From: Porticoccaceae bacterium
GTDB taxonomy: Bacteria; Pseudomonadota; Gammaproteobacteria; Pseudomonadales; Porticoccaceae
Assembly (NCBI GenBank): GCA_017858135.1
Contig: JAFMBY010000017.1
Location: forward strand, 1-37,051
DNA length: 37,051 nt
Direction: 5' to 3'
In this document: positions 1 to 37,051 of the stretch, one piece after another
Position numbering within the stretch: position 1 is the stretch's first letter
Layout of the letters: every line of letters begins with the position of its first letter
The notes under the pieces: generated by a model
Seen by the model: only the letters and a program-made list of their open reading frames with translations
What the model was told of the DNA's origin: nothing
Databases searched by the model: none
Position numbers and translations under genes: made by a program

Positions 1-15
1 AGTAAGAAGTAAGAA

Positions 16-47
16 GGTGAACCTCATTTGGGGTTCGCCTTTTTTTT
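16..47 (+). terminator. Rho-independent terminator for a gene left of the window
   Basis: GGTGAACC (16-23) can pair with GGTTCGCC (32-39), with one G-U pair, and is followed by eight T (40-47). The T-run lies on the + strand side, so it should end a rightward transcript whose gene lies outside the window. The stop codon of the leftward channel-like gene falls in the loop, so the two convergent genes share this end. Confidence 0.6.
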
Positions 48-527
48 CAACCGTTCAACATGACCGATCAGCGTGTCAACCGTCAATTTTAACAGATCCA
101 GCTCGTCGAGACTGAGTTCGTTCAACCGCTCTAAGTTGGTCTCAATGGTATCAATAATTTGTTTGTGCGGGCGCTGCAGAGGCCGCATAAAATAGCTGGT
201 GACGGTGGCAACTATTGCACCAAAAAACAGCACCGAACCGATAACAATCCATAGCCCCCCCAATAGCTGTGCAGCGCCAGAGAGGGGTTTGTCAGCAATG
301 CCAGCAGTGGAAAATGCCGCCACCCCCCAGTACAGCGCTTCAGTATAGGAGCCGATTGACGTCCCCTTGATATTCCGCTCTGCGACATAGACAGCGGTGG
401 AAAACAACAACCAAAGCACAACGAGCAGGAGAAGCATTCGGGTAAATGGTGTATGCCAATAAACGTCTCTGACAAAGCGCTTTAGGCGCGGCACCGTGAC
501 TTTCAAATGTTGCATTCGTCTAGTCAT
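24..527 (-). CDS. Two-TM ion-channel-like membrane protein with atypical filter
   Basis: Inner-membrane protein of 167 aa shaped like a bacterial two-helix K+ channel subunit (Ion_trans_2 type). It has a basic N-terminus, TM1 at about 31-48, a pore-helix-like stretch at 62-72, a filter position at 73-79, TM2 at about 89-113, and a charged, probably coiled-coil tail at 121-163. The filter reads STAGIAD where a K+ channel has T-x-G-(Y/F)-G-D, so the second glycine is replaced by alanine and selectivity is doubtful. I chose the ATG at 527 because it lies 4 nt after the stop of the upstream dehydrogenase gene; a start at 581 would overlap that gene by 50 nt. It probably forms an operon with the dehydrogenase. 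It could be a non-selective or non-conducting pore relative; the true ion is unknown. Confidence 0.7.
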   Translation of the reverse strand: MTRRMQHLKVTVPRLKRFVRDVYWHTPFTRMLLLLVVLWLLFSTAVYVAERNIKGTSIGSYTEALYWGVAAFSTAGIADKPLSGAAQLLGGLWIVIGSVLFFGAIVATVTSYFMRPLQRPHKQIIDTIETNLERLNELSLDELDLLKLTVDTLIGHVERLKKKANPK

Positions 528-531
528 CAGA

Positions 532-1332
532 TTACTCGATAGCAGGCTGCGCCGATGATCCAGCCAAAATACCGCCATCAATATTTAACTCGGCGCCAGT
601 CATAAAAGTGACTTCATCAGAGCCTAGCAGCACAGCAACTGCGGCGATCTCCTGAGCCTCACCAAATCGGCCCAAGGGAATCGCTGCGGTCATCGCCTTA
701 ATGCGCTCGTCTCGCGTTGATCCGACGCCCAACATCGGGTCCCAAATCGGCGTCATAATCGCCGCAGGGTGAATCGAGTTGCAGCGTATATTGAGACCTT
801 GACTGGCGCAGTAAAGAGCGACGGTTTTGGTGTGGTTGCGCACAGCCGCTTTCGATGACGCATAAGCGGCAGCATCTGGCACGCCCACTAATCCTGACCG
901 CGATGACATATTAATGATTGCACCGCATTTGTTTGGTCGCATCGCTCGAATAGCGTATTTACAGCCAAGGAAGACACCATCAAGATTAATACGGTGAACC
1001 CGGCGCCAACTTTTGAGGCAGGCCTGCTCAGGGTTTTGCTGCGTGCGGTTGGTTTCAAGGCCGGTGACACCGGCATTGTTCACCACAATATCCAGGGTGC
1101 GCTTATGCTGTGCAATTTTTGCTATCAGCTGCTGCCAGTGTGATTCCTTCGACACGTCAAGAACATCAAAAAGAGCCATGTCGCCCAGAATATCCGCCAC
1201 TGCCTGACCGGAACTATTGATATCGGTTACATACACGAAGGCCCCTTCGCGCACAAAGGCGTGAGCTATCGCCTCGCCAATACCGCTGGCAGCACCAGTG
1301 ATCAGAGCGGTTTTCCCTTTTAAGCGTTGCAT
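532..1332 (-). CDS. SDR-family NAD(P)-dependent oxidoreductase
   Basis: Classical short-chain dehydrogenase/reductase of 266 aa, the usual length. The Rossmann glycine motif TGAASGIG is at 12-19. An Asp at 37, after beta-2, suggests NAD(H) over NADP(H). The structural NNAG is at 85-88, and the catalytic triad is complete: Ser144, Tyr157, Lys161 (YASSK). The C-terminus ends with the typical MTGAELNIDGG cofactor/substrate region. The family oxidises alcohols or reduces ketones on steroids, sugars or cyclic alcohols; the substrate cannot be read from the sequence. The ATG at 1332 has an AAGGAA ribosome site about 6-8 nt upstream. The gene runs directly into the channel-like gene (4 nt gap), suggesting co-transcription. 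The 175 nt upstream of it shows no recognisable operator. Confidence 0.9.
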   Translation of the reverse strand: MQRLKGKTALITGAASGIGEAIAHAFVREGAFVYVTDINSSGQAVADILGDMALFDVLDVSKESHWQQLIAKIAQHKRTLDIVVNNAGVTGLETNRTQQNPEQACLKSWRRVHRINLDGVFLGCKYAIRAMRPNKCGAIINMSSRSGLVGVPDAAAYASSKAAVRNHTKTVALYCASQGLNIRCNSIHPAAIMTPIWDPMLGVGSTRDERIKAMTAAIPLGRFGEAQEIAAVAVLLGSDEVTFMTGAELNIDGGILAGSSAQPAIE

Positions 1333-1507
1333 AAAAGATTCCTTTTGTCCTAGTTATTCAGCCAATCGATGCGATTGTGAACCATAAATTTTATCCATTT
1401 CATGCGCTGGATTATTTTTTTCTTGATTAAATTAGTGGTGCAGACATACGCGTGTCGCAGCGCTAAAATGCTATGCAGACTTTTTTTAACCGACTCGAGC
1501 CACGTCT

Positions 1508-2053
1508 ATGATGAACAGCAAAAGCAATCAAAAATTATGGTCTAACATTTCGCTAATGAATTTTATGAAGAGCCCCGTTTTGAGCAGCGCCAAGATGGTT
1601 TGCATAACCGGCCTGCTGCTTTCGGGTAACGTCTTTAGCGCCTGTGATTTTGATACCGATGACGCCGACTCACCTAATTTTATGGACAGGATTATTGACT
1701 GTGAAGAGCAGTCAAAAGCGCTGGACAATTCCTCACAGCCAGCACAATCGGCAACCACAATACTCTACGGAGATGGCTCCGTTGACCCACTGTCAGGCAT
1801 GGCGGAACGACCCGTTGTGGCGCCGGGTTCAATGAACCACAGTCCGGGTAAGTCTTTTGTCAGCCGACAGCGTTATTCGCTGCGCGCCGATGCTAAGTTC
1901 GAGGAATCAGTCACCATCGCCATCCAGCGCCTGCATATTGAGATGGCTCACTACTGTGCTAAAGGCTGGTTGGTTGAGAGTCAATGGACTGAACCTGATG
2001 GGCGACGGGAAGGCGATTTTTATCTGCACTACCAGTTTCGCTGCGCGGACTAG
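1508..2053 (+). CDS. Secreted small protein of unknown function
   Basis: Protein of up to 181 aa that I do not recognise. A hydrophobic segment at about 28-44 ends in FSA-C46, which looks like a Sec signal peptide cleaved before Cys46. With Phe at -3 it is a poor lipobox, so a type I signal is slightly favoured. The mature part has four cysteines (46, 65, 150, 179), enough for two disulfides, an acidic start (DFDTDDADS), a low-complexity middle and a compact C-terminal half with aromatic residues. The start is uncertain: ATG codons at 1508, 1511, 1556 and 1565 are all possible, none has a strong ribosome site, and the start at 1565 would give the most typical signal peptide. It converges on phoR. 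A periplasmic or surface location is inferred. Confidence 0.6.
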   Translation: MMNSKSNQKLWSNISLMNFMKSPVLSSAKMVCITGLLLSGNVFSACDFDTDDADSPNFMDRIIDCEEQSKALDNSSQPAQSATTILYGDGSVDPLSGMAERPVVAPGSMNHSPGKSFVSRQRYSLRADAKFEESVTIAIQRLHIEMAHYCAKGWLVESQWTEPDGRREGDFYLHYQFRCAD

Positions 2054-2111
2054 GGCTTTTTATTCGGCGCGCTTGAGCTGAACTATTGGGCAATCATACG
2101 TTAAGTGTTCT

Positions 2112-3392
2112 TTAGTCGCCGAGGGCAATGGGAAAACGGCAGACAAACTCGGCGCCCTGCCCCAATCGGCTATTAATCGTTAATTGTCCACCGCAACGAC
2201 TCAACGCATGTTTGACAATGGCCAAGCCCAATCCCGTGCCGCCGGTATCTGAATTGCGACTGCTATCTCCGCGATAAAAGCGCTCAGTGAGGCGCGGAAT
2301 TTCCGCCGCATCTATACCGATGCCACTATCCTTAACCGAGACATTAATAAAGCTGGTATAGCGGGTTACTTTTACTCTGATATCGGTGCCATCAGGATTG
2401 TGACGAACCGCATTAAAGACAATATTGCCGAGTACGCTGCGAAGATCATTAGCGTCAGCCTTTACTTGGCAGTCTTCTTCACAGTCCAGCGAGATACTGT
2501 GTTTGCCATCACTGAGCAGTTCCGCCTCGGCGACAATTGCATGCAACACCTCATGCAGGTTGACGTTCTCAAGCACAGGCGCTTGATTGTCCGACTCCAG
2601 CCGCGAGATAAGAATAAGATCATTGGCTAGCGCTTCCATTCGGGACACCTGACTCGACATTTGCGTAAAGGCTTTGTCAAACACGGCACTGTTGCCAGGG
2701 ACACTTTGCAGGGTCTCAATGTAGCCTCTCATCACTGTCAACGGTGTGCGTAATTCATGCGAGACATTGCCGACAAATTCTTTGCGCAACTGTTCCAGAT
2801 TATTGATCCGTGTCACATCCGTAATCACCAGTACGATTTCATCCTCGCCAAAATAGGAGGCCGAAAATTGCAGGATGCGTTCTGCGTTATTGATCGAAGA
2901 GAGTTTTATTGAGCCGTCGAATTGCTTCTGGGTGATATAGCTGACAAATACCGGGCCGCGTATAAGATTGATAATAGCCGTGCCGCGGTCGGAGGAGCGA
3001 AGACCGAGAAGGTCTGCCGCAGAACTGTTCCACCAATCTATTGTCAGATCGCTGCGCAGCACCAGGATACCCTCTTCAAGTGCCTCGGTCAGTCTCGTTA
3101 CGCGCTTGATCGTTCGCCGCATTCGCTCTTGAGTTCGGCGATGGCGGCGGCGCTGACGATTGAGGGTGTCGCTTATTTCTCCCCAAACACCATCGGTGTC
3201 TGGAGGAATGCCACGCATGCCTTTGTCAATCCAGCTGAAGAGTAGAGAGATAACGCGAAAAGTCCAGAGCATATAGGCAACCAGACCAAACAGCATAAGC
3301 TCAAAGGGAGCGCCAAGACTGAGACCAAAAAGCACACAGAACAGGCTTATCAGCACAACACGCCAGATCTCTGTGTTCATTCCCGGTCGCAA
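2112..3392 (-). CDS. phoR: Phosphate-regulon sensor histidine kinase PhoR
   Basis: Membrane histidine kinase that phosphorylates PhoB when phosphate is scarce. Two hydrophobic segments lie at about 11-27 and 31-50 with almost no periplasmic loop, as in PhoR. A basic linker (about 80-100) leads to a PAS domain (about 100-195), the HisKA helix with phospho-acceptor His212 in VSHELRTPL, and a HATPase_c domain with N-box (FNAVRHN), DSGIGI and GTGLGLAIVKHAL. Length is normal (E. coli PhoR 431 aa). The start is either TTG at 3392, which has AAGGA about 10 nt upstream, or ATG at 3380, which has a weaker site. The gene follows phoB by about 30 nt on the same strand, so the pair is an operon. The pst/phoU genes often found after phoR are absent here. 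Confidence 0.93.
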   Translation of the reverse strand: MRPGMNTEIWRVVLISLFCVLFGLSLGAPFELMLFGLVAYMLWTFRVISLLFSWIDKGMRGIPPDTDGVWGEISDTLNRQRRRHRRTQERMRRTIKRVTRLTEALEEGILVLRSDLTIDWWNSSAADLLGLRSSDRGTAIINLIRGPVFVSYITQKQFDGSIKLSSINNAERILQFSASYFGEDEIVLVITDVTRINNLEQLRKEFVGNVSHELRTPLTVMRGYIETLQSVPGNSAVFDKAFTQMSSQVSRMEALANDLILISRLESDNQAPVLENVNLHEVLHAIVAEAELLSDGKHSISLDCEEDCQVKADANDLRSVLGNIVFNAVRHNPDGTDIRVKVTRYTSFINVSVKDSGIGIDAAEIPRLTERFYRGDSSRNSDTGGTGLGLAIVKHALSRCGGQLTINSRLGQGAEFVCRFPIALGD

Positions 3393-3422
3393 TGAATCTA
3401 TATCCTTCTTTAGTCACTTATT

Positions 3423-4124
3423 CTAATCATGCTGCAATTGGGATGAGAATCGATACCCAGCGCCGCGAACAGTCTGCACATAGTTCTCGTGACCTGCAAC
3501 CGAAATCGCCTTGCGCAAGCGACGAATATGCACGTCCACCGTCCGCTCATCTAGATAGACATTGCCGCCCCAAACATAGTCCAGAATTTGCCCGCGAGAA
3601 TAGACGCGCTCTTGATGAGTGAGAAAAAATTGCAACAAGCGGTATTCAGTAGGGCCAAGAGTAATCGGTTGTCCGGCAATACTGACACGGTGACCAATCG
3701 GGTCAAAAATAAGCTCGCCAATCACTATCGGCTCCTGCAGATCTTCGCGCCCGATACGTCGCAATACCGCCTTCACGCGAGAAATTAACTCGCGCGGCGA
3801 AAACGGCTTGGCAAGGTAATCATCTGCACCGGCATCCAGACCGGCAATTTTGTAGTCTTCATCGGCTTTAGCTGTGAGCATGATAATGGGCAGCTTCGCC
3901 GTTAGCTCGTCACGCTTAAGGCGCCGCAAAAGCTCTAACCCAGTGGTTCCCGGCATCATCCAGTCTAGCAGGACAAGATCTGGCTGAGAGTCGACTATTG
4001 TCCCATGCGCCTGTTGAGCATTTTCAGCTTGTAGAACATTAAAGTCTGCGGCTTCCAAGGCTATACACAGCATATCTCGAATCGCCACCTCGTCATCGAC
4101 TATTAGAATCGTATGCTTGGGCAT
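3423..4124 (-). CDS. phoB: Phosphate-regulon response regulator PhoB
   Basis: OmpR/PhoB-type response regulator of 233 aa. The receiver domain (about 4-120) has the acidic pair in ILIVDDE, the phospho-acceptor Asp in LVLLDWMMPG, a Thr/Ser switch in IIMLTAKA and Lys in YLAKPFSPREL. The C-terminal winged helix (about 135-230) carries the typical TEYRLL, RTVDVHIRRLRKA and VRTVRGAGYRF-like elements (here VQTVRGAGYRF). An open frame continues upstream to an ATG at 4178, but ATG 4124 (MPKHTILIV) matches the family N-terminus, and the Pho box and -10 element lie at 4161-4194, so translation from 4178 would start inside the promoter. ATG 4148 is the other option. It heads the phoB-phoR operon and is probably activated by its own product. 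Confidence 0.95.
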   Translation of the reverse strand: MPKHTILIVDDEVAIRDMLCIALEAADFNVLQAENAQQAHGTIVDSQPDLVLLDWMMPGTTGLELLRRLKRDELTAKLPIIMLTAKADEDYKIAGLDAGADDYLAKPFSPRELISRVKAVLRRIGREDLQEPIVIGELIFDPIGHRVSIAGQPITLGPTEYRLLQFFLTHQERVYSRGQILDYVWGGNVYLDERTVDVHIRRLRKAISVAGHENYVQTVRGAGYRFSSQLQHD

Positions 4125-4160
4125 TATGGTTGCAACCTTATCGTTCATTTTGAACATCCC

Positions 4161-4194
4161 ATTTAATGGTCCCAACATGACATAAATATGACAG
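4161..4194 (-). promoter_or_regulatory. Pho box and -10 element of the phoBR promoter
   Basis: On the minus strand CTGTCAT-ATTT-ATGTCAT (4194-4177) matches the PhoB box, two 7-bp direct repeats of CTGTCAT separated by 4 A/T bases, with one mismatch in the second repeat. Ten bases further on is TTAAAT (4166-4161), where the -10 of Pho promoters sits, with the Pho box taking the place of a -35. Predicted transcription start is near 4154, giving a leader of about 30 nt to ATG 4124. Box and spacing are read directly; PhoB binding is inferred. Confidence 0.8.
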
Positions 4195-4314
4195 CGATAA
4201 AGTGTATGCCGATCTTTCGGATTTACAACCCAGATTTCTGCGCCGCCCCCGGGAGTCGATATTTAAAATTCGTTCACGCATAATGTCGGCTTTTTAAGCG
4301 ACTAGGATCCGAAC

Positions 4315-4800
4315 ATGACCATTACAGAAAACAGCGCCGTAAGCTTTCACTACACATTAACCGACGAGCAGGGACAGGAAATTGATAGCTCCGCGGGACA
4401 GGACCCGCTGGCCTATCTGCACGGTGCCGGGAATATTATTCCAGGTCTGGAAAAAGCCCTGGAAGGAAAGTCCGTTGGTGACCAGCTCAATGTGGAGGTA
4501 TCTGCCGAGGAAGGTTATGGGCCCGTTCAACACGAACTTATCCAGGACGTGCCACGCAGTTCTTTTCAAGGCGTAGAAAGCATAGAAGTGGGCATGCAAT
4601 TTGAAGCGCAGACTGGCCAGGGCGGTTCTGTTCCAGTAACCGTCACAGCCGTTACTGACGAGACTGTCACGGTCGATGGCAACCACCCGCTGGCAGGCAA
4701 GAACCTCAATTTCGATGTCACCATTGCAGATGTCCGCGAAGCATCGGCAGAAGAACTTGAGCATGGCCATATTCACGGCCCAGGCGGGCATAATCACTAA
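4315..4800 (+). CDS. slyD: SlyD-like FKBP-type peptidyl-prolyl isomerase
   Basis: Cytoplasmic FKBP-type prolyl isomerase and chaperone of 161 aa. The FKBP fold is split by an insert-in-flap domain, as in SlyD: FKBP part I (about 8-70, with DSSAGQDPLAYLHGAGNIIPGLEKALEG and EEGYG), the IF/chaperone domain (about 71-125), then a return to FKBP (about 126-145). The tail from about 148 is rich in His and Gly (GHIHGPGGHNH), a short version of SlyD's nickel-binding tail (E. coli SlyD is 196 aa). AGGA lies 8 nt before ATG 4315. It is divergent from phoB and shares the 190-bp upstream region. A role in protein folding and possibly Ni delivery is family knowledge; no hydrogenase or urease gene is nearby. 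Confidence 0.9.
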   Translation: MTITENSAVSFHYTLTDEQGQEIDSSAGQDPLAYLHGAGNIIPGLEKALEGKSVGDQLNVEVSAEEGYGPVQHELIQDVPRSSFQGVESIEVGMQFEAQTGQGGSVPVTVTAVTDETVTVDGNHPLAGKNLNFDVTIADVREASAEELEHGHIHGPGGHNH

Positions 4801-4837
4801 TATCTTTTGCCGACGCACTGCCGGCACCAAGAATCCT

Positions 4838-4863
4838 AAAAAAAAGGCCACCAAATGGTGGCC
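4838..4863 (-). terminator. Rho-independent terminator, leftward
   Basis: GGCCACC (4846-4852), loop AAAT, GGTGGCC (4857-4863) form a perfect 7-bp stem. On the minus strand it is followed directly by eight T (complement of 4845-4838). It ends the leftward transcript of the small membrane protein at 4939-5106. On the + strand there is no T-run, so it may serve the SlyD-like gene only weakly. Confidence 0.8.
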
Positions 4864-4938
4864 TGAAATGGGAGGAGAAGGTAGAAATAAATTAAACTAA
4901 ACTGCATTGTTGGCTTAACAAACTTGGGGTCCAACTAG

Positions 4939-5106
4939 TCAATCAAACATAGGTGAAATTTCGCTTATGGCAACACAGCCTGCTAAACCACAACCAATGC
5001 CCGTGCTAATCCAAAAATCCGCGCCATAAGCAAATATACCAAGTGAGATGCCGAGCAGAGCGCCACAGGCAATCATTAACAAGCTGACAAAACTGTAACC
5101 ATTCAT
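4939..5106 (-). CDS. Small two-helix membrane protein, unknown function
   Basis: 55-aa protein, almost entirely hydrophobic, that I do not recognise. It has two predicted membrane helices (about 4-26 and 29-47) rich in Gly, Ala and Cys, with small-residue spacing (GALLGISLG; GIGCGLAGC) suited to tight helix packing, and a short acidic C-terminus (SEISPMFD). The frame is open further upstream to 5163, but ATG 5106 has an excellent GAGGAA site 6-7 nt before it, which decides the start. The gene has its own strong terminator at 4838-4863, so it is probably a real monocistronic gene. It lies between slyD and the arsenate genes, on the opposite strand to both. Confidence 0.65.
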   Translation of the reverse strand: MNGYSFVSLLMIACGALLGISLGIFAYGADFWISTGIGCGLAGCVAISEISPMFD

Positions 5107-5358
5107 TAATAATTCCTCTTTACTATTGAATCCGTTCAAAACAACTCTGACGACGCTGGACACTGCAGGCCGCCAGGAAGTTCATTTAAAGCATTTTTAT
5201 GTTTGATTACTCACGAACTGTTGGCAATTCCACTGTTGCCCTGTTCACAATTGATAAGCTGATGCAAAATACTGTGCGCTGAGTCGTTAGAGCACTGACG
5301 ATTTCAGCCGTCTTACTCGCCTTTACCCACAATTGACTAACGAGAGATAACAGACCTT

Positions 5359-6369
5359 ATGACGATCAAAATAGGGATCAATGGATTTGGCCGCATTGGC
5401 CGCTTGGCACTGCGCGCAGCTTGGCACTGGGATGATTATGACATTGTGCAGATCAATGAGATTGCCGGAGATGCCAAGGCCGCAGCACACCTTCTCAAGT
5501 ACGACTCGGTGCACGGGACCTGGAATGAGGAGATAACGGGCAAATCTGAGGGTGAGGCGGCAATCACTATAGGTGGGCAGTCTGTGCGTTACACCCAGTC
5601 CAGCAGCATTGAAGCAACAGACTGGTCAGCAGTGGATATGGTGATCGAATGCACCGGCAAGTTTAAATCGCAGCAGTTGCTAGCACCCTATTTCACTCAG
5701 GGCGTGAAAAAAGTCATCGTCTCTGCGCCGGTAAAAGACGGTACGCTGAATATTGTAATGGGCGTTAACGACAATAAATACGATGATCAGGCCATCGTCA
5801 CTGCAGCATCCTGCACCACTAATTGCCTTGCGCCAGTGGTCGACGTGTTACAAAAAACCTTTGGCATCGAACATGGCGCGATTACCACTATTCACGACAT
5901 TACCAACACTCAAAGTATTCTCGATGAATACCATAGTGACCTGCGTCGCTCACGCGCAAGCGGAATGTCGCTGATACCGACGAGCACCGGTTCAGCCACT
6001 GCCATTACAGAAATATTCCCCGAACTCAAAGGCCGTATCAATGGGCTTGCCGTGCGAGTGCCATTGGCCAATGCGTCCTTAACTGACTGTGTTTTTGAGC
6101 TGAGCCGGGATGTCAGCGTCGAAGAGGTCAACGGCGCATTGCGCAGCGCGGCAGCAGGTCGCTTGAAAGGCGTCCTTGGATTTAGCGATATGCCGCTGGT
6201 TTCGGTGGACTATACCAATGACAGGCGCTCCGGAATTGTCGATGGCTTGTCGACAATGGTGATCAATAAAACGCAGGTAAAAGTCCTTATCTGGTATGAC
6301 AATGAGGTTGGTTACGTTAATCGTATGATGGAGCTGGCAGCCAAAGTCGCCGCCTCAATTGAGCGCTAG
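5359..6369 (+). CDS. ArsJ-associated glyceraldehyde-3-phosphate dehydrogenase
   Basis: GAPDH-family enzyme of 336 aa. The NAD fold starts with [14 protein letters not shown] (7-20). The active site is intact: Cys152 in [11 protein letters not shown] and His179. The C-terminal part ends with [12 protein letters not shown]. The next gene, 43 nt downstream, encodes ArsJ. In that known pair the dehydrogenase uses arsenate in place of phosphate to make 1-arseno-3-phosphoglycerate, which ArsJ exports. The residues around position 33 ([23 protein letters not shown]) fit this specialised branch as I remember it better than the housekeeping enzyme. No arsR, arsC or arsB is visible nearby. A housekeeping glycolytic role cannot be excluded without a genome-wide gap count. 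The ribosome site is weak (GAGAG, about 13 nt upstream). Confidence 0.85.
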
Positions 6370-6412
6370 AATGAAAACCCAAAACCAACGATAAAGAATC
6401 AACTAATCAGCA

Positions 6413-7642
6413 ATGAATTTCGACGTTAAAGCGCCTGTCGCCCAATACAGTCTGGTTACCCTGAGTTACTGGGTATTTACTCTCAGTGACGGTGCACTGC
6501 GCATGCTGGTGGTGCTGTTTTTTCATCAGCTCGGCTATAGCCCTATTGAGATAGCCGGCTTATTTTTACTTTACGAGTTTTTCGGCGTGGTAACCAATTT
6601 TTACGCTGGCTGGTTAGCCACAGCGATCGGTTTAACCGTCACTATGCAAATGGGTCTAGTCCTGCAAATTGTCGCTCTGGGGATGTTAATGGTGGATAAC
6701 TCTATGTTATCTGTCGTCTATGTGATGGTTGCGCAGGCACTCTCTGGTATTGCCAAAGATCTGAACAAGATGGGTGCCAAGGCGAGCATTAAATCACTGG
6801 TGCCCGCAGATGCGCAGAATCGACTCTATCGCTGGGTAGCACTACTGACCGGGTCAAAAAATGCCTTAAAAGGGTTGGGCTTTTTCCTTGGTGCCTGGCT
6901 ATTGGCCGCGGTGGGCTTTCAAACTGCGGTCGGCATGATGGCCGCGGTTTTGGTCGCAGTGTTAGTGCTTGGTCTCTTTTTACTGGAGCGCACGACGGGC
7001 ATCTCTAAAAAGCCTCAGCGTTTCAAACACCTGTTTTCCAAGAGCAACGCGGTCAATCGACTGAGTGCAGCGCGCTTTTTTCTGTTTGGTTCTCGCGATA
7101 TCTGGTTTGTTGTCGCACTGCCGGTCTTTTTGCAGAGCCAACTTGAGTGGAGCTATTTGCAAGTCGGCAGCCTGATGGCAATCTGGGTAATTGCTTACGG
7201 TATTGTGCAGGCAGCGGCGCCCAAAATCACCGCAATAGGAAAGACCGCGAGCGATAGTAACGTTTCACAGCCGTCGGGGAAAACAGCTTTTAATTGGGTA
7301 ATAGTGCTCTGTCTTGTGCCTGCTGTAATTGCTGGTGGCCTCTATGCAGCCGGGAGTAGCACCAGCTTGATCACAACGGGCCTGGTGCTTGGGCTATTGG
7401 TATTCGGTGCCCTATTTGCCATTAACTCGTCTATCCATTCCTATTTGATTGTTGCTTATGCACGGGAAGATGGCACGTCGCTAGATGTGGGTTTTTATTA
7501 TATGTGCAATGCCGCGGGCAGATTGGTTGGCACGCTCTTGTCCGGGCTCGTCTACCAACAATCCGGCTTGGCGGCCTGCCTGCTGATCTCGTCTGTGATG
7601 CTTATTGCCAGCGCAGTCATCTCGCGAAAACTGCCCGCCTGA
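6413..7642 (+). CDS. arsJ: Organoarsenical efflux MFS transporter ArsJ
   Basis: Inner-membrane MFS permease of 409 aa with about 11-12 hydrophobic segments and a basic central loop (about 195-215, RTTGISKKPQRFKHLFSKSN). The N-terminal region (YSLVTLSYWVFTLSDGALRMLVVLFF) and the cytoplasmic motif GIAKDLNKMGAKASIK are characteristic of ArsJ. ArsJ exports 1-arseno-3-phosphoglycerate made by the adjacent GAPDH; the product then breaks down outside to arsenate, giving a net arsenate efflux. The two genes are 43 nt apart on the same strand with no terminator between them, so they are almost certainly an operon. No arsenate-responsive regulator is visible beside them. The assignment rests on sequence pattern plus the pairing. 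Confidence 0.88.
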   Translation: MNFDVKAPVAQYSLVTLSYWVFTLSDGALRMLVVLFFHQLGYSPIEIAGLFLLYEFFGVVTNFYAGWLATAIGLTVTMQMGLVLQIVALGMLMVDNSMLSVVYVMVAQALSGIAKDLNKMGAKASIKSLVPADAQNRLYRWVALLTGSKNALKGLGFFLGAWLLAAVGFQTAVGMMAAVLVAVLVLGLFLLERTTGISKKPQRFKHLFSKSNAVNRLSAARFFLFGSRDIWFVVALPVFLQSQLEWSYLQVGSLMAIWVIAYGIVQAAAPKITAIGKTASDSNVSQPSGKTAFNWVIVLCLVPAVIAGGLYAAGSSTSLITTGLVLGLLVFGALFAINSSIHSYLIVAYAREDGTSLDVGFYYMCNAAGRLVGTLLSGLVYQQSGLAACLLISSVMLIASAVISRKLPA

Positions 7643-7716
7643 GCCAAGCACAGACTTTTACTGCTGATCCATGTCTGCTAGGGTGAGCGTTTTTTAAATG
7701 ACCAAAAGAATTTGCT

Positions 7717-8091
7717 ATGACTAATGAAAATGATACCGCGATGGACCCCAATGGGCTGTTTCGCGAAGAAAACTTTACCGATCAAAAAATGGGATCCATT
7801 CGCAAGCTCGTGCCAGTAAAAGCGGATGGCAGCGACGACCCCGATCGCACAACAGAATTTTTCGGTTCGGCGCAGGTCATGACGCCGATGGGGGCAATAC
7901 CGCTTAACTTCGCACTGGACGGAGCCACTATTGGTGAAGCGGCGAGTGACTTTGCCGGCAAGGCGCAAATTGCCGTTGAGGAAGCTGGCAGAGAGATTGA
8001 AAGAATGCGCAGAGAGCAGGCGTCTAAAATCGTTGTGCCCGGTCAGGGCGGTGGCGGCATGGGTAGTCCCGGTGGCGGAATTATTACTTAA
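7717..8091 (+). CDS. Small conserved cytoplasmic protein, unknown function
   Basis: 124-aa soluble protein with no signal peptide or membrane helix. I do not recognise a named family, though the pattern EENFTDQKMGSIRKLVPV followed by QVMTPMGAIPLNF and a C-terminal amphipathic helix (about 70-100, IGEAASDFAGKAQIAVEEAGREIERMRRE, read in pieces) looks like a conserved proteobacterial hypothetical. The end is a flexible Gly-rich tail (PGQGGGGMGSPGGG). It lies 75 nt after arsJ on the same strand and could be co-transcribed, but nothing ties it to arsenic. ATG 7717 is used; the ribosome site is weak. A second ATG at 7741 (MDPNGLF) is an alternative start. Confidence 0.6.
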   Translation: MTNENDTAMDPNGLFREENFTDQKMGSIRKLVPVKADGSDDPDRTTEFFGSAQVMTPMGAIPLNFALDGATIGEAASDFAGKAQIAVEEAGREIERMRREQASKIVVPGQGGGGMGSPGGGIIT

Positions 8092-8115
8092 GCGGGCTTT
8101 TTTTGAACCGGTGGG

Positions 8116-8601
8116 TTATTTGAGCAAGAGACTACCCTGAATCGGTTGAAAGTGATCGGCGGCATCAATCAGTGATCCCGCCGTGAGTGCCTCAACACCA
8201 TAAACCCTTGTCGCAATAGAATAACGCTGGCTCACCCGAGCGAGCAGCAAATCGAAATCGCCATCTCCAGAAAGCAGAACGATTTCGTCCACCGGATTAG
8301 CGCATCCCGCACAATCCATAATATCAATGGCGATCCCTACATCCCAATCACCTTTCGCCGAACCGTCGCTGCGCTGAATAAAAGGTTTGAGTTTAACCTC
8401 GAAGCCGATCTCGCGAAGAACCTGCTGAAAGCCCCGCTGCCCCGCGTCATTGCGCTCGATGGCATAGGCTGTCGCCTGATCAATTTCACCCTGCTCGCTG
8501 AGCTGACGCCACAGTTCGCGATAATTAAAGTAACAGCCAAACTGCTCCTTTACCGTGTAATAGATATTTTGTACATCGACAAACAAAGCGATTTTTTTCA
8601 C
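8116..8601 (-). CDS. NYN-domain (LabA/DUF88-type) putative ribonuclease
   Basis: 161-aa single-domain NYN protein (PIN-like nuclease fold). The conserved acidic residues expected for metal binding are visible: Asp9 in ALFVDVQNIYY, the Asp pair in KGDWDVGIAIDIM (about 85-93) and the SGDGDFD motif (about 110-116). The fold ends with a strand/helix like other LabA-type proteins. The likely activity is RNA cleavage, but the substrate is unknown. The start is GTG at 8601, with AGAGAG about 8 nt upstream; no ATG fits the N-terminus. The gene starts 41 nt after the hutC-type regulator on the same strand, so the two may be co-transcribed. It converges on the small protein gene at 7717-8091. Confidence 0.85.
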   Translation of the reverse strand: MKKIALFVDVQNIYYTVKEQFGCYFNYRELWRQLSEQGEIDQATAYAIERNDAGQRGFQQVLREIGFEVKLKPFIQRSDGSAKGDWDVGIAIDIMDCAGCANPVDEIVLLSGDGDFDLLLARVSQRYSIATRVYGVEALTAGSLIDAADHFQPIQGSLLLK

Positions 8602-8642
8602 TGGGCATGCTCTCTTCTGCGTGGGCCATCAAGATGGCGGAT

Positions 8643-9359
8643 TTATAGCAATAACTCAGTACCAATTCGACAACTAGCACCCGGTGCAATACTTCGACTG
8701 ACACTGATCACTCGATCTTGACGCCAATGGCGACGGGTTATTTTTATGCACGGACTGATCGCCGTCAGTCCCAACACATCAGTAATGGCAATATCAGGAA
8801 TCACTGCCTGCAGCTGATGTTCAACTCGGCTCGGCGGCACCAGCCAATCGAGATAGGCCTGTGGAGTGACCTTCTGATAGTTTTGCTTGAGGTAGGCTGG
8901 CACTCGCGATGGACTGACAAAACACTCCTCCCACTGCACCGGGACCGATGCAATCGAATGGACCAGCACGGAATGATGAACGGGCTCACCCTCGGTCAGT
9001 CCTAACAGAAAAGCGATACTTCTCTCCGCCGCAATAGCATCCAGAGTAACAATACGATTGCTGTACTGCGGATTATTGAAACTAAACTGATGATTAAAGT
9101 CAGGTAATTCCACAACTGAGGCTGACGAACGCGGTTCCGCAACAAAGGTCCCCGCCCCCGGCGAACGCAGCAACAGGCCCTCATCCGCCAACTCTTGCAC
9201 CGCGCGCCGCGCAGTCATCCGGCTAACCGAAAAATCCTCTGATAACTGATTCTCGGAGGGAATACGCTCGCCAGTCTTCCATTGGCCTGACTCAATCTTA
9301 TTTTTGATAAAAGCCTTTATCTGCGCATAGCGCGGTAGTGAATACATAGCCTGAGTCAT
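8643..9359 (-). CDS. GntR/HutC-family transcriptional regulator
   Basis: 238-aa repressor. The N-terminal GntR winged helix (about 1-75) contains IPSENQLSEDFSVSRMTARRAVQELADEGLL and ends GAGTFVAEP. The C-terminal UTRA (chorismate-lyase-like) ligand domain (about 85-235) has the HutC pattern VPVQWEECFVSPSRVPAYLKQ and TPQAYLDWLVPPSRVEHQLQAV. HutC represses histidine use and responds to urocanate; this is the closest recognisable subgroup, but no hut gene lies in the window, so the effector is uncertain. ATG 9359 is chosen because GAGGTG lies 8 nt upstream; an earlier in-frame ATG at 9374 overlaps that ribosome site. Upstream lie HutC-like palindromes (9394-9403, 9512-9521), suggesting autoregulation. 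The NYN gene follows. Confidence 0.87.
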   Translation of the reverse strand: MTQAMYSLPRYAQIKAFIKNKIESGQWKTGERIPSENQLSEDFSVSRMTARRAVQELADEGLLLRSPGAGTFVAEPRSSASVVELPDFNHQFSFNNPQYSNRIVTLDAIAAERSIAFLLGLTEGEPVHHSVLVHSIASVPVQWEECFVSPSRVPAYLKQNYQKVTPQAYLDWLVPPSRVEHQLQAVIPDIAITDVLGLTAISPCIKITRRHWRQDRVISVSRSIAPGASCRIGTELLL

Positions 9360-9393
9360 AGAAACACACCTCATTTAATCTATACACTATACC

Positions 9394-9403
9394 TGTATAT
9401 ACA
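9394..9403. promoter_or_regulatory. HutC-like operator, site 1
   Basis: TGTATATACA is a perfect 10-bp palindrome that fits the HutC-type pattern TGTA-N2-TACA (recalled from Pseudomonas work). It lies 35 bp upstream of the regulator's ATG (9359), where binding would block transcription. The 12-mer ACCTGTATATAC (9391-9402) recurs inverted at 9513-9524. Confidence 0.65.
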
Positions 9404-9428
9404 AATTTAGCATTTTAAAAATCGGGGG

Positions 9429-9466
9429 TTAAGTCATTTATTTTATGTTTAAAATAAATGACTTAA
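9429..9466. repeat. 38-bp perfect inverted repeat upstream of hutC
   Basis: Arms TTAAGTCATTTATTTTA (9429-9445) and its exact reverse complement (9450-9466), 17 bp each, flank a TGTT spacer. The element is nearly all A/T and has no flanking T-run, so it is not an ordinary terminator. It lies between the two HutC-like sites. It may be an operator for another dimeric regulator, a cruciform-prone element or a remnant of a mobile miniature element; none of these is shown. Confidence 0.8.
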
Positions 9467-9511
9467 TATTAAAATGACCACCATATACTGAAAATAGAAG
9501 AATTGCTATTC

Positions 9512-9521
9512 AGTATATACA
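9512..9521. promoter_or_regulatory. HutC-like operator, site 2
   Basis: AGTATATACA differs by one base from the palindrome at 9394-9403; the two centres are 118 bp apart. The surrounding 12-mer GTATATACAGGT (9513-9524) is the exact reverse complement of 9391-9402. A further inverted pair, ATATACTGAA (9483-9492) and TTCAGTATAT (9509-9518), overlaps it. No gene starts to its right, so it would act only on the leftward hutC-type gene, perhaps by looping. Confidence 0.5.
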
Positions 9522-9534
9522 GGTAAATTACAAA

Positions 9535-9798
9535 TCAGGCCTGAAGGTCTTCGACTCCAATAAGATCGAGCTTGTGTTGACGGGGAAGTTTTTTAATCTG
9601 AGCTTCGCGAATACTGGCACTACTGCGATTGTGGCCACCCTCGACAAAAACTATTTTTTCGGGTCTGCGTCCGCGAAAGTACTTGGCTCCAGCACGGCCA
9701 CTCAAGTGCTCCTTAAAACGTCGCTCGACATCAGTGGTGATGCCAGTGTAAAGCGACTGGTCAGTTGCCCGGATAAGATAGACAAACCATTCATTCAT
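9535..9798 (-). CDS. GIY-YIG domain protein, YhbQ/UPF0213 type
   Basis: 87-aa stand-alone GIY-YIG nuclease domain. The motif appears as FVYLIRATDQSLYTGIT (5-21). The conserved Arg/His are in ERRFKEHLSGRAGAKYFRGR (about 25-45) and the metal-binding Glu is in REAQIKKL (about 63-71). Length is close to the family's 95-100 aa. Members of this group are small, poorly understood DNA-nicking proteins linked to repair. Its ATG overlaps the stop of sprT by 4 nt (ATGA), so the two are translationally coupled. It ends just before the palindrome-rich hutC region. Confidence 0.85.
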   Translation of the reverse strand: MNEWFVYLIRATDQSLYTGITTDVERRFKEHLSGRAGAKYFRGRRPEKIVFVEGGHNRSSASIREAQIKKLPRQHKLDLIGVEDLQA

Positions 9799-10322
9799 GC
9801 GCTGGCGGCAACATCCGCAACAATAAAGTCATGACAGGACTGACAGCGGTACTGGGCGCGTCTCATTAGTATCTTCTTATGCCGCACGCTGGTTAACTGA
9901 TGCGTCCTGCAGGCGCACCTATAGGTAAACTGCGCATATTGCCTGACCGGAATTCCCGTTAGGTCGTAACTGCCAGTGGCCTTAGGCTCGGCGCCGAGAT
10001 CAATCATTATCGCTTTCCACTCGGAACCATGGGGTTTGACTCGCCTTAGACCGTAAAGACAGTCCACCAGGTAATGAGCCACCTCATGGGTGACGGTATC
10101 GCTGAGACTGTCTTGATAGTATTTGGCGAAGAGCCAGGGATTGTAGCGGATACGGCGACTGCGGCCCTTGACCTGATACATTCCTGCACACTTGCCCTTG
10201 AGGTCAAAATGCACTGATATAGCGGCGAACTGTCGCCCATAAAGTTGAGATGCTTTGGCGATACAGTGCTCAGTCGCGGCCTCGACCTGACGCCTTTGAA
10301 ATTCAGATATAGGTTCAATCAT
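9795..10322 (-). CDS. sprT: SprT-like zinc metalloprotease-family protein
   Basis: SprT-family protein of 175 aa. The zincin motif HEVAH is at 79-83 with a third ligand candidate in KPHGSEW (His98). A zinc ribbon near the C-terminus is formed by CAC (about 137-139) and CQSC. Eukaryotic relatives (SPRTN) cut DNA-protein crosslinks; the bacterial role is unclear. The frame is open to an ATG at 10409, but that would overlap the divergent PHP gene, and the extra 29 residues are hydrophobic and foreign to SprT. ATG 10322 (MIEPISEF) gives the family length. It is coupled to the downstream GIY-YIG gene by an ATGA overlap. Confidence 0.88.
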   Translation of the reverse strand: MIEPISEFQRRQVEAATEHCIAKASQLYGRQFAAISVHFDLKGKCAGMYQVKGRSRRIRYNPWLFAKYYQDSLSDTVTHEVAHYLVDCLYGLRRVKPHGSEWKAIMIDLGAEPKATGSYDLTGIPVRQYAQFTYRCACRTHQLTSVRHKKILMRRAQYRCQSCHDFIVADVAASA

Positions 10323-10385
10323 GCCAAACAGTATATCGTTGGCCGGGCCTGTTACAATCATTAAAACAGCTATCAAGACGCAAAA

Positions 10386-11207
10386 ATGAATTTTGACTTC
10401 CACTGCCATACTACCGCTTCAGATGGATCGCTAGCCCCCTCCGACCTGATTAATCTCGCTCTCGAGCGAGAGATCGATATGCTCTCGATCACCGATCATG
10501 ACACGCTAGAAGCTTATAAGACGTTAGGCGACCTCGGGGCTAAGTTACAGCTTGTTCCCGGCATTGAGCTTTCCAGTCAGTGGAATCGACGTGGGGTGCA
10601 TATAGTTGGGCTGAACGTGGATATCAACAGTAGCGCGATTCAGGAGGCGGTGGAGCGGCAATCCAAGTCGCGGCAGGATAGGGCAGACATCATTGCCGAG
10701 CGATTGGCGCGACTGGGATTTGCAGATTGCCTTGAAGGTGCAAAGTCCTTTGCCGGCGGCCCACAGGTGGGCCGACCCCACTTTGCGCAACATTTGGTGG
10801 CAATAGGAGCCGTGGCAAATGTTCAGCAGGCCTTTAAACGCTATCTAGGCACAGGAAAGGTCGGAGACGTAAAAGATCAATGGGCTGAGCCCGATACAGT
10901 AATTGGCTGGATCCGCGATGCCGGCGGGGTTGCCGTACTCGCTCACCCAACCAAATATAAACTGACGAGGTCAAAACTGGTCGCGTTGATCGCCGCCTTT
11001 AAAGCTATGGGCGGTCAGGCAATTGAAGTCATCTCCGGCGCCCAAGTACCGTCGGTAACGCGCGATATGGCCAGGCTTTGTGTCGACAGCGGGCTAGAAG
11101 CGTCTTGCGGATCAGACTTTCACAGCCTCAATCAACCCTGGGCATCACTGGGACATGTGGCACCCTTGCCAGACAATTGCACGCCGGTCTGGCAGCGCTG
11201 GCATTGA
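10386..11207 (+). CDS. rnm: PHP-domain phosphoesterase / RNase AM (Rnm, YciV)
   Basis: 273-aa PHP-domain hydrolase. Metal-binding motifs are all present: HCHT (6-9), DHD (37-39), GIELSS (about 60-65), GRPHFA, LAHP and the terminal SDFH. In E. coli the homologue (YciV/TrpH, renamed Rnm) removes nucleotides 5' to 3' from short RNAs, matures 5' ends of rRNAs and hydrolyses 3',5'-nucleoside bisphosphates. Length matches the family (E. coli 293 aa). It starts 63 nt from the divergent sprT start. The 160 nt after it, up to yibN, hold no recognisable terminator or operator. Confidence 0.88.
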   Translation: MNFDFHCHTTASDGSLAPSDLINLALEREIDMLSITDHDTLEAYKTLGDLGAKLQLVPGIELSSQWNRRGVHIVGLNVDINSSAIQEAVERQSKSRQDRADIIAERLARLGFADCLEGAKSFAGGPQVGRPHFAQHLVAIGAVANVQQAFKRYLGTGKVGDVKDQWAEPDTVIGWIRDAGGVAVLAHPTKYKLTRSKLVALIAAFKAMGGQAIEVISGAQVPSVTRDMARLCVDSGLEASCGSDFHSLNQPWASLGHVAPLPDNCTPVWQRWH

Positions 11208-11368
11208 CAGATTCTCAAGCGCAATGAAGGGTTAGCCGAGGCTTAAATTCCTGTGTATACTGGCGCGCTGAAAACCTGTCGACAGCCGTTTAAGCAAGCG
11301 CCTGAACAGACACTAGACCGTGCAAACCAGGCGGCCTCCACAATAATATTGTCAACGGAAACTACTAC

Positions 11369-11782
11369 GTGGATTTTTTCATCTTTGTCAGCGAACAATG
11401 GCTACTCATCTCTTTGCTGATCGCCTTGATCGGTGTGTTTTTATTCACCGAGCAGGGCAAAAGTGGTAAATCAATAAGCCCGGCCGAACTGGTTCGCTTG
11501 ATGAACAGCGAAGAAGCTGTAGTCGTCGATGTACGCAACGCTGGGGAGTTTGAAAGCGGCCATATTCACGGCTCGAGAAATATACCGCACGGCAAGCTAG
11601 CCAGCCGGATTACTGAGCTGGAGAAGTTCCGCAGCAAAATTATTGTGGTGGTCGATAAAATTGGCCAGCACTCAGGTGGCGTAGGCAAAACACTTACCAA
11701 AGAGAGTTATGATGTCCGGCGCCTTGGCGGTGGAATCAGCGAGTGGCAGGGCGCAAGCCTGCCACTTGTCTCAGGCAAATAA
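11369..11782 (+). CDS. yibN: YibN-like membrane rhodanese-fold protein, Cys lost
   Basis: 137 aa: one N-terminal membrane helix (about 10-26) then a rhodanese domain (about 37-133) with VVDVRNAGEFESGHIHGSRNIP-type pattern. The active-site loop reads VVVDKIGQHSGG: Asp96 stands where the catalytic Cys should be, so sulfur transfer by the usual persulfide route looks impossible. The position in the yibN-grxC-secB order, conserved in gammaproteobacteria, makes orthology to YibN likely; E. coli YibN has been linked to the Sec/YidC insertion machinery. The start is GTG at 11369 with GGAA about 8 nt upstream. It is likely the first gene of the operon. Confidence 0.87.
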   Translation: MDFFIFVSEQWLLISLLIALIGVFLFTEQGKSGKSISPAELVRLMNSEEAVVVDVRNAGEFESGHIHGSRNIPHGKLASRITELEKFRSKIIVVVDKIGQHSGGVGKTLTKESYDVRRLGGGISEWQGASLPLVSGK

Positions 11783-11845
11783 AACGTCTCTTACCAACCC
11801 ATATTCTTCTCGTCACCACCTAAAGGTGCGGTCATAGGAAATCCC

Positions 11846-12130
11846 ATGTCTCATGTTGTACTATTCGGCACTCGCTTCTGCCCTTTCTGCGTAGCCGCAA
11901 GACGGTTAATGACCAATAAAGGCATTGATTTTCAGGATATATCAGTGGATAACGATCCTGAATTACGCAGTCGATTAATTGCAAAAAGCGGTCGTAATAC
12001 GGTGCCGCAAATATGGTTTGGCATGGAACATGTGGGCGGCTTTGACGAGCTGCGCGATTTAGACCGCCGTGGCATCATTGATTCCTTGCTACAGGCCGGG
12101 GTTGAATTGGGCGAAACCGTCTCCATATAA
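11846..12130 (+). CDS. grxC: Glutaredoxin 3
   Basis: 94-aa glutaredoxin. The active site is C-P-F-C (12-15), where CPYC is usual; both cysteines are kept, so dithiol activity is expected. The cis-Pro region TVPQIWF (about 52-58) and the glutathione-binding GGFDEL (about 64-69) are intact. It reduces disulfides and glutathione adducts in the cytoplasm using glutathione. AGGAA lies 6 nt before ATG 11846. It sits between yibN and secB, as in E. coli. Confidence 0.93.
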   Translation: MSHVVLFGTRFCPFCVAARRLMTNKGIDFQDISVDNDPELRSRLIAKSGRNTVPQIWFGMEHVGGFDELRDLDRRGIIDSLLQAGVELGETVSI

Positions 12131-12171
12131 AACGTTAATAAATTAAAATTACTACATTTAAAGGGTTGACC

Positions 12172-12681
12172 ATGACTGATGACACTACCGCCGCTCCTGA
12201 AGCAGCCAACCAAGAACAAACCATTGCGCCGAAGTTTGCTGTGCAACGTCTCTACTTAAAAGATCTTTCATTTGAGACCCCTCAGGGAGCAGCAGCTTTT
12301 CAAAAGCAATGGCAGCCGAAAGTCAATCAGGACCTGAGCACCAAAACCAATAAAATAGACGATGGACTCTTTGAAGTCTCGCTGCGCATCACCATTACCG
12401 TCAAGCATGAAGATGAAACGATTTATTTAATTGAGGCAGAGCAGGCCGGTTTGTTTAATATCGAAGGTCTGGAGGGCGGTCAGCTTGCTCAGGTTCTTAA
12501 CGTCACGTGCCCAAGTATGCTGCTTCCCTATGCGAGAGAGGCAATAGACAGTACATTGACCAAGGGCTCATATCCTCCACTGATGATTCCGCCGATTAAT
12601 TTTGATGCGCTCTTTGCCTCTGCCGTTCAGCAGGCCGCTGCAAAACAAGAGGCCACATCGTCAGAGACCAGCACTCACTGA
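12172..12681 (+). CDS. secB: Export chaperone SecB
   Basis: 169-aa homotetrameric cytoplasmic chaperone that keeps precursors unfolded and hands them to SecA. The family core is clear: FAVQRLYLKDLSFETP (about 23-38), the acidic SecA-binding part, and VLNVTCPSMLLPYAREAIDSTLTKGSYPPLMIPPINF in the second half (read in pieces). The N- and C-termini are short and flexible, with a Gln/Ala-rich tail. ATG 12172 is preceded by AAGGG; a TTG two codons earlier is not needed. It is the last gene of yibN-grxC-secB and is followed by a strong terminator. Confidence 0.96.
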   Translation: MTDDTTAAPEAANQEQTIAPKFAVQRLYLKDLSFETPQGAAAFQKQWQPKVNQDLSTKTNKIDDGLFEVSLRITITVKHEDETIYLIEAEQAGLFNIEGLEGGQLAQVLNVTCPSMLLPYAREAIDSTLTKGSYPPLMIPPINFDALFASAVQQAAAKQEATSSETSTH

Positions 12682-12705
12682 GTATCTGGCAACTAGGTCG
12701 CAACC

Positions 12706-12736
12706 AAAAAACCCCGCTGCGAAAGCGGGGTTTTTT
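12706..12736. terminator. Bidirectional terminator between secB and ntrC
   Basis: CCCCGCT (12712-12718), loop GCGAA, AGCGGGG (12724-12730) form a perfect 7-bp G+C-rich stem. It is flanked by six A on the left and six T on the right, so it works in both directions and serves convergent secB and ntrC. Confidence 0.92.
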
Positions 12737-12786
12737 ATTGCCCGCGCTTTGTAACGATCCTGGCCAAAGCCATAACCAACTTAATA

Positions 12787-14205
12787 TTAGAGCGCCTGAC
12801 TCTCCATTTTATATTCCTGCAGTTTGCGCGTCAGGGTATTGCGTCCCCAGCCCAATAGATCGGCGGCGTCCTTTTTCCGCCCACCGGTATGGGCGAGTGC
12901 TGTTTCAATCATTGTTCGCTCAAAGTCAGGAACTGCCTGAGACAGAATATCGCTGCGCCCAGCCTTCAATTCACGTTCACTCCAACGGCGCAACATCTGC
13001 TGCCAATCCCCTTGCGCACGCGGATCGCTAACCGCCTCATCAGCTTTCAGTTCCGGCGGCAGGTCAGTCAATAATACCTCGCGGCCAGCAGCCATTACCG
13101 TCAACCAACGACAGATATTTTCAAGTTGGCGCACGTTACCCGGCCAGGCTAAGCCATAAAAGAAATCTTCGGCTTCGCGGGACAATACCTTGGGTTCCAT
13201 ATCCAGCTCTTTGGCCGCGCGGTGAAAAAAGTGCTTCATCAGCTGAGGAATGTCTTCGCGACGATCGGTTAATCTCGGCAGGTGCACACGGATGACGTTG
13301 AGGCGATGATAGAGATCTTCCCTGAATCGGTTGCTCTCGACCAGCTCCTCAAGATTTTGATGAGTCGCGGCAATAATCCGCACATCGACTTTAACCGAGG
13401 TGTGACCGCCAACTCGATAGAATTCCCCATCAGCTAACACGCGCAGCAGACGGGTTTGCGCCTCCGCCGGCATATCGCCGATTTCGTCAAGGAAAAGAGT
13501 TCCACCATTAGCCTGCTCAAAGCGCCCAACTCGCAATTGTGCGGCGCCAGTAAAGGCACCTTTTTCATGGCCAAATAATTCAGACTCAATCAAATCATGA
13601 GGAATAGCGGCCATGTTGAGGGCAATAAATTTGGCGTTGCGGCGCGGACTGTGTTTATGCAAGGCGTGCGCAACGAGCTCCTTGCCAGTGCCAGACTCAC
13701 CATTGATCAGCACAGTAATATTTGAATTAGAGAGTCGCCCAATCGCCCGGAACACTTCCTGCATCGCGGGAGCTTCACCAATAATTTCCTGAGACGGCGG
13801 CGGCTCTTCGGCGGCTTGCTGAGGCTTTTGCTCGCGAGCAAAGGTAACCCCGCGACGGGCAACATCAACCAGCTCATCCAAGTCGAAAGGTTTCGGCAGG
13901 TATTCAAAGGCACCACCTTGATAGGCGGCCACCGCGCTGTCGAGATCAGAGTGCGCTGTCGTAATAATGACCGGGATATTCGGGCGTGTGCCATGTATCT
14001 GCTTGAGTAATTCAAGGCCATCTATGCCGGGCATTCGAATATCGGAGATAATAATTTCTGGCAGCGAAGAGCGCAGCGCCACAAGTAGGTCATCGCCATT
14101 CTCAAAGCTGCGGACCTCAATGCCTTCACGAGAAATGGCCTTCTCCATCACCCAACGCAGTGAGCGATCATCTTCGGCTATCCAAATTTCTGATGTGCTA
14201 TTCAT
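12787..14205 (-). CDS. ntrC: Nitrogen regulator NtrC (sigma-54 activator)
   Basis: 472-aa NtrC (E. coli 469 aa). The receiver domain (1-120) has phospho-acceptor Asp55 in IIISDIRMPG. The AAA+ domain (about 140-370) has Walker A GESGTGKE (168-175), the sigma-54 contact loop GAFTGA (215-220), Walker B TLFLDE (235-240) and an arginine-finger region. The C-terminal Fis-type HTH (about 440-468) contains KKDAADLLGWGRNTLTRKL. Phosphorylated by NtrB when nitrogen is short, it activates sigma-54 promoters such as those proposed for glnA and ntrBC here. It starts 1 nt after the ntrB stop (coupled) and ends at a bidirectional terminator. Confidence 0.97.
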   Translation of the reverse strand: MNSTSEIWIAEDDRSLRWVMEKAISREGIEVRSFENGDDLLVALRSSLPEIIISDIRMPGIDGLELLKQIHGTRPNIPVIITTAHSDLDSAVAAYQGGAFEYLPKPFDLDELVDVARRGVTFAREQKPQQAAEEPPPSQEIIGEAPAMQEVFRAIGRLSNSNITVLINGESGTGKELVAHALHKHSPRRNAKFIALNMAAIPHDLIESELFGHEKGAFTGAAQLRVGRFEQANGGTLFLDEIGDMPAEAQTRLLRVLADGEFYRVGGHTSVKVDVRIIAATHQNLEELVESNRFREDLYHRLNVIRVHLPRLTDRREDIPQLMKHFFHRAAKELDMEPKVLSREAEDFFYGLAWPGNVRQLENICRWLTVMAAGREVLLTDLPPELKADEAVSDPRAQGDWQQMLRRWSERELKAGRSDILSQAVPDFERTMIETALAHTGGRKKDAADLLGWGRNTLTRKLQEYKMESQAL

Positions 14206-14206
14206 A

Positions 14207-15292
14207 CTAAACCTTTATCGGTAGATAGATCGAGAATTGGGTGCTTCCCGGCTCTGAGTCACATTCAATAATGCCTTGGTGAACATTGATGGCGGACTGA
14301 GCAATGGTTAAACCCAACCCAGTGCCTTCGCTTCGGCCACTAATCATAGGAAAGAAAATCCGCTCTTTAATGTCTTCTGAGATACCCGGACCCGTGTCAA
14401 TAACGTCGAGCCGACACAGCACTTTGTGGTGCTGACCAGCAATGGTGAAGTTGCGTTGAATTCTGCTTTTAAGCGTCAGTCGTCGTTCGGGCAGATCGGC
14501 CTCAAGTAGCGCTTGCATGGCATTGCGCGCGACATTTAAGACAGCCTGAATAAGCTGCTCACGATCAGCGGACAACTCCGGAATACTCGGATCATAATCG
14601 CGGCAAATTACCAACTGTCCCTGCACCTCAGCCTCAATCAAGGTCGCGACATGCTCAACCACCTCATGAATATTAATTGACGTGAACGTGGGCAACTGAC
14701 TGGGACCGAGTAGACGGTCGACAAGATTTCTCAAGCGATCAGTTTCTGTGGTAATGATCTGACACAGCTCAGCAGTCTCACCATTGATCTCACTCTCCGA
14801 AATTTCCTGAGCCAGCAGCTGTGCGGCTCCGCGAATACCGCCAAGAGGATTTTTAATCTCGTGAGCCAGCCCCCGAATTAAACTTCTCGAGGTATCGTGA
14901 ACAGATAGTAGCGCCTCCTCGCGATTGATTCGCAATATACGGCCAACTGGCTGCATCTCCATGAGGATCCAGGCGCCAGAATCAATGCTAATCGGGGTCA
15001 CTGTATAATCCACCTGAGAGGACTCAACGCCTGGGCCTCGCAAAAACTCATGCCGCAGTGTATGAGGATGTCCATAGGCCAACGCTTCGCACAAAGTCTG
15101 CCGTGCAGTCTCATCGTCATTGAACAGGTCACTGGCCGCGGTTCCGCGCAGACGCACGCTACCCACCTGTAACAGAGCCTCTGCCGCAGGATTGATATAG
15201 TCGATCAATAAGCGCTGATCAATCAGCAACACAGCGGTGTTGAGATTATCAAGCAGCAATCTATGTAATTGATCTGAGGTCATAAACTCCAT
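14207..15292 (-). CDS. ntrB: Nitrogen sensor kinase/phosphatase NtrB
   Basis: 361-aa soluble histidine kinase without membrane segments, as for NtrB (E. coli GlnL 349 aa). The PAS domain (about 8-120) is followed by His144 in LAHEIKNPLGGIRGAAQLL and a HATPase domain with NVARNAMQALLEA, DTGPGI and GTGLGLTIAQS. Under PII control it phosphorylates or dephosphorylates NtrC. The start is ATG 15292 or ATG 15283; neither has a good ribosome site at ideal distance. It lies 200 nt downstream of the DUF4124 gene, and that gap holds an NtrC palindrome and a sigma-54-like promoter, so ntrBC can be transcribed separately from glnA. Confidence 0.96.
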   Translation of the reverse strand: MEFMTSDQLHRLLLDNLNTAVLLIDQRLLIDYINPAAEALLQVGSVRLRGTAASDLFNDDETARQTLCEALAYGHPHTLRHEFLRGPGVESSQVDYTVTPISIDSGAWILMEMQPVGRILRINREEALLSVHDTSRSLIRGLAHEIKNPLGGIRGAAQLLAQEISESEINGETAELCQIITTETDRLRNLVDRLLGPSQLPTFTSINIHEVVEHVATLIEAEVQGQLVICRDYDPSIPELSADREQLIQAVLNVARNAMQALLEADLPERRLTLKSRIQRNFTIAGQHHKVLCRLDVIDTGPGISEDIKERIFFPMISGRSEGTGLGLTIAQSAINVHQGIIECDSEPGSTQFSIYLPIKV

Positions 15293-15350
15293 ACCGGTAA
15301 AGTGGGCCAGCTAACCGCGCTGACGGCTAAACCAGCGATGGTGTATAGCC

Positions 15351-15366
15351 TGCAATAAGCAGGCCA
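15351..15366 (-). promoter_or_regulatory. Putative sigma-54 promoter of ntrBC
   Basis: On the minus strand TGGCCT-GCTTA-TTGCA: the -24 GG and -12 GC are present at exact spacing, with a full match of the -12 half and 4 of 6 in the -24 half (consensus TGGCAC-N5-TTGCA). The NtrC palindrome at 15458-15474 is about 100 bp upstream, a typical enhancer distance. Confidence 0.6.
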
Positions 15367-15457
15367 GAAACGGATTTACACTATCGCCTCGAAGCGTTGA
15401 ATACAGGCTCATCGTGAGCCTGAGGGAAACAGCATTATACGTCGGCGCAGCTGTCCA

Positions 15458-15474
15458 TGCACCATCATGGTGCA
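15458..15474. promoter_or_regulatory. NtrC binding site upstream of ntrBC
   Basis: TGCACCATCATGGTGCA is a perfect 17-bp palindrome (single central base) matching the NtrC consensus TGCACY-N5-GGTGCA. It lies between the DUF4124 stop and ntrB, as glnL of E. coli also has an NtrC site before it. Here its distance from the proposed sigma-54 promoter suggests activation, though simple repression from an upstream promoter is also possible. Confidence 0.85.
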
Positions 15475-15492
15475 AGCTAAGTTAATAACGAG

Positions 15493-16023
15493 TCAATTGC
15501 GTATAAAATGACGTTGAACATGGATCGTGACAGGCTTTGATATCGCCAATACCGCACCCTGAGGAGAGTAAACACGGGCAGATACTGTATGTGCACCGCG
15601 CTCTAAGTCAGTTATGGTGCGCGAAGTTGCTGCCAGCGGTTTGCCATAAGCGGTTTGATCAAAATAAAACTGTACCAGATGGCCAGGCTGCAGCGCTGGC
15701 GTCAAGGTCAGCTGCACCAACACTTCGCGTTGATCATAGTGCACCAGAGAATCATCTTCAGGGGCGACCAAAGCCACTCTGGAATATCCTGCGAAATCAG
15801 GGCTGGGACGATCAGATGGCATCTCAACGGGGCTTGCCACAGACGGTATTTCAGTGATTGCAGGAAGTGTGATCGCGGCAGCGTCGGCATCAGCGGGAGG
15901 CGTGTCGGTGTAGGTGATATTTCCTTTCTCATCCAATACTTTATAAACAGTGGCCTCGACGAAGAAGGCCAAAAGCATTATTGCTGGCGCGACAAATAGT
16001 AGTAGTAGAAATAATTTTTTCAT
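15493..16023 (-). CDS. DUF4124-domain exported protein
   Basis: 176-aa envelope protein with an N-terminal hydrophobic segment (about 3-23) after Met-Lys-Lys, which acts as signal peptide or anchor. The DUF4124 motif (about 26-45) reads VYKVLDEKGNITYTDTPP. A Pro/Ala/Asp-rich linker (about 45-80) leads to a C-terminal beta-sandwich-like region (about 83-172; ALVAPEDDSL to SKPVTIHVQ). Function is unknown. DUF4124 genes commonly sit between glnA and ntrB in gammaproteobacteria, and this one does, all on the same strand. The terminator at 16097-16131 separates it from glnA, so it needs its own promoter or read-through. The ribosome site is weak. Confidence 0.8.
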   Translation of the reverse strand: MKKLFLLLLFVAPAIMLLAFFVEATVYKVLDEKGNITYTDTPPADADAAAITLPAITEIPSVASPVEMPSDRPSPDFAGYSRVALVAPEDDSLVHYDQREVLVQLTLTPALQPGHLVQFYFDQTAYGKPLAATSRTITDLERGAHTVSARVYSPQGAVLAISKPVTIHVQRHFIRN

Positions 16024-16096
16024 GAGGTCCAGCGCTACGAGTCCGTTGGCAACTTATCCCTGTTCTAACTGAAGACTAGACCTATTTGCAGCAAAG

Positions 16097-16131
16097 AAAA
16101 AGCCCGCCATTGACTCAATGGCGGGCTTTTT
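16097..16131. terminator. Terminator after glnA
   Basis: GCCCGCCATTG (16102-16112), loop ACT, CAATGGCGGGC (16116-16126) form a perfect 11-bp stem, with five A before and five T after. It is usable in both directions; in context it ends leftward glnA before the DUF4124 gene. Confidence 0.93.
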
Positions 16132-16168
16132 CAGGTTTTGCGAACGAATATAAAATGTTCTCAGCGGT

Positions 16169-17575
16169 TTACACGCTGTAGTACATATCAAACTCAACCG
16201 GATGAGTAGTGTGCTCAACGCGGTAAACTTCTTCCATCTTCAGATCAATGTAGGCATCGATCATATCATCGGTAAATACACCACCAGCTGTCAGATACTC
16301 ACGATCAGTATTCAGCGCATCCAGCGCTTCACGCAAGCTGCCAGCAACCTGAGGAATGGCCGCAGCTTCTTCAGCAGGAAGATCATAAAGATCTTTGTCC
16401 GCTGCATCGCCAGGGTGCATCTTGTGCTTAATACCGTCCAAACCAGCCATCAGCATTGAAGCAAACATCAGGTATGGATTTGCAGTTGGATCACCAAAGC
16501 GGACTTCTACACGCTTGCCACGTGGGCTAGCAACGTATGGAATACGGATTGCAGCAGAACGGTTGCGCGCTGAATAAGCCAGCATTACCGGCGCTTCAAA
16601 GCCCGGAATCAAACGCTTATAAGAGTTAGTCGACGCATTGGCAAAGGCATTGAGTGACTTAGCATGTTTGATGATACCGCCAATGTAGTACAGAGCGGTT
16701 TCGCTCAGACCGGCATAGGCATCACCAGCAAATTGGTTGTCGCCGTCTTTCGAGAAAGACATGTGGCAGTGCATACCAGAACCATTGTCACCAACAATTG
16801 GCTTAGGCATAAAAGTAGCTGTCTTGCCATAGGCGTGAGCAACGTTATGCACACAGTACTTGAGGATCTGAACCTGATCAGCTTTCTTCACTAGAGTGTC
16901 AAATCGAACCCCAATCTCGCACTGACCAGCGGTGCCTACTTCATGGTGATGCACTTCAATCTCTAGGTCCATCTGCTCCATAGCATTACACATGGCAGCA
17001 CGCAGATCATGCAGACTATCAACCGGTGGCACAGGGAAGTAACCGCCCTTAACGCCTGGACGATGACCCATGTTGCCATCAGGGAACACACTACCTGAAG
17101 ACCAGGCTGCTTCGTCAGAGTTGATCTTGTAAAACGCGCCACTCATGTCGACGCCCCATTTGATGTCGTCAAACACAAAGAACTCAGGCTCTGGGCCAAA
17201 GTAAGCGGTGTCCCCTAGGCCAGTAGAGTTCAGGTATTGCTCCGCACGCTGAGCGATAGAGCGTGGATCGCGCTCATAGCCCTGCATCGTTGAAGGCTCA
17301 ACGACGCCACAGCGGATAATAACGGTTGGCTCATCGGTGAAGGGATCGAGAACAGCAGTGCTATCATCTGGCATCAAAATCATGTCGGACTCGTTAATGC
17401 CTTTCCAACCAGCGATGGAAGATCCATCGAACATTTTTCCTTCGACGAAAAAGTCATCACCAACTTCACCGATGGGGATCGAAACATGCTGTTCTTTGCC
17501 TTTGGTATCAGTGAATCGAAGATCAACCCAGCGGGCTTCGCTTTCTTTAATAAGATTTAAAGTCTTCTCAGACAT
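16169..17575 (-). CDS. glnA: Glutamine synthetase type I
   Basis: 468-aa GSI-beta, full length. It makes glutamine from glutamate, ammonia and ATP as a dodecamer. Signatures include [17 protein letters not shown] (49-65), the metal-ligand region [10 protein letters not shown] (127-136), [14 protein letters not shown] (209-222), the ATP/Glu-binding [10 protein letters not shown] (264-273) and NRSAAIRIP. The adenylylation site is kept: Tyr397 in DLYDLP, so GlnE control is expected. ATG 17575 has a strong GGAGG 5-6 nt upstream. Transcription is predicted from a sigma-54 promoter about 146-161 nt upstream with two NtrC sites behind it, and it ends at a strong terminator. Confidence 0.98.
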
Positions 17576-17720
17576 GTGTTCCTCCAGTTTGGATTTGGAT
17601 GTGCATTGTAAATTGCGCGTTTAAAGTGCGCGCTATAAATTGTGTTAAGTCATGATTCCTTACAGCTCTCTACCACCTGACTGTCCGAGAAGCTCTCAAC
17701 AGATTTGACTGAGAAAAAAC

Positions 17721-17736
17721 TGCAATAGTCGTGCCA
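17721..17736 (-). promoter_or_regulatory. Sigma-54 promoter of glnA
   Basis: On the minus strand TGGCAC-GACTA-TTGCA matches the sigma-54 consensus at every position with correct spacing. The predicted start near 17710 gives a leader of about 135 nt before ATG 17575. Confidence 0.9.
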
Positions 17737-17842
17737 ATCGAAAGTTCGCTAAAGGGTTCACGCTAAGCCCCTTGAAGCCGATGCTTAGCGCGCCATAACA
17801 GCCAGGCTCGAGGCACAGGAGATTGCGAGCAACCGACCTATT

Positions 17843-17859
17843 TGCACCTTTATGGTGCT
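17843..17859. promoter_or_regulatory. NtrC enhancer site 1 upstream of glnA
   Basis: TGCACC-TTTAT-GGTGCT matches the NtrC consensus with one mismatch at the outer base. Its centre is about 140 bp upstream of the predicted transcription start. Confidence 0.85.
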
Positions 17860-17872
17860 CTTAAACAGCGTG

Positions 17873-17889
17873 CGCACTTTATCGGTGCA
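17873..17889. promoter_or_regulatory. NtrC enhancer site 2 upstream of glnA
   Basis: CGCACT-TTATC-GGTGCA keeps the GCAC-N7-GTGC core. Its centre is 30 bp from site 1, about three helical turns, like the paired strong sites of enterobacterial glnA that place two NtrC dimers on the same face. Confidence 0.78.
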
Positions 17890-18080
17890 TTTATTCGCGA
17901 TATTTTTGATGAGGCGTGCCGTTCGCCATCAGTATAATGCTATTAAGGGTTTTTTCTGCCATTCTTTCTGGCGTACTTGGTAATTATTTGAGCCAGTAAA
18001 GTACCTCAAACTCATCGGCAGCAAAAATCTACGCGCCAGCCTTGTGAGCACATCATGTTAAATACGTTAGGAACCGATTA

Positions 18081-18353
18081 ATGGCCAGCATTGATAACGT
18101 CTCTCTGCCAAATACCGATGATATTATTATCGATGTGCGCCATCCGGATGAAGCTGAGCAGCGCCCATTAACTTGCACAGCCAATAAAATCCTCTCTCTG
18201 CCATTTTTCAATATCACACAACGACTCGGCGAGCTGGACAAACAGCAGTCTTACTTACTTTATTGCGAGAAGGGGATTATGAGCCGCATCCATGCCGACA
18301 CAATGGTGAAAAACGGTTTTAAGAAGATCGGGGTCTTCGCCCCTGATTCATAG
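18081..18353 (+). CDS. Stand-alone ThiI-type rhodanese domain
   Basis: 90-aa single rhodanese domain. Its pattern, DDIIIDVRHPDEAEQRPL (13-30), ILSLPFFNITQRLGELD and LLYCEKGIMSRIHAD (59-73), is that of the C-terminal domain of ThiI, including the catalytic Cys62 (ThiI Cys456 in E. coli) in CEKGIMS. The THUMP and PP-loop domains needed for tRNA 4-thiouridine synthesis are absent. In Pseudomonas full-length thiI lies between glnA and typA, which is exactly this place. In Salmonella the rhodanese domain alone is reported to suffice for the thiazole part of thiamine, so a thiamine role is plausible. ATG 18081 has AGGAA 8 nt upstream, and the frame is intact, so it looks like a working gene rather than debris. 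Confidence 0.85.
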   Translation: MASIDNVSLPNTDDIIIDVRHPDEAEQRPLTCTANKILSLPFFNITQRLGELDKQQSYLLYCEKGIMSRIHADTMVKNGFKKIGVFAPDS

Positions 18354-18495
18354 CCAAAGTTAAGCCATCCACGCGAAAATTGTGACCTTATTCTCATTAT
18401 TTGAGCTGATTAGTCGCCATTCTTACCGAGAAGCGTCTATATTTAGCACTTAGCCTCCGTTTTGTCCAACCAAAATCTGCCGCAGGATGCAGCCG

Positions 18496-20868
18496 ATGAT
18501 GAGCACTGAAAATTTGCTCGGGGAATTCAAGGAAGTAGAGAATTCCAGTCCCCGCTCCCTAAAAAGATCGATCCAGATCGAACTGGAAAGACATGTTTTA
18601 AAAAATCTCGGACTCGGACTGACTATTTCGCTTGTCGGCGCCCTGCTTATCTTTTTTTTCGCCGCCAATAAAAATCCAACCATCGAGCACTGGGCATGGC
18701 TCGCGGCAGTGTCCCTATCAAGCCTCGCTATCTGGTTCTGGTCATCGCGGCTTGTTCGCGACACAACACCTAACCCTCCGCGGCCACGGGCCATTATCAT
18801 CACCTCATCGCTCAGTTTTGCAATCCTTTATGGGGCCGTGGCAGTACTCTTTATTAAACCCCAGCAAATTGAAACCTCAGCACTGGTTGCTATCACCGTG
18901 ATCACCGCCGCATACGCCTGGCCGCTGACTTATGCACTGACAAGCGAGTTCCGCCATCTTTTTCTCAGCCTGATTTACGCGCCGCTTTTAGTCAGTCTTT
19001 ATCGCTATTATCCGACGATGAACTTAGGTTTTTTCGCGCTGTTGCCACTGGCCTATCTGATATTACATCGAAATCTGATCAGTCAGAGAAGGGTGTTTAG
19101 CGACGCTACAGGTACTATGCTCAAGGCAAACGAACACTCGGAGCAAGTCATCGCGACGAGTCAAAAAATCTCCAGCCTAATCGAGCAAACGCCCCTCGGA
19201 TTTATTGAATGGGACCAGCAGCGTGAGATTGTCAGCTGGAATCCCGCGGCAACAACAATTTTCGGCTACACCAAAGAAGAGACTCTCGGGCGCACAACGG
19301 ACTTTTTATTTGATCCGCAAAAAAGCTTCCTGCTGCAGCAAGTCGAAAACGATCTGTTCCTGTTTGGCAAAGACTTCACCGGCACAGCGGACAATATCAC
19401 TCGAGACGGGACGGTGATTATTTGCGAGTGGAACAATACACCACTGTTTGATGAGGCCATGAATGTGGTCGGCGCAGCCTCTTTTGTCGAAGATGTCACT
19501 GATCGAGTCAAGCTGGAAACACGCATCAAACAGCAGGCCTATTTTGATCCATTGACCGGACTACCCAATCGCCATCGCCTGATGGAAGAACTAAGTCGGG
19601 TAATCGCCCTCGCTCAGCGCAGTCAAAATTTCTGTTCGCTGCTGTTTATCGATCTCGACCACTTCAAAGAGATCAATGATACTCGCGGCCACCATTATGG
19701 CGATCTCGCTCTGACAATGTTTGCCCAGCGTCTGCGCAAGATCATTCGAACCGAGGAGGCCGTCGCGCGCCTGGGGGGTGATGAATTTGTCGTGCTGCTT
19801 GAAAATCTCGGAGCAGAAGAAGAACCGTCGCGCATGCAAATAGCTCAGGTCGCGGAAAAGATTATTGATGCCGCCCGTGAGCCCTTTATCATTAAAGATG
19901 AAAAATTTCGCATCAGCTGTAGCATCGGCATCGTGCTTTTTAACGATGGCAGCTCCGATGGTGAGTCCATACTCCAGCAGGCCGACAAGGCGCTCTACAC
20001 AATCAAGCGCGAGGGCAAGTCTAATTACTACTTTCACAACCAAAAGCTACCCTCGGAGCTGCAGCTACAGGCTACCCTGCTAGAACAACTGCGCAACAAG
20101 GCCAACAACAAATCGTTTTTGCCCTATTATCAACCTATTCTCGACACCAAGACTAACCTGATCAACGGCCTGCAAGTACTTTTGCGCTGGAAAAATCCAG
20201 ATAATGAGTTAGTCGCCGCCAGTGAAATTATTGCGCTTCTCGAATCAGGTTCAATGATCGTGGATATATCGCTGACACTGCTGGAACAGATCTTCCGCCA
20301 AGTCGATCTGTGGCGAAATCAGGATTTGTGGCGAGATGATCAGCGTATCTATTTCACATTGAGTTTGCGTGAGCTGGAACATCCGTCATTCGTGGCCAAT
20401 ATTGAAACATTGCTCCATGAGCACTCGATCAACCCGCAGACGCTGGTTTTCACTGTTCATACTGAGACGCTGCCGAAGATCCACACCCCGATGTCACAGC
20501 AACTCAATGGCCTCAAGGACATGGGTATTAGTTTTATCGTCGACAATGTCGGCTACCAGAGCCTGCCAATTCAGAAATTACGTGAATTTGAAATCGATAC
20601 TATTCGAATCTCGCACAAATTAATGGCTGAATGTCCCTTCATGGAGAGTTCGTGGAATTTGGTGAAAGGATTGATTGAACTGGCTAAATCTGTCGGTCTC
20701 AGGTGCATCGCTCCCTGCGTTGAGGAGTCCGAAATACACCATCTGTTACTCAATACTGGGTGCCAATTATTACAGGGAAACCTAATAGCCCCGCCCTCAC
20801 CAGCCACCGCAATTACAAGAATGCTTATTGAGCGCACGGTGCATAGTAAAGAGGAATCGCTCGCCTAA
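18496..20868 (+). CDS. PAS-GGDEF-EAL protein; active GGDEF, degenerate EAL
   Basis: About 790 aa membrane c-di-GMP protein. Counting from an in-frame ATG at 18487: N-terminal membrane part (about 38-195, five or six helices), PAS (about 228-345), GGDEF (about 350-515), EAL-like domain (about 530-780). The active-site GGDEF at 430-434 is intact in RLGGDEFVVLL, but the inhibitory I-site is RTEE, not RxxD. The EAL domain is broken: QVL replaces EAL (563-565), and the NLS, ES, DDFG and AEGVE-type motifs read TLSLRE, HTE, VDNVG and APCVE. Diguanylate cyclase without phosphodiesterase activity is predicted. The start is probably ATG 18496 or 18499, with AGGA 8 nt before the first. It ends 70 nt before typA. 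Confidence 0.88.
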   Translation: MMSTENLLGEFKEVENSSPRSLKRSIQIELERHVLKNLGLGLTISLVGALLIFFFAANKNPTIEHWAWLAAVSLSSLAIWFWSSRLVRDTTPNPPRPRAIIITSSLSFAILYGAVAVLFIKPQQIETSALVAITVITAAYAWPLTYALTSEFRHLFLSLIYAPLLVSLYRYYPTMNLGFFALLPLAYLILHRNLISQRRVFSDATGTMLKANEHSEQVIATSQKISSLIEQTPLGFIEWDQQREIVSWNPAATTIFGYTKEETLGRTTDFLFDPQKSFLLQQVENDLFLFGKDFTGTADNITRDGTVIICEWNNTPLFDEAMNVVGAASFVEDVTDRVKLETRIKQQAYFDPLTGLPNRHRLMEELSRVIALAQRSQNFCSLLFIDLDHFKEINDTRGHHYGDLALTMFAQRLRKIIRTEEAVARLGGDEFVVLLENLGAEEEPSRMQIAQVAEKIIDAAREPFIIKDEKFRISCSIGIVLFNDGSSDGESILQQADKALYTIKREGKSNYYFHNQKLPSELQLQATLLEQLRNKANNKSFLPYYQPILDTKTNLINGLQVLLRWKNPDNELVAASEIIALLESGSMIVDISLTLLEQIFRQVDLWRNQDLWRDDQRIYFTLSLRELEHPSFVANIETLLHEHSINPQTLVFTVHTETLPKIHTPMSQQLNGLKDMGISFIVDNVGYQSLPIQKLREFEIDTIRISHKLMAECPFMESSWNLVKGLIELAKSVGLRCIAPCVEESEIHHLLLNTGCQLLQGNLIAPPSPATAITRMLIERTVHSKEESLA

Positions 20869-20902
20869 CGAAAAGATCCGTAGCAGTTTCTGAAAATTAC
20901 AC

Positions 20903-20908
20903 TATAAT
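20903..20908 (+). promoter_or_regulatory. Putative -10 element of typA
   Basis: A perfect TATAAT 30 nt before ATG 20939. The -35 position has no good match. The predicted start near 20915 would leave a leader of only about 24 nt. Confidence 0.5.
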
Positions 20909-20938
20909 CGCGACCTTTTGCCCCTACTGGTACCCCTC

Positions 20939-22750
20939 ATGTCCATTGAAAACCTGCGGAACATCGCAATCATCGCTCACGTTGACCACGGTAAGACCAC
21001 TCTGGTTGATAAACTTCTCAGTCAATCAGGAACCCTCGATCGCAAAGATGTGGGCTCAGAGCGATTAATGGACTCCAACGACCAGGAAAAAGAGCGCGGC
21101 ATTACCATTCTGGCAAAAAATACTGCCATCAATTGGAATGACTACCGCATCAATATTGTCGACACCCCTGGTCACGCTGACTTTGGTGGCGAAGTAGAGC
21201 GCGTGCTGTCGATGGTCGACTCGGTATTATTGCTGGTCGATGCAGTCGACGGGCCAATGCCGCAGACCCGCTTTGTTACCTCCAAGGCTTTCGAGCAAGG
21301 GTTACGTCCAATTGTTGTTATCAACAAAGTCGACCGCCCTGGCGCTCGACCCGACTGGGTTATGGATCAGGTCTTTGACCTGTTTGACAACCTCGGCGCA
21401 ACCGATGAGCAACTCGACTTTCCTGTTATTTACGCATCAGCGCTGAACGGCATAGCAGGCCTCGATGTCGACAACATGGCAGAAGACATGACGCCGCTGT
21501 ATGAAATGATCGTCAATGACGTGCCCGCGCCAAAAGTTGACGTGGATGGTCCATTCCAGATGCAGGTATCAGCACTCGCCTACGACAGCTATGTTGGCGT
21601 TATCGGCGTTGGTCGCATCACTCGCGGCAAACTCAAGCCCGGCCAGCAGGTCATTGTTAAATCTGCCGACGGCAAAGAGCGCAAGGGCAAGGTCCTCAAT
21701 GTGAAAGGGTATCTCGGACTCGAGCAGATCGAAACACAACTGGCTGGTGCCGGCGATATTGTCTGCATTAACGGTATTGATGGCCTGAGCATTTCGGACA
21801 CACTGTGCGATCCAGAGCACGTCGAAGCACTGCCAGCCCTGAGCGTTGATGAGCCCACTGTCAGCATGACCTTTATCGTCAATGATTCACCATTTGCCGG
21901 ACTCGAGGGCAAATATGTCACAACGCGAAATATCAAAGACCGTCTCGATCAGGAGCTGATTCACAACGTCGCTCTGCGCGTGGCGCCTGGCGACACACCG
22001 GATAAGTTTATAGTCTCTGGCCGCGGCGAATTGCACCTGTCAGTTTTAATTGAAACTATGCGCCGCGAAGGATTCGAGATGGGTGTATCGCGCCCGGAAG
22101 TCGTCCAGAGAATTGTCGACGGTAAAGTTCATGAGCCGTTTGAGCAGGTTGTGATCGACGTCGAAGAACAGCATCAAGGTGCAGTAATGGAAGAGCTTGG
22201 CATGCGTAAAGCCGAGCTAACTAATATGGAGCCGGACGGCAAAGGTCGCGTACGACTGGAATTTGTTATGCCGTCTCGCGGGTTAATTGGATTCCGTGGC
22301 GCGTTTCTGACCCTGACGTCAGGCTCAGGCATTATGACCAGTATCTTTGATCACTATGGTCCCGCCAAAGAGGGTGAAAACCACTCACGCAAAAACGGCG
22401 TGTTGATCAGCATGGTAAAAGGTAAAACGGCAGCTTATGCCCTGTTTAACATTCAGGCTCGCGGTCGTCTATTCTTAGGTCATGCGATCGATATTTACGA
22501 GGGCCAAGTAGTTGGCATTCACTCGCGCAACAATGATCTAGTGGTCAACCCGATTAAGGGCAAGCAGCTGACCAACGTGCGCGCCTCGGGAACAGACGAG
22601 GCATTAACACTAGTGCCGCCGATCAAGCACACGCTTGAGCAGGCACTGGAGTTTATTGAAGACGATGAGCTGGTAGAAGTCACTCCTCACAGCATCCGTA
22701 TTCGCAAGAAATTGCTCACTGAAAATGAGCGCAAACGCGCGCCTAAATAA
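20939..22750 (+). CDS. typA: Ribosome-associated GTPase TypA/BipA
   Basis: 603-aa translational GTPase related to EF-G and LepA. The G domain (about 1-200) has AHVDHGKT (13-20), the switch region [25 protein letters not shown], and NKVD for guanine. Then come the beta-barrel domain II, the EF-G-like domains III and V, and the BipA-specific C-terminal domain that ends in [20 protein letters not shown]-type sequence. It binds ribosomes, helps large-subunit assembly and is needed at low temperature or under stress. An upstream TTG (20918) is in frame, but [16 protein letters not shown] is the usual N-terminus, so ATG 20939 is used. No Shine-Dalgarno sequence is visible before it. It is flanked by two GGDEF genes on the same strand. 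Confidence 0.97.
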
Positions 22751-22763
22751 ATTGCTTGAAACA

Positions 22764-22784
22764 AGCGGGCTGTAATGGCCCGCT
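22764..22784 (+). terminator. Hairpin after typA, weak terminator
   Basis: AGCGGGC (22764-22770), loop TGTAATG, GCCCGCT (22778-22784), a perfect 7-bp stem. Only AATTTAG follows rather than a T-run, so it may attenuate rather than stop transcription into the next gene. Confidence 0.5.
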
Positions 22785-22826
22785 AATTTAGTGCTACATT
22801 TACTACCAATGGATGGTGGGACGCCT

Positions 22827-23858
22827 ATGACGGAACTCGACAGCGCAGACTCATTACCCAGCGGATTTCTCTCCTTCTCGCTGGTCAGTCAGGAAATCAT
22901 CGCCGTACTGTTTGCCTTTTACTCCTATCAGCAGGGCGATATGTCACTGGCAACCTTTTATTTGGCGGTGGCCGGTCTACTTCTGATTGCCCTTGGCATT
23001 CACTCTATCTTTGATCAACCCCGAACCGCACGCTTACTTTTAGCATTACTGTTGGTAGCCAGCTTCTTCTATTTACTCTCTGGTGCCTCAGACAGCTCGG
23101 CTCTACTCTGGTGTCTAACGATTATTCCGGTGCTGGTCGGCACCTTTGGCTATCGCAACAGCATTTTAATACTCAGCGGTATCTTTGCTAGCTCTCTGTG
23201 GCTATTTTATGCCGCTCCTGAAGCACTTATGCTGCCTAACTATAGCGAGGCTACCGTCGTGCGCTTTTTATCTTCCTACGCGGTGTTATCGGTATTTGCT
23301 GTGGCCATGGATAACGCGCACTCACGCAGCCTTAATCGGTATAAAGATCTGTCCCGCCGCGTCGACCAGATAGCGCACCAAGATCAACTTACCCAGCTAC
23401 CCAACCGACATGACATGGAACGCCGACTGGAAAAGAAATATCAGCAATATCGACTAGTCAACCAACCGTTCTCAATATTGCTAGCCGATCTCGATAACTT
23501 CAAATTCATCAATGACCGCTATGGCCACGATGTTGGCGACGATGTACTGCACGCTATTGGCGCCCTGCTCAGCGAACCGCTGCGCGGCGAAGATGTGGTT
23601 GCGCGCTGGGGTGGCAATGAATTTATGGTACTGCTGCCAACAGCCAATGCTGAGGCGGCTGTCAATGTTGCTGAGCGATTGCGCACGCAGGCGGGCAAAC
23701 TGGCCATGGAAGCCCAGGGCGACAAACTGCGGGTATCTCTCAGTGTCGGTGTTGCATCGATCGACAAGTGCACTGGTATTGACGATCTAATATCCACTGC
23801 CGAGAACGGACTCTATCAGGCCAAGCATATGGGCCGCGATATGGTCATTGTCGGCTAA
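22827..23858 (+). CDS. Membrane GGDEF-family protein with GGNEF active site
   Basis: 343 aa from ATG 22827 (MTELDS), which has GGTGGGA about 6 nt upstream; ATG 22809 and GTG 22791 are in frame. About six membrane helices (about 15-165) without a known sensor domain are followed by a short linker and a GGDEF domain (about 180-343, starting DQLTQLPNRHDMERRL). The active-site motif is GGNEF (262-266): Asn replaces the metal-binding Asp/Glu of GG(D/E)EF, so diguanylate cyclase activity is doubtful. The inhibitory I-site RGED (253-256) five residues before it is intact, so c-di-GMP binding is still expected. It is more likely a c-di-GMP receptor than an enzyme. It lies downstream of typA and may be partly co-transcribed with it. 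Confidence 0.87.
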   Translation: MTELDSADSLPSGFLSFSLVSQEIIAVLFAFYSYQQGDMSLATFYLAVAGLLLIALGIHSIFDQPRTARLLLALLLVASFFYLLSGASDSSALLWCLTIIPVLVGTFGYRNSILILSGIFASSLWLFYAAPEALMLPNYSEATVVRFLSSYAVLSVFAVAMDNAHSRSLNRYKDLSRRVDQIAHQDQLTQLPNRHDMERRLEKKYQQYRLVNQPFSILLADLDNFKFINDRYGHDVGDDVLHAIGALLSEPLRGEDVVARWGGNEFMVLLPTANAEAAVNVAERLRTQAGKLAMEAQGDKLRVSLSVGVASIDKCTGIDDLISTAENGLYQAKHMGRDMVIVG

Positions 23859-23884
23859 TCAAAACGCACTCTTGCAACTGCCGC

Positions 23885-24451
23885 TTAACACTCAATATGA
23901 CGGAAACAGTCAGTGGTGTGGTCATTGATCACGCCAGTCGCCTGCAGATGGGCATAACAGATTGTGGTACCAAAAAATTTAAATCCACGCCGCTTCATAT
24001 CTTTGCTGATCTTGTCAGACAATTCAGTTGATGCCGGGATTTGCGCCACCGATGACCAGTAATTGGTGATGGGTGTGTTATCGACAAACCCCCAAAAATA
24101 GTCACTGAAACTCCCGTACTGATTTTGCAACTCGATAAAGCAGCGCGCATTGGAAATCGTGCTGGCAATCTTAAGTCGATTGCGCACAATGCCAGCGTCC
24201 TGTAACAACCGCTCAATATCCTGCTGACCAAATGCCGCGACCTTGTGCACATCGAAGTTGGCGAAGGCCCTGCGGTAATTTTCGCGCTTGCGCAAAATGG
24301 TGATCCACGAGAGTCCAGCTTGTGCGCCCTCGAGGACAACAAACTCAAACAGGGTCTGGTCATCGCGACAGGGCACCCCCCATTCGCGGTCGTGATAGAG
24401 CTGATAAAGCGGGTCATCTCCGCACCAGGTGCAACGCGTCTTTTCTGTCAT
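23885..24451 (-). CDS. tag: DNA-3-methyladenine glycosylase I
   Basis: 188-aa Tag glycosylase (E. coli 187 aa). It excises 3-methyladenine from alkylated DNA. The family pattern is clear: CTWCGDDPLYQLYHDREWG at the N-terminus, Glu41 in LEGAQAGLSWITIL (Glu38 in E. coli), KREN, and the zinc-binding residues Cys7, His20 and the C-terminal HTTDC (H-x3-C). ATG 23885-24451 reading leftward starts at 24451. It is divergent from pip with 124 nt between, and convergent with the GGDEF gene. Confidence 0.95.
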   Translation of the reverse strand: MTEKTRCTWCGDDPLYQLYHDREWGVPCRDDQTLFEFVVLEGAQAGLSWITILRKRENYRRAFANFDVHKVAAFGQQDIERLLQDAGIVRNRLKIASTISNARCFIELQNQYGSFSDYFWGFVDNTPITNYWSSVAQIPASTELSDKISKDMKRRGFKFFGTTICYAHLQATGVINDHTTDCFRHIEC

Positions 24452-24575
24452 TTTTCTGCCCTCAAGCTATTCACCCAGTTAACGTTTGAGCCGCAAGTAG
24501 ATATTTATCTGCGGAATATTCGACTATGCTAAGCTCCATGAAAAAAGAAACTCTAGCCGAGGTAATGTTAGTTCT

Positions 24576-25535
24576 ATGATTAAGCGCTTTCCGGATATTC
24601 GGCCTTACAAAACACAATTTATAGCAGTCACATCACCTCATCAACTCTATGTCGAAGAGTCGGGCAATCCCGATGGCATTGCCGTGCTATTTATCCATGG
24701 AGGACCGGGAGGTGGCACCACCGTCACAGATCGCTGTTTTTTTGATCCGGAAAAATATCGCATTATTTTGTTTGATCAGCGCGGGTCGGGACGCTCCACG
24801 CCTCACGCATTACTTGACGACAACCATACCTCGGCACTCATCGAGGACATTGAAATTATCCGCACAGCGCTAAAGATTGAACGCTGGGTTATCTTTGGAG
24901 GCTCCTGGGGTTCCACCCTCGGACTGCTCTACGCCCAACAATATAACGAACGAGTCCTAGGCCTGATTTTACGCGGTATCTTTTTATGCCGCGACGAAGA
25001 TATCAACTGGTTCTATCAGGATGGCGCCGGCCGGATTTTCCCCGAGTACTGGCAGCAGTACAGTCAGGTGATTCCACAGGAAGAGCGCGGTGACATGGTC
25101 GCGGCCTTTTATCGCCGGCTGACCGGAGAGAATGAATTAGAGCGCATGGCGGCAGCAAAAGCCTGGTCAATCTGGGAGGGTCGCTGCGCCACTCTGCACA
25201 GTAACAATGACGTGGTTGAGCGCTTTGCCAATCCGCATATGGCCATGGCCATGGCGCGCATTGAGGCGCACTATTTTATCAACAAAGCCTTTTTAGCGCC
25301 CAATCAAATTATCGACAATGCCGACAAACTGAAGGACATCCCCGGCACTATCGTCCACGGTCGCTACGATATGATCTGTCCGGTGAACCAAGCCGTTGCT
25401 CTCAGCGGAGCCTGGCCCAGCGCAAAGCTGGAGATTATCCCCGATGCCGGCCACTCTTCCGGTGAGCGCGGCATCACCGACGCATTGGTTCGCGCCACTA
25501 GCAGACTGGCCTATCAACTCGAAAGCAAAGCCTAA
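24576..25535 (+). CDS. pip: Proline iminopeptidase
   Basis: 319-aa alpha/beta-hydrolase of peptidase family S33, the usual length. It removes N-terminal proline from peptides. The oxyanion motif HGGPGGG is at 41-47, DQRGSGRS at 67-74, and the nucleophile Ser110 is in GGSWGSTLGL. The Asp of the triad is in HGRYDMICP and the His in DAGHSSGE near the C-terminus. No signal peptide, so cytoplasmic. The stop is 6 nt before the dtd start, an operon arrangement seen in other gammaproteobacteria. GAGGTAA is present but far from the ATG. Confidence 0.95.
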   Translation: MIKRFPDIRPYKTQFIAVTSPHQLYVEESGNPDGIAVLFIHGGPGGGTTVTDRCFFDPEKYRIILFDQRGSGRSTPHALLDDNHTSALIEDIEIIRTALKIERWVIFGGSWGSTLGLLYAQQYNERVLGLILRGIFLCRDEDINWFYQDGAGRIFPEYWQQYSQVIPQEERGDMVAAFYRRLTGENELERMAAAKAWSIWEGRCATLHSNNDVVERFANPHMAMAMARIEAHYFINKAFLAPNQIIDNADKLKDIPGTIVHGRYDMICPVNQAVALSGAWPSAKLEIIPDAGHSSGERGITDALVRATSRLAYQLESKA

Positions 25536-25541
25536 ATTCTT

Positions 25542-25979
25542 ATGATTGGTCTAATTCAGCGTGTCACCCACGCCAGTGTCAGCGTCGACAACCAAGTCTG
25601 CGGGGCAATCGATCGCGGCCTTTTATTGTTGCTGGCGGTAGAACCGCAGGACCAACCGAGCAATGCCGAGCACCTACTCGAGAAAATTCTTAATTATCGG
25701 GTGTTTGCGGATGCTGAGGGAAAGATGAACCGGTCACTGCGCGATATTCAGGGCGGCTTGCTGATCGTCTCGCAATTTACCCTCGCAGCCAATACTAAAA
25801 AGGGCCTGCGTCCAAGCTTTACCTCGGCGGCCACGCCAGGTCATGCCGAGGCGCTCTACAAGCATTTTGCCAGCCGCGCTAAAACTGTTCACAGCGATAC
25901 TCAATGCGGTATTTTTGCCGCCGACATGCAGGTCTCGCTGTGCAATGATGGACCGGTAACCTTTACGCTGCAGGTTTAG
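25542..25979 (+). CDS. dtd: D-aminoacyl-tRNA deacylase
   Basis: 145-aa DTD, the usual length. It hydrolyses D-amino acids (and glycine from wrong tRNAs) off tRNA. The active-site motif SQFTLAA (about 78-84) and the cross-subunit GP motif in NDGPVTFTLQV at the C-terminus are both present; the N-terminus MIGLIQRVTHASVSVD is typical. It follows pip by 6 nt and converges on mpl with a 9-nt gap. Confidence 0.96.
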   Translation: MIGLIQRVTHASVSVDNQVCGAIDRGLLLLLAVEPQDQPSNAEHLLEKILNYRVFADAEGKMNRSLRDIQGGLLIVSQFTLAANTKKGLRPSFTSAATPGHAEALYKHFASRAKTVHSDTQCGIFAADMQVSLCNDGPVTFTLQV

Positions 25980-25988
25980 CTGGTCGCT

Positions 25989-27377
25989 TTAAGCCCGAGC
26001 CTTCAGCGCCGCCACAAGGCGCTGATGAAACCCTTCAAAACCGCCATTGCTCATCACTACAACATGAGATTTTTCCGCGCCCTCGAGTTGTTTTAACGTG
26101 CTTGCTAGCAACTGATCGATCTGCTCGCAAACTATCGCCGGCACAGTACAGGCAGAGGCCACCGATTGCAGATCCCAGTTGACCGCCGGCCCTCGGTACC
26201 AAAGCGCACGATCAGCTGCAGCAACCGCCTCACTCAACACCGCCTTATGCAGGCCCATTTTCATGGTTGCCGAACGCGGCTCGACAATTGCCACCACCTG
26301 ATCCGCACCGACTTTTGCCCGCAACCCGTCGACCGTCGTCGCAATCGCTGTGGGGTGGTGGGCGAAATCATCATAGACCGTGACACGATCATCTTGGTAG
26401 ATCACCTCCATGCGCCGCTTAACACCAACAAACTGACTCAGTGCCTGACAGGCCCTGTCTAGGCTAACGCCCACCGTAGAGGCCGCTATCACTGCTGCAA
26501 TGGCATTGAGCACATTATGTCGGCCACTGTGCTGCCAGCTGATCAGTGCTGAGTGATTATTCGGATCAATAATTTCAAACCGTGAACCATCGGCGGCCAA
26601 TAACTTATAGCGCCAGCCAGAGCCTTGAGCGCCATTCGACTGCTCACGAAAAGTCTCTGTGTGACTCCAACAGCCCTGTTCAACCACCTGTTGTAAGTTA
26701 GCTTCATTGGCTGGATAAATTAGTTGCCCAGTGCTGGGCAATGTGCGGACCAGATGGTGGAACTGCCTCTGAATCGCTGCCAGATCATCAAAAATATCGC
26801 CGTGATCAAACTCGAGATTGTTCATGATCAATGTATTACTGTGATAGTGAACAAACTTCGAACGCTTATCGAAAAAAGCACTGTCGTACTCATCCGCTTC
26901 AACTACAAAGTAACCACCGCTACCCGCACTCAAGCGCGCCGAAAGACCAAAATCCAGTGGTACACCTCCAATCAAAAATCCCGGTTGTAGACCAGCATAC
27001 TCAAGAATCGCCGCCAACATACTGCTGGTGGTGGTCTTACCGTGGGTGCCAGAGACTGACAGAACATACTGGTCTCTGAGAATATTGTCGCCCAACCACT
27101 GCGGACCAGAGGTATAGGCAAGCGCATTATCGAGCATATATTCAACACAGGGATTACCCCGCGACATGGCGTTGCCGACAATAATCAGGTCTGGCGCCGG
27201 CTGCAGCTGTTGCGGATCAAAACCCTCTATCAACTCAATTCCCGCCAGCTCTAACTGCGTGCTCATCGGTGGATAGACATTGGCATCGCTACCGGACACC
27301 TGATGGCCAAGCTGCTTAGCCAACTGTGCCAAGCTACCCATAAAGGTGCCGCAGATACCGAGAATATGAATATGCAT
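25989..27377 (-). CDS. mpl: UDP-MurNAc:L-Ala-gamma-D-Glu-mDAP ligase (Mpl)
   Basis: 462-aa Mur-ligase-family enzyme for peptidoglycan recycling. It joins the recovered tripeptide to UDP-MurNAc in the cytoplasm. It has the N-terminal UDP-binding Rossmann domain (MHIHILGICGTFMGSLA), the ATP loop GTHGKTTTSSML (110-121), the central domain with EADEYDSAFFDKRSKF, and a C-terminal ligase domain with YDDFAHHPTAI and EPRSATMK. Mpl rather than MurC is indicated by GICGTFMG and this length. AAGGGA lies 5 nt before ATG 27377. It is divergent from the protease gene with 142 nt between. Confidence 0.96.
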   Translation of the reverse strand: MHIHILGICGTFMGSLAQLAKQLGHQVSGSDANVYPPMSTQLELAGIELIEGFDPQQLQPAPDLIIVGNAMSRGNPCVEYMLDNALAYTSGPQWLGDNILRDQYVLSVSGTHGKTTTSSMLAAILEYAGLQPGFLIGGVPLDFGLSARLSAGSGGYFVVEADEYDSAFFDKRSKFVHYHSNTLIMNNLEFDHGDIFDDLAAIQRQFHHLVRTLPSTGQLIYPANEANLQQVVEQGCWSHTETFREQSNGAQGSGWRYKLLAADGSRFEIIDPNNHSALISWQHSGRHNVLNAIAAVIAASTVGVSLDRACQALSQFVGVKRRMEVIYQDDRVTVYDDFAHHPTAIATTVDGLRAKVGADQVVAIVEPRSATMKMGLHKAVLSEAVAAADRALWYRGPAVNWDLQSVASACTVPAIVCEQIDQLLASTLKQLEGAEKSHVVVMSNGGFEGFHQRLVAALKARA

Positions 27378-27519
27378 GAGTTCCCTTTTTCACTAGCCGA
27401 TTGTTTTGCCACTGCCGCGATTATGGCATCAGCCGAAAAAAACTCCTAAAGATCCCCATTTTTAGTCTAAAAATTAACCTATCAATCACTCAAAAAACCT
27501 CTATTTATGGTGCAAACGC

Positions 27520-30051
27520 TTGCTGACTAATCTTTCTGCAGCCATGGCTCTCGGGCTTATTCTCACCGTCTGCGGATGTAGCAGCGGGGGAGGCGGACAA
27601 AAAGCGCCCAGCACGGACATCAGCATAGCGCCGCCAGAGAGCAATCGGGACCTCAGTCAACCGCCCTGGAACAGCTTTGCAGAGCAAATTCAGGACCCCG
27701 TTAATCTCGATGAGCTAGCCAGTCAATTTGAAACCGATGAGTACGCTGGTATGGGCGCGCTGGCTGTGATCAACGCATCGAGCGCCTATGCTCGCGGCGC
27801 CACTGGTGCCGGGGTCAAAGTCGGAATGATTGATTCTGGCGTCTATCGAGAGCACATTGAATTCGCCCAGGGCACAGGCGATAAAGTCGAATACGCTGGC
27901 AGTGACTACAGCACCAGCAACCCGAGAACCGACAGCGCAATTAGTCACGGCACTCTGGTGGCCGGTGTTATCGCCGCAAATAAGGATGATTCGGCTACCA
28001 GCACTGGCATCAATATGCACGGGGTTGCCTTCGATGCCACCCTGTTGGCCTATGAAATACCGCTTGGCTCGGGAGAGGCTCCCTATGACCCTATCGATGT
28101 TGAGCAGATCACTTTTGGTGACGACAATTATTTCGCCAATCGCTTCACCACCATGGCCGATCAGGTGGACATCATTAATCTAAGCTTTGGCTTTCCCGGT
28201 GTCATCACATCCTATTCCACAACCCAAATCGAGTCGGCATTTAGTCTCAGCCTTGACGCCCTACGGCAATCAAATCGGTCTCGCGGCGAGCGTTCAATAT
28301 TTGTTATTTCCGCGGGCAATGCCTGGAATGATGTCGATGACCTTGGCAATACAGTGCAGGCAGATTCGCCTGAACTGCTGCCTGGATTACCCTACCTATT
28401 CCCCGAGCTAAAGGATCATGTGCTCGCCGTTGTTGCCGTCGATAACAGCGGCGAAATTGCCTTTTATTCCAATCGCTGTGGTGTCGCTGCGGACTTTTGT
28501 CTCGCCGCACCAGGCGGCGGTGATGGCAATAACAATGGCACTGTTGAAATCGGCGAGCGCATCTGGGGGCCAACACCACCAGAACCTGAAGCCGAGGCGA
28601 ACACTCACTATTATGCCGGCGCTATCGGTACCTCATTTGCCGCACCAGTGGTCAGTGGCTCGCTGGCTCTGCTCAAACAGATGTTTCCCACCGTCGGCAA
28701 CCACGAGTTAGTTGAGCGCCTGCTCAAGACTGCCAATAAAGCCGGCATCTACAGTGACAGCAGCATTTATGGTCAGGGACTATTGGATCTGGATGCGGCC
28801 ACTCGGCCTGTAGGGGCTTTGGCGGTTGCCAGCAATGGCGACTTAAACAGCGGATTAAACAACCTCAGTGCCAGCACCATCAACACCTCTGAAAGTGGTC
28901 TTGGCACCAGTTTGCTCAGCGCCCTCAAGGGCCACCAGATTGCTCTATTTGATCAACTAGGCTTCCCTTTTTACACCGATGCAAGACGCTTAGTTAACCA
29001 GACTCGTTCGCCACCAGAGTACGCGCAGCTGCAGCATCGAGAACAGCGCTTGAGTAATGGCGGAAAACTACAGATCGGACAGGCCAACCCTTTAGCCGAC
29101 AACGCCTATTTCTCGTTACAGCCCGCATACCTAACTCTTCAACTGGGCAATCAATTAGGTGACCAATTAGACGATCAGTCTGGCATTGGCCGCTTTGTCG
29201 GCATCAACGCCAACCCCGGCTGGTTTTTCGGTGTTTATGCCGACAACTTTATCGCGCCAGCCAGTAGCGCCGATAGACTCAGTTTTGCCGCCCCCTGGTT
29301 GCGCTTTGCACGCAATGGCTGGAGCAGTGGCGGGGCAATGGCCCTAGGCTTAGGCAAGCTACGTGCGGGTATCTTTAACGGCTCTGCAGCCGATGATCTG
29401 CAGTCACTAACCAGACCGCGCAATAGCCATGGTGGCCTCCTGGAATATGCCCTGTTGTCGACAAACTTCAGTGTCAATTTTCAGCATGGCTTTATCAGCG
29501 AAAATAGCAGTTTGCTCGGCGCCACGCTGGGTCAGACCTTGGGCCAGCTTAAAAACACCGCCACCAAATTTTTTGGTCTCAATGGCCATCTGCAATTGAG
29601 TCCCAAGTGGCGGGGTATTTTCGCCGTTTATCACGGTACTACTGAGAGCGGCTTAGCTGAGAGCGGCACGGCTGAGAGTAAAGGCCTACTCAATCTCGAC
29701 AAATCGCTTAAAAGCAGCGCTTGGTCTGTGGGCATAAATAGCACGCCAGAGTGGCAGGTGGAGGATCGACTAAGCATCTATTTGCACCAACCTCTGCGCA
29801 TTGCGGGCGGCCAAGGCAGTCTGAGATTAGCCACTGGCCGCAGTGTTGATCGCCAGGTCAGCTATGAAACTGTCGCCTTCGATTTGGAGCCCCAGGGCCG
29901 CGAACAGCAGCTCGAAGTCCGCTACCAATTTAAATGGAACAACATCATCACCGCCGCCAGAGTCGAATATACCATTCAACCCAATCACAGCCCGCTTAAC
30001 CCTCGTTATGGCCTGATCGAATTTTCGCTATTTAGGGCTTTCAAAGACTAG
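27520..30051 (+). CDS. Lipoprotein-type S8 subtilisin autotransporter
   Basis: 843-aa predicted surface serine protease. A hydrophobic N-terminus ends in the lipobox-like VCG-C20 followed by SSGGGG. The subtilisin domain (about 75-400) has Asp105 (GMIDSG), His143 (SHGTLVAG), oxyanion Asn267 (SAGNAW) and Ser372 (GTSFAAP). A linker (about 405-480) leads to a C-terminal region (about 500-843) of alternating polar/hydrophobic strands resembling an autotransporter beta-barrel. The layout resembles Neisseria NalP. It ends FRAFKD rather than with a terminal aromatic. The start is unclear: TTG 27520 is the only classical in-frame start before ATG 27544, it lacks the usual Lys/Arg n-region, and an ATG at 27507 is one frame off. 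A frameshift near the start is possible. Confidence 0.8.
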   Translation: MLTNLSAAMALGLILTVCGCSSGGGGQKAPSTDISIAPPESNRDLSQPPWNSFAEQIQDPVNLDELASQFETDEYAGMGALAVINASSAYARGATGAGVKVGMIDSGVYREHIEFAQGTGDKVEYAGSDYSTSNPRTDSAISHGTLVAGVIAANKDDSATSTGINMHGVAFDATLLAYEIPLGSGEAPYDPIDVEQITFGDDNYFANRFTTMADQVDIINLSFGFPGVITSYSTTQIESAFSLSLDALRQSNRSRGERSIFVISAGNAWNDVDDLGNTVQADSPELLPGLPYLFPELKDHVLAVVAVDNSGEIAFYSNRCGVAADFCLAAPGGGDGNNNGTVEIGERIWGPTPPEPEAEANTHYYAGAIGTSFAAPVVSGSLALLKQMFPTVGNHELVERLLKTANKAGIYSDSSIYGQGLLDLDAATRPVGALAVASNGDLNSGLNNLSASTINTSESGLGTSLLSALKGHQIALFDQLGFPFYTDARRLVNQTRSPPEYAQLQHREQRLSNGGKLQIGQANPLADNAYFSLQPAYLTLQLGNQLGDQLDDQSGIGRFVGINANPGWFFGVYADNFIAPASSADRLSFAAPWLRFARNGWSSGGAMALGLGKLRAGIFNGSAADDLQSLTRPRNSHGGLLEYALLSTNFSVNFQHGFISENSSLLGATLGQTLGQLKNTATKFFGLNGHLQLSPKWRGIFAVYHGTTESGLAESGTAESKGLLNLDKSLKSSAWSVGINSTPEWQVEDRLSIYLHQPLRIAGGQGSLRLATGRSVDRQVSYETVAFDLEPQGREQQLEVRYQFKWNNIITAARVEYTIQPNHSPLNPRYGLIEFSLFRAFKD
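29641..29685 (+). repeat. Short in-frame repeat in the protease barrel region
   Basis: Three near copies of a 15-base unit encode T/A-E-S-G/K-L/T/G, giving TESGLAESGTAESKG. It probably lies in a loop of the predicted barrel. A similar short duplication encodes GNQLGDQLDDQ near 29148-29180. Confidence 0.6.
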
Positions 30052-30125
30052 TTGTCCCTTTCTGACTGCGGACGAAACCTTTACCATAGCGTCTCCACAA
30101 CGGACTATTGGAAAGAGAGCGTTAC

Positions 30126-31388
<1,263 letters not shown>

Positions 31389-31398
31389 CGCTAGAGAA

Positions 31399-32358
31399 TT
31401 ATAAGACCGCGCGCAGCAGCGGCTCGCCGTCTAAAAATGCGCGCACATTCTCAACCGTCTGATCCACCAATCGCTGTCGCGACTGCTGTGCCACCCAGGC
31501 ACAGTGGGGTGTAACAATAAGATTGGGAATGCTCTCGTCGAGCAACAGATTGCCGTCTCGGGGTGGCTCGCTGGTTAATACATCAACACCCGCGCCGGCG
31601 ATTGTGCCGTGTAACAGCGCCTGCTTAAGTGCCGCTTCATTGACTATGCCGCCGCGGGCAGTATTAATCAAAATAGCCGAGGGTTTCATCAGGGCCAGCT
31701 CTTTTTCGGTGATCAGATCGGTGGTTTCTGCCGTCAGCGGACAGTGCAGGCTGACTATGTCCGCGCGCGCTAAAAACGCGGTGAAATCGACACGCTGCAG
31801 ATCTCCATACTCACGTCCCGGGAGTGCCGCATAAATCACCTCTAGCCCAAAGGCCTCAGCCACTTTCGCCACAGCGCGGCCCAACTCACCAGCGCCGACA
31901 ATGCCCAGCACCTTGCCCTGTAACTCCTCAACCGGAAATCCCAACAGACAAAAAAATGGGCTCTGCTGCCAGCGTCCATCAACCGCCGCGCGCTGGTAGT
32001 CGGTCAGCTTGGTGGTCAAGGCCAGAATCAGTGCCCAGACATGTTGCACCACCGACCCGGTGCCATATTTCACGCCATTGCACACCGCTACACTGTGTTC
32101 GCGAGCGGCCTGCAAATCAATCACATTGGTGCCCGTCGCCATTACCGAAATTAATTTCAAGTTCGAAGCCTGAGACAAGCTCAGGGCATTGATCGGTGCT
32201 TTATTGGTCAACACTATCTGGGCATCGACAATTCGCTCAGACACTTGACGCGCTGCGGTCTCAGAATAGACGGTCCAGTCTATCGGTAGCGCAAAGAGGG
32301 CGCTGAGATCGAGATCCTGCGGCCCGAGACTATCAAAATCGAGAATCACACCATTCAT
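31399..32358 (-). CDS. D-2-hydroxyacid dehydrogenase (glycerate/hydroxypyruvate type)
   Basis: 319-aa NAD(P)-dependent D-isomer-specific 2-hydroxyacid dehydrogenase. The nucleotide motif GAGELG is at 155-160. The catalytic set is complete: Arg235 in NTARGGIVNE, Glu264 in SEPP, His285 in TPHCAW. The closest remembered subgroup is glycerate dehydrogenase/hydroxypyruvate reductase, but the substrate cannot be fixed from sequence. ATG 32358 is chosen because GAGGTG lies 6 nt upstream; a GTG at 32367 falls inside that ribosome site. It converges on the phosphofructokinase with a 10-nt gap and no visible terminator. Confidence 0.9.
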   Translation of the reverse strand: MNGVILDFDSLGPQDLDLSALFALPIDWTVYSETAARQVSERIVDAQIVLTNKAPINALSLSQASNLKLISVMATGTNVIDLQAAREHSVAVCNGVKYGTGSVVQHVWALILALTTKLTDYQRAAVDGRWQQSPFFCLLGFPVEELQGKVLGIVGAGELGRAVAKVAEAFGLEVIYAALPGREYGDLQRVDFTAFLARADIVSLHCPLTAETTDLITEKELALMKPSAILINTARGGIVNEAALKQALLHGTIAGAGVDVLTSEPPRDGNLLLDESIPNLIVTPHCAWVAQQSRQRLVDQTVENVRAFLDGEPLLRAVL

Positions 32359-32465
32359 ACTAGACACCTCTACTGATGGCTTTTATCGTTGAGTCGCAGC
32401 AGTGTAAAGACAAGCCAACAAAAGGTCACCACAGGGTGAAAGTGCATTGAAGTACAGGGTATTAG

Positions 32466-32891
32466 TTAGTGAGAATCCCAGAATTTACGCATCTCGACAT
32501 AGAGGAATGAGGCTGTCCAAGTAATCAGCACCAATCCAGTCAGGGATTCGGTGCCGGTCAGGTAGCGAATATCGCCGAGCGGCGCAATATCGCCAAAGCC
32601 AAGGGTCGTGAAGGTGGTAAACGAAAAATAGACGCAGTCTCTTAGACTGCCCGAGAAAGCGCCCTCCAGATAGCCCCAGTCATCACTGTGATGCATGGCA
32701 TAATACGCTAGAGCAAACAGCCATATTTCAATCACATGAGCCACCAACGCACCGAGAACACCCAACACAATCCTAAAACGATGGCGCATCTTTAACTTGG
32801 GCATCAACACCGTCAGTTGGAAGAGGATTTCATAGTGAACAACCACTGCGACCGCGACGATAGCGCTGATAACTAAGAATATTGTGACCAT
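32466..32891 (-). CDS. Two-TM potassium-channel-like protein
   Basis: 141-aa Ion_trans_2-type membrane protein. Hydrophobic segments lie at about 2-20, 42-64 and 112-132, with a pore helix and filter at about 87-102 reading YFSFTTFTTLGFGDIAP. The filter T-L-G-F-G-D is close to the K+ signature T-V-G-Y-G-D, so K+ selectivity is plausible. There is no RCK/TrkA domain or C-terminal regulatory part. The ATG at 32891 has AGGGAA about 10 nt upstream. The gene stands alone between the dehydrogenase (same strand, 107 nt downstream) and the divergent exporter gene. It contrasts with the channel-like protein at 24-527, whose filter is abnormal. Confidence 0.83.
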   Translation of the reverse strand: MVTIFLVISAIVAVAVVVHYEILFQLTVLMPKLKMRHRFRIVLGVLGALVAHVIEIWLFALAYYAMHHSDDWGYLEGAFSGSLRDCVYFSFTTFTTLGFGDIAPLGDIRYLTGTESLTGLVLITWTASFLYVEMRKFWDSH

Positions 32892-33135
32892 GCAACGTTA
32901 TTCCCTGTGTAGAGGCTCTCCATGAGAGTGGTTTAACCCTAACTCTGTAACCCTTTAATCCTAGACCAGACTCGACCTGATTTGGCACTTTAGACACAAT
33001 ATAGCGGTTGATTTAACCGCGACGGCGGCGGGTTAGATGTCGGCTGCGTGCTATGATATTGGCTGCCAACATCGCATAATACGCGGCTATTTTTGACCAC
33101 CACCTTTTGACGACTGTTTTAGGACAATAACAATC

Positions 33136-35748
33136 ATGTCTGCAACACTGCTTAACCTCTATCAGAAGACTGTTCTGCGTCATCCGCTCGGCGCTATTTT
33201 TGCCGTGCTGGCACTAACAGTGGCCATGGCCTTTGGCCTGCCCAACTTTAAGCTCGACGCCTCGGCAGATTCCCTGACCTTGGAACATGATGACGATCTC
33301 AATTATTTCCGCGAGGTGGTGCAGCGCTATGGTAGTGACAACTTTCTGATCGTTACTTTTTCACCTAAACAAGGCGATCTGTTTGATGACGAAAACCTGC
33401 AGTTGCTGTCATCCCTGCGCGATGAATTGGCGGCCATTAAAGGCGTCGACAGCATGCTCTCACTGCTCGATGTGCCGTTACTTTACAGCCCGAAAATCTC
33501 TGTTGCAGATCTAAAAAATGAACTCAACACATTGCTCTCCCCCGGCGTTGATCGCCAGCTGGCACGAGAGGAATTTCTTAATAGCCCAATTTATAAAAAC
33601 CTGATTTTAAGTGCCGATGGCCAGACCACCGGCATGCTCGCAACCCTGGAACTGGATCAAAAATATCTCGATCTGGTCAGCGCTCGCGATGCCCTGCGCC
33701 TGATCAAATCCAATCAAGACCTAACTCTAGAACAGCAGATCGAACTCGATCGCGTCAGCCAAGAGTTCCTCGACTACCGCACTGCCAAAGCCACTCAGTC
33801 CCACCAGCTGGTAGCTGATGTGCGCAATCTAATGAATGGCTACCGTGACCGCGCCACCATCTTCCTCGGCGGCCCCGATATGATTACCGCGGACATGGTC
33901 GACTTTATCAAAAGCGACCTAGCGACCTTTGGCATTGGTATCTTGATCTTTGTGATTGTCACGCTGGCAGTCATTTTCCGTCAGCTGCGCTGGGTGGTTC
34001 TGCCCCTCAGCACCTGCGCCCTCTGTCTGATAATCATTCTCGGATTTTTAAGCTGGATCGACTGGCGTCTGACCGTTATCTCATCCAATTTTGTCGCGCT
34101 GCTATTGATTATTACTCTGGCCCTGACCATGCACCTGATTGTGCGCTATCGCGAACTTCATCGCGACCAGCCGGACGCCACCATGGAACAGCTAGTGACG
34201 GCCACAGTGACCTCCATGGCCAAGCCCTGCCTCTACACCGTGCTCACTACTATGGTGGCCTTTCTGTCCTTGGTAGTGAGTAATATTCGGCCAGTAATCG
34301 ACTTTGGCTGGATGATGACCATGGGTATTTCACTGGCCTTGGTGATCGCGTTTATTATTATCCCCGCCGGCATGATGTTGCTCGGCAAGGGCAAAAACAC
34401 TGGCGGCAACGATAACTCCGCCTCTGTCACGGCGGTGTTTTCCAACTTTACCGAGCGCCACGGCAGTGCAGTACTTCTGATTGCCCTGGGTCTCGGCGTG
34501 CTTTCGGTGATCGGCATTACCCGCCTCGAAGTGGAAAATCGCTTTATCGACTATTTCCGCAGCAACACAGAAATCTATCAGGGCATGGAAATTATCGATG
34601 CCTCTCTGGGCGGCACTACGCCAATGGATATTATTTTGCAGGCACCGACCTTTGCCGAGCCCGAGGCCACGGATTCCTTTGACACGGAGTACAGTGATAA
34701 TGAATACGGCGATGACGAGTACGCTGACGATGCCTTTGCTGAAGATGCATTCGCTAGCGTAGAAGCAGAACCCGACGATTACGGCGACGACCCTTTTGGC
34801 GACGACGCCTTCGGCGCAGAAGCTGACAGCGGCGACAGTAGCACTGAACTCAAAGACACCTACTGGTTTACCTCAACCGGTCTCGCAGATCTGGCCAAAT
34901 TGCAGGCCTACATAGAATCGCTACCCGAAGTTGGCAAAGTCAGCTCTCTGGTGCAGATCTATGATGTCGCCAGCGACCTCAGTGGTCACAAGCTGAATGA
35001 CTTTGAAATTGCCTTTATGCGCAAAAGTTTTGGCCCTGAAATCTACAATCAAATGGTCTCACCTTACTTAATCGAAGATATCGATGAAGCGCGTATTCAA
35101 CTGCGCGCCATGGAGACCGAGGGTCTGTTGCGCCGTGCCGATCTACTGCAAAAGATTCGCGACTACGCTGTAAACGAAGTGGGCATAGCCCCTGAGGATA
35201 TCCGCTTCACCGGCCTGCTAGTGCTCTACAACAATATGCTGCAGAGCCTCTACAAATCGCAAATTTTGACTCTGGGCGCGGTCTTTGTCGGTATTATGCT
35301 GATGTTTTTAGTGCTGTTCCGTTCGTTTAAAATCTCCGTGATCGCCATCGTGCCAAATTTTCTGGCCGCAGGCATTGTGCTCGGCGGCATGGGTCTGGCG
35401 GGCATTCCACTGGATATGATGACCATTACCATTGCTGCCATTACCGTGGGTATTGGCGTCGATCACGCAATTCACTACATCACCAGATTCCAGCGTGAAT
35501 TCAGTATTGATGGCGACTATATCGCCTCCATGCACAGAGCTCATGCGAGTATTGGCCTGGCGCTGTTTTATACCGCCATTACCATTATCGTCGGATTTTC
35601 GATTCTCGCGCTGTCGAACTTTATCCCCTCGATCTACTTTGGTCTGTTAACCGGTCTGGCAATGACCGCGGCGCTGCTCGGCTCGATGACGCTACTGCCG
35701 AAACTAATCCTGATTGCCAAACCGCTGGGTGCCGGACGCACTTCTTAA
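33136..35748 (+). CDS. MMPL/RND-superfamily exporter with acidic insert
   Basis: 870-aa inner-membrane transporter of the RND/MMPL (sterol-sensing-like) type. TM1 is at about 16-34, a periplasmic domain at 40-260, five helices at about 263-415, TM7 at about 445-462, a second periplasmic domain at 465-705, and the last helices at about 715-860. The paired halves share similar helix motifs; GVDHAIHYITRF in the second half is the proton-relay-like GxDxxI segment. Relatives move lipids, hopanoids or other hydrophobic molecules; the cargo is unknown. No membrane-fusion or outer-membrane partner is adjacent, as usual for MMPL types. Residues 507-573 form an unusual acidic repeat insert. uup starts 21 nt downstream. 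Confidence 0.88.
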   Translation: MSATLLNLYQKTVLRHPLGAIFAVLALTVAMAFGLPNFKLDASADSLTLEHDDDLNYFREVVQRYGSDNFLIVTFSPKQGDLFDDENLQLLSSLRDELAAIKGVDSMLSLLDVPLLYSPKISVADLKNELNTLLSPGVDRQLAREEFLNSPIYKNLILSADGQTTGMLATLELDQKYLDLVSARDALRLIKSNQDLTLEQQIELDRVSQEFLDYRTAKATQSHQLVADVRNLMNGYRDRATIFLGGPDMITADMVDFIKSDLATFGIGILIFVIVTLAVIFRQLRWVVLPLSTCALCLIIILGFLSWIDWRLTVISSNFVALLLIITLALTMHLIVRYRELHRDQPDATMEQLVTATVTSMAKPCLYTVLTTMVAFLSLVVSNIRPVIDFGWMMTMGISLALVIAFIIIPAGMMLLGKGKNTGGNDNSASVTAVFSNFTERHGSAVLLIALGLGVLSVIGITRLEVENRFIDYFRSNTEIYQGMEIIDASLGGTTPMDIILQAPTFAEPEATDSFDTEYSDNEYGDDEYADDAFAEDAFASVEAEPDDYGDDPFGDDAFGAEADSGDSSTELKDTYWFTSTGLADLAKLQAYIESLPEVGKVSSLVQIYDVASDLSGHKLNDFEIAFMRKSFGPEIYNQMVSPYLIEDIDEARIQLRAMETEGLLRRADLLQKIRDYAVNEVGIAPEDIRFTGLLVLYNNMLQSLYKSQILTLGAVFVGIMLMFLVLFRSFKISVIAIVPNFLAAGIVLGGMGLAGIPLDMMTITIAAITVGIGVDHAIHYITRFQREFSIDGDYIASMHRAHASIGLALFYTAITIIVGFSILALSNFIPSIYFGLLTGLAMTAALLGSMTLLPKLILIAKPLGAGRTS
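34654..34854 (+). repeat. Acidic repeat insert in the MMPL exporter
   Basis: Residues about 507-573 are dominated by Asp and Glu with regularly spaced Tyr/Phe. Units such as NEYGDDEYADDAF, AEDAF and DDPFGDDAF recur. It sits in the second periplasmic domain between regular transporter sequence on both sides. The DNA is a set of imperfect repeats of GAC/GAT/GAA codons, a likely hotspot for length change. Low-complexity, probably disordered, possibly cation-binding; the function is not known. Confidence 0.85.
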
Positions 35749-35769
35749 AAATGGACGACTGAAAACCCT

Positions 35770-37051
35770 ATGCCACTTGTCACACTGCAAGACATCTATC
35801 TCAGCTATGGTCAGCCACCACTTATCGATCATATTAATCTGGTTGTCGAACCCGGCGAACGCATCTGCCTGATCGGCAGAAATGGCGCAGGCAAATCGAC
35901 GCTGCTAAAAATTCTCACCGGCCAAGTCATTGCTGACGAAGGTGTGCTGAAGCGCGCCGCCGGGGTCAAAATTGCTCAGCTAGAACAGTCGGTTCCCCAT
36001 GATGCCACCGGCTCGGTGTTTGATGTAATCGCCGAAGGCCTGGGTGCCGAGGGCAAGCTAGCCGCACGCTATCACCACCTGATCCTGCAGCTGGGTACAG
36101 ATCCCAGCGATAAGGTGATGAATGAACTGGAAGACGTTCAGAGTGAACTGGAGCGCGTCGACGGCTGGGATATCAATCAGCGGGTCGAAGCCATAGTGAC
36201 CACCATGGAACTCAATCCGGATGTCGATATTTCTAGTCTCTCCGGTGGTTATAAGCGCCGCGTGTTACTGGCGCGGGCACTGGTCTGTAAGCCCGACTTG
36301 CTGCTGCTCGATGAGCCGACAAACCATCTCGATATCGACGCTATTCAATGGGTCGAACAGTTTCTACTGAAGTGGGAAGGCGCACTGTTATTTATCAGTC
36401 ACGACCGTCGCTTTATGGACAATCTGGCCACCCGTTTTGTGGAAATCGATCGCGGTCAGCTAGCGGAATTCCACTGTAACTACAGTACCTATATCCAGCG
36501 TAAAAAAGACATGCTGGAGATCGAAGACAAGCACAATGCCCTGTTTGACAAGCGCCTCTCACAAGAGGAAGTATGGATCCGTCAGGGCATTAAGGCCCGC
36601 CGCACCCGTAACGAGGGCCGCGTGCGTGCACTGGAAGCGTTGCGCGTCGAGTACGCCAACCGTCGTAAGCAGTTGGGTACGGCAAAAATGGATATTCAAC
36701 AGGCCGAAAAATCCGGCAAGATCGTCGCCGAAGCCGAAAATATCAGCTTTGCCTTTGATGACGGCAACGCCGTCGTGAAGTCATTCTCAACGCTCATTCA
36801 GCGCGGCGACAAAGTCGGCCTGATTGGTCGCAATGGTGTCGGCAAGACCACATTATTAAAGCTTCTGCTCGGTCAACTCGAACCCCAAGAGGGCAGTATA
36901 AAAACCGGCACCAATCTCAACATTGCCTACTTTGACCAGTATCGTGCGGCTCTTGACGAGTCGAAAACGGTACAGGACAATGTCTCCGGTGGGCGCGACA
37001 TGCTCGAAGTTGGCGGCAAATCGCGACACGTTATCAGCTACTTACAGGATT
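35770..37051 (+). CDS. uup: ABC-F ATPase Uup (3' end outside window)
   Basis: Soluble tandem ABC ATPase, 427 codons visible of about 630 expected, cut by the window's right edge. First domain: Walker A GRNGAGKST (36-44), signature LSGGYKRRVLLARAL (from about 157), Walker B LLLLDEPTNHLD (about 177-189), with the H-loop in ISHDRRF. A basic linker rich in Arg/Lys/Glu (about 230-310) is typical of ABC-F proteins. The second Walker A GRNGVGKTT is at 353-361. Uup-type proteins act on ribosomes and affect transposon excision, rather than transport. The start ATG 35770 (MPLVTLQDIYLSYG) is typical. It follows the exporter by 21 nt on the same strand. Confidence 0.94.
   Translation, partial: MPLVTLQDIYLSYGQPPLIDHINLVVEPGERICLIGRNGAGKSTLLKILTGQVIADEGVLKRAAGVKIAQLEQSVPHDATGSVFDVIAEGLGAEGKLAARYHHLILQLGTDPSDKVMNELEDVQSELERVDGWDINQRVEAIVTTMELNPDVDISSLSGGYKRRVLLARALVCKPDLLLLDEPTNHLDIDAIQWVEQFLLKWEGALLFISHDRRFMDNLATRFVEIDRGQLAEFHCNYSTYIQRKKDMLEIEDKHNALFDKRLSQEEVWIRQGIKARRTRNEGRVRALEALRVEYANRRKQLGTAKMDIQQAEKSGKIVAEAENISFAFDDGNAVVKSFSTLIQRGDKVGLIGRNGVGKTTLLKLLLGQLEPQEGSIKTGTNLNIAYFDQYRAALDESKTVQDNVSGGRDMLEVGGKSRHVISYLQD

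What the first reader, a model, noticed from the sequence alone, without database searches (positions are those of the whole stretch)
18081..18353. ThiI reduced to its rhodanese domain at the ancestral thiI locus
Seen: an intact 90-codon gene with good ribosome site, reading exactly like the last 80-90 residues of ThiI with the active Cys62, and no THUMP or PP-loop domain nearby. Known: Pseudomonas has full-length thiI between typA and glnA, and the Salmonella rhodanese domain alone supports thiazole synthesis. Inference: this lineage dropped the tRNA 4-thiouridine function and kept the thiamine sulfur-carrier function as a separate small protein.
Basis: partly seen in the sequence, partly recalled or inferred. 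Interest (0 to 1): 0.75.

Follow-up and report, generated by a model that had tools for sequence, protein, structure and literature searches.

The report
Orphan ThiI rhodanese domain
A group of marine bacteria has dropped most of the enzyme ThiI and kept only its small sulfur-carrying end, although nearly all sampled members also lack the vitamin B1 genes that this end is known to serve, so it probably carries sulfur to something else, perhaps the molybdenum cofactor.

Summary
Window 18081-18353 is an intact 90-aa gene scoring 99 bits to the ThiI C-terminal rhodanese model (cut-off 70), at the place between glnA and typA where related genera have full-length thiI. No ThiI THUMP/PP-loop part is found over cut-off in this genome or in any of the 50 genomes of its genus searched. 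The reading frame is under purifying selection and the active Cys is kept in 42 of 42 copies read.

The inference that it was kept for thiamine is not supported. No ThiG or ThiC is found in this genome or in 48 of the 50; no Thi4 in 70 of 70 genomes. Two genus members have a thi operon that looks re-acquired.

So the domain outlived both known jobs of ThiI. My best explanation is a persulfide relay from IscS to MoaD/MoeB in molybdenum-cofactor synthesis. MoaD is the only ThiS/MoaD-type protein found here. MoeB is tail-less in 35 of 35 readable cases with the stand-alone domain. A lineage that lost the domain has a different moa operon whose MoeB ends in a rhodanese domain. Genome size confounds part of this correlation, and G068 contradicts it. 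Confidence in the acceptor is moderate.

The parts
18081..18353 (+). stand-alone ThiI C-terminal rhodanese domain (90 aa)
   Evidence: TIGR04271 99 bits; synteny; AF2 model pLDDT 90.7, rhodanese domains on top in the PDB fold search
18264..18287 (+). active-site loop CEKGIMSR, Cys62 = TGC at 18264-18266
   Evidence: Cys in 27 of 27 aligned and in 42 of 42 stand-alone loops read
18069..18072 (+). Shine-Dalgarno-like AGGA
   Evidence: read from the sequence
16169..17575 (-). glnA (GSI), left boundary of the ancestral thiI locus
   Evidence: ORF; conserved neighbour; gene name from my reading of the translation
18487..20868 (+). GGDEF/EAL-type gene between the rhodanese gene and typA; neighbour only, not found there in part of the genus
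   Evidence: ORF; tblastn; family named from reading the translation
20918..22750 (+). typA, right boundary of the ancestral thiI locus
   Evidence: ORF; conserved neighbour; gene name from reading the translation

Best explanation
The gene encodes the ThiI C-terminal rhodanese domain as a free, single-domain persulfide carrier. Shown: it is the end of ThiI by sequence and locus, intact and under purifying selection in a lineage where no s4U-making part of ThiI and, with two exceptions, no thiazole synthase is found. Inferred: IscS loads Cys62 with a persulfide, as it does Cys456 of ThiI. Inferred and least certain: the acceptor is the MoaD C-terminus adenylated by MoeB, giving MoaD thiocarboxylate for molybdopterin. 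It would act in trans to a tail-less MoeB, as the fused rhodanese tail of MOCS3/MoeBR acts in cis.
For: Identity and locus. Selection: pN<pS in 820 of 820 pairs of 41 genus genes; median omega 0.23 over the 95 pairs with 0.1<dS<1.5. No thiamine partner. IscS present. MoaD is the only ThiS/MoaD-family hit in G000, beside moaC, moaE, mobA, a 249-aa ThiF-family MoeB, a MoaB-like gene, moeA and moaA. Of the genomes with the stand-alone domain, 35 of 35 with a complete MoeB in the fetched stretch have it without tail, 242-259 aa from match start to stop (three of the 35 have a broken or contig-edge copy of the domain; G023 and G040 had no complete MoeB to read). G004, where glnA and typA are adjacent with no rhodanese gene, has a different moa operon whose 343-aa MoeB ends in a rhodanese-like domain; its sister G009 has the same operon, MoeB cut by the contig end. 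Correlated-evolution test on the tree: domain vs native MoCo LR 19.6, p 5.6e-5; with any MoaD counted and the MoeB tail ignored LR 19.1, p 7.1e-5. Controls: ThiG LR 3.0, p 0.22; TusE LR 2.4, p 0.31. Precedent, from passages read: in E. coli the separate rhodanese YnjE is described as mediator between IscS and MoaD/MoeB (PMC3227635); in humans the MOCS3 tail is the direct donor (PMC5372717).
Against: G068 has native MoCo genes with tail-less MoeB but no ThiI rhodanese; its GSII and typA genes are adjacent. G004 and G009 do without the stand-alone domain, and G009's MoeB tail was not seen. G035 keeps a diverged domain but no MoaD was found (90% complete). Seven more genomes with the domain have no MoaD (two of them only ThiS), all 74-82% complete. 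Genome size alone also correlates with the domain (LR 14.3, p 7.8e-4); with small genomes removed the MoCo link weakens to LR 6.6, p 0.037, resting on four empty-locus genomes of one clade. The tests used a FastTree tree of 66 genomes, an assumed root state and chi-square p-values. The Pfam score of the G004 tail is 19.8 bits, below the gathering score 22.2. G057 has both full ThiI and a tailed MoeB. In E. coli TusA is reported to feed MoaD, and TusE is present here; TusA was not searched. The gene is not beside the moa genes (contigs C99 and C56). The domain evolves faster than in full-length ThiI (median distance ratio to NtrB 1.68 vs 1.11).
Confidence: 0.42

Rival explanations
1. The domain is a functional stand-alone persulfide carrier or sulfurtransferase, but for another acceptor (a tRNA thiolase, Fe-S machinery, sulfane-sulfur homeostasis or an unknown partner).
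Against: Correlation with MoCo and the MoeB-rhodanese swap. TusE is found in 62 of 70 genomes including G000, so there is no sign that the Tus relay is replaced.
Confidence: 0.42
2. One reading: retained for thiazole (thiamine) synthesis.
For: The rhodanese domain of Salmonella ThiI is stated to be necessary and sufficient for thiazole synthesis (review PMC5372745, passage); G001 and G036 have thiS and thiG and could use it.
Against: No ThiG or ThiC in 48 of 50 genus genomes including G000; no Thi4 in 70 of 70. The G001/G036 ThiG groups with G059, G069 and two other order members, not with G063, the nearest ThiG-bearing relative on the tree; without re-gain 10 separate losses are needed.
Confidence: 0.06
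3. It still serves s4U synthesis in trans with an unrecognised PP-loop enzyme.
For: The rhodanese Cys normally feeds s4U synthesis (PMC5372745).
Against: No ThiI-like protein over cut-off in 50 of 50 genus genomes; hits below cut-off score at most 32.8 bits, mostly in frames of 363-407 aa.
Confidence: 0.04
4. A relic decaying slowly after truncation.
For: Faster evolution than in full-length ThiI; five genus genomes with an empty locus, all with assemblies of 1.2-1.4 Mb; frame broken in G016; active-site Arg changed to His in G035 and G043.
Against: pN<pS in 820 of 820 pairs; found in 44 of 50 genus genomes, three of these copies broken or cut by a contig end; Cys in 42 of 42.
Confidence: 0.06

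Closest known systems
ThiI C-terminal rhodanese domain (TIGR04271), E. coli/Salmonella ThiI
   Same: Same domain family, same locus as full-length thiI in the family, same Cys-containing loop
   Different: No THUMP/PP-loop part; no ThiG partner found in 48 of 50 genus genomes
Rhodanese tail of MOCS3 / MoeBR / MoeZR
   Same: Proposed job: persulfide donor to an adenylated MoaD-type protein; G004 has a fused tail instead
   Different: Here a separate protein of ThiI descent; MoeB has no tail; activity untested
YnjE of E. coli (separate rhodanese between IscS and MoaD/MoeB)
   Same: A separate rhodanese in the same proposed step (described in PMC3227635, passage)
   Different: This protein is a ThiI domain; no sequence comparison with YnjE was run
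GlpE / PspE single-domain rhodaneses
   Same: Single-domain rhodanese fold
   Different: Far below their curated cut-offs: PspE 13.9 of 102 bits, GlpE 12.3 of 102

Membership tests
TIGR04271 ThiI_C_thiazole domain | Score over the curated cut-off | tested here: met
   99 bits, cut-off 70
TIGR04271 ThiI_C_thiazole domain | Active-site Cys in the CxxGxMSR-type loop | tested here: met
   CEKGIMSR in the window; Cys in 42 of 42 stand-alone copies read
TIGR04271 ThiI_C_thiazole domain | Thiazole pathway partners ThiS/ThiG present (for the function in the family's name) | tested here: not met
   ThiG in 2 of 50 genus genomes, not G000; ThiC the same two
ThiI tRNA sulfurtransferase (TIGR00342) | THUMP and PP-loop domains | tested here: not met
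   0 of 50 genus genomes over cut-off
ThiI tRNA sulfurtransferase (TIGR00342) | s4U in tRNA | not testable with these tools
   needs tRNA analysis
MOCS3/MoeBR-type MoaD sulfurase | Rhodanese domain fused to a MoeB/E1 domain | tested here: not met
   90-aa single domain; MoeB 249 aa without tail
MOCS3/MoeBR-type MoaD sulfurase | Gives sulfur to MoaD | not testable with these tools
   only indirect genome correlation
GlpE/PspE rhodaneses | Score over curated cut-offs | tested here: not met
   12.3 and 13.9 bits, cut-offs 102

The most novel reading that the evidence does not exclude
The rhodanese domain of ThiI has a third, unrecognised job, sulfur delivery to MoaD, that is older than the truncation. 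When this lineage lost s4U and thiazole synthesis, that job alone kept the domain alive, in effect a MOCS3 split into two genes, and a MoeB with its own rhodanese tail can take over from it. Full-length ThiI in other gammaproteobacteria may then do it too.
Probability: 0.3. Interest if true: 0.78.

Novelty: new variant of a known kind. Interest (0 to 1): 0.62.

Why it matters
A domain that survives as its own gene where neither of the two pathways it is known for can be found points to another function. ThiI is a textbook two-pathway protein, so this is a natural experiment: a genus in which what else the rhodanese domain does can be studied without s4U or thiazole synthesis in the way. It also warns against reading a ThiI rhodanese gene as evidence of thiamine synthesis in plankton genomes.

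Tried and rejected
Thiamine retention: tested with ThiG, ThiC, ThiS/MoaD-family and Thi4 searches and rejected for this genome. Replacement of the Tus relay: TusE is found in G000 and 62 of 70 genomes, so not pursued. A split ThiI elsewhere: none over cut-off. Thiamine or molybdenum riboswitch at the gene: no Rfam match in the window at gathering scores. Wider occurrence: of 370 class genomes (G000 among them), 16 had a match at E<=1e-10; G000's frame is 101 aa, the others' 369 aa or more. In the order, a 180-aa frame with a sub-cut-off match (G071) was not followed up.

Papers. Search listings: no hits; no hits. Passages read: PMC5372745, PMC12442306, PMC5372717, PMC11417400, PMC3227635, PMC1779556. 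The Salmonella paper (PMC3165671) is not held and was seen only as cited. None of these searches listed a paper on a stand-alone ThiI rhodanese in this group; the library holds open-licence papers only and I read no paper whole.

Rows dropped before counts. Selection test: 41 genus sequences; G016 (frame broken), G049 and G032 (contig ends) and G061 (other genus) left out. Tree: 66 of 70 genomes; G046, G048, G067 and G069 are missing. Trait tests: 9 genomes without a MoaD hit and under 85% complete set to missing; with all absences taken LR 17.8, p 1.4e-4. In one search I coded G004, G009 and G057 as without native MoCo because of the MoeB tail (for G009 inferred from its sister), a choice made after seeing G004; one search repeats the test without that choice. 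Sizes for the size control are rounded table values divided by completeness.

Full report
What is there. ORF 18081-18353 (+) encodes 90 aa and scores 99 bits to TIGR04271, the ThiI C-terminal thiazole domain (cut-off 70), the next family being at 17 bits; Pfam gives Rhodanese, 27.4 bits. The AF2 model from 27 relatives has pLDDT 90.7, and the best PDB fold matches are rhodanese domains.

No rest of ThiI found. The own genome (2.44 Mb, 139 contigs, 96.5% complete) has this one match over the cut-off. The full-ThiI model TIGR00342 is over cut-off in 13 of 70 genomes searched, all 13 in other genera of the family, and in 0 of 50 of this genus.

A state shared by the genus. Of 50 genus genomes, 43 including this one give a match at E<=1e-8 and G032 has a fragment at a contig end, so 44; three of these copies are broken or cut (G016, G032, G049). 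Five (G004, G007, G009, G013, G034) have glnA and typA as neighbours with no rhodanese match between; G048 is unresolved because typA was not found. Where the fetched stretch reaches both sides, the genus copies lie between glnA (or a GSII gene) and typA, as full-length thiI does in other genera of the family. G061, of another genus, also has a stand-alone copy, with GSII on one side but typA on another contig. On a tree of NtrB, NtrC and TypA pieces G061 is sister to the genus (FastTree local support 0.98 for the pair, 0.79 for the genus), so one truncation suffices. In 370 genomes drawn from the class, 16 had a match and only G000's was a short frame.

Names. The named collection returned contigs of the same length as genus contigs, labelled uncultured Pseudomonadales bacterium, Porticoccaceae bacterium and, for one (G047), 'gamma proteobacterium HTCC2207'. 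That HTCC2207 belongs to the SAR92 clade is recalled, not from a call.

Constraint. Nei-Gojobori counts on 41 genus genes: pN<pS in 820 of 820 pairs; median omega 0.23, maximum 0.63, over the 95 pairs with 0.1<dS<1.5. The Cys is kept in 42 of 42 stand-alone loops read; G035 and G043 have His in place of the loop Arg. Against full constraint: the domain diverges faster relative to NtrB than in full-length ThiI, 1.68 against 1.11 (medians over 703 and 45 pairs).

Not for thiamine. ThiG: 10 of 70 genomes, in the genus 2 of 50 (G001, G036), not G000. ThiC: 11 of 70, the same two in the genus. Thi4: 0 of 70. In the genus the only ThiS/MoaD-family hits outside moa loci are those beside thiG in G001 and G036. 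In G001 the order is thiC-thiO-thiS-thiG-thiD/E (ThiG, the rest); in G036 a TPP riboswitch lies upstream of the thi genes. The G001 ThiG is nearest, of those compared, to G036, then G069 (76%) and G059 (74%), with G063 at 68%, and it groups with G069, G059 and two other order members (ultrafast bootstrap 97 for the split). G001 and G036 are nested with G044, where no ThiG was found; without re-gain 10 losses would be needed. I read this as re-acquisition, with moderate support.

What remains to be served. IscS is present in G000 (711 bits), TusE too. The one ThiS/MoaD-family protein of G000 is MoaD-like (45 bits, below the moaD model cut-off of 66; ends in GG) beside moaC, moaE, mobA, a ThiF-family MoeB, a MoaB-like gene, moeA and moaA.

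MoCo link. I fetched the places of the MoaD-family hits outside thi operons and read MoeB where the stretch held it. In 35 of 35 genomes with a stand-alone domain and a complete MoeB, MoeB is 242-259 aa from match start to stop. G004 has another operon, 33-47% identical to the native one where matched, with a neighbouring MoaB-like gene at 59%, and a 343-aa MoeB ending in a rhodanese-like domain (Pfam 19.8 bits, gathering 22.2); G009 has the same operon, MoeB cut at the contig end. G057 has full ThiI and also a tailed MoeB. Of the 10 genomes with an empty locus, 7 have no MoaD-family hit, 2 have the other operon, 1 (G068) has native MoCo. A two-trait model on the tree favours dependence between domain and native MoCo (LR 19.6, p 5.6e-5; both 47, domain only 2, MoCo only 1, neither 7, missing 9); counting any MoaD, LR 19.1, p 7.1e-5 (48, 1, 3, 5, missing 9). 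Controls: ThiG p 0.22, TusE p 0.31; but genome size itself p 7.8e-4, and with small genomes removed the MoCo link falls to p 0.037, resting on one clade. So the link is in the data but partly confounded.

Mechanism. From passages of reviews and papers: IscS passes sulfur to Cys456 in the ThiI rhodanese domain (PMC5372745); in humans the MOCS3 rhodanese tail gives sulfur to the MoaD homolog, and in E. coli IscS with TusA does (PMC5372717); YnjE, a separate rhodanese, is described as mediator in E. coli (PMC3227635). I propose that the freed ThiI domain plays that part here. Persulfide loading and the acceptor are inferred, not shown.

Verdict. Observation confirmed; the part of the interpretation about the lost s4U enzyme holds; the thiamine part does not. 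The domain is a selected, stand-alone descendant of ThiI whose job is probably neither of ThiI's two; MoCo sulfur delivery is the leading candidate.

Noticed in passing
L055, L057, L065, L070, L073, L074, L080, L083, L090 (start regions shown): In part of the genus the codon at the place of the ATG start of the stand-alone gene is ATC or ATT, in several cases after a Shine-Dalgarno-like stretch; AUC/AUU start codons are possible but unproven, and some have a GTG or TTG elsewhere.
   Followed up: partly
L051:2541-3551 (-) and the same place in 10 other fetched genus loci, in G061, G058 and G068: The GSI glnA beside ntrBC is replaced in place by a GSII-like glutamine synthetase of 336 aa (81-99% identical to the L051 copy).
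   Followed up: partly
L260:2417-6911: G004 (and G009, L261) carry a different moa operon, with a MoeB-rhodanese fusion read in G004, in place of the native cluster seen in the other genus genomes with MoaD.
   Followed up: yes
L103:32-5519 and L104: A thi operon in only 2 of 50 genus genomes, apparently re-acquired.
   Followed up: partly
window 18487-20868: The GGDEF/EAL-type gene between the rhodanese gene and typA is not found there in the loci with GSII and in several others, and is in pieces in some.
   Followed up: no
L061:4101-4371: In G016 the rhodanese gene is split over two frames; sequencing error or real decay cannot be told.
   Followed up: no
window 11369-11782; L002:1441-1773: Two other rhodanese-like proteins in the same genome, one with an apparent membrane anchor near a glutaredoxin-like and a SecB-like gene, one with an apparent signal peptide (named from reading).
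   Followed up: no
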